Assembly: GCA_902729315.2 (NCBI GenBank)
Contig: LR746278.1
Coordinates: 4,811,411 to 4,875,410, forward strand
Source: Spirodela intermedia
Taxonomy: Eukaryota; Streptophyta; Magnoliopsida; Alismatales; Araceae
Direction of reading: 5' to 3'
DNA length: 64,000 nt
The position numbers and the translations under genes are program-made. The notes under the pieces are model-generated. The model made no database searches. It had not been told where the DNA came from and was given only the letters and a program-made list of their open reading frames with translations. How positions within the stretch are numbered: the stretch's first letter is position 1; each line of letters starts with the position of its first letter. This document shows positions 1 to 64,000 of the stretch, piece by piece.

Positions 1-1058
1 CGGCTCATCAGATTGTCTTGACCCAATCATGGTTAGGATTTTTTGTTTTTGGCGTATTAAATGTGAGATTTCTCATTGGTGATCAGTTGGGTACATGAAC
101 ATATTTGTCCATTGGATGTGGAGTTTTAGATAATAAATGCCGGAGTAACTCCATAAATATTCGAGTACATGCCCCTGAAAGTGGACCAAAAAGTGTCGTG
201 GCTTGCATAGAATGTAACAGCTAATGGAGATGAAGATGGGTAATGTATGGGGTACTTGCAGAAGTCAGAAAGTAATGTACTCTTTCAGTTTAGATAGATG
301 AGTGTTTAACATATTTTTCATCTCCTTGGTTCAGATTAATGAGCTGTTCTACAGAGGGTTCTTTTCTGAATGCACCTGTGCATCGATTTTTATTTTCTTT
401 TAAAAAAGATAGTTATCTACTGTCTATAATTTAATCATCCTTATCTACTGTCTATAATTTAATCATCCCTTTAAACACATACCCTGCCTGGCATCCTAAT
501 TGCTGCCAATTTCACTGAGGAAAATTTCTGAAACCTTTGGTTCTAAGCTTGGGTTGAGTTTGCTTTCAACTACCAGTCACTTGGTCCTGTTTTTTCTCTC
601 TTTTATTCTAGTCTTGTTCTAAATACGAACTTTTCTCGTGCTGCATTGTGAAATATATGCCATATAAGATTCAATTTTTCACACAGGATTTTAAATATAT
701 CACGAAAAAAAGATGGAATTTGAAATAATCACGCGAGTGGATAAAATATATTTTTTGTATAGATAGTATATTATCAGGGTTTGGTTTGAAATGTGAATGA
801 TCAGTGTTTTGTGTTTCCTGGAAGATTATTTTTTTCAGTTCAGTTCAGTTCTCTAGATTTATATTTCTAACCTTTCACAATATTCCAGTCTCTAGATTTT
901 TATCAGTTCTCTAGAACTTTTTTTTGACTGTTGTCTTATCATTTACATATTCTATGTAATATTGATGGAGGGTGCAACCTATCAGATGATTTTGTCAACA
1001 TTTATATTTTCCTGAGTAATATGTCTAACCTTCTTTGTGATGTTTTTTTGTGGTGCAG
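1..1058 (+). other. Upstream intron sequence of the CDKE1 gene
   Basis: This stretch is AT-rich and non-coding, and I read it as intron of the CDK8-like gene that follows. The first exon seen begins at 1059 after an AG acceptor, and its first residues ([11 protein letters not shown]) come about 75 residues into this protein family, so earlier exons must lie left of the window. I found no stretch here encoding the missing N-terminal lobe (glycine loop, ATP lysine, cyclin-binding helix). It contains a perfect 28-bp tandem duplication at 413-468. Confidence 0.7.
413..468. repeat. Two perfect tandem copies of a 28-bp unit
   Basis: The unit beginning TTATCTACTGTCTATAATTT occupies 413-440 and is repeated without a mismatch at 441-468. 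The perfect match suggests a recent replication-slippage duplication inside an intron. Confidence 0.9.
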
Positions 1059-4000
1059 TTGCTTCGTGAAATTTCACATGAAAATGTCGTCAAGCTAGTG
1101 AATGTGCATATTAACCACGTTGACATGTCACTATATCTTGCATTTGACTATGCTGAGCATGACCTTTATGTACGCCAGACTATTTCCCCTCCTCAAAGGC
1201 TTTAATTTACCTTAAATACGCTGTATCCAATGGTTTTTAACTTTGTTTGTTTGTCCATGATGCTTAATTTCTGTCATTAATAGATCCAACATGCCTTTTC
1301 CTCAAATAATTATTAAGCAAAATTTGTTACAGCAACTCTTATTTATCAGGAACGTATTCCTCCCCCAAGAAGGGTAGTTGAGATTGTTGTAGGGTTATAG
1401 TGTTGGAAATCAGCTAGTTTGTAGATGGTCAACATAGTTTGATGCAAGAAAAGGTCTAAGCTTTTCTTATACAAATGAATATAACAGATACGTAGTTTGA
1501 GGTGTCTATTCTTCTTGTTAGTTTCTGTGTTTTTATTCCTTGAGCTACTTTTATTATCGAAAGTCTGTGGTTTCCTCGAATGGACATCACCCAGAACAGA
1601 GCATGAATTTCCCTTACTCTATTTTCTGCGTTGGGCTTTAATTCTGATCTTTTTATTCTCCATGAGTTTTGTGCGCCACAGATGCTTCCATTATGTCCGA
1701 GTCATATGATTTGATTCACAGTAATCAATAAATTCCTTTCAGCTCTTTTTGTCATGTCTTATCATGAATAGAAATTTCCTCTTGAATGCCTGCATTCTTG
1801 TCGTAATTATAATTTGGGAATTGCCAGCCAGAACTTTAGTTCTCATTAGCCTGGGCTGTTTCTTAAACACGAGTTTTTCAGCGCATAATCTTTAGATGTT
1901 GGGGAATCATCTGCGTTTTTTGTGCTCTCTTGTTTGTTAACCTCTCCATAAATTTCTGTCACTTGCTGAAACAGGAAATTATCAGACACCATAGAGAAAA
2001 GGTTAACCATCAAATTAACCAGTACACAGTTAAGTCACTTCTATGGCAACTACTAAATGGACTCAACTACCTTCACAGGTGTGATTTATATTTTTCTGTG
2101 CCAACTTGAATGACTGTTTTTTTTGTGCTCTTAATATGGATAGTTATTGAGTTGATATATTTTGGTTTTGCACAAGTATTTTATGATTCTACTGACCACC
2201 TCCTCTATGCCTTGCTTTTTTCTATTTCAACAGCAATTGGATCATACATCGAGACCTCAAACCATCTAATATACTGGTATAGTCCATTGATTAGCAATTA
2301 AAATGTTATTTATGCTCGTTCAAACATCAATCATTAGAACCGTTTCATGAGCTTTGTGACGACTCAGGTTATGGGCGAAGGAGATGAACATGGAATTGTT
2401 AAAATTGCCGATTTTGGACTTGCCAGAATATATCATGCTCCATTGAAACCCTTATCAGAAAATGGGGTAAGAGAAATTATGTTTTATGTTTGTTAATTCT
2501 CCTTGACTACTGAAATCAGATTGTCTATCATTTCCTTGTCAAGGGATCAGTTGATATTTTTTAGTTATTTTTTCGGATCTATTAATTCCATTGCGAATTA
2601 AATACTCTCACTTTTGATCTTTAGCATACACCGTAGGAAGTGTAAGAGTTCATTTCTAGTTTCGATGGACAATAGAACTCTCGTGTTCATTTTTCCTCTC
2701 TTAGACAGTGCATTTTCCTATATCGATTCAAGATTTTTTGGGGAGTGGTTAGTTTCTTGTATGATTGATGATTGATTGAATGTGAAATATTAATAGGAAT
2801 GCCATATAGATCTGTATTTATTTCCCCACCATGATCTTATTTGACAATGACCTGTTTTCAATGGCCTAACAAGTACTTCTGTGAGCGTTTTTGAAACTAA
2901 GAACCAGTGTATTCTTCAATATCTGCCTTATTCATGAACTGTTCATTGACGTCTGTTATTTTGACCCTTGTAAATAATCAATTCATCCATTCCCCATTAC
3001 TTTTTGGGGATTTCTTAATGTGCAATGATGTGTGGTGCTTACTCTGACAGGTAGTTGTGACCATTTGGTATCGTGCTCCTGAGCTGCTTCTTGGGGCAAA
3101 ACACTACACAAGTGCTGTTGGTATCCTGGTGCTAAAGACAAGAATGTTTGATCTTTTGTGGATCAATCACGCATATGGCCCATTATTCAAATTGAATACT
3201 TTTCTATATTTCAATGCAAAATTTCTTCCTTAAAATGTAATTAGATATCTGGGCGGTTGGGTGCATTTTTGCTGAGTTGCTGACGTTAAAGCCTCTATTT
3301 CAAGGGGTGGAAGTCAAAGCTGCTCAAAATCCATTTCAGGTTAGTTTCTTTTTAATGCTGAGTTTGCAGCTTTTGTTCGCCGTCATGTGGGTATACTCAT
3401 TGAACGTGCCATCTGTGACAACTTTTAAACTTTTCTGTGTTTTCCAACGTGCAACCTTTTCCAGCTGGATCAACTTGACAAAATATTTAAGGTCTTAGGT
3501 ATGAAATTATCTCGTTGATTTTTTGTTTGTTTAGTTTGCTATGTAAATACTCATGTTACCCGTTTTTGTACCAGGGCACCCCACACCAGAGAGGTGGCCA
3601 ACTTTAGTAAATCTTCCGTACTGGCAAAATGATCAACAGCATATCCAGGGACACAAATAGTACGTTTCGTTATTTTTCTTTTAGTTTTGATCTGATTGAG
3701 TTCGATTTTAATTTGTAAGTTTCTTCTTTCAAAGTGCAGTGATAATCCTGGCCTACATACCTATGTTCATCTGCCACCAAAGAGCCCCGCCTATGATTTA
3801 CTTTCCAAGATGCTTGAGTACGCCTTCTTATGAACTTTTGCAAATCTTGTTCCTTTTATCATTTGTGGGCGTAGATTAAAAAGAGTTGTTATTTTTCAGC
3901 TGCTTTCTCTCTCGTCATTTCAGTATCTTAACATTTTTTGCTATCACATATAAATTTAATATTTTCTCCTTTGTTGACATGTTTCAAAAATTTAGACGTG

Positions 4001-6020
4001 AACTGCCTTTAACACCACACTATTTATTTCTCTGCAGATATGATCCTCGTAAGCGTATAACTGCATCCCAAGCGCTGGAGCATGAGTAATGCTTCTGTTT
4101 TCTTCTTATGACATTACCTATATTTCTCTTGTTAAACTTTCTGGCTGCAATTGTTTTTGGATAGGATCTTCTGAAGCCTTGCTATGTTTTTATGTGGTAA
4201 TTGCAATTAATTTCAAAATATCCATGCATGCTCGGATAATTACCACGAAGTTTGATGTCAACAAAAACAGTGTATTAAAACTATGCACATTACTGGAACT
4301 AGATCCAGTTTCCGACTGGGAGGGCAGAATGAGGACACTTTGCTTGGGTCTATATTTTCACTTGGGTTTGTCTTTCTGAATAAAGGCACTTTCGTGTTTG
4401 ACATGGTTGGTTATGTCATTTTATTCTGCTCTTCAGGTATTTTCGAATTGATCCGCAACCAGGGCGCAAGTAAGTTAATCTCTTCTACTTTATTTCCTTA
4501 TATCTGGTTTATAGTCCATCAATCACCTTGGGTATTGAACAGTTTATTTATGAGTAGAATCTCAGGGTATATAAAGCATATATTCCTCCACATTCTATTA
4601 ATGTGATCAGATAAAATGTGTCATCAATGCTCAGTGCACTGGTACCTACCCAACCAGGAGAAAAAGTGGTGAACTACCCGGCAAGACCAGTGGACACCAC
4701 TACAGATTTTGAAGGAACAGCAAGTGTCCAGTCTTCTCAACCGGTATGGCACAAATTTTGGATACTCTTCGGAGAATGCTATTCTTTCCTTGAAAAAAGT
4801 ACTAATAGGAACGTAAATAATGGTGTAGATATCTAGTTGCGGCTTTGGTTTCTCGTTTCTGGAGATGAGTGTATGTTGGTGCAAGAAGATATATGATCAG
4901 AATAAAGTGCAGTTTTGCTTGTAATACTTATAATGCCTGTGTTTGGCATCAAAATATAGCTAATTTTATATGTCTTTGGTAACTTTCTTCTTGAAAAGCA
5001 CCAACAAAGAGATGAGCAGAACAATTGTAGAGAACCAAGAGGAAGGGGCAGAATGAGAATAGAGGGCAAGGGACGAGTGGAATGAGGGAGAATGTGAAAT
5101 AAAACTGAATTGACTCTTTCTCATGGCAGTCCTCTTAGGTTAAAGGGCCCCCCAAGTTACAACAGTTGGAAAAAGACTGGCTTACAACGTTTAGCTAGCT
5201 AACAAGTTTATCAATGTAGTAGTCGTTCTTCTAGCATTCTCCACATGTCACTAGATGTTCGCTCATGTAGTATTTTATTTGTTGGACTTTGGGGCTGACT
5301 ATATTCAAAATCCATGAAATTTATTATGAAGAAAGATTTTGCACTAGAAAGATTTTGCTCTAGAATTCTTATAAGCATTGATAATGCTCCTTGCCCTAAA
5401 AACAGGAAAAACTGATGAAGAAATGAGCAGGAGAAGGGCCAACCCATCTCTAAGAATTGCTTATGAGCCTCAAGTCCCTTAAATATCTAAGAATGGACTT
5501 ACCATATTTCTAGGCCCTTGATTGTTCCTCCCTAGGACACTCGTCTTGAATAATTTTATTAATGAACATCGCTTATGCCTCAGAACGACTGCTACACTCC
5601 ATTCATGAAAAAAATCCTGTTGTTCACTGGAATTTCACACTTTCAGGCGTCATCTGGAAATGCTGTGGGAAGCATAGGGGTTGGGCCTGTTGGTAATCCC
5701 AGAGGGGTCCCTCGTCCGATGCCCATGGTGGGCATGCAGAGGATGCCAGCTTCAGGCATGACGGCCTACGGCATTCCTTCACAAGCTGACATGAGTGGTC
5801 TGAATCCAGGCGGAATTCCAATACAACGAGCTGCCGCTGCCCAGGCTGCTCATCAACAGGTATCTAACGTCAGCGAATCTGCAACTGACTGATATTTAGA
5901 TACCCATTTCTCTCATCACCTAACTTGCATCTTATTCCACAGCAGTTGAGAAGAAAAGACCCTGGAATGGGAATGCAGAATCAAGGATACCCTCCCCAGC
6001 AGAAATCAAGGCGCTTTTGA
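1059..6020 (+). CDS. CDKE-1: Cyclin-dependent kinase E-1 / CDK8 (Mediator kinase module), 5' part missing
   Basis: CDK8 is the kinase of the Mediator kinase module (with cyclin C, MED12, MED13) and acts in the nucleus on RNA polymerase II and transcription factors; the Arabidopsis homologue is HUA ENHANCER 3. Fourteen exons join in frame: 1059-1169, 1975-2078, 2234-2276, 2368-2466, 3051-3120, 3245-3339, 3465-3498, 3575-3659, 3740-3817, 4038-4085, 4437-4469, 4635-4743, 5647-5859, 5943-6020. They give 399 codons plus TGA. Visible motifs are [10 protein letters not shown] (catalytic loop), [10 protein letters not shown] (DFG), [10 protein letters not shown] (activation segment without the usual phosphorylated Thr, as in CDK8) and [15 protein letters not shown]. 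The C-terminal tail is Gly/Pro/Met/Gln-rich and ends KSRRF, as in plant CDKE. The plant family is about 465-475 residues, so roughly 70-75 N-terminal residues lie off the left edge. All visible splice junctions are GT-AG and no lesion is seen. Confidence 0.95.
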
Positions 6021-7125
6021 ATGATAACCTTGATGTTGGATACTCAAGCTACCTTCTCCCACTGAAAAAACTACATGGTATATACGGTGATAGACGAAGT
6101 TGGGGTTAGCAGCCTCCTATTATAAATGCCTCGTTCCATTTTCGTAAAGTTTGATCACGCAATTAACCATGTCTACCAGCTCTGCTTTCCCCATCTGTAC
6201 CATCATTATTTTATTTTTACTAACTTCAATTTCTTCCTGTGCAATTCGTTCCGCACGCTGTCTTAGCTGTCCCATTTATTGACCCTAGAAGGAAAGACTA
6301 TATCTGGATACTAAGATACCTTATCCGATTTCTATTAATAATGGATAAATGCATAGCTGTGTTCCATTTGAATCAATTAGTCAGGGAAATCTGCGGTTGG
6401 AGAAGTCTTAATCCATAAAGGTGATCAGATTCAATTCTCAGTGAGATCTCTGCTCCGCTGACCAGATTCATTTCTCTCTTGCAGGGGCTACAACAGTTCT
6501 CATGCACCGCCATGTTTCTGTGGCTTGTCTCAAGAGCTGTACTGGAGACTCTGAGCCAGTGTGGGAACCCTGACAGCATGAGGGGATGGCTGATGACGAG
6601 GCATTGAACTATTGGCTGATATGTTGGGATTTGGGGCTGTTCCAAGTCTTCTGGTGGGCATTCCCTACATTTTGGCTGTGGCCAGGCCAGTGTAAATCGT
6701 CCCATGTGCTTCATGATATCTGTGGCTGATTCGTTAGAATCGCTCACTGAGAATTGAGGTACACCACAATATCTTAAGGGGCTGATGGTGTATGTAAACC
6801 TGATGTGTTTATGTGCCAGAAAGGATCACTTAAGGTTCATGTATTGCAAATCCAATGGAGATGAAAATTATGAACTTTCCTTCTATTTGTGAGGTTTTGA
6901 GTGCTTGTAGATTTAAGGGGCTTTTTTTCCCACAAGTTGTTGATTGAAGGGGCATCTTTTCTGATCATTGTCGATTCAAGAATCATCTAAAAAGTAATAA
7001 TTGTAGATTTAAAGATAGTGAAGATTCATGTATTGTGGATTTAAGGTTCAATTTTCATTATTCCCTCATTTCAAATTTCTTGCCTTGTTGGTTCAAGGCT
7101 TGATTTTCTACCTTTTGTAACTTTG

Positions 7126-7130
<5 letters not shown>
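6021..7130. other. 3' flank of the CDKE1 gene, no gene seen
   Basis: The first few hundred bases are probably the CDKE1 3' UTR; I could not fix a polyadenylation site. A 124-codon open frame on the minus strand at 6373-6747 resembles no protein I know and has no supporting structure, so I do not call it. The rest is AT-rich spacer with the phrase 'gatttaag' recurring between about 6905 and 7050. Confidence 0.5.

Positions 7131-7172
<42 letters not shown>
7131..7172. repeat. (TA)21 microsatellite
   Basis: Twenty-one uninterrupted TA dinucleotides are followed by a short GA run. The tract sits just outside the left LTR of the Copia element that begins at 7247. Confidence 0.95.
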
Positions 7173-7174
<2 letters not shown>

Positions 7175-7246
7175 TATCAAGAGAGAGAGAGAGAAAGAGG
7201 TTGGAAACTTATTACAAGGCAATTGATGGTAGGCACTCAAAACTAT

Positions 7247-7520
7247 TGTTTTTCTTCTAGTTCCTTCATGCCTTGAAGAATGATAAAGGTTCTTGTGGAA
7301 GGGAAAAAGAGAATTTCTATTCAACTCTCAAGGAAAAATGTACTTCAATCTTTTTTACATCAAGACAGGGTCTGTTTTTATAACAAATTTATGGGGGAAG
7401 GTTCCAAACACAAAGCCTTACATCTAGTGACAAACATGTGATGTTCATATGCTTCTTTAAGTGAAGCACGTGATATATTCTAACTCAACAACTGAGGTAA
7501 TATTTACATAGTATTTAACA
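7247..7520 (-). repeat. 3' LTR of the decayed Copia element
   Basis: This 274-bp LTR reads TG...CA on the minus strand (TGTTAAATAC at its 5' end, next to the polypurine tract). It matches 10228-10385 and 12426-12526 piecewise. Shared stretches include 'aatttctattcaactc' and 'gacaaacatgtgatgttca'. Confidence 0.85.
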
Positions 7521-10212
7521 CTCCCTTCAAGTTGGTGAGTGGATATCATTCATTCCTAACATGGAGATCACTTGTTGTAGTCAAATACTAGAGACACCCT
7601 TTATTTGTAAAACAGCTAATTGACGTTGAGTGGAGATATAGGGAATACAAATTTCTTTAAAATCAAAGTTTTTTTTGATAAAATGATTTTTGATCTCCAC
7701 ATGCTTTGTGTAATCATGTTGGATCAGATTGCACAGAAAATTGTTTGCAAATTTCTAGTCACAATAGAACTTTAAAAGGCCTAAAAGAAGAAATCTTTAG
7801 GTGAGTGAATAAAATCTTCACCCAAAGTAGTTTTACATATTTCATGTGCAATGCTTTAAATTATGTTTCTATACTTGAGCGAGCAATAACAATTCATTTC
7901 TTGTTGTCCTAAGTAACTAAATTTCTTCCTATAAACATCGCAAGGGCTTAAGTTGACTAGCAATCTAAGGGAGAACTAGCATAATTAGCATCAATATACA
8001 TCTCAACTATTAATTTATCACTATGTTTGAAGAGAATGCCTTTTCTAAGAGTTTTCTTTAAGTAGTGTAACACTTGATAGGCAACATGAAGATGGAATTC
8101 AGTTGGCTGATGCGTGAACTGACTTTAGAGACTAACTACATAAGATATGTCAGGTCTAGTGTGTATAAGATAATATTAATCATCCAATAAGACATTGATA
8201 CATTTCTCAATCAATAGACTACTCTCATTCACCAACACAAAGTTTGTTGTTAGGATCAAGAGGGTTGTTGGCTAATGTTGCATGCAGACTTTCCAATATC
8301 TTTTATATGATATGCCACATACTTTCATTGAGAGGTAAATATATTCTTAAAAGAATGAATCACCTCAATACTTATAAAATATTTAAGACAACCCAAAGTC
8401 ACGATATCAAATTTCTTGGTAAGGTATTTGCTCAAATTTCATTATAATCCCATCACTTCTAGTAATTTTTGAACATGGCTAAGATCCTTATGATGTTCTA
8501 AAAAGGATCTACTTCCACAAGACAGCTTTTGTTGAATCCCTCCAAGATGTATAGCCCTCTTTCTCTAAAAATTTTAATTTTTCATCTTTGGACCTTATCA
8601 AGGATAATACAAATATTTTCATCAAAGAAGGCATGATAAGGTGTGTTCGTAACAAATTATTTTACATAAATAAGATTGGTGAAAAGCTTGGAAACATGGA
8701 GAACTTTAGTGAGGATTCCTAAAGGTTCAAGAGTGAGGTTTTCAATACTAATGACTATAAGAAGTGTGCCATCAGCAGTAGACACTTTTCAGTCACTTGA
8801 ACATGAGTTGTAGATGAGGATGAAGAATGATAAATTTGTCATCTGATACGTTACTCCCAAGTCTATTACCCAACATCTAATAACATCTTGATATAGAGCT
8901 CGAATACTAAGAGAATAACGGAACTCACCAATTTGATGAGTCATTGAGGGCAGTGAATGTTGCATTACCATCACCTTCAAATGCTCTACTTCAAGGTGAC
9001 GTTTTTCTACTTCACCTAACAGAGTTGAATCAACATTTCTTAGGTTTATTTGTTCAAAGTTCTATTTGGATAAAGAATCAATTACCATATGAACATGATT
9101 CATTGATTCTTAAAATTCCATGGTATACCATGGAATTTATAACATTACTCCATGGTATGATGGGGTTTCATATAATAAGTACATCATAGATTATCTCTAT
9201 AATCATTTATCTAGTTCTTCCCTTGCAAAGATGATGATTGATGAATCGAATATTCTATTAATTTAATGGTGTCCTAACTTGGCTAAAAATGTTGTATGCC
9301 CCGACTCCTAAATAGACAACATCAATATTTTGACGACTCTCTTCAATTAATATGATTGATATCGCCTCATTTAGATATGGTGCCCTTTCATTTCCTCGAA
9401 TTTACTATTTGATATGATAAAAAACATGACTCAAATTGGCCAAAAGTTTAAAGATGATTTCATTCTATGAAATTCTTAAGGGAGAGATTTCATTAGGTTC
9501 TTCAATCCCAAGATCAACATAATAGTCATGCTTTTGGCATAGGGTTTTTAATTCTTCTAAGTACTCTACTGATTTTGAACCTTGAACAATAGATTGAGAT
9601 TTTATCTCCGTTTCATATGTGACTCATTATTTTTCATCAAATATTTCATGTGTATAATTCCTCATAAGTCCTTCATAGTTTTCATAAAGAAAAAATCTCT
9701 ACTGATCGAGGGAATCATAGTTCCACAAATCCATGTCTTTATCAAGACATCCTCCTCTTGCCATTGTTTAAATTACTGTGACATTAGATCTAGTGTAGTC
9801 TCCTCTAGATGATGTAGCATCCCTTAGCTAGTAATAACCTCCTTAATATATTTTGACCATTGGATGAAATTATATCTAGTCAACTTAAATTCGTAGGCAT
9901 GATAGAGAGTTCAATCATTAGTCTTGATGTTATGAGATTGACATCTATAGTGGTGGTAGAGACATCACCTATTAAGGTTTCTCTTCCTTACATATAGAAA
10001 AGACAACCAATTGAAATAGAAACAATTACATATTGAGCAGAAACATAATTCTCTTACATCTTCAAAGTAAGATAAAGAATTGTCTTGAGAAGAGGTTAAA
10101 AGAAATGAAAAAATGATGTTGATTTCCTAAGCCCTCAAGAAGAGGCTCATAGAAGCAGCATAAATCTCCTACACAAAGAGATAATATGAAAGGAGCAATC
10201 ACACCTAGATTT

Positions 10213-10224
10213 GCTCTGATATCA
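10213..10224 (-). other. Primer-binding site (initiator tRNA-Met) of the Copia element
   Basis: The minus strand reads TGATATCAGAGC, one mismatch from the canonical plant site TGGTATCAGAGC complementary to initiator tRNA-Met. It lies three bases inside the 5' LTR at 10228, which fixes the element's orientation as minus. Confidence 0.85.
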
Positions 10225-10227
10225 TAT

Positions 10228-10385
10228 TGATTTTATTTCAGTTCTTTTGTTTCTTGAAGAAAGATAGACCTTCTCGTGGAAGAAAAAAATAGAATTTCTA
10301 TTCAACTCCTACGGAAAAATGTCCCTCAATCTTGTTTACATCAAGATAGGGGAGATGTTATTTATAATAGATTCATAATGGAAGG
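10228..10385 (-). repeat. First part of the split 5' LTR
   Basis: This piece aligns with 7247 to about 7400 of the 3' LTR. Homology stops abruptly after 'aatggaagg' at 10385 and resumes at 12426 as 'ttatagacacatcc...', showing that 10386-12420 was inserted into this LTR. Confidence 0.85.
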
Positions 10386-12420
10386 TGATGTGCACTTGTT
10401 GTTGTATTTAAATGCTCATCATCTAATAAAACGTATAATTAAAACTTTACAATATTTGAATATAAGTGTAAGCTTGAGGTTGAATACATAGAGATTAATT
10501 AATTCATTGTGAAAACTCGATCTACCTTATATGAGTAGAAATTTTAGTTTTTATTACTTTTTAAATAAAAGTAAGAAAATACCATGTATTATAACTATTA
10601 AAGATATAAATATTTTTATATAAAATAGGTGAAGAGGAGAAAACAAAGGGTGGAAGAAAGAAGGAAGAAAAGAGAAGATTATTTATAGAGAAAATGAAGG
10701 ATTTTTAAGGTAGAAGAGAGAGAGAGAAAGAGAGATGTCATGAAAGAGAGAGAGAGGAAGAGGGAGAGAGATCTCATGAGAGAGTGAGAGATTAAGATGA
10801 ATAATAAAGACAAAGAGAGAAAAATGAACAACTTATTTTTATAGTGACCATGATTCTCAAATTAATGTGTTTGAGAATTCACACACATAACTTAGGTCAG
10901 GCGTGGATGTCTCAACCTTGTTTTCATTAATCAACCTCTAGTCTCAATCATTCACATTCAAAATAAAAAACATAACAATTATTTGTGAAATGTCAGCAAC
11001 ATGAATTCTTTGAAATTTGCCTACCAAAATTAATAAAAATCAACATGAAGATGGTCTCAACTTGATCTCAGATGAGTTTTGAAAGATTTAGAAGAATAAT
11101 GAAGATTATTCATCAGGTTTTGAATCTGTTCTACCTATTTCTATTAAAAAATATAGAAAAACTGAAATAATTTGACAAAAAATATAAATAAATGATGAAA
11201 ATTTGAAAAAATCATTGTTCAATGTTTGTCTACCTCTTAAAAAATTAGAGGCACTTGTGTGGCCCCTTGACTTTTTTTAGACATGCCACATCATGTCAAA
11301 AATTGTAGAAATATCATCTAGAAGTGTTACACTACTTATTAGAGAGATTCATTCGAAAAGAAGAGTTAGCTATGTTATCAATTCATTTGGGTAGAGGAGT
11401 TGACCACTCACGAGAGGCCTTGAGAGTAGTTGGGGCAAGAAAGAGTGCATTCACTAATCATTAGAGGCATTGATCACACAAAGGGAATGAGAAATAGATG
11501 TTATATTCACGATTACCATTGAGATTTTAAAGATAATAAATAATATATATTTTACTAGATGATAATTAATTATTATATTTCTATCCCTAAGATGATACAT
11601 GTAAGAACTTAAGTTCTTGATATTGTGGCATTTCACTTGTCGCCAAATTAGTTGTGTATAGTCATGTGATGCATTGAGCATCATAGGATCAACCTATCAT
11701 GAATTATTATTGATTGAGAACTTAAGCTCTTGTTATTGTGACACTTTGCTTGTTGTTAGATCAACCTCACCTAGTCACGTGGTGTTTTGAGTGATGTAAG
11801 ATCAATTCATTGTGAACAACTATTAATTGAGAACTTACTTAAGTTTTTGATATTGTGGTGCTTCACTTAATCTCAAATTAGCCTCATCTTGTCACGTGGT
11901 GTGCTGAGTGACACAAGATCGATCCATTGCGAACTACTACCGTACGAGAGGTTTAAGTTTTAGGTATCGTGGCACTTTGCTTGTTGTGGGATCAACCTTT
12001 TCTGGTCACATGGTGCGTTGAGCACCATAGGATTCATCTATCACAAACCTATGCCCTGAAACACATGAAAAGCTTTAGTCTTACATCAAAAATTTTAGCA
12101 GATATATCATGTATATATTATCATATTTTGTGTTTTGTTTCTTAAGTCTCAAATCCAAGTGCAAGTCATGGGCCATGGGAACGGTTGTCTAACAGCCCTT
12201 TATGATAATACAATAGTATATAATATTAAAGTAGTATATAAAGAATACTATATTTATTTATTATATATTATTTTTAAAAGAGGAAATAGATTAACTTCTC
12301 TAACTTATAACCTTCAAAATTAACTATATAAAGCTACATTTCCTTCGACGAATTAAAATAATGAAGTAATTAAATAAAATTAAGTAAAAACTAGTAATCA
12401 AGCATTAACAAAAGGTTATA
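10386..12420. mobile_element. 2,035-bp TG...CA element nested in the Copia 5' LTR
   Basis: The insert begins TGATGTGCACTT and ends ATTAACA, and is flanked by near-identical 5-bp sequences GAAGG (10381-10385) and AAAGG (12421-12425), the target duplication size usual for LTR retrotransposons. It carries no coding frame I recognise. TG...CA ends, this length and a lack of genes fit a solo LTR or a non-autonomous element. Its first ~175 bp are related to both arms of the inverted repeat at 47293-47626. It contains GA-rich sequence (about 10630-10800) and four tandem repeats (11605-12060). Confidence 0.7.
11605..12060. repeat. Four tandem copies of a ~113-bp unit
   Basis: Units start near 11605, 11718, 11831 and about 11950, each opening with a version of 'gaacttaagttcttgatatt' and continuing through 'gtcacgtggtg' and 'gatcaacctatc'. 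The first two spacings are exactly 113 bp; the later units carry small insertions. Copies are diverged, so the array is old. It lies inside the nested TG...CA element. Such sub-repeats are common within LTRs, where they can act as promoter or enhancer modules; that role is inference here. Confidence 0.85.
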
Positions 12421-12425
12421 GACAC

Positions 12426-12526
12426 ATCCTTGCATCCTATGACAAACATGTGATGTTCACATGCTTCTTTGAGTGTAGCATATGATACACTACCTCAGCA
12501 GCTGATGTAGTACTTACATAGTATTA
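12426..12526 (-). repeat. Second part of the split 5' LTR
   Basis: The sequence 'gacaaacatgtgatgttcac' and the following bases to 'cttacatagtatt' match 7423-7517 of the 3' LTR. The outer LTR end is blurred by mutation, so 12526 is approximate. Confidence 0.75.
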
Positions 12527-12585
12527 TATTCTATGTAAATAAATTTCAACATAAAACTAAATAATTTTAAACGTGATGAAACTCT

Positions 12586-12943
<358 letters not shown>

Positions 12944-13224
12944 TTATGTGGGCAACATTAAGAAACATAAGAAACGAGTAGTGGCCTGGTCTTAGCATCT
13001 CACATTTTGAAAAGGTGGACTAGATATGGTAAATCCAGTGATCAAATAATAGACCCTCACAAATGTAATAAGCGGGAATTCACCTGATGTTATGCGTTCA
13101 TCTTCTCGGCTTAATCTGAAGCCGATCAGAACTTGCGTCGTGAGAAAGAGCGGTTTCCGAGAGAGCCCACAAGATATTCGGATGCGCTCCAGCCCTACTG
13201 CGTCTTGCGCGCCTCCAACTCAAA

Positions 13225-16200
13225 ATGGCGGCGCCACGAGGTGTAAATCGTCCTCCTTTGCTCTGAGATTATTTTGTTATCCTTTCCTTGTCGTTTTTTG
13301 TGCAAGATATTGCGAATGATGAGAACTTGATCTTTCGCGGTACTAGTCTTAATCATTTGCTTTGCTATGGCTGCGCAGAAATTCCGGGATTCTATTTTAA
13401 TGCGGAGAAGAATCGTTACTTTCCTATCAAAGATCCAATACCTGGAAGAATCAGACGCCTCGCTCATACTGTTGCTGTCGAGGAGGCGACATCACCATCT
13501 TCTTCTTCTCACTCTCCTTCCTCCTCTAGAGAACACGGCAAGGCCAAGAAAGTACGCCCGAAGAATTTTCCTTTTTCGACGATTTAATATGTTTTCTCTG
13601 GATTCAGGGGAATACGCAGTAAACGATAATTGCAGACATGGAAGGCCATGAACAATCTCTTCGTTCCCTATTCTTACGTGATTATTTTCTACCAGGATAT
13701 TTCCATTTGTTAGGGCGATGCTTGAATCATGTTCATCATGTTGTTTTGCTACAACTAGAATGATGTGCCATCATTCAGTGTTAAAATAATTCACTTCGCA
13801 TTAGATTGATCACGTGGTTTATTTTACGTATTATATTCCATTAGCTGGGTGCTGGTGATTGTCCACTATTGCTTCTTGATTAAATCTTTTGTTATGGTTT
13901 TCTTTTGATTGACCAAAGAAACGGTATCACAAATACTTGATGTTGTCTAGGGATGCCATGTGAATATCACCCACAAGGGAAAGAGAACGAGAGTCTCTGA
14001 CCTCTTGCAGTTCAGAGAGCTGTATGGACGACTTCTCATGTTCAGTGGAAACAGATGCTTCTTTGAGCAAGAATGTGACAAATTGTTAGTTTCCCGATCG
14101 TTGGTATGATCTTCACTTTCTCATTCATTCAGCTCCACTTGGGTGTCCCTGAAATTTTTGGCTGCCATTTCATTAATGCATATGAGATAAAACATCTAAG
14201 TTTTGAGTCGTTAATAGCCATGGTTAAACTTCCTGTTGTTTCTAGATCATCGTGGTATAAGATATATGTTGACAACTTATGTCGCCGGTGCTTTTCTCAT
14301 GAATATGGCCTCCATTTGCTTTGACACTGCACATCTCGAGGACCAAACAAACGGTTGACACCCTTCCCAAAGATGGTGTTGATCTTTTCTGGCTTCTTGA
14401 CGATTATTTTTTCTTCACATCCTGATTGGTGCAACTGTTTGACTTTAAAGGTCTGTGTACATTTTACAGATCATCATTGTGTAGAAACACTTCACACATT
14501 TTTGATGCTAGATCACGATGCCAGTTTCTGTGGTTTTCTTAAGCTTCATTACTTCTCTTATTAAATGGTGTGTATTTATTTTTCAATGGCCATCTTTCTT
14601 AAATTGAACTTTTGGTTGCTGTTTTTCATAGAAGTGGTTGTAGGTGAAGCGACCATCATAAAGAAGACAATACCTACTTTCTGATGCTTCTTTGGCCTCC
14701 AGACCATTAATTCAAGAAGTTTACTTTATATTTAAATTCACTCTGAGAAATCTTCAAAGCTGAAATAAAATACTGATTTTAAGGGTATCACTCTTGCTCT
14801 TCGAACCCTCATTTCAACATTTAAGCTACAAGTGGATAATATCGGATGGAACAACTTGTAATTCATGCTCTGTTTAAATCTGCTTAAAAAGGAGCTCAGT
14901 AGTCTGAGTTTGAAATGGTAAATATAACAATGGAACTATAGTTAAAATAATAAAATTCTTCGAAAAACATTGACCATAATACGGCCCTGTTGAACGGTTT
15001 TTTAGCATTTTCTAGGGGATATTCAGGACAAAAGGTGACCATGTGCATTTCTTAGGTACTTGCCACATTTGTTATTGCACATCTAAGAGATGGCCTGTCT
15101 CTGGGATGCTTTCATCTTCTGTTTCTGAAAGATATTGATAATTCGAATATTTAATTCGTGTAAACAATGTCAGGATACTTTTGGTTGTGAAATTTGTCGC
15201 TATGTTATGATTGCTTCATTTGGTTCATTCTCTGCCTTCACCGTAAAGATTTGTTAAATCGATATATCAATGGCGATGGAGATATTTTCATGATATATAC
15301 AACTTTCTGCAGGTGTGGAAATATAAGAACACAGATTTACTCTCTGACAGCGCTTTGGAACAGTTTAATGCTCCAATTCAAACACCTGAAGGTCAGAAGG
15401 AAACAGATGTTTTATTAATGGGTAGTAAGGGTGGTTCCTTTAGGTAGGAATGTCTCTATCCAGTTCTTTTGAAAGCCTCTTTTTATTATAATTATTCAAA
15501 CTTTTGGAATTTTTATTTTCCTGTACATTTTAATTTTTTTATAGTAGGCTTTATAGATAATTATTTATTATTATCTCGATCCTTGGCCATGTCATGGCTT
15601 GCCATGCTTGATTGGCTTGCATGAATTTCTGTTTTTTCACATTATCAATCCTTGGTACACCCCAGAACGTTTTCCAAGGGATGAATTGCTTTAAAAGGGA
15701 TTTGAAGTTAAGACTTGTATGATACATCCCCTTTTACTTTGAAATCTTGAACGAGGCTCTTATTTCTTGATTGTTATGGAGAATTTTGTCGATGATCTTT
15801 ACAGAGAAAGTTGCCAAAATGAATAATCTGGGAAGGATAACATGCAGATATTTTGGCTCGCTTGTCCTAGTCTGTCTCGAAATTTTCTCAAGCTTGGGCT
15901 ATGTCTGTGGATTTATTGCCGGAAAATGATGGAAGAAATCATTTCAAGAGGGTAGGTGGATCCTAAGGGAGTCTGAGTCGTTTTTCAGTGGATGTTTCTA
16001 AATATGATCATGAAGTCTGAGTCATTTACGGTGACGTTATATGCCAACTCCAATTCATGAAACATCGTGGAGAGTGAAATTTCTGGGTTTGTCATACTGC
16101 AGCACGTGTTTCAACAATGTATGGTGAAAGAGGACCATAAGGTTAAGGATTATTCAGGGCCTAGAGCTACTTGACCATATTCTATATTCAATGGATTTGA

Positions 16201-19200
16201 TACAATCCCGCCTAAGGGTTCATCTGGGCACAGATCTAGCACTACCCTCAACAGTTTGTGTTGCCATAACTGCTGTATCATCAGTTGTAGTCTTACATAC
16301 AATATCTTACTGTAGATCCGTCACCGTTTTGAAATCTAGCTATTGAAAGAGTGACCTTTGTTGGCATCTCCATATCTGGTTTATTTGCCAGTAGGTGTGG
16401 AGTTCTCTCCGTTCTGGGTGTTAAGGTGAGAGAAGGAGCCTCTTGAAAGCTTCCGGACAACTTAGAGTTTCCTGTGGGACCCTGATTTATTGTTCTGTTA
16501 TATTATCTTTTCCTTTTGCTACTTTTCACTCTCTTTTTCTAGTTGTTTCCTTTGCTGCTATTCGGGGTCGTATCAATGGTATCAGAGCACGGCCTGGACG
16601 CCATGGGACCTAGACCTGTTGACACTCGTCTGGACCACCTAGAGTCAGTGACTGAGGGGGTCAAGGACATCGCCAATATGGTGGACATGGTCTTTCAGTG
16701 TCTTGATAGAATGGAGGACCATCTGACGGCAGTCAAGCAATGATGCTCTATGTCGCAACATTTGGAAGAAGGAAAGCCGGATGTTAGAGGGAAGAAGTCC
16801 ATGGCAAATGATGTCTCAGGTGCAAGAAAGCAAGGACAAGTGCGACCGCATGGGAACCACCTGGAATCGTCAACAAGGTTGGGACCAACTGGCTACTCCG
16901 ATTCAGGCAGGAGTGGATGAAGATGAGAAATGCAAATTTCTGTAACAGAGGGATTATCTGAGGAGGAACTTCCTCTATTATCTGTAAAAGAATTGAAGAC
17001 CGCTGGTAGTGTTTTTGGCCTAGAATCGAAGAGATTCTAAGGGGCAGATTTCACAAGGGCTTCAGGAAAATTTCAGGAAATATGGATTTAGTTATGGTGA
17101 TCCGTATGGTCGCCCTTCATCCTATTATGAAACATTTAACATTCTGAATGAAATTTTAGATGATGATGCCAGAACATGGCATGCTAATAGGAGAATATTT
17201 CCACAGCATGAGTTTATGATGCAGAAAAGAACTCGTTACAAAATTGAATCCATCAAAAGACAAAGCTCATAAAAGATTAAGCCTGAGATGGAGCTTTAGA
17301 GAGCTGAATCTGAAATAGTACGTGGTAAATTGGAAATTCATAATCTCTTTCAGCAACCTGAGTTCTCGATTTCTGAGGGAAAGCTGGATGATTATTTATT
17401 TGATTTTGAAGAAATCTGCAGCGAAAATGTTTTCTCTGCCAAATGCAAATCCATCGATATCTCAGCAGAGAATGAAATTATGCTGTGTCATGGCATTCGT
17501 GATCAAGGTCTTCTGCAGAAGTGTTTGAATCCTCATGTGTCAACTGATGACACTTCCCCGGATGAGGAAGGTGGATTGTGCCATGGCTGTGATTGTAAAG
17601 TAGCTGGCATGAACGTGATTAACGAGAAACAACGAACATACCTTTCAATCAAAGACGAATGGGAGAAAGTATCCCTGGTTTTTAGCCTTAAGATGGTCAG
17701 CATGTTAATACCCGGTTGCCACCAGATAATTATGAAAATCTTTTTATGATTATTCTCCAAATGACCCTGGAGCTGAAAACACTGAAGTGGATGAAGAGGT
17801 GAAGAAAGGATCAAGTTCTGATGAATCAGATTTCACATTCGATACTGATGATTTAAATGTTCTGAGTAATAAGGTCTCTATTGCTAATGAAGCATCAATA
17901 TCCCGAATATCCCAGTATTGAAGCATGGTGGAGGAAGTGTCACAGGTCCTTTGTCTGCTAATTCTTCACTTTACTCTTTTGAGTCAGAACTGGGCCAAGA
18001 AAATGCTATCCCACTGCCAAGTAAAATGCACCGGAAACATCTGGATTACAAGAAGTTATACAATGAAGCACACGGGAAAAAATTGCTAGATTCTAGTGAT
18101 GATGAAGAATGGGCTGATATGAGTATACTAATGAAATTGACTGTAACTGAAAAACAGCATGTAGCTGATGATTATGCTAAGTGATTACCGACTGGTTATC
18201 TGGAGAATAAGAAACTTGTTGCATCTTCACTCGCTTGCTTGACAGAGTCAACATCAAACTTTAAATGCTATAATCCTTCAACGAAATTTGAGCAGTGCCC
18301 TCTTTTGAACATATGTTACTGCTCACTTTCAGAAGTAGAGTTATCTCAAGGAAACGACTTGGTTGTTCTTGTCTACAATTTACTTGGTTGGAATAGGGAG
18401 GGGATGTAAGTAGAATACCGGTTTTTGGCGCATCTGTGATTGTCAGGGATTCTAAAGGAAAGATTGTTGACTCTCAGCTTCCGTCAATATGGAACATATC
18501 ATTAGAAATCCGAAAAATACATGCTAAAACAAACTTTTTGGGACATTTCCCCTGGGGTCCAACCAAGGTTTTGGCTCATCTTCCGGTATCTGTATCACCT
18601 CTAGGTTTTAGTACGTACTTTATTTCAAGTGCAGAAAAATCCATTTCAAGGCAGATTTCAGGGCATCTGGTCATGTCTATAACTTATGAAAACACATGAA
18701 AGTGCAAGTGTAATAGAAGTTGGCCAAGGGAACTTGAAGCTCGTTTTTTATGAAGGAAAAATGAGCCATTACTCGAACAATAGAAACTCGGTTAATACTA
18801 CTATGCATCAGTCCTATATTTATTGTTCTGGAGAGGATGAGTGTGGTGCTTATTATCAGGCCTCAGGAGCATTTTTTTTTTTCCCAAATGGTGCATTTTC
18901 AATACACCCTTTGGGACAAATACTTTTGACTATAATCCGAGGGCCAATTTTAGAGGAAGTACATCAACAAATAAATCCATGGATATATCAGATCACCAGA
19001 ATCTATAAGGAAGGGAGCTTGTAGAAACCGAACTTATTGTTGGCGCCCTATTCCTGTTGACGATGAAGTGGGGAAATAAATAGTCACTCAAATTACCAGT
19101 AATGTGAGAAATGACACAACGTTTTATATTGATCCTTATGGAAGCGATTTTATCATAGGGATTCGAGATTATAGATCAGATTGGAATCTAGAAGTGAATA

Positions 19201-22200
19201 AAACCGTTGTTGAAAATTATCATCCTATTAATCTAGGAATTTATATGTAGGAGGCTCGAGTACTTGAAATGGTCAAATAGAGTTGATGCTCCATCAACGA
19301 TTGGTGCATGATGATGGCCGAAGAGTTGCAGAGGCACTGAACGAGACTATTTGTGTTGATGAAGACTGCATAAGCTTAAGGATCTCAGGGAAATTTTATC
19401 TCAGAATTGATTCTCTGGAGGATGGCGCCAAGTGGTGTAGGTCGCTGGGGCAGGAGGTGTACTCTCCTCTTCTTATAGCGTTCTCAGAGCAGAATATAGC
19501 TTATTGGAGCTGCAGCTGGTAGGTTTGTTCTCGCATTGATAGTGATCCTTTTCGCTACATATGTGATGAGGGAGAAGAATAAAAGTGGAAGTGCTCCCCA
19601 TACAACAAAATCCAGCTCATTCACCTTCGATGATCGAAAGCCAATGATGTCTCAAATGCAGACATTGGACTCGGAGGGTATGGGAAGGCTGACCACAAAA
19701 TTCTACTGACGCGGCAACTTACTGCTATTGAGAGAGTTCAGCATGGGTCAGTGCTAAGTGGGTTTGAGTTCAAAGCTGGGATAGAACTATCGTCAATGGT
19801 TCATTATAAGAACCTGGTTAAGCTGGTAGGTTTTCTAAATCATCTGAGATGCACATATGTTGGTCTACAAAAGTATTTTCAATGAATCCTTGAAAAGAAG
19901 CTTTTCAAGAAAGTCAGGTGTGATGCTGGATCGGCAGAGGAGCTTTCTAATTGCTGCTGGTTCAGCCAGAGGACTCATCTATCACCAAGGATCACAGCTT
20001 ACTTTGTCAGTCCAGCCACATTATCTACTGAACCCTTGCCACTTGGCTTGAAAACATGAAGCATAGATACAACGGGAAGATTTTTCACATTTGACGCCAC
20101 TTGGGGGTCAACGAGGCATATCAACGCCACTGTCCTGACTTCCACCATGAGGACAAGGTGGATCTTTCAGGGGGAGTATTGATACGGCTCCAATTTACTT
20201 TGGGTAGGAGGGGAAAAGAGTGAATGTCAGAAGTGTAGGGGGTTTTTAGCAGATGTCTAAGGGGACTCAGGACGGAAATAGGTTTCTCAACAAGGGGAAA
20301 GGGTATGGAGTTTTTTGTGTTTTAAGGTGGAGAGAGAAAGAGCCTTTGAAAACTTGCGGACAATTGGGGTTCCTGTGGGACCCTGATTTACCGTTCTCTA
20401 TTTTATCTTTTCCTTTTGCTACTTTTCAATTGGCTGCTATTTGGGATCATATCAGGTTCCCTTTATGTTGAAGGTGGTCTCATGGACCAATTGCCTTTGG
20501 CACTTCTGTAGTGAATTTAGTTCAAACTATGACGAAGCACCTTCAAATTTTCAGCTATACTGGGGATTTGGTTGGTGAGCAAAGCTAGTTTATCAAGAAA
20601 TTGATGAACTTTCTCATGGAAGAAGTGAGCTTCTATAAAGCTGAAAACAAAACGATTATTACCATTGGGTACTTACCTGCTTATAGTCAAGGGGGCTGAC
20701 ACTTGAATTGAAGCTGCAGTTTTTTTTGAACTTGAGTTCTGTCCTGGTGGCTTTGGAGCCAAACTGAAGGAAGAGCAAAAATAAATTTGGTCTGGGGCAA
20801 ATCGAAAAAAGAGCTTCAACCTACGTTCAAGGGAGTGACTGACCCTTGGAAACTTGGTTCTGTTAGATGTCACTGCAAGGCAGGTGAAAGGAAGAGCGGG
20901 CTGAGCATAATAGACTGAAAAGTAAGTTCAGGCTGACTTCCACACTTATCAGTCATAAACCTTGTTTGTTGTTAGATGAAACTAAAGCCATCTCGAGGAT
21001 CAATGTCGGCTCTAGTAAAGACCTATTTCCTACTTGACTTATTATGAGCATGATAATGGGTTATGTCGAAAAGGAAGGCGCTGCCTTATTCATCTTGAGC
21101 GGGTCCTGCGGTGGTTTAGTGGTTTTTGATCCCTCTGACCACGGTCTGTATCAATGTGGAGATAAGGTTTGTTAGTTTGAATCAAGCCCTTTTGTTTCAT
21201 AGAAAAGAGGGACAGATCACACGAAAAAAAGCACTGGCGGGGCATTTTTAAAATACAGTATGAGCCCAGTTTGCTACATGTGAACCTTCATGATGGTTCC
21301 AAACTTATGTCACTATGTGCCTAAGGTGTTGCTGGATCCTTCTTAGTCACTGCCTTAAGTCGGTCTGCTTATGCTGTCATAGCCTCAGTTCACCATTTGA
21401 AAGATCCTATGTGTTTTATATTCTAAGGCATTATGTTTGAACGAAATAATTTTCGGGAACTTTATAGTTACACTCCACCTAATCTGGATCTTTAATGTTC
21501 AAGTCATGCCTTTCTTAATTTTATTTCATCTTTCTAATAGGACTAAAGTCTTGACCAATTGTCTTGCCTTCACGTACAATAATTGATGAAAACGAGTTAC
21601 ACACAGATGGGTGATGTTGATCTCGAGCATATGATAGTCGCATCTACGTCGTCATTTGTGGTTAAACTATTTTTATTTATACTTTATAAATGAAACTCTC
21701 TCGTTTTTCCATCTTCCCTTGGTTCTGATAGATTCCTTTTTAGTTTCTTATGTCAAGCTAAAATATTTATGCATATATATATTATTTTTTATTTTTTTCT
21801 CCAGTCTTTATGGAGTTGGAAATCTCGGGCATCATCTTGGCTATGGATTCAATTCAACACCATGGCCTGTATTCCCCGTCAATATGAAAAGGAAGTCAGA
21901 GTGGAGCATTCCTCCTGGAAACATTTGGACTTCTGCAGGGGCATCAACTAGATTTCCTTCAAGTGTTTCTTCCATATTGAAAATCGGAGCGTATTCTCGT
22001 GGAATTGCTGATCAGAATCCTTGTCAGAATGCATTGTATCCACAATAAGTTCTACATCAATTTTTTTGCATTAGTTTTTGACATTAATTTGAGGAATATG
22101 TTATCTTTCCTTTTAAAACTCATTCTCTTTCAATAATTTCCAGTTTTCAGCTTGATTGTGATTTGCTATTGCTTAACAATATCAAAACATGGTGACTACC

Positions 22201-25200
22201 CTTGGGTCGGGAGATCTTGGTGGATCTGTTTATTTTCTGAATTTCAACGAAGCATTGGACTTCAGTTCAAATGTTCTTGGTCACCATAGAATTTCAAAAA
22301 TTTCCTCATATGACTTTACCATATGGACGAGTGCAAGCAATTCTAGTGGGACAAAAGCAGCACTTGGTAAGCTCCAGACTAACCTTTTCGTCTTGACTAT
22401 TAATTCCTATGTATATCTGGATATTATGGTGGTTTTGTGTTTAAGTGTTGAAGATTTATTTTCTTCCTATTTCTTAGATAGTGTCATTTTAAAATCTGTT
22501 GCCATCCTGCTAAACTGGAACATCCTCGAACTTTCGTACAGAACATTACAAACACATGAAATAAATGTTAAAAAGATCCTTTATTGATACTAGGTGTAGT
22601 AGTTTTCTATAATCCATGATTTATTCGTTTATTCCACTAGCTAATTTCTAGTTTGGGACTAGTTGATCAGGGTCTGTATACCCCCTGGGCGGTTTCTTAA
22701 GTGATTTCTTAGCACTAATGGCGCGAAATCTTGTCTGACTTGTTGGTAAATCAGCAAATCCAAATCTGTTAAAATCTTGAACTATGGTTTTAGAAGATGT
22801 TAGAATTTTTATGAGATTATGCTGAATTTAACTTATATGAATTAATGTTTTGTCAAAACATGGTTTTTCAGCAGTTGGTCTGTTTCATGTTTTGGGCAAT
22901 CACTGGCCATCTTTCGATCAACCACTCTAGATCAATGTTAGATCTGTATTTGTGCAAATAGATCACTTTTTCTGGAACAATTTCCATTTTTAAGAGTAAA
23001 CTTGGTGTTGAAGTTCTCACCTCTCAGATATTTTTTCCACTTGCACGAGTCTGCATCTACCTACGTCTAAGTTATGATAAGGTGTATTTCTACTTTACAT
23101 TCTGTATTTTTTTTTTGAGTGTACCCGTTTTTATCTCTCACCATAATATGACATATTATGGAATGTCATATTTGATACGACGTACAATGTTTTAGTTGCA
23201 ATCATTTTTTCCAATGTGATGAACTTGTGATCTTATGAGGATTGGGATGCAGAATAAGATTAAATGGAGTTAATGCAATTGTTGATAATTTCAAGTTGCA
23301 CTCAACCTTAGCATCTGAATTATGTTCCCATATTTTCGGATAGTATCCCAACGTTGTTAGATATAATGCCAACCAATTCAATCTCACTCCATAATAGTGC
23401 CTGAAAATAAAACCTGGATTCTGCAACAGACCATGAGTATGGATAATATGATCGCAAACATTCTATAGTGTTTTGTTTTGATCTTGGTTCAGCTCGAGTA
23501 ACCTATTAAGATGCTCCTTCGCTTGTCCATTTTAAATTAGGAAAAATATGGAAGAACAAAACCAGAAGCATCAAGTCGGAAAGACGTCTTCCCACTTGTT
23601 AACATTCAGATTCTCCTTTGTGAGTGGAAGCTATTTTTTATGCGCAATCTTTCTATGCACATTACACTTGTTTGTTAATCAACATCTTTTAGCTTTACTA
23701 GACCAATCTTTAATGCATTTGTGAAGCCTTTTATCCTGTTTTTCAGAAGTTGCAGTCGAAAGTGATTAAATATTTCGTGTAGACTTCATGTGTTATTTCG
23801 CTTTTAATATTGATGAAAATTTTGTCATCAATTCGTTGATAGCTCTAAGTTGTTGTGCCTTTTTTCTAGGGACAAACCAAGGAGCAGCCCTGTTAAATTT
23901 AGAGACTGGAAGATTATCTTGGCTTTACCGCACTAAAAGTGATATTTTCTCACAAAGATTTGACCAATCGGTACGTATCATTCTTCTTTTTAGATTCATA
24001 TGTGCAGCATTATTTATTATTCATATTTAAAACTTTTATCAACTAGTTTAAGGCTGGCCATTATGTATTTTGTCTTTGTATGCTTTTGGTCTGTCATCTT
24101 AAACTATCCTTGCATGCCTGATATTAGCCAAAAGAAATGTCTTCTTTGTCCCTAGATGTTGCTCTGCAGGTGAAGTTATGATATACATGTAGTATGTATT
24201 GGATTGGAGACTAGTGAGTAAATTTGTACATGAAATTTTGTGCACTTATTTTCAACTTTCTCCAATAATTAAGGGTACCTCTATAATTTTATTTCATCAA
24301 GGCCCTTTGGATTTTTTTGCTTCATTCATAATAACTGATTTTTTTCCAAAATTCAATTTATAAGCTGGTCAAAATTCATAAATTAGCTTGCTGATTCATC
24401 TTGGGTACAAATCTTTTCTGGTTATTCTCATCGTGTGTTTGCTGGTGATTTTTGGCATATGCTTTTGGGCGAGTCTAATTTAGGAGATGACTTGATTACC
24501 ATGCTTGATTAACTTTCTACCACTAGGATCCGGTTTTGAAATCGTAATCTTCTTCATGAATTCAATTTATAAGCTGGTCAAAATTCATTGTGCTTGTATT
24601 TTCATTTAGTATTGTTATGTTTCATATATCGGCTATATGTTTTTTTCCAATGTGTGGCAGGGAAATGTGGTCTTATGTGGGCTTAGAAATGGGTCAATTC
24701 TAGTGGTCGACGTTCGGCAGAAGCCATCAGGATCTCGCCGGCATTTCACTTCATCTACTAGAGATCCAGTAGAATCTACTGCAGAAGGGGCAAACATGCA
24801 TCAAAGAAAGCACCACAGGAATTGGATCACACGAAGACATCAGGTAGAAGTTCATTATATCATTTGTTTGTCCCTTGTTCCTTGCACCTAGGAGCACATC
24901 CATAAGATTTGCATCCTTGCTAATCTTTTAGTTTCTGATTGCAATTCCTTCTATTCTTTTGGACTGGTTTCTTGTATCTTCAAATATCCGCAGTGAGTCC
25001 TTTGGGTGAACCATGTTCTATGCCATGTATTAGGTTTAATAATGTTATGTTCGGCACCTTTCCTATCTTTCTTTGCAGCCACATTCAAAACCTCATTTTC
25101 CTATCTAAATTTTTTCTTATTTCCTTTTTATGGGTTTGTTAAACGTCCATACTAGTCACAGGATACCATGAGGATTCTTGGTGCTAGTTTCATGCCATTG

Positions 25201-28200
25201 ATGTGTAAACTGCCCATGTGATGTGGCAGACTGTCTTGTTGGACTAATGCAGATGCGATATTTTGTGTTCTAGCTAAAGGGAGATCCATCATTCCACTGT
25301 GCTTCGATGCCCTCAGCTGTTTGCAGGTAGGTACAGCACCCTTGTTCTTCCATGAACGATCTGCGGGGCACATTTCTTACCAAATAGCATGCGTTGTAAT
25401 TTATTTGGCTCGTATGTGGCCTAAATCCTTACCATTCTCTATATATCACAGCCTGGTACCTCTACATTCCGATGAGCAGTATTTCTTCGGAAGCTCCATG
25501 GATGGATCAGTGAGTTTTCAGCTCCATCTGTTTTGCTAAATTTCTCTCATCTTGGTTGATAAAAGTAAGCATCTGCATGCTCCTTTGGGATTTCTGAGTG
25601 GCTTCTGGTAGGACCCTGGTCCTGGACAGGAGCGGACAACAGACATATGGAAATAGAAAGGGGATGGTTGAAGATTAACAGTAGGCAATGTAGCCGGGCC
25701 CCAAAGAACCCTAGAGTTGGTGGAGAGGTCCCCTGCTCTCCCTCTGCCGCAGCTGCCCTAGAATACTCCTCGATACCCCCTTCCCCCCCAACGACCGGAA
25801 CCCTAATACCTCTTTTCCTAACAAGCCATCACTTGAAGGGATTGTTGGGTTCCTTCGAGAGTTGGTTCTAAGGCCCCTTGAGCCTCTCTTCTAGGCTGAT
25901 AGTAGTTAGGCTCACTGGGGGGCTAACAGCTTCCAAACTTAATGTTCTTTTCATCATTGTTAAACTAGTCATATAGAACTTTTCATCAGGCCGTGTTTGG
26001 GACAACCATTCGCTAAGAGTCTCTTTACCTGCAACAGATCTGTTTCCTATAACTTCGTATCTGAAAGATCTATTTCCTTTAACTTAACATCCGATTTTTT
26101 TTTCTAAGAATCCTAACTCCTTGTTCTCTTTGGGCCTGCCACATGTCTTGGACCTTGAGCAGTTACGTCAGCGTTGACATTTATTCAGTTCAGCAATTGT
26201 TTTGTTATACAAATGTCAAACATTTTTTTACGAGAGCAGTATACATAGAATACTCGTGCCTTGGGTTCCTGCTAATGTTGCTGATAAGACTCATGAAATG
26301 TATTAAGAATTGATCATTGCTATTGTAAAATCAAATAACTATCATTTTTGTCCAATCTAAATAAGCAAGATATCTATTGATTCGTCATTCTCAAGACCTG
26401 TTCTGCGAATTAAATTTTTTTACAACCTTAGAGACTCATGTAATATCTGGAATAGTGGGCCTTTGAATGGATGCTTCACAATGATAGAATATTATTGCAC
26501 GATCCAATTAAGACCATTTAGGATAGAGTTACGTGTATTGGGGATAAAGCAAGAAATATTAGTCTCCTTCACAAGAGCATTCCATTCTTTCTTTCTTTCA
26601 TTTTCCCTCCGCATATATTTATTTTTAACGTTCTTCTCTGATTTCTGTGTGCGGCAAGTAATATAATATTATCAGTATCTCAAAAGCTGTGAAAAGCTTC
26701 ACAATAGCTCAAATAATAATGATAATGTCCCTTGAAGGATTTGTTTCAACAATGAAGCTAGGAATAGCTATAAAATAAAGTTCAAGTCTCCTATTTTCCA
26801 TGATGGCATTATTTATTTCACAATTATTTGAACATTTTCCAATGCTTGTTGTCAAAATTATATCTGTTTGAAGAAAATAATCAACTACCAGTGCCTTTTA
26901 GGCATCCATTTATCATGAATGACATACATGTGAGATATTATCAAAATCAATGTGATGGCTTGTTTGGGTGTTCACACTTTTTAGTCTTATATCAATCGTA
27001 GAGCTTTGTATCAATTTAAAAATGTAACATGCTTCTTCTAGATGAAGAAATTAGGATCTGTGACATATTGGAGAGTAATTGTTGAAAGAAAGTTATGCCA
27101 AGGATAAGAGGCAACTACTTGCATTCAAGGGAATTTCGTAACCATCCCGTGAAGAATTTTCACATATGAAGTTTGAGGAATATATTTCAAACTTCTTCCT
27201 TCTACATGGCTACGTATTTCTTATAATTGTATGCTTCATGCGAGGATGACAAGACCTCAAAATACATCTGTGTCTGTCAAAGAGGATTGCTAATTAGGTA
27301 AAGACTAGGATTATATCGAATGCATGCGAGTAAATAGTCGTAACATATGGGAATATCAAAGAACACATTGGTAAAACATGCTTGCTCTTACTCTCCCTAT
27401 CCTGTTACTCTCTCTAGTTTCAATCATGAGGTACCCATTACCAATCTCTGAGATGTTGAAGAATTTCTGATTCAAATCCTTGTATCAGCCAAATTCAAAA
27501 TCAATCTTCTGCTGCTAAGCTGCTCCCCACATTATTTACTGCTCATCATTATATTGTGATTGTACCTCAACCATCTGGTTTAAGTTAGATAGCGGTATCC
27601 CCATTGTTGACTTTGGGTTTATCAAACAGCGAAGATGCATGAAGTGAAGGATAGTTTAAATGAGTTAAATCATTGATGAGTAGATAGCTAACTAAGCTTG
27701 GAAAATAATGGAAGCCATACGATTTTTTCATGTGACACTCTATTATGTTTCTGATGCCAAATGTTTCGCTATGCTATCACTTACAAACCAAAAGTGGCAG
27801 CAAATTAAAATATCTACAAGGCCTAATCAAGTTCGACACGAATATTCTCTAGTTCATTTAAGACAACAACAGATTGGATGAAAAAAAAAGGCACCCACCC
27901 ATTAAAAGATACCATTAAAATTATTATATGAATCACCAATGTGTTCAAATGGTAGATAGATCGAGCCATTTTCCCGTTCCTAAGCTTTCTTGCTGTCAAT
28001 AACCTCAGGGATCGTCCTTGTCTGCATGATAGCAGTTGCGCTTCTTTTTGCCATGAAAGGAGTGTTCTTGAATGCCATGATGTTTCTCTGCTCTTCAGTT
28101 CTTCTTCCTCCTTCAATCACAGTGTTGTGATTCTCTCTTCACTCATCCCGTTTCCTGTATGGATCCAGATTGAGCTATTTGACCAGCGTCTCCTGCATAG

Positions 28201-28723
28201 AGGACCCGTGCAGTCGTACGAAGGGCATGCCAACTCCCACTCTCATCTGGAGCTGGGAGTAGACCCCTCTGAGGCCTTTGTATTGTCTGGTAACAATTTT
28301 ATCACTAAGATGCCACTGCTTTTCTGCCTGGCATGCCGGGTGAGGATATCATAATAGGGTCTAAACCACTGCTAAATATATAATATAGGCGGAGAAGACT
28401 GCTATCTGCGGATTTGGAGCATTAAGAGCGGCAAGATGCTCTTCGCAGAAAACGTCTCAGATTCCGTCCTGAAAACAGTTTGCTGGATGCCAGGTGGGGA
28501 TCAGACCGACGGTTGGAACCCTAGCCCTTTTTATGATCAGACTTTCTTCACAGTCCCTCCTCTCACAGCTCGATCCATTGTGATCGCGCGTGCCCACGCA
28601 GGGTTCCAGAGGCCGTCTGCTCATGGGCTGCATGCCGACGCGGACTTCCATGGCTGCGACCGAAGAATGGGGGGGGCATGGCTGGGGTCCAGGGAGGGGC
28701 TCTTCTACCTGAACAGAGCCTGA
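13225..28723 (+). CDS. DCAF4-like (WDR21-type) WD40 protein, 12 exons
   Basis: DCAF4 proteins are WD40 substrate receptors for CUL4-DDB1 ubiquitin ligases. The exons join as 13225-13240, 13379-13551, 13951-14103, 15313-15443, 21805-22035, 22151-22366, 23870-23970, 24661-24843, 25274-25326, 25452-25509, 28169-28289, 28389-28723. The ATG at 13225 gives MAAPREIPGFYFNAEKNRYF, the conserved start of this family. Later landmarks are VWKYKNTDLL, VTTLGSGDLGGSVYF, GTNQGAALLNLETG, LCGLRNGSILVVDVR, SSMDGSIELFDQR (DWD-box-like, Phe for Trp), GGEDCYLRIWSIKSGKM and GAWLGSREGLFYLNRA. Summed exon length is 1,771 nt, two short of a whole reading frame: exon 6 lacks about two bases near 22190, between ISKH and VTTLGS. 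Either this copy carries a frameshift or the sequence has an error there. Intron 4 (6.4 kb) holds a gene-capturing LTR element. The gene is convergent with the WRNIP1-like gene, 293 bp between stops. Confidence 0.85.
16198..16575 (+). repeat. 5' LTR of the gene-capturing element
   Basis: It opens with TGATAC and ends TATCA directly before the primer site. Homology to the 3' LTR is clear from about 16398 ('ggtgtggagttctct') to the end; the first ~200 bp is unrelated to the 3' LTR, so the left boundary is tentative. Confidence 0.65.
16577..16588 (+). other. Primer-binding site, initiator tRNA-Met
   Basis: TGGTATCAGAGC is an exact match to the canonical plant primer site and sits one base after the LTR end. 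It proves + orientation and that this is an LTR retrotransposon structure, not a chance cluster of pseudogenes. Confidence 0.95.
16603..16743 (+). CDS. Short gag-like leader peptide frame of the element
   Basis: An ATG 14 bp after the primer site opens a 46-codon frame starting MGPRPVDTRLDHLESVTEGV and rich in Asp, Glu, Leu and Met in a coiled-coil-like spacing. Short acidic coiled-coil starts are common at the N-terminus of Gypsy gag proteins, so this is probably all that remains of gag. It stops at TGA 16741. It could also be chance. Confidence 0.4.
   Translation: MGPRPVDTRLDHLESVTEGVKDIANMVDMVFQCLDRMEDHLTAVKQ
17275..18130 (+). pseudogene. Captured fragment of a HAT3.1-type PHD-finger homeobox gene
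   Basis: HAT3.1/PRHA-type proteins are plant nuclear regulators with a PHD zinc finger followed by a homeodomain. The fragment begins at a KPEMEL...AESEI stretch, runs through a decayed PHD finger (FSAKCKSIDISAENEIMLCH, then DEEGGLCHGCDCKV, then IKDEWEKV), an acidic SSSDESDFTFDTDDL segment and LDYKKLYNEAHGKK with DSSDDEEWAD. It ends before the homeodomain. The reading frame changes several times and one PHD Cys is replaced (LCHGIRD where CDG is expected). No introns interrupt segments that are spread over several exons in HAT3.1 genes, which points to an mRNA source. Confidence 0.85.
18146..19492 (+). pseudogene. Captured fragment of a glycoside hydrolase 38 alpha-mannosidase gene
   Basis: Lysosomal/vacuolar-type alpha-mannosidases trim N-glycans. 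The fragment starts with TEKQHVADDYAK, a hallmark of the GH38 middle domain, directly after the HAT3.1 piece with almost no spacer. It continues VASSLACLTESTS, KFEQCPLLNICYC, LVVLVYNLLGWNRE, GASVIVRDSKGKIVDSQ, LVFYEG..., IIRGPILEEVHQQINPWIYQ and ends MLHQRLVHDDGRR...YSPLLIAFSEQ. Stops and frameshifts are numerous (for example after DDYAK and in the IPVDD segment). Plant GH38 genes have many introns; none is present here, so the source was spliced RNA. Confidence 0.88.
19494..19995 (+). pseudogene. Captured fragment of an LRR receptor-like kinase (HPCA1/LRR-VIII-1 type)
   Basis: The fragment begins with a transmembrane segment (read across frames: IGAAAGRFVLALIVILFATY), then basic MREKNKSG, then parts of the kinase N-lobe: GLGGYGKA, RVQHGSVLSGFEFKAGIELS, VHYKNLVKLVGF, and further on SLKRSFSRKSGVMLDRQRS and GSARGLIY. 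The GGYGK...EFK.EIELLS.VHHKNLV pattern is typical of the LRR-VIII-1 kinases. It is frameshifted in several places and cut before the HRD motif. Confidence 0.75.
20180..20454 (+). repeat. 3' LTR of the gene-capturing element
   Basis: It begins TGATACGG immediately after a polypurine tract and ends ATATCA at 20454. Just before the tract the + strand encodes a decayed FHHEDKVD-like stretch, the usual last residues of a Gypsy polyprotein, suggesting a Ty3/Gypsy parent. Confidence 0.8.
24350..24588. repeat. 30-bp direct repeat in a DCAF4-like intron
   Basis: The 30-bp sequence beginning AATTCAATTTATAAGCTGGT occurs at 24350-24379 and again, identically, at 24559-24588. No function is evident; it may mark an old segmental slip within the intron. 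Confidence 0.85.
25510..28168. other. 2.7-kb intron 10 of the DCAF4-like gene
   Basis: This stretch lies between exons ending SSMDGS and starting IELFDQR. A GC-richer patch at about 25600-25870 differs from the surrounding AT-rich intron and may be part of an old insertion, but I recognise no transposon coding sequence or terminal repeats. Confidence 0.55.
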
Positions 28724-29016
28724 TGGGGAGCAAAGCTTTGACGGCAATGAGTTTAAAAATAGAGTTAATCTCCTTTGTGTGGGTGTTCATCTTCTTCTCC
28801 AGATTCTCTCCAGTGCTTTAGCATCTTGGCAATGGCGATGGATGGTCAGAGCCTAGAGTTGCAACAGGCTGTAAAAATAAAGGAGTATAGACCGTCAAAA
28901 TCAGCAAGCGACGAAGGTCGCCGACGATATGGCTCCAAGAAGGCAGGAACACAAAAGAAATGGCAGCCGTTTTCCACACGTACACAGAGAGAGAGAGAGA
29001 GAGAGATTACAGATCT
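28724..29016. other. Convergent spacer between DCAF4-like and WRNIP1-like stops
   Basis: Both genes must place their 3' UTRs and polyadenylation signals in or beyond this 293 bp, so the transcripts probably overlap tail to tail. A GA repeat lies at 28986-29006. No gene is seen. Confidence 0.6.
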
Positions 29017-30753
29017 CTACTGCAAGCAAGAGTCGGACTGATATCTGGGCGGGGGCCATTCAAGAAATTTGTGACCCAGAAGCGAAGGAGGCAGGTAGGT
29101 CTGCGACGAACAGTTGGGATGATCGGGTGGGTAGACGTAGCCCTTCCCGTACCCAAGATCCTTCATCATCTTCGTCGGAGCGTTCCTGAGATGCAGAGGG
29201 ACTCCCTCGTTCCCCCCCGCGGACTCCTTCACGAGCCTCTGCGCTGCCTGAATGGCGCGGTACACCGCCGTCGACTTGGGCGCAAGCGCCAAGTAGGCGA
29301 CGCATTGCGCCAAGTTCACGTCGCATTCTGGCATGCCGATGAAGTGGCAGGCCTGGTAACAGGCGACGGCCTGCGCCACCGCCGCCGGGTCCGCCAGCCC
29401 CACGTCCTCGCCGGCGAACCGCACCAGCCTACGGGCGATGTACAGGGGCTGCTCTCCGCCTTCCAGCATCCTCGCCAGCCAGTAGATGGAGGCGTCGGCG
29501 TCGCCGCCTCGCATGGACTTATGCAGCGCGCTGATCAGGTTGTAGTGCTCCTCCCCCGCCCGGTCATAGGCCAGGTGCTTGCTCTGCATCGCTTCTGTCG
29601 CGTCGCTGAGGGTGATCTTGAGGCCTTCGTCGGCGGGGCGGGTGGAGTTCCGGTCCAGGGCCAAGGTGGCCGCCACCTCCAAGGCATTGAGGGCGACGCG
29701 GGCGTCGCCGTCACAATGAAGCGACAGGAACTCAACGGCGTCGTCTTCGGCTAGAATGGGTGGCGTCGACTTTCTGGTGGTGTCACCGTCGCCGCCGCCG
29801 CCGCCGCCGCCGCCGCCGACACCGACGCCGGCGGCGATGCCTCTCTCAGCGTCCTCTACGGCGCGGCGGAGGAGGGTTTCGACGTGGCGAGGCTCAAGCG
29901 GGCGCAAGGTGAGGACGCGGCAGCGGGAGAGAAGAGGGGTGGTGAGGTGGAAGGAGGGGTTCTCGGTGGTGGCCCCCACGAAGACGATGCTCCCGTCCTC
30001 GATGGCCGGGAGAAAAGCGTCCTGCTGCGCCTTACTGAAGCGATGCACCTCGTCCATGAATAGCACCGTCCTCGTCGGCGCCGAGCCCAAGGAGGCCGCG
30101 CGGACCTTGAGGCGTCTCCTGGCTTCCTCGGTGGCGTCCCTGACGTCCTTGACGCTGGCGGTCACGGCGGAGAGGGAGACGAAGCGGAAGGCGGAGGAGG
30201 GGGAGGCCGCGAGCGCGCGGGCGATGGAGGTCTTGCCGGCGCCGGGAGGCCCCCAGAGGAGGAGGGAGGGGAGTCGGCCGCGGTCGAGGGCGGAGCGGAT
30301 GACGGAGCCCTGGCCGAGGAGGTGGTCCTGCCCGACGACCTCGTCGACGGTGCGCGGCCGCATACGTTCCGCCAGCGGCTCAAGGGCACCACCCGCCGTC
30401 CTTCTTCTCTGCCGCTTGCTTCCATCCAAAGGGGGCGGCGGTGGGGACGACGGTGGGGAGCGGTGGGCAGGTGCAGAGCGGGTTTTTTGGCCCTGCTGCC
30501 TCTGAGGGGCGGCGGAGGGGAAGAAGCGGTCGAGGCTGGGCTGAACGGGAGGGGACCGCTGATGGGGCGGAGGCGTGGGAGAGGCGGCGGCGGCGGCGGC
30601 GGGGGGGGGCATGGAGGAAACGGAGGGGGCAGCGACCTCCTGTTGGTGGGAGAGAATCCATTCGGTGGCTTCAACGGCGGAGGCCCCGCCGGTGGCGGCG
30701 AGAGCCTGGGCGGAGAGCTCCTCCGAGAAGCCCATACTGAGCAGATGCTCCAT
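29017..30753 (-). CDS. WRNIP1: WRNIP1/MGS1/RarA-type AAA+ ATPase with UBA domain
   Basis: WRNIP1/Mgs1/RarA ATPases act at stalled replication forks; in yeast and animals they contact ubiquitylated PCNA and polymerase delta. The gene is one 578-codon GC-rich exon. Residues 1-40 form a UBA-like domain (LLSMGFSEE...AVEATEWIL), where animal WRNIP1 has a UBZ finger. A Pro/Ala/Ser-rich linker follows, containing QPSLDRFF (71-78), an exact match to the PCNA-binding PIP-box pattern, and a basic cluster KRQRRR (113-118) that may be a nuclear signal. The AAA+ core has GPPGAGKT (Walker A, 168-175), VLFMDEVHRF (Walker B), GATTENPSF (sensor 1) and LLSRCRV (arginine-finger region). A run of about nine Gly (near 313-321), coded by a GCC/GGC repeat at about 29789-29817, is inserted before the lid domain. 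The C-terminal region retains the family's YGKGYVYPPDHP. The start is the first ATG of the frame. It is divergent from the carrier gene to the right. Confidence 0.95.
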   Translation of the reverse strand: MEHLLSMGFSEELSAQALAATGGASAVEATEWILSHQQEVAAPSVSSMPPPAAAAAASPTPPPHQRSPPVQPSLDRFFPSAAPQRQQGQKTRSAPAHRSPPSSPPPPPLDGSKRQRRRTAGGALEPLAERMRPRTVDEVVGQDHLLGQGSVIRSALDRGRLPSLLLWGPPGAGKTSIARALAASPSSAFRFVSLSAVTASVKDVRDATEEARRRLKVRAASLGSAPTRTVLFMDEVHRFSKAQQDAFLPAIEDGSIVFVGATTENPSFHLTTPLLSRCRVLTLRPLEPRHVETLLRRAVEDAERGIAAGVGVGGGGGGGGGDGDTTRKSTPPILAEDDAVEFLSLHCDGDARVALNALEVAATLALDRNSTRPADEGLKITLSDATEAMQSKHLAYDRAGEEHYNLISALHKSMRGGDADASIYWLARMLEGGEQPLYIARRLVRFAGEDVGLADPAAVAQAVACYQACHFIGMPECDVNLAQCVAYLALAPKSTAVYRAIQAAQRLVKESAGGNEGVPLHLRNAPTKMMKDLGYGKGYVYPPDHPNCSSQTYLPPSLLGHKFLEWPPPRYQSDSCLQ

Positions 30754-31856
30754 TCGTCTGCTCTCACAGCGCCTCTCTTCGCCTGCTAAAAGTATCGTCG
30801 CAGCCCAGAAATCCTTCTAGTCTGGGAAGACAGAGGGACATGTATACATTACCATATGTATACTTGGCGAGAGCGAGAGCGAGAGCGAGAGATGTTGACT
30901 AATATAAATGATTTAGAGTAACTTATATGAATATCTTGCACTAATCTAGGAAAGGAACCCACAGTTTCATCACCCAATGCTGACTTTAAAAATAAAGATA
31001 AGATTGAAAATAACCTCCCCAACTTTATGAGGGAAATCTTTTCTTTTTCTGTAATGTTTCAATTGTACTCTGATGCATGTCTCTGATCATGATTCTTCTA
31101 TCTATGACGCCTAAATATGGTAATGCAACATTAACTGGACTATATTATTAGTGCAATAATAACATACTTGTGAATAATTTTTCTTTTTATCTTTTTATGA
31201 TTACCTATAAACATCAAGAGACAAAACCTTCCATATTTGGTAAGATATTTATTGAAGAACCCTACAAACTACACCAAACCCTACGACCCAAGGCCTATGC
31301 CCTCATTGCCCAAAGAAGCATTGATCTCGAAAAGTTAAAAATGTCATCTTTTTTTTATGCTATAGCTACTTTGGGAATTAGATAGCGGTCACTGATAGGA
31401 GCACAAAGCATTGTGACGAGGGGAGTCTCCAACTAACCTGTGTTCATCCCAGTTCCTCAACACACGCGGGCTCTGAGAGTTGGTGGCCAAAGTTTCCACT
31501 AATAGCCCAGCCGCTTGTTATCCCACAAACACTCGCACGGCTCCCTTTGAGGGAGGAGGTTCCAAGAACCAGGGGCGAGGGGGAAGACGGAGGGAGGGTC
31601 TGAAGCTCGAACACCCGCCAAGTCGTTTGGAAGGTGTTTTTAGGGCGATTCCGAACCCGTAGTGACCAGCGACCGAGCAGTTTTGCGGGGTCCCTTGTGC
31701 ATTGTTGAGACCTCACCCGTATGCCCAAAGGGTGGTCAGAGACGGACGTGAGACGGGTTCGAAAGGTTGAACGTCTGGTGGCGGCGACGTGAAGCAGGTA
31801 GCGGCGCCGCCCGGCAGTCTCCTCTCGCCTGCCGCCGCAGACCTGCCGGGTGAAAA
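30754..31856. other. Divergent intergenic region between WRNIP1-like and BAC1-like genes
   Basis: This 1.1 kb must hold both promoters. Next to WRNIP1 there is a short GAGAGC repeat (about 30869-30892). The 150 bp before the carrier ATG is GC-rich and free of in-frame features, consistent with a 5' UTR. The middle is AT-rich. No convincing TATA box could be assigned to either gene. Confidence 0.5.
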
Positions 31857-34800
31857 ATGGGGGATGCCGGCGACGTTTCCAAGGAATATGCTGCGGGTTT
31901 CGCTGCTGGTATCGCCACGGTCGTCACCGGCCACCCTTTCGACACTGTCAAGGTAGCCAGATGCTCCTCTGTTGTGCGTCTCATACCAATCGCAATTATC
32001 CTAGGGAAACAAGCTGTCGTTCTTACCTATAATGCTCTTCTATTAGTATGCTGCTAGTGGCCAACGTGTTTGGAGGGGACTCCCATCTCTTAATTCCGGC
32101 CGAAGTGTGATATATTTGTCATGGCTGATAGATTGGCGTAGCCTTTCTTCCTAGAGTCTCCTAGTTTTCTTCGTGATTGCCGTGTTTTCCGTAAATGAGG
32201 CTTCAATCCCATTCTTCGCTTCATTTATGGATAATGAAGCGTGCCATTTTTTCTACAAGTATGATATCTGTGGCTCTGTGAGCTGATTAGATGCTGATGA
32301 GCTTTCTTTCTTTTCTTCGGATAGTTCAGTGAGATGAAACCTCTCGTCAGGAGATAAAACCCAAGGGTATCTGTGTTTGTTGATTTGAAGGGTCCTACGA
32401 ATGACCTTTTGTTTGATTGGTCCCTCCCATTAAGCCTCAATGGTTTATGAATTAACATTTTAAATGACGAACAGAAATTAAGTTAAAAACTTATAGGAAG
32501 TTATTCCGTGAGCAGCCTGGAGGGCCTGCAGTGAAACTGTTTAGAACTCTTTAGACTAAAGTGGGTGGAACTTTTGCGATTTAAAATTGCTTAAGACCTC
32601 AGCTGAATTGTTGTCTTCCTTAACTGATTCTCTTCGTTAAACTGTCCTCTGTCCTTCAATTGTCTCACTTTTGCCCTAGGCCAAGTCCATGTGTCTTGAA
32701 ATACATCACGAACAGGAATAATATTTAAAGACAATATTCTGGCAACTTGGCTATTTTAGCATAAACATTACCTATTGATGATCCTCGTTCGGCTACCTCA
32801 CTAGGTATTTTTTCTTTATTTTTGATTCTTTTTCATGTTGCAGAATGTTCTCATTTGCCATGATGTGTTCATTTACATGTTGCACCATTAAATGTTTTAC
32901 AACTTACCTCCCTCATGCATTAGACTTTCTATTCCTGTTCCTTTAGTTTCATACCCTATCAAAGTTCATCATGGTGTCTCTCTACGTTTCTAATTATATT
33001 TTGCCTCATCTTTGTCAAAACACTTCGCAAGACCCCTTGTGTGATAAGGATGAATTTTTTCTTACTATTCAGTGTTTCATTTTGTAGAACTTAGTCGTTG
33101 CATTGATAGACAGCTAGGACACAGATCGATCTGTGTTAAGGCTGATATTGTGAGTTGGGCTTTGCCTTACATTCAGAGGGAACTTTTTTTAATTTTCTTG
33201 TGTTCAATATTTTCTTTTCTTGCTCATTCTCTTTGGTCTTAACTTGTAGGAATTAGTGTTTTCTTTGATTCCGAATAATCAGAAGATGCATTGAACGGCT
33301 GTTGGAATATCTCTCTTGGAGCCTCTTGTTCTTCTAGTTGAAGTTTTAAAATGAATCTCTTCCTCTGTTTGTGCCAAAATCTTCATCTCGTATCTATGAT
33401 TGGTGAATCTTGCCTCATTATAGAGCACCTTCCTTTCCCGTGACTTAATCCCATCCTGTAAACTAGTGATTGTTTTCTATCTATTCTCATCCATACACCC
33501 CATTAAAAACTCCAGGGCCAAACATTGGTTCAAAAACTATTTTCCAGTGTACTTAGGTTTCAAATACTCAGATTTTTCGCTAATCGAACATACCTGCTTC
33601 AGATTCAAGTTTGGTTGCAGACGAGAAATGAAAGTAAAATAAGAGGATAGAAGGAATATGGACATAATAAGAAAGATGAAAAATCTGCTTCTTGAGTTCC
33701 TGCACAATTAAGCTATAATGGGAAACATGGCTCAGAAGCACTCTGGAACAAGTTCGCATCTTTTATTTGAAGCGTTAAAACAATTAGTACAGTTTCACAC
33801 AAAAAATCGGTTTGTAATTATCTACTTGATTTGTGTAAGACATTCGGTTGTCATATCATCACCGAAAAATATCCTGCTCATTCACTTGTATCCTTGTTTT
33901 CTTTTATAATTATTTTCAATTAGAAGATTTTGTAATAAATTAAATTATTTTCTTCTTTCTTAATTCAGTGCCAGTGGAGAAAGACTCTTGAGTCACACCA
34001 TCCTATGTTAACCTTGCAGAAGCGGACGTTTCTTTTATTACTTTCGCTATTTTGCCCTTGTTAGTATTCATTTTTGAGCGTTTTATTACATTATTTTGGG
34101 ATCTTTCTTTTAAACCATAAGAAGTTCCATTCGACGATTTGGTATATTGACCGATTCGACTTAATTCAATAATTTATTATTTGGTCATGTTTGATTGAAA
34201 TTTGTTAGTTCTATGGAATCTACATTTGATTAACCTTTAAAAAAAAGTGGTCTCTACCTTTCAATGAAACCTTTCACGTGTAGTTATAAAATGAAGAAAA
34301 GGATGAAGATGAATAATTATGGAGAGAGGATTGGTGAGGAAAAGGAAGATGGGATTATGAAGCTGCCTTAATCTTAGTGCTGCTGTTGTTGTTACCGTCA
34401 TCACTTCACTACCTGATTCCTGTCTGTCACAGTGATAATCTTATTCTTTTCTTTTTCCGAGCATTCTTCATTCTGTCTCACTCTTCTTTCTATCTCCGAC
34501 TTTTTTTTATTCAACTCCTCAGATCTGCTGCGACTGCAACAGGTTTGTTAATAGGGTTAAGGTGCATAAAGAGATAATAAAACTCCATACTGAATAATCA
34601 AATTAATTTAGGATTACTGACAGTGGGTGATATATTACTGAATTAGAAAGGTTTATTTTGTTCACTAACTTTGGAGACCTTTATGCTTTGTTGAAGGTTG
34701 TTTTATGTCTGAATTTAAAAGCTTTCTTTGTGAGTTCCTTGTCTCTCTTCCTAAACTTCTGTTCAGGTTAAAGGCAGCCCTTGAAATTGCTTAAATCGTC

Positions 34801-37800
34801 TGAAGAGCTAGAGATAGTTGGAATCTAACTTCACGTTCTGTTTCCAATGTTAAATCTTGGTGTCTATTCTAGTTTTTAGGGGTAGCAAGTTTCTTCTTTT
34901 GTATCCTTTATGTCAATATCAATATTTACGAAAAGTCCACAAGCAGGCTTAAAGATTTTCCACAATATCAATATTCAGTAATCTTGCCAAGTATGTCAGA
35001 GGAAAGCATGCCGACCATTCTTGTTTAAGATCTTGTTAGATGAGTAGAGGAAGTTCTGATGAACGTGTGTCATTTTTTCTGCGTGTCATTCTATTCACAG
35101 GTGGTATTTCTTTTATTTTATAACAGTGCACTTGTTTCACCTTAAAAAAGAGGTCAAAGATAAACTTTTTCACCACTTCTCAAATGTGAAATGCTCCAGA
35201 GCACTCTTTATAGTACTAGGCTGTAGAGGTTCTTTCTTTCATGCGGAAAGTCTGTGCAAAGGTTTCTTGGGTATATCTTTGCGCAGGAATTTGAAAAATG
35301 AGTGCAAACCTGAAACATCTTAAGTAGTTTTAGCACGTTCCTCGTAACTTTTGAAGGTTAAATTTTTTTGTGATGAAGTACTATTTAGGATAGAAATAGA
35401 GGCTGGTGTTTTAATCTTATAATTATTTTAACGAATTGCATTTCATGACACTGCAGTACAAGTACTTTGCTGGGAGTCTGATTTCTATATTCTGTCATGA
35501 TGACATGTCTATCAGGTTAAGTTGCAAGCTCATAATACTAAGGGGAAGAAGGTGTATAATAATGCTTTCCAGTGCACAGTTCGGATATTGAGCAATGAAG
35601 GGGTAGGTTTTTGTGCTTTTATTTCATAGATATGTCAATACCATGTTTTTCGGGTTAGAATGCTCAATTTATTGTCTGTGCCTCATTCTTAGAAATTTCA
35701 AAAATAGTTCGTAGATAGTTAAGAATGGGATAATCTTTAAATTTGGAATCAGGTGGAATACCTGTTGTGACTGCTTGCATATTGTTTTCGTTCTTTTGGT
35801 GGAAGAGCTGATCCATTTTGATTTTTTTTTATTTCATTCCAATTTAACGTGCAAAAGTCAGACTGACGGTGTTCCCATCAATAAATATGTTAAATTTTAA
35901 GTTAATAATTTTTTGGTCTTTATTATAACTTCATTACTTTAGTTGGCAACTTGGTTCATCTTCCTGGAGTGGGCTTCAGTCATTCAGTCTCTCTCATTTT
36001 TTTGATGTAAATCATTGTCTCTGAATCCGTTCAGATGACCAGATTAGTTGAGCTCTTTTAAATCCAATGAAGGATTGTGACCTAGATAATGCTGGCCTGA
36101 AAATTAGCCTGTTGACTTGGAATGAGACTTTTCTTTAACTACGTCTAGGTCGCCATTTCAGGCCAGGATAGGAGAAATATATTCTGTATCATCGATTATA
36201 GTCCTCCCTATGTGGCTGTTATCTTTTATCTCAGCTAGAAAATACCTAGGGTGTTATATGCAGCATCTAATTTTTATACTCTAATACTTCCCCTCAAGTT
36301 AGAGCATAGCTATCATATGGTTAGCTTGTTCTATAGACAAGAAAGGAAGTCACAGCCAGAGCTGTGGATACTAAATCTGAAAGATAGTCTTCTGAGGTTG
36401 TAAAGGGAATTACAATCGTCTTAGACATAATGGGGACACAGATGAAGTTCCAATCACTTTCAGCAGGCTTGTTCCGTTTGTGAATCATAGGATTATGAGC
36501 TTGTTGATGGTGTCTTGGGAATCATCTTGCATGATCAAGATTCTCTGTAGACAACACGAGTAATCTCTGAGAGGATTGGGCAACTTTATCTCACATGCAT
36601 TATGGACCATATCTCCATCTTTAAGCTCTGCACTTGGTTGAGCCACAACAGTTTCTTTATTACTTTTCTATGTCACTGGATTTCCACTAGCATAAATGGA
36701 ATCTCCTGAACCAAATGTCCTGTCAAGGGATGGATGGCATTGTGTAGTTGGCATCAGAAAGAGCTTCAGGGTGTAGATGGCTTGTATGGTAATATAAGAG
36801 AACTTTACTTGGAGAGACCTTGATATAGTGGATGATCTTCACAACCAATGACGTTGTTTTGGTTCTGCGTGAACTTATTGACGTCTTGGCGTGGAGACCT
36901 TGTGTCCGAGAGGTCATTTAGACTTAGTTATGTTCAAGTTTCTAGCTCATGTTGAAGAGGCAGAGTTAAGAGTCCCTACTGAAACATTGTAAATCATTCT
37001 ATAAGCTCCTTGGTCTAGTGAAAGGGAACAACGACAGCCGCCAATCGAAATGCTTGAGGGGGAGACTTGTAAGTGGAAGTGGAGGAACAATGACATCTGG
37101 TTGGTGTTCTGACCTCGTTGGACTAAGATGACTTGAGGAGTCCCGTGTGTATTATGTCAAGCTCCCCAGAAATGAGATCAGAGGAGTTAGGTATCAAAAT
37201 CCGTAAACAAATATTTCTCCAGTTACCTGGTTGACATTTCCATCGATTATAACAATGCAATATCATCAAGTCCTGTGAAATTAAAGAGGCCTAGACTCAC
37301 ATAGATTCTTTTCGTTGACCTTAATACTTTGACAGAGTGGCCTATATCATACTATCAACTTAATGGCTAGTTTCTTTGTATAAATTCTTGCAGAATATCA
37401 CCTCATGTTAGGAAAATTATTTCTTGTAAATGAGAGTCCAGCTGCATAGACTCTCATTTACGTTAGGAAAGTTATTTCTTGTCTAACAGTCATTGTTCCA
37501 TGTTAACTGCATGAAGGTGAAGTTAGCTCGATCGCCATCAATACATCTAGATACTGGGAGAGTAAATTTTTCCAAGTCTAGCCATGTGAATGGGACTATT
37601 AGGGACACTATCAATGACAGGTTGATCTCAGGTTATTGAAGTGACGAAATACGGGTGTTGCAATTAAAATGGATCTTGAAATTATTGGTAAGAACATGTA
37701 ATGAGAACAGAGAGTCAATAAAAATGTTGTCACCTTGAAACTTTTATGTTAGAAGCTTTTAAGGCCAATGACTCTAGAAGCTTGATGTAGTGCGATCCGT

Positions 37801-39571
37801 TCATCTTGATAAACAGTCATTGTTAATTGTTTGCATAAAGCAGTTTCCAAATCATACTTAAATCAAGCATCCTTTTAGTTTGTTATGATCGAGATATCAT
37901 CTGGCAACTATTAATTTGACTTTTCAAAAGTACTAGTTTATGTTATTAATAAATTTTTAAGTTTCATATCACACGAATGTAGTTGAGAATTAGGAGACTT
38001 TGACCACATAGTCTTCTCTCAATGGCCAAATGAGGACTTCACGGGGACAGAATAGTAGTCCTTTATCAATGTTTCTCTATCAAACAATTCAACATGCAAA
38101 ACTCATTGCTTGAATTTTTGAATAAAGCAAATATTTTATTTGCTTTTTGGCTACGAACTTTTACTATATGCAAAAGAAACTCTACAATTCAAATAGGAAG
38201 TGAACAAATATCGATTTTTTTGGTCATGTTAGTATCATATTTGTCCCATGCAGAATCATGGATTGCAGTGTTCTTTTAATCTTTATCTATCTGCATTGTA
38301 TACGGCTCTTGTGATGGTTTCAACAGGTTAAAGGACTATACAGAGGTGCATCATCTTCATTTATTGGACTGGCGTTTGAGAGCTCTCTTATTTTTGGGAT
38401 ATATTCGCAAATGACTCACGCATTACAGGTTTTCAAAACTTTGTTGTGCCCTTTCACGACTGTCATACTGTGAATTTCATTAATTTTTGGTCTGCAATTC
38501 TCTTTCCTTTGACCAATGTTTTTCTTATTTTTTATGTTTAAATACTTTTATAGGGAAAAACGGAGAGAAATCTCCCACAGCTTGAGATAATTGTTCCTTC
38601 GGCGGGATTTGGAGGAGCAATAATCAGCTTTATATTATGTCCTTCAGAGCTAATAAAAGTATGTGTTTCTCTCCAACTACCTCGGTGTAATTTCCCTCAC
38701 GAGCGCTGACATTTAACTCTAAGATAAATTATTCAGTGTAGAATGCAAGTTCAGGGGTGTGGCTCTGCGATTTCTAAATATACACATTACAGTGGACCTC
38801 TTGCTTGTGCTTTGCAAACAATAAAGAATGAAGGAGTAAACACTGCACCCATCTCTTTTGAGACGCGCTTGCATAATTTTTTTTCCTGTGGATATTATTC
38901 ACCTGATTGATTTAGTCCTCAGATCCAAGGCATATACCGCGGTGGCGTTGCAACTCTGCTGAGGGAGTCCATTGGAAATGCCGTCTTCTTTAGTACATAT
39001 GAGTTCAGTCGTTACTACATGCGCCCCCATTTCAACCCCGATTCATCTGGGCTTACCAACCGACAGAAGCTGCTCATGGATGTTGGATCCGGCATTTTCA
39101 GTGGCGGGCTGGCTGGAATGGCGGTATGTCTCAGTAAGTTAGCTAAGCCTCGTGGTAGACGCTTGAAGATTTCCGTCTCCTCATAAAAGCGTTGGAAATC
39201 CTGTTTGGCAGTTCTGGTCTGCTGTTCTTCCTCTGGACGTCGCGAAGACCGTGATTCAGACTGCCCCGGATAGAAACGCCAGCAGAAACCCTCTCCGGAC
39301 TATCCACACGGTACGTGGATGCTCTAGTAATGTCCACCGGGTCTCCATCAAACTGCGTAAGAGCTGAGCTTTTTTCTGCCGGGTTGATCTTTGCTAGATT
39401 TACACAAGGGTTGGACTCGGAGGTTGCTATGCCGGCCTTGGGCCGACGTTGTTGAGAGCATTCCCTGCAAACGCTGCTGCCATTGTTACGTGGGAGCTCA
39501 CAGCAAAGGCCCTTGGTCTCAAACGCGCGCAGTTTGCCGAGGTCTGTGTGGATACGGTCCTATTCTCCTGA
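31857..39571 (+). CDS. BAC1: Mitochondrial carrier, BAC1-like (arginine/basic amino acid) type, 8 exons
   Basis: Mitochondrial carriers exchange metabolites across the inner membrane; the closest family I recognise is plant BAC1 (mitochondrial arginine transporter, related to the carnitine carrier-like BOU). Exons are 31857-31952, 35516-35602, 38327-38428, 38554-38658, 38737-38835, 38923-39123, 39212-39310, 39398-39571, all in frame, giving 320 residues, normal for the family. Three repeats carry the signature: GHPFDTVKV (repeat 1), CPSELIKCRMQ (repeat 2, Ser-Glu variant), LPLDVAKTVIQ (repeat 3). GIYRGGVATLLRESIGNAVF and CYAGLGPTLLRAFPANAAA are carrier matrix-helix motifs. The ATG at 31857 starts MGDAGDVSKEYAAGFAAGIA. 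Introns 1 and 2 are 3.6 and 2.7 kb; intron 2 holds a Copia remnant. No lesion is seen. Substrate is inferred from family resemblance only. Confidence 0.92.
31953..35515. other. 3.6-kb intron 1 of the BAC1-like gene
   Basis: AT-rich intron between the exon ending PFDTVK and the exon beginning VKLQAHNT. I see no transposon coding remnants, terminal repeats or RNA genes in it. Confidence 0.6.
36120..37700 (-). mobile_element. Decayed Copia 3' end (RNase H and LTR) in intron 2 of the carrier gene
   Basis: On the minus strand, 36480-36720 still reads as Copia RNase H across frames: GNPVT-KSNKETVVAQPSAE, matching the family's VTWKSKKQTVVARSSAE motif, followed by MVHNACEI. A polypurine tract, AACTTGAGGGGAAG on the minus strand, lies at 36287-36300, and the sequence below it (to about 36120) is the likely LTR. 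Upstream, 36720-37700 carries mostly stop-ridden pol sequence. No second LTR was found. The element is antisense to the host gene. The outer limits are approximate. Confidence 0.65.
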
Positions 39572-40033
39572 TGCTTGATTTCCCTTTCTGCTATCTCGTC
39601 TACTGGTCTGACTTCCATTCCCTTTCTGTCTCTTCTTTATTACAGTAGATGATTGCAGTGGTTGAGAGGCTGCTAGAATTTCTCGCCCGGTGCCTGTGAA
39701 GGAACCACGCCGGTGGAAGATACTCGTGATCTTCTGCTATGATTACTAGACGCCCAACGGCGCCGTTCTCGGTCTCGGTTGCAAGTTGCGCGACTCTCAT
39801 TGGATGGATAAAATTGAATGGCTGCGAAATTCTTGACGGCTGTGTGTGCGCTCATATAGCGGGTCCCCCAGCGGCTGATGTGTCCACTGCTTCGCAGCTA
39901 AGCAATGTCGATTCGATGAAGGAACACTTGTAAAACGCGCGATCTGATAAGAACCACCGCCCCCGCCCTCTTTCGTAAGATCCTATGAACGCGGGCTGGA
40001 GGGGCTCACGAGGACGCCGGTCGGCAAGCAAAC
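39572..40033. other. Spacer between the carrier gene and the I29-only gene
   Basis: It holds the carrier's 3' UTR and the upstream region of the next gene. Composition rises from mixed to GC-rich toward 40033. No coding sequence or promoter motif could be assigned. Confidence 0.5.
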
Positions 40034-40510
40034 ATGAGCTCCGATCGAGGGGACGGTGCACCAGCCAGATCTGGGCACCGGCGGGATGATTCCACGCCTG
40101 CTGCTGTGGCGGCGGAGGCCGGGCTGACGGACGAGGAGGTGGCCGAGCGGCATCGGGCGCGGATGACGGAGCACGGGCGGCAGTACGAGGACGAGGCGGA
40201 GAGGGAGCGGCGGCTGGCGATCTTCAAGGATAACCTGCTGTACATCGAGGCCCACAACCGCGGCGGGCACTCCTACACCGTCGGCCTCAACCAGTTCGCA
40301 GGTCTCACTAACGAGGAGTTTCGGTCCGGCTACTGCGGTGGAATCCGGATGCCTGAAGGAGAAGAAGAGCAAGAGGCAGAAGGAGACGCCCCACCGCCGC
40401 CGGCACCACCACCACCTCATCAGGCGGTTGTGCCTCCACCATCTCCTCAGGCGGTTGCGCCGTCACCACCTCATCAAGCGGTTGCGCCCCCGGCACGACC
40501 GGATATGTGA
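40034..40510 (+). CDS. Stand-alone cathepsin propeptide (inhibitor I29) protein with proline-rich tail
   Basis: Papain-like proteases carry an N-terminal I29 propeptide that blocks the active site; here that domain stands alone. The 158-residue frame starts at a true ATG. Residues 36-97 are I29: the ERFNIN pattern is complete (E56, R60, F64, N67, I71, N75), and the second motif reads GLNQFAG (84-90) where G-x-N-x-F-x-D is usual, so the Asp is Gly90. No signal peptide is visible, unlike normal cysteine proteases. After residue 105 there is an acidic stretch, then a Pro-rich tail made of three 9-residue units of the form PHQAVxPxP. No papain catalytic domain follows in any frame. It could be a cytosolic protease inhibitor, as with animal CTLA-2 and crammer, or a truncated protease gene still open by chance. 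Neighbours at 41063 and 41950 are pseudogenes, which favours caution. Confidence 0.7.
   Translation: MSSDRGDGAPARSGHRRDDSTPAAVAAEAGLTDEEVAERHRARMTEHGRQYEDEAERERRLAIFKDNLLYIEAHNRGGHSYTVGLNQFAGLTNEEFRSGYCGGIRMPEGEEEQEAEGDAPPPPAPPPPHQAVVPPPSPQAVAPSPPHQAVAPPARPDM
40413..40493 (+). repeat. Three tandem 27-bp units in the Pro-rich tail
   Basis: The phrase 'caggcggttg' recurs at 40421, 40448 and (as 'caagcggttg') 40475, an exact 27-bp period, so the array keeps the reading frame and builds the PHQAV-type repeats of the encoded tail. Confidence 0.9.
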
Positions 40511-41062
40511 GGCGAACTGCGCGAGTTACTCGCTCGTTCGGCAGAATCGGTTATTTGGACCTGCTCGTATCACAGATTGTGTTCTGGTGTGAACTCTCTC
40601 TCTCTCTCTCTCTCGCTCAGATGATTCATGGGTTCCTCGGCTGTCGTAGGAAATCCGTCATTCTCCTTCGGTGAACGATCTGAGTTTCCTTGTTGGCCTC
40701 GCATAGGCCAAGACGGTCGCTAATTCTTCTGACATCTGATCGGAGCAGGAGCCTTCAACTCCACGGCCGGGAAGACGAACGTGATTCGGGAAAATAGGCG
40801 AGGATTGAAGAACGTGATTTGGGATCTCAAGAAAGGAGAGACGATAGGTTGGGAGAATTAAGCAAAAGAAAGATGAATGCGAAGCTCCTGCCGGTGGCAT
40901 TGGTAGACAGCTATCCTTCTAGTTATCCTTTCCCTTGTTCTCCCTCCTTAGCTCCTGTGTTCATTAGTTTGCAGAATTTACATCTACTACGGTCGGTTCT
41001 GTCTCTACACCTTTCCTTCCCCTCTCCCCCATCAGCTCCGGGCACTCATCAGCCTCACGTCG
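40511..41062. other. Spacer with (CT)n microsatellite
   Basis: A CT dinucleotide run lies at 40594-40614. A 251-codon open frame (40819-41574) crosses this region and the following pseudogene, but only its middle resembles a protein, so I do not treat it as a gene. Upstream exons of the SDR pseudogene could hide here; I could not recognise them. Confidence 0.5.
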
Positions 41063-41479
41063 AATCCAACCTACATCGTCCTCAATGTGTTTGGGCTCAC
41101 TCTGGTGGCAAGCTCCAGGCAGAGAAATTCATCCGGAGATCTGGAATCAACTACACCATTGCAAGACCCGGGGGCCTGAGAGTCTACCCTCCAAGCGGAA
41201 GCCTGGTCATGAAGCCGGAGGCAGCAACTCACCCACCCACTCCTCCCCACAATTCCACTACGCTCTTCAGTTCTGGACTGTCTGATCCTGTTCTTGCCAC
41301 CCACCTATTCAGGATACTCTGTTTGGAGGCTCGATACCGAGAGAGCAGGCGGCAGAAAGTTGCAGCGGGAACTCTCGTCTGCCCCGAGTCCTCCTTCAAG
41401 GTCGTCGAGATCGTCGCTCGAGGAGAAGCACCCGGGGCGTCCTCTTGCGGAGCTCCTCAGCTCCATCAAGCAATGCTGA
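41063..41479 (+). pseudogene. Pseudogene fragment of an NAD(P)-binding atypical SDR (At2g34460-like)
   Basis: The parent family comprises NAD(P)-binding Rossmann proteins of the Tic62/NmrA-like group, mostly plastid. The 3' part of the gene is readable in pieces: NPTYIVLNVFGLTLVA, then (one frame on) KLQAEKFIRRSGINYTIARP with GGLRVYPPSGSLVMKPE, then after an intron-like insert DTLFGGSIPREQAAE, PESSFKVVEIVARGEAP and GRPLAELLSSIKQC. A missing A after GTGGC (near 41107) and a base loss near 41431 shift the frame. The intron-like stretch (about 41220-41312) ends with a good AG but has GC where GT is expected. Presence of an intron means DNA-level duplication, not retroposition. Confidence 0.75.
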
Positions 41480-41824
41480 ATCCACAGGGCCGGCCGCCGT
41501 CTTCGATGATGAGCCTTCTCCGACTCCTTGCGCAGGCTTCTCTCCCTCTAACCCAATCAAGAATGCCGGTGTGATACAGTTCGCTGTGATATAGTTGAAT
41601 CTCCTTCGAGCAATAAAGATGTGACTTTTATTATGCATCTGTGGTCGCGAGACATCGAGACTGAGTGAGCCACCTTCTGTAATGCACGGAGAGGGGAAGA
41701 GAGTTCATTATGGCATTAAAGAGAGGGTTTTTATTACCAACCCGACCGGATTCGGACTCCCCGTTTGAATTCGGAGCCTAAGCGGGAAGCCAAGTTGTCT
41801 GCGCCAAAACTCCAACGGTCACCC
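41480..41824. other. Spacer and upstream region of the CAF1 pseudogene
   Basis: No coding sequence is seen. The region leads into a recognisable TATA box at 41825. Confidence 0.45.
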
Positions 41825-41831
41825 TATATAA
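41825..41831 (+). promoter_or_regulatory. TATA box of the CAF1 pseudogene
   Basis: TATATAA lies 119 bp before the ATG at 41950, a normal plant core-promoter distance given a short 5' UTR. It suggests the CAF1 copy arrived, or arose, with its promoter, unlike a retrocopy. Confidence 0.5.
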
Positions 41832-41949
41832 CAGGGGGCCCTCCATCCCCGTCTGCTCCCCACTCAACATCGTCTGTCTCCGAGAAAGGGTGGGAAGGAA
41901 GTGGCAGTTTGTCTGATGGGAGCGGCAGGGCTGAGAGAGAGAGAGAGAG

Positions 41950-42750
41950 ATGGGCGAAGGCAGAGGACACAGCGCGGCGGTGGTGACGGAGCCGGAGGAG
42001 GTGAGGGAGGTGTTGGGGAGGAATATGGAGGCAGAGCTGACTGGGTCCCTAGAGGCGCTCGATTCGGCCACCTAAGCGGCGATGGACACGGAGTTCCCCG
42101 GGTTCCTCCACCAGACCCCGCGGTTCGCGTCCTCACGCGAGCGCTACCAAGACGTCAGGCGCAATGTGGACAGGCTGAAGCTCATCCAGCTCGGGTTCTC
42201 CTTCTTCGGCGACGGCGGGAGGCGCCGGTCCTGGCAGATAAGCTTCCGCGACTTTGACGTTGCCTCTCCGTCGGATGCGCGATCGGAAGCCTCGGTGGAG
42301 CTTCTGAAGAGAAGCGGCGTGGATTTGGGCAGGACCAGAAGAGAGGGGGTCGACTCGGAGGTCCTCTCCGAATTACTGCGGCGATGCGATTGGGTGGGGC
42401 GGTGTAAACCCCGGTGGGTGATGTTCCAGGGGCTTTACGATACCTGGTGAAGGTCCTCACCGGGGCGCCGTTGCCGCCGACGCTCTCCGGCTTCGCCTAG
42501 CTGGTGGGGACAACCCTCGGCAGGGTCATCGACGTTAAGTACCTCGCCCGGTTCCGCCGAGACTGTCGGCAGGGTTCCACCTCGGCCTGCTCCGGCTTGC
42601 GGAGACTGTCGGCGTGAAGCTGGAGGGCGGCGCGGCGCACTAAGCCGGTGTCGACGCCCTGCTGCGTCGGTCTTCGAGGTCCAAATGAGGCGATTATGCG
42701 GGTGCGAGGAAGAGCTGGAGGGCATCCTCCACTGCATCGAGGAGAGGATC
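41950..42750 (+). pseudogene. CAF1 (CCR4-associated factor 1) deadenylase pseudogene
   Basis: CAF1 is a DEDD 3'-exonuclease that shortens mRNA poly(A) tails in the CCR4-NOT complex; plant CAF1 genes are usually intronless. From ATG 41950 the frame reads MGEGRGHSAA...VREVLGRNMEAELT, then TAA (42073-42075) replaces the Tyr expected before AAMDTEFPGF (first two catalytic acids retained). LKLIQLGFSFFGD and WQISFRDFD follow, and PRWVMFQGLYD. Near 42430 the frame shifts within the second catalytic segment (continues RYLVKVLTGAPLPPTLSGFA), TAG interrupts at 42498-42500, VGTTLGRVIDVKYLARF follows, and TAA at 42641-42643 interrupts the HxAGVDALL segment. At least three stops and two or more frameshifts make it non-functional. 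Confidence 0.88.
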
Positions 42751-42756
42751 CTACCA

Positions 42757-44071
42757 GTCCTCCGAGGAAACAGAGGAGCCGGAGGAGCGCCTCCTGATAT
42801 GCCCTCTCCACCAACCGTCTAAGGAGTTGTAGGGGCACAACCGCAATGAGAACACTCAAGACGGCGATTGGATTTGTCATGCTTGCCACCACGTGTGCCT
42901 CCATCACGTCCTTGATCTCTAGAGCCACGGAGACGACTACCATCAAAAGGAGCAGTAGAAGGGGAGATGGAGAGGAAGCTGCTGAAGTAATAGGCACCTG
43001 AGAGAAATGGTGAAAACCCTTAGCAAGAGAAGGAACTTCTGGCTCCGACATAAACTGGCTCCATGGATTATCATATTTCGCCAGAAGACTCTGCAGAAAG
43101 TTGATGACATTAGAGCAATCTCATTGGCACTACATCGCTGTAAAATTGATAGTTAGTGACATCAATGAAACAAATTCCCGTTCCGTCTGAACAAATACTC
43201 TAAACTACTCCACCAATGAGCCATGCCCCTTCTGCATCCCATAGAACTTGGCTTGGGCATCATACTGACGGATAAGATTATTGACATAGATCAATTTAAG
43301 ATGATCCCACACTTGCCAACATATGTCAAAGTCATGTACATAAAGAGCCCAATAGATGTTGATTATCATGGTTTACTTCTGAAGTGCCTCGAGCTCTGTC
43401 AATAGATCCTCTGTAATGGGAGGTAGTAGATCATGTCTTGCAAGATAAACATGAATAGCACAACTCCATCGCCAATAATTCTCGACACTTAGATAAGTAG
43501 AGAGTGACAATAATTACAACTCCTAATGAAGAAGGAGCCGGATGCACTGTAGGCACTATAATAACAACACCTCTGCCCATAGATATCCCGAAACTCCCCA
43601 AGTCATCGAAAATGTTAGGGAATAAGTGACGTACGGGGGAGTCCCTAGACACACGGACATGTTACCACTGGAAATGTACACTCGGATGCCCTAAAATACC
43701 CCTAGGGTGGCCCTAGGGCAGGGAAGAGCCCCAAAGAGCGTCGACCAGCCAGAGGGCGTTGGTGGGCGCCGTCGGGCAACTGGCCTGCCCTAGCAGGTGC
43801 GCTAGCATGCACACTTGTGTGCTGGTGCTAGCGACAACACACAATGGTGGCACCACTGTGCCCTAGGGCTGATGCTTGGCACCAACGACGACGCATGATG
43901 CACACGCGGCCACGTGCAGTGGTGGGCTGGCGCTTGGCGGCACTGAGGAGTAGCAGAGCGGCGTGGCAAGGTGGCCGCACCCAAGGTGCTGAGGAGACAG
44001 CTACCAGAGAGTTGTCGTGCAAATGGAGTGGCGGCCAATGAGATAGCACCGCCGATAGAAGACCCTAGGAG
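42757..44071 (-). mobile_element. Decayed Copia gag and leader, truncated
   Basis: On the minus strand, downstream of the primer site at 44072-44084, the region encodes stop-broken gag: VWDHLK-LIYVNNLIRQYDA then AKFYGMQKGHGSLVE (about 43230-43340), matching the Copia gag VWxxLxxxY...R..L...Y pattern, and farther on SEPEVPSLAKGFHHFSQV (about 42990-43050). It ends abruptly against the CAF1 pseudogene. The GC-rich part 43700-44040 lies between gag and primer site. Confidence 0.6.
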
Positions 44072-44084
44072 GGTTCTAATACCA
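44072..44084 (-). other. Degenerate primer-binding site
   Basis: The minus strand reads TGGTATTAGAACC, two mismatches from TGGTATCAGAGCC, and directly adjoins the LTR end at 44085. Confidence 0.65.
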
Positions 44085-44338
44085 TGAGGAGAGAGAACAT
44101 AATATTCAATTGTGAAAAGAGGGTGAAAGGCCTAATACATGTAAGGGTGAGGAGAGAGAGAAAGTGGGCTAGACCTATATATATATATCTCTAGAATACT
44201 TATGATTAATATTAAAATCAAACACTTTGTGTAATTTAAAACTTTATGAATGAAATCATAACGTGATAATAAAAGAGCCTTGTATTTCATTTTCTTTATT
44301 TTATATATTGATAAATGATAGTTCATAATGAATTAACA
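44085..44338 (-). repeat. Single Copia LTR lying between two internal regions
   Basis: On the minus strand this 254-bp stretch begins TGTTAATTC and ends CTCTCCTCA (TG...CA). Upstream of it (44390 onward, minus sense) is the end of a Copia RNase H, downstream is a primer site and gag. One LTR thus serves as 3' end of one internal region and 5' end of another. Confidence 0.65.
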
Positions 44339-44389
44339 TAGAGATCAAATTAAAAGTGATATCACATATATATCAATGTCTAAAACTCA

Positions 44390-47292
44390 AGACACATCCT
44401 GAAAGGAATTGATTAAGCCCATATTATAGACATGTCCAGTATAGGTATTAGGTGAAAGTGCTTTCATAAGAGGGTCAACAAACATAAGATCAGTTCTAAT
44501 GTGCTCAATAGATACCAATTGATATCTAATTTTCTCATTCACAATTAAAAACTTGTCCTCCATGTGCTTGCATGCACATGAAATCTTGTTATTATTGGAG
44601 AACTTAACTGCAACTTTACAGTCATAATATAGTTGTATGGGTTTCTATATGGAGTTCGTGTAACTCTTAAATGTGTAGTGAAGTTCTTTATCTATATAGT
44701 TTGTGAAGATGTGTAGAAATATGCTACATACTCAGCCCATAGTAAATGCTATAACTATCTTCTACTTAGTACTAGAACATGAAATAGTTCCACTAATAAG
44801 TACAAAAATATAACTAGAAGTAGACTTTCTAATATCTAAACATCAAGCAAAGTCCAAGTTGGAGAATTCAATGACCTCTGATTGATCTGTTTACTTGTAT
44901 GCCAGAATCAAATCTTTGGTTCCTTACAAATATTGTAGAACCTTCTTTTTAGCTTGTCAATACATGATTATGAGATCACTTTGACATCTTTCTAGATATT
45001 CAATTACAAATGTTAAATCTGGTTATGTATATGTTTGTGCATAGTTAAGAGAATCAATTATCATTATATGAAGTTTTTCCTTAATTAGAAGTATGTCTGC
45101 ATCCGAATGATGACTTTGCAACTTCCTTGATTTGTCACCCTTAACTAAGGGGGCTTATTACGAGAACAATTTTTCATTGAAAACTTCTTTAACACATTTG
45201 ATGTATAGGACCTTTGAGATAGCCTTATAATGCTCAAAGACTTATCATTGTGAACTTTTATTTCAATTACATAATGAGCTTGACCTATGTCTTTCATATC
45301 AAAGTTTTTAGATAAAAAATTCTTAGTCTCCTTTAACAAATTAAGGTTTGAACTAGCAAGTAAAATATCATCTATATAAAACATAAGTGGTATCTATCTA
45401 CTCTCACTTTCCTTCAAGTATATACATTGATTAATAATATTTTCCTTAAGCCCAAATTTCATGATAACTTTATTAAATTTGAAGTACTAATTTATATATA
45501 TATATATTTTCAACATGTAAATCTTATGTTCTTTACCTTCTACCTCAAATATTTGAGGTTGTAGCATGTATATTTCTTCATTTAATTTACCATTTATGAA
45601 AGCCATTTTCACATCTATTTGATGTAGTTATAAATCAAAATGAGCTATTGACGTCATGACTATCCTTAATGAGTCTTTAGATGAAACATAAGAAATTTTT
45701 TCATAATAGTCAATGCCCTCTCTTTGTGCGAAACCCTTTGCCAAAAGTTTGGCTTTATATCATTCAACTGAACCATCAAATTTAATTTGCTTGTATAAAT
45801 CCATTTACAACCAATTGGTTTCTTAGCTGAAGGTAAGTCAATGATTTCCTAGACCTATTGAGGATCCATTGAGACAAGCTCATCATTCATTACTTGCAAC
45901 CAATGATCAAAAATCATACAATTTTATAGTTTGTGAAAACATAATGAGGTCAGTTGTCTCTTGACCCATGTCTTCACCCAAGAATAATGCAAGTCGACTA
46001 TCTAGTAAGCTAAATTTTCTGTCAAAAAAATGCTTTCACATTGTAAAAGGTAGAGAAGCCTTTCTTTCGCGAGCTAGTCCCTACCAATAGAAAAAAGAGT
46101 TGCAACTACTTCCATCTCCACCACCTCTATCTGCATCTCGGGATCAATTTCTCCATCATCAGCCTTGAAATCCATTCAAGAATTGGTTCAAGCAACCAAC
46201 TTTTTAATTAGCCAAGTGGTACATTATATTTTTGTATTGATTCTGCCACCTACCCTCATCAACTCTTTAAGAACAATAATTGTTCTCAAGTTCCACTACG
46301 TATGATCGTCCAATCACCAACTATTCTTTCATGCTTTCTATTTTATCTGTCCATTAGTAATGATCATATAGTTGTTCTTGTTGTTGTTCTTGAGTGGACA
46401 TACTTACCTTTTGAATGTTGTCCCTTATTGGGATAACATACAATAAGTAGACCTCTGTCTCTTGGGTAGGAAAAACATCATTGATCTCAGTAGGAACTTC
46501 ATGAGCTACATGGTGTCTTCCTCAAACTCCTCAACAATAAAATCCCAAAGAACATTCACACTAACATAGTCATCTTCTAAGAAGACAACTTGATTAGTGT
46601 CAACTATCCTTGTGGTATGTATGTGTAGGAAAATAATTAGATAGCCAATGAAATAATCACTGACTATCCTTAAATCTAGAGTTTTCTTATGTGGGTTATA
46701 AAGTTTACCTTTGTACATTCCTAAATGCACATGTAGCCTAAATAGGGTTTTTTTCTTAATCCATAACTCATAGAGAGTTTTCCATACAGACTTCCAAAGA
46801 ACCTTATTTAGAATATACATAGTTGTCTTTAAAACTTACCCCACATTGAGGTTAGCAGTGTAGAGTGGCTCATCATAGCCCTCACCATTTCTTTAAGTGT
46901 CATGTTAGGTTTCTCGGACATTATGTATTGAGATACTATGTCATTTTCCTTAAGGAAAAGTGCAAATGGTTTTGACATTTGTATGTCTTAGTGTACTTAT
47001 CATAGTATTCATCATCTCTATCAGATTTGACTGACTTAATAAGTATTCTTTGTTATTTCTCTACATCTAATTAAAAATCCTTAAACACGCTAATGACTTG
47101 AGTTTTGTCATAAATGAGGTAAAGATACATATACATAGAGTAGTCATTGATGAAAGTGGTAACAAGATACTTTTGATTTGTAAAGTAAAGTTCAAAAGGT
47201 CCACATACATTAGTATGAATCAAATCTAATATACTTTTGTATTTTGTGGCATTTTTCTTGTATATGTTAATTATTTTGGCCTTTATAATAAT
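44390..47292 (-). mobile_element. Decayed Copia pol: integrase, reverse transcriptase, RNase H
   Basis: Minus-strand order is integrase (about 47290-46500), reverse transcriptase (about 45900-45145), RNase H (about 44760-44390). Readable pieces are ILDLIHTNVCGPF and SDRDDEYYDK (integrase core), KLYNPHKKTLDLRIVSDYFI and NQVVFLEDDY (integrase C-terminus), MFYIDDILLASSNLNLLKE (the YVDD active-site box, here YIDD), and VDPLMKALSPNTY...MGLI (end of RNase H). Stop codons and frameshifts are frequent. Its 5' end is cut by the inverted repeat at 47293, so no gag belongs to it here. Confidence 0.85.
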
Positions 47293-47626
47293 TGATGTGC
47301 ACTTCTCATTATGTTTAAATGCATACTATTTAATAATATTTATAACTAAGACTTAATAAAATATTAGTATAGAAGTAAGTCTCAAGTCAGACACAAGAAG
47401 ATTGATTAATCTATTGTGAAAACTAATTTAGTTTATATATAGAGTGATTTTAATATTTTATCTCTATTTAAATCACTTTATATATAAATTAAATTAGTTG
47501 TCATGACAGATTAATCAATCTCTTTGTGTTTAACCTGAGACTTATTTCTATATTAATATTTTATTAAGTCTTAATTATAAATATTATTAGATAGTGTGCA
47601 TTTAAACACACGACAGGTGCACAACA
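47293..47626. repeat. 334-bp near-perfect inverted repeat (foldback/MITE-like)
   Basis: The left arm starts TGATGTGCAC and the right arm ends GTGCACAACA; arms of about 150 bp pair almost completely, with matching blocks such as TTAATAATATTTATAA and AAGACTTAATAAAATATTA, folding around a short AT-rich centre near 47460. No coding sequence or clear target duplication is seen. Each arm is related to the first ~175 bp of the element at 10386. The palindrome lies exactly between a truncated Copia integrase (left) and a truncated Gypsy gag (right). A transcript would fold into a long hairpin able to feed small-RNA production; that is inference. Confidence 0.85.
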
Positions 47627-48010
47627 CCCTCCTAATAGAATTCATTTTTCCTAGTAAATAAAATTTCTTAAGGAATGCTGCCTCCATATTAGTCCATGAA
47701 TTTAGCTCTTGGACCAAGGCACATGAAGCTAGTCAGCTTTTTCTTTGAGTGTGAAGGAGAATAATCTCATCTTCACTATCTCAATGGGAATGTTGGGATA
47801 ATGCAAAATCTTACAAACTTGTGAGAAATCTTCCAAATGTTTATATGGCTCTTCGTGAGTCATCCCATGAAAATGTGATAACATTTGTACAAGATGATGA
47901 TCAACTCTAAAGTTGACATCATTCTGAATAGGAGCATTGATTCTATTCATTGGTCTGTACTATAAGGGAGCTGAGTGATCTTTAAGATGCATTCTTCTAT
48001 TTTTCCTTTG
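47627..48010 (-). mobile_element. Truncated Gypsy gag fragment
   Basis: The open frame 47729-47950 (minus) and the sequence just beyond read as a Retrotrans_gag domain: HHLVQMLSHFHGMTHEEPYK, HLEDFSQVCKIL, IPIEIVKMRLFSFTLKEKAD, a stop where Trp is expected, then WTNMEAAFLKKFYLLGKMNS. The HF.G....EDP..HL..F and AFL.KF(F/Y)..GK patterns are typical of Ty3/Gypsy (Athila/Tat-like) gag. The gene stops being recognisable exactly where the inverted repeat ends (47626). Confidence 0.8.
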
Positions 48011-50440
48011 GTTTCCTCCTATTTTTTGTTTTTTTTTCCATAGTCACTTTTACTTATGATGATTCTCCTAACTCTTTTACTAGGGGAATGACTATGTCCT
48101 TCTAGGATCTATGTGCTTGCATTTGCTTACTTCTAACTTTGTTAATTTGTTCTACGCTGTCTACTTATTACTATGACAGTTTGATATATCTTGACTAGTA
48201 GGACATGTGTAGAAAATCCTCAATGATCTTAATGAACAAAATTACAAAAAATATTCAAAATTACTATTTTCAGAAGATGTAATCTTTACAAGTAATCTGA
48301 ATTGAGAAAGAACAGATAGTTTAGTATATATTGATCATGTGCAAGAATTAGGTAGCTTGTAATAAAAATTTATGTCCTTACTTTCAAGGTGACCTCTTTA
48401 ATGCTTCAGAAAAATTTCGGAACTTACTAGATTTTTAAAACAGAATTTCCAATAGACAGATCTTAGCCACCAAAACTAAAAAAATAGAATTTTAGCCAAT
48501 TATCCCACAGAGATGTAGCAGTTATGATTGATAAAATTATCAGAAAAATCATCTAATGTAGAAAAACAGGTGAAAAATTTTAAAGTCGAATTTTGAGATT
48601 TCTACATGTTTTGAGGCTAATTTTTCTGCCTGAGGTTTCCCTTGCCTCATCTTATCACAATAGATGTTCAATGTGACTGTTAATATAAGTCGCAACACAA
48701 AATAGGGGTTAGACAATCAATTTTGAATCTATTCATAGATTAATATCCTTAATTAATCCTGCAAGTTAGATTTCCAATCTTTGTAAGCACACACTATAAC
48801 TATTTTGAGAAATTCACCCTTTATGAAGATAAAGAAGGTAGTTAAAATTTCAAATATATTCAATTCAATATATCAAAAATTGTATGAAAACTTTTAATAC
48901 TTTTAAAAAGAAACTTTTCTCTTGAGGTTGATTTTGCTCAAATAAACCTACCACATTCAACAAAGAAAGTTAAATGACATGATTTAGTGGATATTGTTCA
49001 AGCCAATTTCTTCTAAATTCATATCAAATTTTACTCGATATCTTTGCACAAATTTTTTTGGAGCTCACTTACCTTGTTCTTTAGAATTTCTCTAAGTAAT
49101 TGATTGATATCCACATCACCTTGTCTTCTGTAGATAAAACTCAAGAAACTAAAAACAACTTCATTAAAAATAGAATGCATAAAATCGTTTAGTGCTCGAA
49201 ATTCCCGGAGAACAGCTCCATTTGATGAGTTAGATTTTCTACAAGTGCCATTAGTCCTTAATCTCCTCAATCAAAACTATTATGAGTTATGTTCTAATCT
49301 GATTTGTGAAATACTCGTAGATAGCAGCAAGTCAGGTCGTCTCCTCAGGGAATTTGAGGCTTACTATTTAATGCTCATTCTAATGAAGGATGGAATAGGA
49401 AAGAGAAAAAAGGGTCATGATTGGACGGAGAGAAGAAGGGGGAATGATGAATTGGGAACTAATTTCTCAGATCTAGCTGACGTAAGACAACAATCAACTG
49501 TTCGTATCTTCCCATTTAATTCTTAATTAAAATCTATCTTAAACTAAACTAAACTAAACAAAATCTGCTTCATCTCAAAACTAACCTGGTGTCACCATTC
49601 CTTCTTCCTTACTTCTGCTAGGAAGAGGCATTCACTCAAAGCAGTGAGAGAGACCTCGTTCAGGTGAGATGAGGAGCATTCCGGATGGACACACCTGTAT
49701 TCACACGATGTGGAGCTTGGAAAACCCTGAACCCCTCAAGGTTGGCTGAATCGCCTAAGGCTTCCTTCATCAAAAGCTGTTCATAACATTAGTTTTTTTA
49801 AACATATAGGGCGGTATTCCTTCTTTCTCCTCTCTAGTTCGCCTCTCGAGCACCTCTCGCACACGCAAGAAATTGCTGAAAGGTTCGGGTGGCTTCCTCC
49901 CCCACACAACCACGTTTCGTTAGATCGGTGGACTCCCTCATGAGCTCTCTCCCAGGCCATCAGATCTTTCTCCTGCCAAAATGCCACCTCCTCACTCCTA
50001 CGAGTGATGATTGAGCTGCTATATCACAACCGTTGATGAAGTAGCTATGACCTAAGGCAAAAATTCCTAAAACACTGGAAAATGATTAGAAAAATCACAA
50101 AAGTATATTCAATGTCTAAAATAATCTGATTTAATTAGATAGCCAGATGTGTATAAGGAAGTGATTCTCACAAAATTTTAAGAAATATTTGACATACTAC
50201 TTTGTCTTGAAACATGTTAAATTATTAATGTAAACAACACATTAATAATCTCATAGAACTATAAAATTAACTAAGTTAAGGTGTATTCTAGCACATTATT
50301 CATGTGCTATCACCCATATGGTTTTTATGATTTATTATGCATCTCTTAACCCTAAGTCAACTCATATATAAATGAGTTTAGATTTACCATATTGATTTCT
50401 CCCTTATGCCTAATTTATTATATTTATTTGTTTAAGGGGT
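48011..50440. other. AT-rich retroelement-type debris, no gene recognised
   Basis: In the minus sense this lies upstream of the Gypsy gag and is probably its decayed leader or LTR. A minus frame at 49031-49270 matches nothing I know. A short AAACT repeat lies at about 49538-49560. No primer site or LTR boundary could be fixed. Confidence 0.4.
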
Positions 50441-51740
50441 AATGGGTTTTATTTGAATATTATGTTTCAGGATATATAGGCCCATGGGCCAGCTGGGCAG
50501 CTCACATTAAGGAAGCATTTTCTCTCCCCTCAAATTAAGGAAACTGCCCATTTAAGGTGGGCGGTTCATTTCTTCCTTAATTAGAGGGAGGGCTATGTGG
50601 CACCATCTGATCATCCACACCACTCTCCCTTATTAAACAACCCTTGGGACTATCTCAGCCCCTCAATCAGCCGAATCTAAGGGCTGAGATAAGTCCTAGG
50701 GTGAGGGCAAGTGAGGAGACATCCTAGCAGCCGCCCACCTCCCTTAGGCTGCCCTTGGAGAGAGAAATCTAATCCAAGGGCTGTGCACTCTTCTCCACAA
50801 TTCAAGGGCTGAGAATGGGCACGACCAAGGGGAGAATAAATAGCCATCTAGAGGAGAGAAAAGGCCATTTCGTTCATAGGAGAGGGTGCTCAAGAGGGAG
50901 AAGATGAGATCTCCAAGAACTTCAATCCTTGAGCCAATCTAAGAACAATAAGGAGGGATTCATTTGAGTACTCCAAATGACATACAAAGGCAACTTTCAT
51001 GTATTTGGTTCTTTCATTATGTATTAAATTTTATTTTTAATGAATAAGTTTATTTTCTTATTACATTCTCTTCTTTTTGAGATCCTTTTAGTGAGAAAGC
51101 GTTGATCCGATTGAAGACTAGGTAAAGATTTGATTCTTTGCTCCCTAAAGTGACACTAGATTGATCCTATAATAAAATCCAACTCTTCTACCTTTCTCTT
51201 ACTTTTCTTGATTTATGTGGATCTTTGATTTATCAAGATTGATCACATTTCTAAGAGTGAGTAAGGTAAAGCAGATTTATGATACTTTAAATCTTTCTTT
51301 TGATCCTTCTCTTTTTATGTTATTTTGCTCTTTTGATTCATCAAAGTTGGGCATTCATTGGAAGTAGAGATAAAAAAAGATTAGAAAGTAGTTTAGGAGT
51401 AGATTAATATGCTGTAGTCTTTATATTGATCTCTTAGGTGACATACGAAGATCTAACAAGATTAGAGTTTTTATTTATGTACATTAGGATTAAAGAATTT
51501 ACAATCATCCCATATTTTACCATTTATTTCTCACCTTATTTCTCTTCTCTTGGTGACTTAAAAATCATCAAAATAAGATTCATCTATTCCCACTTTAGTG
51601 TGCTTAAGTCAACTCTCTTCTATTTCCTCATCTTATTCTTCATCAAAAATTCAATCTTGATTAAAAGTTAAATCTCATCTTAGTTTAGACAACTCATTAT
51701 GGTTCGACTCAGATACTCTTTAAACTATACTTATTAGTAT
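50441..51740 (+). mobile_element. Possible LTR sequence, + orientation
   Basis: A GC-richer block (50480-50900) is followed by T-rich sequence with repeated polyadenylation-like motifs near 51000-51060 and ends near a degenerate primer-site-like stretch, TAGTATCATAAGACCC (from 51735). This order resembles U3-R-U5 of a long LTR. No second LTR or coding region was found, so the call is tentative. Confidence 0.3.
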
Positions 51741-52077
51741 CATAAGACCCAGCTCACAAAATGGTTTTACAGGTTTCAGGCAACGAGTTGTATGGATCAA
51801 CTAATAACCTCGAAATTATAAGAATGTGAACTTTGACCGACTACAAAAAAGAAGGATTTTTTAATAATTTACTAATTCAGTTGGACTGGCGACGGCTTTG
51901 ACGGGGGCTACGAGTCGTATTTGCCGGGCGACGGCTTGGTTTCGTCCAATGATGTTTTCAAAGCAGTCGCGCTGTCGCGCACGGAAGGTCTACAAAGTAC
52001 TGACTACCCGCCTGTCGCGCTGGCTGTCCTGTCTCCTCTCCTATACTGAAGTGAAGGAAGAGTAATTTGGAGCCATT

Positions 52078-55000
52078 GTGTCCTCTCTGGGGCCTCCGCT
52101 TCTCCCTGTTATCTTCTTCTCTCTCATCACGGCTTCCTGGGCCGCCGACACCGTCAGCGAAACCATGACTGTGACGGATGGCGGCGGCACTCTCGTCTCC
52201 CCCGGCGGGGTCTTCGAAATGGGCTTCTTCAGCCCCAGTGGCTCCAAGAACAGGTATTTGGGGATATGGTTCAAGAAGGTCCAAGTTCAGAACGTCCTGT
52301 GGGTAGCGAACCGAGGACGGCCGCTGGAAGACTCCAGCGGGGTTCTAAAGTTCAGCGAAACGGGGAACTTAATCGTCGTTGGCAAAGCTGGCGTGGTCGT
52401 CTGGTCGTCGTCTGTGGCGGCTAATGGATACGGGAAGTTTCGTTATCAGAGACGAGAATCGCAACCAATCGAGCGGCGCTTCCTACCTCTGGCAGAGCTT
52501 CGATGAACCTGGGGATACCCTAATCGCCGGCATGAGGTTGGGGGTGAACAAGAAGACCGGCGCTACCCGTCACCTCACCTCGTGGAAGAGCACCGCCGAT
52601 CCGTCTCCCGGGAACTTTACGATGAGGATGAACATCAGAAACCTGCCCCACGTCGTCCTGCTGGAGGGCAACACTGTCAGGTGGAATAGCGGCCCTTGGA
52701 ACGGCGTTACGTTTAGCGGACTCCCGGACATCAATTCCACCGATATGTTCCTGGCCGACGTCATCTACGACGAACAAGAAGTCTACTACCAGATCGAGAA
52801 GACCAGTAGTAATTCGAACCCCATCATAGTGGTCCAACCGTCAGGCTTGGCGGAGCTGCGGTTGTGGAACGCGCGGACCTCGAGTTGGAACAGCTTTTTC
52901 TCAGGCCCGGTGGACCTGTGCGACGCTTATGGCAGATGGGGGCCCAATGGCATCTGCGGTTCTAACATGTCGCCCGTGTGCCAATGCCCGACGGGGTTCG
53001 AGCCGAGGTCGCCGCAGGAGTAGTACCTACGAGACACCACTGGCGGGTGCGTGCGGAAGGTGAAGCTACAGTGCGGTGGAGATGGGTTTCTGCAATTGCA
53101 GGGGATGAAGATGCCAGACACGAAGAACTCAACGGTGAAGATGAACATGACGCTCGAGGAGTGCCACGAGAGTTGCCTCAACGACTGCTCTTGCACTGCC
53201 AACTCCAGTGCCTACGTTAGAAACACAGGAACGGGGTGCGTCACCTGGTTTGGTGACCTCATGGACATCAGGATCGTCGCAAACGGACAGGAAGATTTAT
53301 ACATACGGGTGCCGGGCTCTGTCCTAGGTCTTCCTTTTCTTGCTCCACATATTCTTTTTCTCCTTCCTGTTCTTCATCTTATCGTTCATGTTCTTACTTT
53401 TTCTCCTCGTCCGCTGATAATGATGACTTGTGACAGCAAAATCTGTGAAAGGGAAGAGCAAGCGAAATGCGGCGCTCGTAGCCTCGGCAATCGTCGTCTT
53501 TTCACTGTTCCTGGGAGCTTTGTGCGGTTTAATAGTCAACAGGCGGACAAGGCTCAAGCGTCGGAAGCTGATGATGATTGATGGAGGTAACATGTTAATC
53601 TTCGTTACCTACATCTATATTTACTGAATTGGTATAAGAACAACCTTAACTTCTAATTGGCAGATTGAACAAAATGGTTCTATACATTACTCGACTCTAC
53701 CGTTTATTTATTTTTCCGTAGAAAATCTAATTATTTGACGCTAGCTTAGAGATGCTAGATAATCCATTTTTTAGTATGAAATATGCACCGTTTACGTGGC
53801 ATCATCTTCAATCAGAAGTAGGTATGTGATTCATTTATGTTCAATGGCATGAAACAGCTAGCTCTATACGCTCTTTCACTGGTAAATAAAAAGTATCTTT
53901 ACATTACAATATATATAACGAAATTAAGAATGCATGCACATAAATCATTGTGCTAATAACATTATGATAAATAGATAGACCCCTGAAAAGCTTGCAGCAT
54001 GACTCTTTAAAAGTTCGGAAATATGAATGATTTCCGACTGTATGACCAAGGTCTTGTTAAAGGGAATTTACGCATAATCTATTTTCGTCCCTGTGAGAAA
54101 CTCATACTGATCGCATATTTATTGAAAGTCCCATCTTTGGTGACAGATAAAGGGAAGAAGCACATTGACGTGAGCATCGCTGTGGAGGACTCGGAGCTCC
54201 CATTAATGGAGTACAAAACGATCGTGTCAGCCACTAAGAACTTCTCACTAAGAAACAAGGTTGGCGAAGGCGGATTCGGAACTGTTTATAAGGTAGATTT
54301 CCCAATGAACAAATAGAATGAAGATGTCCATAAATACAAAGTCATGTGTTTTAGAAAGTGACTCATCGAGATGGTTTGCTAGGGAGTCTTGGACGATGGC
54401 CAGGAGGTGGCAGTGAAGATGCTCTCTTGGACCTCTGTTCAAGGGGTCAATGAGTTCATAAACGAGGCAACGCTTATAGCCAAACTTCAACACAAGAACC
54501 TCGTTCGGCTACTCGGCTGCTGCAATCATGGTGAAGAAAGGATGCTGATCTACGAATTCATGGAGAATAGCAGCTTAGACCGCTTTATATTTGGTTAGTA
54601 ATAAAACATTCTCATGTCGAGTAACATAAAATATGTATTTCCATGGCACTTGCTTGATTTTTTTATTCATTATCAAATAATATATGTTGAATGACACTAA
54701 CTTTTAAACTCATTTACTCTTCTTCCAAGGTAGATAGCCTTGCAATATTGATTGGCTGATTAATTAGACCAAGAGATTGATCACTATTGCATTGAATCAG
54801 GCAGAAGAACGTCTGATATTTTAGATTGGAGTCTTCGTTCGGACATCATCCTTGGCGTCGCCCGAGGGCTCATGTACCTCCATCACGACTCGAGATTCAA
54901 GATCATTCATAGAGATCTTAAAGCCAGCAACATCCTCCTCGACGAAGCAATGAACCCAAAAATTTCCGATTTTGGAACTGCGAGGATCTTCGGAGAGCAT

Positions 55001-55674
55001 CAAACCATGGAGAATACGAGAAGGGTTATCGCTACATAGTAAGTACCTATTGATTTACTTTCTTATTTTGAATTTCTCTGATTATGTACCTTATTTATTG
55101 TTTAGCAGTGGATATATGTCTCCGGAGTACGATATAAACGGGATCATCTCACTGAAATCTGATGTCTTCAGCTTCGGAGTTCTTGTCCTAGAGATCCTCA
55201 GTTGTCAGAGAAACGGAGGGATCTATGAAAGCCAAGGTCACCTGAATCTCCTTTCCCATGTGAGTGCTTGAAGACCTTTCAAATAAACAATCAATTCTGA
55301 TGACTAGATTTAAATTTCTTGCCCGTGGTAGTATTCTGTTAACCATGCGATAACCAAGAAACTGCATCCATGGAGGTGTTATAGGCTGGAAGCTATGGCT
55401 AGAAGGTGACTGCCTGGGATTCCTCGACGAGACAATACGCAGTTCCTCAAATCCCAAAGGGATGGTGACGTACGTACAGATTGGCCTGCTGTGTGTTCAA
55501 GAGCACCCGGCCGACCGTCCGACCATGGCTACTGTCGTCATGATGCTGGCGAGCGAAGACTTCCCGCTGCCTTGCCCCAAGCAGCCCGGCTTCCTGGCTC
55601 TAAGTAACTGCAAGCACTCAGCCGAGGTTTCCTCGTCCTGCAGCCTAACAATGACAGTTGTCGATGGTCGGTAG
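52078..55674 (+). pseudogene. G-type lectin S-receptor-like Ser/Thr kinase pseudogene
   Basis: These receptor kinases have a B-lectin, S-locus glycoprotein and PAN extracellular region, one membrane helix and a cytosolic kinase. Exons are 52078-53327, 53437-53586, 54147-54292, 54383-54593, 54801-55038, 55109-55259, 55385-55674; kinase exons of 211, 238 and 151 bp equal those of the intact paralogue at 60927-64000. Readable motifs are GGVFEMGFFSP, VLWVANRGRPL, GGCVRKVKLQCGG, the membrane segment [47 protein letters not shown] and [10 protein letters not shown]. Lesions: no ATG (GTG where the start should be, with an in-frame TAA just upstream), a frameshift near 52415-52425, TAG at 53021-53023 where Trp is expected, and a missing base at the start of the last exon. 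Most of the kinase remains open, so it decayed recently or a partial product is possible. Confidence 0.88.
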
Positions 55675-58600
55675 AGCAGTATCAGTTTGTGGCAGCCAGA
55701 AGGAGTTCTACAGTCCACTGCTGAAAGCGATCACAAACCTCTCCGGAATATTTTCTTACAGATGTAAGACCTTCTGAGGCTGAGGGAGCCCAGAGCTAAG
55801 ACACTGCTGGCTGGAGTTTTGTGTAAGATTTATGGAGGGGAACTAATGTAGACAAACTTGAATTGATTCTTTCACCAATTCGTTTAAAAAACAATGTTTT
55901 CCGTCATTATAAATCTAATAAATTAAAATGTGTTATTTCGCAAAGACCCTAGTGACTAGAGCTTAAATTAGAAACGAGCTTCATACTAGTTTCAAGTTTT
56001 TCAGAATAACTCTGCAAAAATATGTATTTCACATAAATAATCATGTAATTAAAGGGTCATTAGGCAAAGTTGAAGCATGGTCTTCCTCTCCATCCTCCGT
56101 GAGGGGGAAGCAGTTCATTCCTGAACCGATTCTCACGGTTGGAATGGCCCATTTTGGGGCACCAGGTGAAATGGAAACAGCCGATAACAGTCAGACCATT
56201 TCATGCTGACGGAAGAAGAAACCGCCGGGTTGACCATTTCAAATGGTTGAGGGCCCATCTCCCAATGAGGCTCCAGGTGCGAAGGCATTTATTGGGTGGT
56301 GAGTGCTTGAAAGCGGAAGATAAGGATTTTATTCCTTTGTTCTTCGTGAGAGCTATTCTATATTCTTATTTTATATAGTGGAGCTAAGGTCATCGTCTGT
56401 GAACATAGGAGGCTAACCTTCACCAAATAAAAATCTCAGTGTCAATGCTCTTGTTGTGAGTTGATCTATTTCTTCTTTCTTACTTCAAGTTACATGGATC
56501 GATTGAGCAGTGTTCTAGAAATTCATTTTGGGCCTTTGCTCTAACAAAAGTCTTTTGTGTGACTTGAAGAGACTCTTTGGTGCCAGCATGACGGCTAAGG
56601 TCAACATGGGGAGAGAACTGATGTAGGTCAACCTTAACCCCATAACAGTATCACTTTCATCATAAGACTATCCTAATGACCTCGTCACTGAGAGAAGAGT
56701 AACCCACCCATGTGGGTCTCTTACTACTATCTTTCCTTCAATTGAAGAACTTCATGATTTTTTTATTTCCTTGGTCACATATATTGTAACGTCTCTATCA
56801 ACCTTACCAGCCTACCATTTAATAAAAAATTCTAGTTGGTCACAATGGCAATATATGAAAACCTGAAGTCATCAAGATTAATTAGTAAATAATAACGAAG
56901 AGAATAAATTGAAATTAGGGTCATGGGTAATTAATGGCTGTAAAAAGTCATCAGCAAGAGGTCTTGATATACCTTGCACAGGAGACCATCATTCCTAGTT
57001 TTCCTGCCCTGTCCTCGTCATTTATTACTCATCTCTACCCCTTTTTCTCGTCCTTCCCAGCTGTTCTCTCTCTCTCTCTCTCTCTCTTATTTTCCGTTCT
57101 CCTCCGTCCGTGCAACTCATCACTTGTAACCTTTGTGTACACAGCTGACCACAACTTGTTTATCCACTCGTGCAGTGAAACAAGTCTTTGGAAATTGAAT
57201 GCTTAAAGAGTTGATGTCCACATGAGGAATCCTACATTGTAATTGAAATTTACAACCACTCCATTCAATCATTAGACTGATTTGATGCCCTCTTCTTCAA
57301 GCCAAACATATGGTGCCCCTAATTTTTGGATGGAATTATTGCTCCATGAGAAATCAATGTGCATTTTATTGGTTAAGAAACAAAAAAAGGAATGCACAGG
57401 ATTTACGTAGTTCACGTTCAGAGGAACCTCCTATGTCGATGGTTGCACACCGATCAAGATTCCTCTAGAGATCGTCTCTGAAAACCCCCCAGCAGTAAGA
57501 AGTCTTCACATACCCTAATTACATGAGAGGAGGGTGCACCCTCATCTTAAAGATCAGATGAAGGACAAAGGACATCTGTCTCTGAAAATCATAACTTCCT
57601 TGATGACCGGATGAAATGGATACTCGCCACAAGGACCATTAGAACCCAACATGGCCCAATAAGAGATCAGTTTCCACGATTCCAACAGCTTATAAATTGA
57701 TTCAATATCTATGAAATTCTTTTATTTTTCATATTCTCGATAGAAATTTTCTTGATGACTCAAAAATGAAATGGTTTGTGATATATGATGACTGGTAGGT
57801 ATCATCTTTCACAACTTATCTCATATTATAACCAGACGCACACACACAATGGATGTGTTGTGGAAAACAAAAGAGTACAAATGCTTATAGACGAATCACA
57901 AGATACTCTACCCGGCAAGTAAAGATGTGCCCAACGAATCACAAACAAATGAATGGATATGATAGGATAGAATACAAATGGAAAAGCATGAAGAAATGAT
58001 GCATCAGGAATTATGCGGTTTAGAGAAATCCTGCTATGTCTGAACAGATCTAAAGAGATTTATTTAAGTTTATGAACACACAAAAAGAGAACCTTACAAG
58101 ACGACTATATCTCTTTCATTAATAGGATGTTAAACAAATCGTACTCTTCAAAATCATGCTTTCAAATAAACCTTCCACTATTGAAAGACGCTCATCCACC
58201 AAAACAAGTTGAATCACTCCCAGTTCATTGTCTTCCATTCCTCCTCTCCTCTTTTGTCTCTTAGTGTGTGTGTGTGTGTGTGTGTGTGTCTGAGAGAGAG
58301 AAAGAGAGAGCAAAATGTTCCATATTTTTCTACATTCCATAGAAGAAGCCACCCATCATGTTGTCCCTACCCTTTTCATATTGGAGGATAGAGGTATAGA
58401 AAGAGAGAGAAATGGATGTGAGTTGGTGAGTTAGTTAGGACTTGCCTTATCTTTCATTGGCTGTTTCCTGAAAATTAGGAACCCAATATCCACTTTGACA
58501 AGTCAACAACAATGTGAGGGAGACTTAGATTTTTATTAAAAACATATAAAGATGGAGAAAATGAGCACTAAAATGAAAAACGAAGCCATATAACCTAAGT

Positions 58601-60926
58601 CGAGACTCCCATTAACAAGGATCTTAGAGTGATGAGTAAACTAGTGATCTAATGCATGCTCTCCTATCTTCAATGATAAAGATAATATAGTTTCAACATC
58701 CTTATTGTGATAATTGAAGATAATTGCAGTTGCAAGGGTGAATAAAAGATAAATCTAAGAACTTAAAACTATCAGAATTCTAGTAATGTTATTTATTTTG
58801 CTACTTGGGTTGTCATTTTGAATATATATTAACTTAGTAACTAATAAGTCTTCATTATCATGAGTTAATAATTAATTAATAATATATTTTAAGCCTTAAA
58901 TTATGATAAATAGAATTATATTTCTGTTAAATTGAAAAGTAGATTTGAGTTGATTAATGTGATATTTTGACTAAATATGTGATTTTAAGAGAATTTATAT
59001 AATTTTTATTATCATATTTTTGAGATAAAATAAGAATAGAATAAAATAAAATAAATAAACAAATAGCGAAAAAGGGAGACCCATTGGCCAATTGGGCTTG
59101 CATGAAAGTCGGAGGCACAATTGAGGAACCATGAGCTAAGGGCATGAGTGACTAAGGGACCCACATAGAGCATGTGTGTTGCTTTCCTTCCACGTCCCAA
59201 GGGCTAGCTGGTCATGGGGCAAGGAGCATTTGTACACATGTGTATAAGGGTGGACCACTTGGCTTAGCCCTCTCCCCAAATGGTCTTAGCCATTTGTTTA
59301 TGGGAGAGGGAACTCAAATCTAAAAAATAGTATTACTATATATATCTCTCAAACATTAAGAAATAATTGATGTGAGACTAAACTCATAATAGAGTCACAA
59401 TTAAGTTTTATATATTTTTATACCTAAAATAACCCTGATTTATGAGAAGTAAATATCCTTATGCCATCATTGGGCAATGATATTTACATATTTATCTAAT
59501 TCTCTCTTATGTAGGTGGGTGACCGACGAAGGTTTGAAACCCACAAAAGCTAAATTTCACATCTTTTACTTATTTAACTCCTAATTTTTTATAAAGTATT
59601 GGTCAATGATTGTACATAAATCAATAAAAAAATGATCAGCACTATTTGTGGATCATTGTTAGCAACTAACCTAAGATTTTGAATACAAAAAGTATATATT
59701 GTTCAAGAAAATTATCTATGATTAATCAATGAACAAGCTGCTATTGAGAAAAAGAAGATCTAGCAAGAGATGAGTCGCTACCTTCTTAAAGCATACTAGA
59801 TATGATTAAGAGCTTACTTTTGCTGTGCATACTTTAGAATGAAAGTATTTAAGATGCATCTCACTTTCATTTAGGTTACCTCCGTCGGGTGATAGTTGCT
59901 AAAGATTTAAAAGTTGTTGAATTTCTATTTTGCCAAGTGACAATTATTGAAGACAATTTATTGACTCATTTCATTCATTTTTAACTTACAAAAAATGGTC
60001 TAAAAATTACTCACATCGTCCAAGTCCAAAGAGAGTCTTTGAGACCATAGATATTATATAATAATCTTTTTAAATACTCATAATTCTAATGAATGTCATC
60101 AAAATGCCAAAGCTCTACCTCTCCTCTTTAAAATATAATTTTACTTAAATTAGTAAGATTTTGTGTGATTCAAGTTTCAAAATTATTCTTTATTAGATGA
60201 TGATGTTTTTGACTTTTACAAATTTTAACTTGATCAATTAAATCATTTGTAATCATTTACACAAGAATTATTAGATTGTACTTTATTTCCACCCATATTA
60301 CATATGTCAAGGCATTAATGTCATCTTGATGTCCGCAACAAAAGTTATTTTTTGTGAATTTTTAATATATTTATCTTCATTGTTTACTCTAAAAATCGTA
60401 AAATCATATTCTTTGAAAAAAAATTGGAAGTTTTTTTGATATTATCTTACATTTTTATGATCAACTTAAAAATTTTATATTATTTTTTGAGCTTTTATTG
60501 AAGTATAAATGATATATATGTGCTGAAATATTTCTAAAAATCTAAAAATTAATATTTTTTGGTTTTCTAAATTTAAGATTTATGTGATTTATACATATTG
60601 ATTAAACTATGTCAGCAACCCTTGATGCTGAAAAACTAATTCTTCGTCCTTGCTAACTTCTTGATAATCATATCTCACAATTCAATAATTCTGTAATTTT
60701 AAATGATATTTCTTAGAATAGAAAAATTATTTTGGGCTATTAATGTTGTATTTTTCTCCACAGGCGATGGTATTTTCCTATGCTACCTGGGGCAATGAGA
60801 CTTTAGAAATCAGTGTTACGACATCTCTGCGAACTCATTTAGATCAGTGAAGATTAAGCACTTGTAGGTAAAAAAAAGCGAACAAAAAATAGGAGCTATA
60901 TCGTTCGACAAGGAACACGTTGCATC
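55675..60926. other. 5.3-kb intergenic region between the two receptor-kinase copies
   Basis: Mostly AT-rich and without recognisable genes. It contains a (CT)n run at 57066-57087 and a (GT)13 run at 58264-58289. A stretch near 57360-57500 with 'ggatttacgtagttca' resembles a common plant Copia LTR phrase, and a GC-richer block at 59060-59300 may be another LTR fragment; neither has a partner or coding sequence. The two flanking genes point toward each other, so both 3' UTRs lie here. Confidence 0.5.
58264..58289. repeat. (GT)13 microsatellite
   Basis: Thirteen uninterrupted GT units, followed by a short GA-rich stretch. Confidence 0.95.

Positions 60927-64000
<3,074 letters not shown>

Follow-up and report, generated by a model that had tools for sequence, protein, structure and literature searches.

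A decayed chromovirus-derived LTR element of Spirodela intermedia with intronless pieces of three host genes, and relatives carrying other captures at common seams

The acquisition of host genes by LTR elements has mostly been argued from lone elements, and the four accounts cited below are represented by excerpts, to which the statements made about them apply. In maize, the LTR element Bs1 contains pieces of three host genes (PMC13317346), and the soybean TRIM termed GmaRetroS15, a single small LTR element, combines fragments from three host genes that consist of exons only (PMC4717578). The same TRIM survey reported that the gene-bearing elements mostly occur in two or more copies, which was read as transposition after capture (PMC4717578). 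A maize survey recorded 425 LTR elements carrying gene fragments, corresponding to at least 189 captures, and under its conditions none was found to combine fragments from two or more standard nuclear genes (PMC2774510). Host genes within LTR elements that were multiplied by transposition have also been described from rice and sorghum, where they are treated singly and where the excerpt contains no mention of multi-gene capture (PMC3726574).

A stretch of 64,000 nucleotides from the duckweed Spirodela intermedia (the window) harbors a decayed retrotransposon, in which captured host pieces are located between LTR-like repeats. Compared by description, it resembles Bs1 in being an LTR element with partial-length pieces of three unrelated host genes and without a complete pol, and the Bs1 precedent invoked in the original prediction of this locus holds, but the host genes and the plant are different, and the duckweed relatives hold different captures at common seams (PMC13317346). 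Unlike the elements of the maize survey, it combines three nuclear genes (PMC2774510), and in contrast with the TRIMs, which measure 1.2-1.4 kb, it exceeds 4 kb and is derived from a chromodomain Ty3/gypsy element; a series of seam-sharing elements is not described in the excerpt on GmaRetroS15 (PMC4717578). Bs1 and GmaRetroS15 are thus precedents, and the unusual part is the nested family: a family whose five loci together hold pieces of at least five host genes is uncommon, because the 425-element survey excerpt reports none with even two standard nuclear genes (PMC2774510). What is new here is a retrotransposon family that captured different host genes, joined at common seams. Since several elements have some seams in common and others not, the order of capture, the side of addition and the seam sequences become comparable.

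The gene flanking the element is a WD40 gene, as had been proposed, and is DCAF4-like, with coding pieces on the same strand at either side. The upstream exon spans 15313-15443 (+), its homology reaching to 15432 and its splice site being judged by eye, while the next coding stretch at 21803-22036 (+) was recognized with the Wolffia protein P0002. The 3' LTR occupies 20180-20454 (+). The original prediction had set the 5' LTR edge at 16198, which could not be maintained: homology to the 3' LTRs begins at about 16371 and extends over 16371-16575 (+), whereas 16198-16370 (+) has no supported 3' LTR homology, and the best score of 16198-16350 against three LTRs was 38 (with the 3' LTR of copy 2, described below), where shuffled sequences gave 31 at the 95% level and 42 at maximum. 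By comparison, 16350-16575 reached 174 with the 3' LTR of the same copy (at most 47 in shuffles), and 16394-16575 aligns with 20302-20454 at a K2P distance of 0.140, obtained from only 150 positions. The direct-orientation LTR pair is accordingly partial in the window copy and complete in copy 2. The flanks of the window copy, GGATT and GGTTC, form no clear target duplication, and this, together with a 5' LTR edge that was replaced or lost, is an observation that counts against the model given below.

The predicted primer site and purine tract were both recovered, the former as TGGTATCAGAGC at 16577-16588 (+), which we take to be of the tRNA-iMet type, as a putative match to initiator tRNA-Met, and the latter as GGGGGAG at 20170-20176 (+), before the 3' LTR. 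A gag-like ORF start of about 55 codons at 16595-16743 (+) is also present in copy 2 and in the C12, C9, C6 and C1:7.92 Mb loci, and is followed by a left backbone (16774-17264, +), which is common to other loci of the genome and the pieces of which gave no Pfam match. The right backbone at 20008-20176 (+) is the chromodomain end of a Ty3/gypsy integrase, scoring 95 against locus L066 (shuffle maximum 38), whose chromodomain passes Pfam at 8e-7; three elements in all have a right end that matches L066, as integrase remnants only. The claim that pol is absent therefore stands insofar as no Pfam match to reverse transcriptase, protease, full gag or integrase core was detected for six ORFs of the window element or for additional pieces of it, and fails with respect to the integrase remnant. 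The internal region is filled by host genes and the left backbone, and at more than 4 kb, with remnants of both gag and integrase, the element does not belong to the TRIMs, which are very small and lack coding remnants.

All three host-gene pieces lie in the sense direction, as originally read, and each matches one parental locus exon by exon, the parents being located on three contigs (C3, C5 and C11) of the same genome. The HAT3.1-type PHD/homeodomain fragment, in which the PHD-finger portion is included, covers 17264-18143 (+) and derives from C3:4526243-4531427 (-), where Pfam identified a PHD finger (4.4e-11) and a homeodomain (5.2e-12); four secure introns are absent from it. The GH38 alpha-mannosidase fragment at 18140-19492 (+) lacks 14 introns of its parent at C5:5518324-5523505 (-), which matches Glyco_hydro_38C (1.7e-44) and the jack bean enzyme 6b9o (4e-125). 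A scar at 19493-19502 (+), where copy 2 retains additional exons of GH38 together with a longer beginning of the kinase, separates it from the LRR receptor kinase fragment at 19503-19995 (+), which runs from the transmembrane part to the N-terminal half of the kinase. The parent of the latter, C11:1047154-1048023 (-), has a detectable kinase domain, and two of its GT-AG introns are missing from the element, a third gap being AG..AG.

With a spliced aligner that favours GT-AG, the window copy shows 24 long parental gaps, 21 of them GT-AG (5 in HAT3.1, 14 in GH38 and 2 in the kinase). One 75-nt HAT3.1 gap corresponds to a unit that is tandemly duplicated in the parent and is insecure as an intron, leaving 20 GT-AG introns, and gaps of other types, which count against the model given below, number 3/24 in the window copy and 3/26 in copy 2. 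When both copies were aligned without GT-AG preference and gaps of at least 40 nt were counted, 29 of 50 were no more than 3 nt away from a GT-AG pair, versus 2.5% of randomly placed gaps. The loss of about 20 introns agrees with the original prediction, those parental introns that were found being absent from the fragments; capture from spliced mRNA is upheld by the intron-bearing parents, and template switching, which had been proposed as the mechanism, is still inferential and has gained support.

The same chimera occurs in a second element, copy 2 (C15:64.3-68.7 kb), which carries the three gene pieces in identical order between its own LTRs (86% identity over 294 columns) and is bounded on both sides by a perfect 5-bp target duplication, GATTC; the primer-site pattern was not detected in copy 2, which also counts against the model given below. 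Similarity between the two copies stops at the element boundary. The C12 locus is contiguous over the HAT3.1|GH38 seam, at 70% over 711 columns. The chimera has thus transposed, because copy 2 carries it with its own LTRs and target duplication and C12 shares the seam. An assembly artefact, in favour of which nothing emerged, has a negligible probability, since three loci on two contigs bear the chimera at 70-82% identity and are not copies of one misjoin. It is also extremely unlikely that independent retropseudogenes landed next to one another within one LTR element: although host sequences without introns are their usual mark, the order is identical in two LTR-bounded copies, a seam recurs in the third locus, and no poly(A) run was seen at the aligned seams.

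The seams HAT3.1|GH38, GH38|kinase (visible in copy 2) and kinase|integrase are all exon-internal, which bears on another route, namely read-through transcription and splicing, whereby an element beside a gene is transcribed into it, and the extended transcript is spliced and packaged, three times over. Such transduction also yields sense pieces without introns, and the HAT3.1 piece does begin at a parental exon start (about position 2073 of L035, acceptor TTTGCAG); nevertheless, it appears unlikely in the light of the exon-internal seams, the location of the three parents on three contigs and the element sequence bordering the captures on either side.

The best explanation is very probably repeated template switching during reverse transcription of an internally deleted, non-autonomous chromovirus served in trans. 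The element would be a Ty3/gypsy chromovirus that retained its LTRs, primer site, gag start and integrase end, and its RNA would be reverse transcribed by enzymes provided in trans, with minus-strand synthesis proceeding from the 3' end of the RNA to the 5' end. The enzyme may have departed from the element RNA, switched to a co-packaged spliced host mRNA, of which it copied a part, and rejoined the element RNA near its 5' end. In later rounds, a new host piece would be placed next to the left backbone, on the 5' side of the older capture, and each round would trim the older capture from that side. When the genome was searched with the gag start, the gag remnant, the LTR and the right end, decayed relatives were returned; the matches listed included no source of active enzymes, which counts against the model, and inspection of the sequences of L062, L063 and L066 revealed no intact element.

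Further relatives share some of these seams. The C9 element shares with the window element both its left backbone and its kinase|integrase seam, and its captured gene is a CAMTA cDNA, seven blocks that are spread over 9 kb of C11 being packed into 1.85 kb. The element at C15:451-453 kb contains a WD40-type gene fragment (exons of a C1 parent, presumably tomosyn-like, with one intron absent) and a CAMTA end, and aligns with C9 through the CAMTA|kinase seam; its HAT3.1 stub comprises about 45 nt and does not stand out against C12 (p 0.11), and its kinase tract by itself scores 35, below the shuffle maximum of 37; both points count against the model. The kinase piece begins further 3' in C9 than in the window copy, and CAMTA is shorter on its 5' side at C15:451-453 kb than in C9, both of which fit the capture model, as it expects shorter 5' sides. 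The shared seams therefore make the order of the captures partly readable. In a wider reading, whose chances we consider evenly balanced, a crippled chromovirus lineage repeatedly exchanged its middle through template switching among its own RNAs and mRNAs of the host and left nested, partly mosaic copies, with the kinase in four elements, CAMTA in two, HAT3.1-mannosidase in three and the WD40-type gene in one, and in one element a host mRNA would link a 5' half from one lineage with a 3' half from another. If true, the direction and order in which reverse transcriptase jumped would be preserved in this nested mosaic set as in a fossil record.

The K2P distances between the window copy and copy 2 are even across the three pieces (0.174, 0.185 and 0.180). 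Changes common to both copies relative to the parent decrease from the kinase (69/479) through HAT3.1 (67/806) to GH38 (65/1249), in favour of captures in the order kinase, HAT3.1, GH38, although this order could be distorted by unequal parental rates; part of the shared GH38 changes falls on the parental branch, since third codon positions are enriched among them (18/14/33). The left-backbone tree, in which 6/8 inner branches are unstarred, leaves the capture order unsettled. Changes private to a single copy are spread evenly over codon positions (76/90/90), as counted in GH38 and the kinase, whose frames are sound, with the out-of-frame HAT3.1 piece and first GH38 exon left out; no codon-position bias has thus arisen since the copies split, and no coding function is indicated. 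A functional chimeric gene under selection, for which Bs1 with its transcribed and translated hybrid ORF offers the precedent in the excerpt available (PMC13317346), is very unlikely on these counts and in view of the stops and frameshifts in every captured piece. The longest ORF from a start codon within the window element measures 139 aa, the frames of the element are broken without a joint hybrid reading frame, and the chimera today encodes nothing intact. As judged from sequence, no benefit of the captures to the plant is indicated.

Several candidates were set aside. C2:9234k and C9:4620k, which with their open frames had been considered as parents of the left backbone, are the two copies of one duplicated stretch, at least 18 kb long and 98.5% identical, and the idea that this stretch is an intron was discarded by eye. 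C10 (L040) was taken for a paralogous gene next to a relic rather than a capture, the matches downstream of its backbone piece being similarly spaced in C3 and C1, and C2:7609k (L041) was rejected as a capture because a multi-copy repeat comes next. C1:2098k and C4:2100k resemble a short element, with the backbone flanked by repeats.

When the internal region of the decayed LTR element at ~16198-20454 was compared with its own genome (136.5 Mb in 32 contigs; the window corresponds to C15:4811411-4875410), 43 matching pieces were obtained. These represent the element, a second copy (C15:64.6-68.4 kb, copy 2), a relative on C12, three parental genes, and other loci that match its left or right backbone. 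The parental genes on C3, C5, and C11 match the window pieces exon by exon: the HAT3.1-type piece (17264-18143) corresponds to the C3 gene with a PHD finger (4.4e-11) and a homeodomain (5.2e-12, read from three exons joined), the GH38 piece (18140-19492) to the C5 gene with GH38 (1.7e-44) and jack bean alpha-mannosidase (4e-125) matches, and the third piece (19503-19995) to a receptor kinase gene on C11. With a spliced aligner favouring GT-AG, 24 long gaps were placed between the parents and the window copy, including 21 with GT-AG (5 HAT3.1, 14 GH38, and 2 kinase); the corresponding numbers in copy 2 were 26 and 23 (5, 16, and 2). One 75-nt HAT3.1 gap in each copy was rejected as a secure intron, being a tandem-duplicate unit of the parent (83% identity to the preceding 75 nt, sliding by 38 positions), which leaves 20 and 22 GT-AG gaps, respectively, the exact number varying with the aligner. 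Because this aligner is biased, the alignment was repeated without the preference, and among the 50 gaps of 40 nt or longer, 29 had a GT-AG pair no more than 3 nt away, compared with 2.5% of randomly placed gaps. Overall, intron loss is thus well supported, and the three host pieces of the original prediction each match a single parental locus.

The further copies sought alongside that prediction were also found. Copy 2 (C15:64.3-68.7 kb) carries the pieces in the same order between its own LTRs (86% identical), with GATTC on either flank, while the C12 locus, where a 3' LTR was looked for and none was found, aligns without break to the window copy across the HAT3.1-GH38 seam. Copy 2 additionally possesses three more blocks of GH38 exons, as well as a kinase piece that is longer at its start, indicating that a stretch was lost from the window copy at ~19493-19502. 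Over 2534 aligned positions, the K2P divergence between both copies is even by piece (0.174 HAT3.1, 0.185 GH38, and 0.180 kinase), and that of the LTR pairs is 0.140 (150 positions) in the window copy, 0.141 (290) in copy 2, and 0.248 (260) in the C9 element, a relative discussed below. The private changes in GH38 and kinase (76/90/90 at codon positions 1/2/3) are as would be expected under decay without coding constraint.

The predicted primer site and purine tract were confirmed at 16577-16588 and 20170-20176, respectively, and the 5' LTR supposed to start at 16198 had to be shortened, since its homology to the 3' LTR starts only at ~16371 (or 16394) and 16198-16350 has no convincing homology to the LTRs. 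The gag-like start of the element, which has its left backbone at 16774-17264, is common to five other loci; a gag remnant on C6 shows weak relatedness to further loci, among them L063, which Pfam identifies as a Ty3-type gag (Retrotrans_gag 7.2e-17, Ty3_capsid 3e-14). The right ends of the window copy (~20008-20176), copy 2, and the C9 element align to locus L066 with scores of 95, 107, and 60 (shuffle maxima 38, 38, and 39), where L066 encodes a chromodomain (8e-7), so that the backbone is a chromodomain Ty3/gypsy element with an internal deletion.

The C9 element (C9:6.63 Mb; LTR-like pair, 73.6% over 280 columns) is ordered as left backbone, a captured piece, kinase, and integrase end. The parent of this piece is C11:1659521-1668562, seven blocks of which, spread over 9 kb, are condensed into 1.85 kb; the parental pieces display a TIG domain (4.2e-5, above the curated cut-off) and an IQ motif (0.004, below the curated cut-off), with a further match to the TIG domain structure of CAMTA1 (7.9e-8), and the gene is here called CAMTA. 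The C9 kinase runs from exon 3 across an intron that it lacks (score 136, against 36 as the shuffle maximum), its kinase-integrase seam is the same as that of the window copy, and 6 of 106 comparable kinase sites are changed alike relative to the parent in all three elements. Changes from the parent common to the window copy and copy 2 fall from kinase (69/479) to HAT3.1 (67/806) to GH38 (65/1249), with Fisher p values of 7e-4 and 6e-3, a gradient to which differing parental rates of evolution may contribute; considered jointly with the C9 kinase seam, it suggests that the kinase was captured first.

A further relative at C15:451-453 kb contains the left backbone, a ~45-nt HAT3.1-like stub, three blocks of a C1 gene, presumably WD40/tomosyn-like, and a CAMTA end. 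Compared with the parent or with copy 2, the stub gives p<=0.001 in each case; the values are 0.004 for the window copy, 0.115 for C12, and 0.97 for C9, which is without HAT3.1. This element aligns with C9 across the CAMTA-kinase seam (73% over 276 columns), its kinase tract being too short to stand by itself (score 35, shuffle maximum 37). If the stub is real, the element would combine a window-like 5' side with a C9-like 3' side, joined via host mRNA.

Minus-strand synthesis proceeds from the RNA 3' end; a jump onto a host mRNA and back would therefore insert host-derived sequence after the left backbone and ahead of any earlier capture, and would trim the latter at its 5' side. Such shortening, the pattern predicted by this model, was observed for the kinase in C9 and for CAMTA in C15:451-453 kb. 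Read-through and splicing as the source of the captured pieces would fit less well than the inferred template switching, because three seams fall inside exons and the parents sit on different contigs.

The nearest known systems, Bs1 (PMC13317346) and GmaRetroS15 (PMC4717578), each carry three genes, like the window element, and in a maize survey none of 425 LTR elements was found to contain two or more standard nuclear genes (PMC2774510). No such family was found in the open-licence literature on Spirodela or duckweed capture, chromovirus multi-capture, or sequential transduction.

A DCAF4-like WD40 gene hosts the window element in one of its introns, on the same strand, with coding matches by protein homology upstream (15313-15432) and downstream (21803-22036), a Pfam DCAF4 propeller (4.9e-11) in the downstream exons, and the closest protein relatives in Spirodela intermedia, then Wolffia. 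The segment 21803-22036 is an exon in the Wolffia protein and is skipped in the S. intermedia annotation. A long GA/CT-rich simple repeat with several open frames occupies 12539-12961. Within the DCAF4-like gene, 25604-25823 (-) is likely a solo-LTR or short-element relic, and matches at ~77% a stretch immediately following the backbone piece of C1:2098k. The latter locus and C4:2100k are 98% identical over 3.5 kb, with the backbone flanked by short repeats, and may represent an empty short form of the family. A left-backbone relic is also included in an inter-contig duplication of at least 18 kb (C2:9225200-9243700 and C9:4612000-4630500, L054-L057; ~98.5% identical), and another at C4:557k (L043) adjoins a tandem array of ~255-bp units (4768-6791). 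At C2:7609k (L041), 4779-6490 is a high-copy repeat, for which the best 40 of 3905 first-look candidates were scored.
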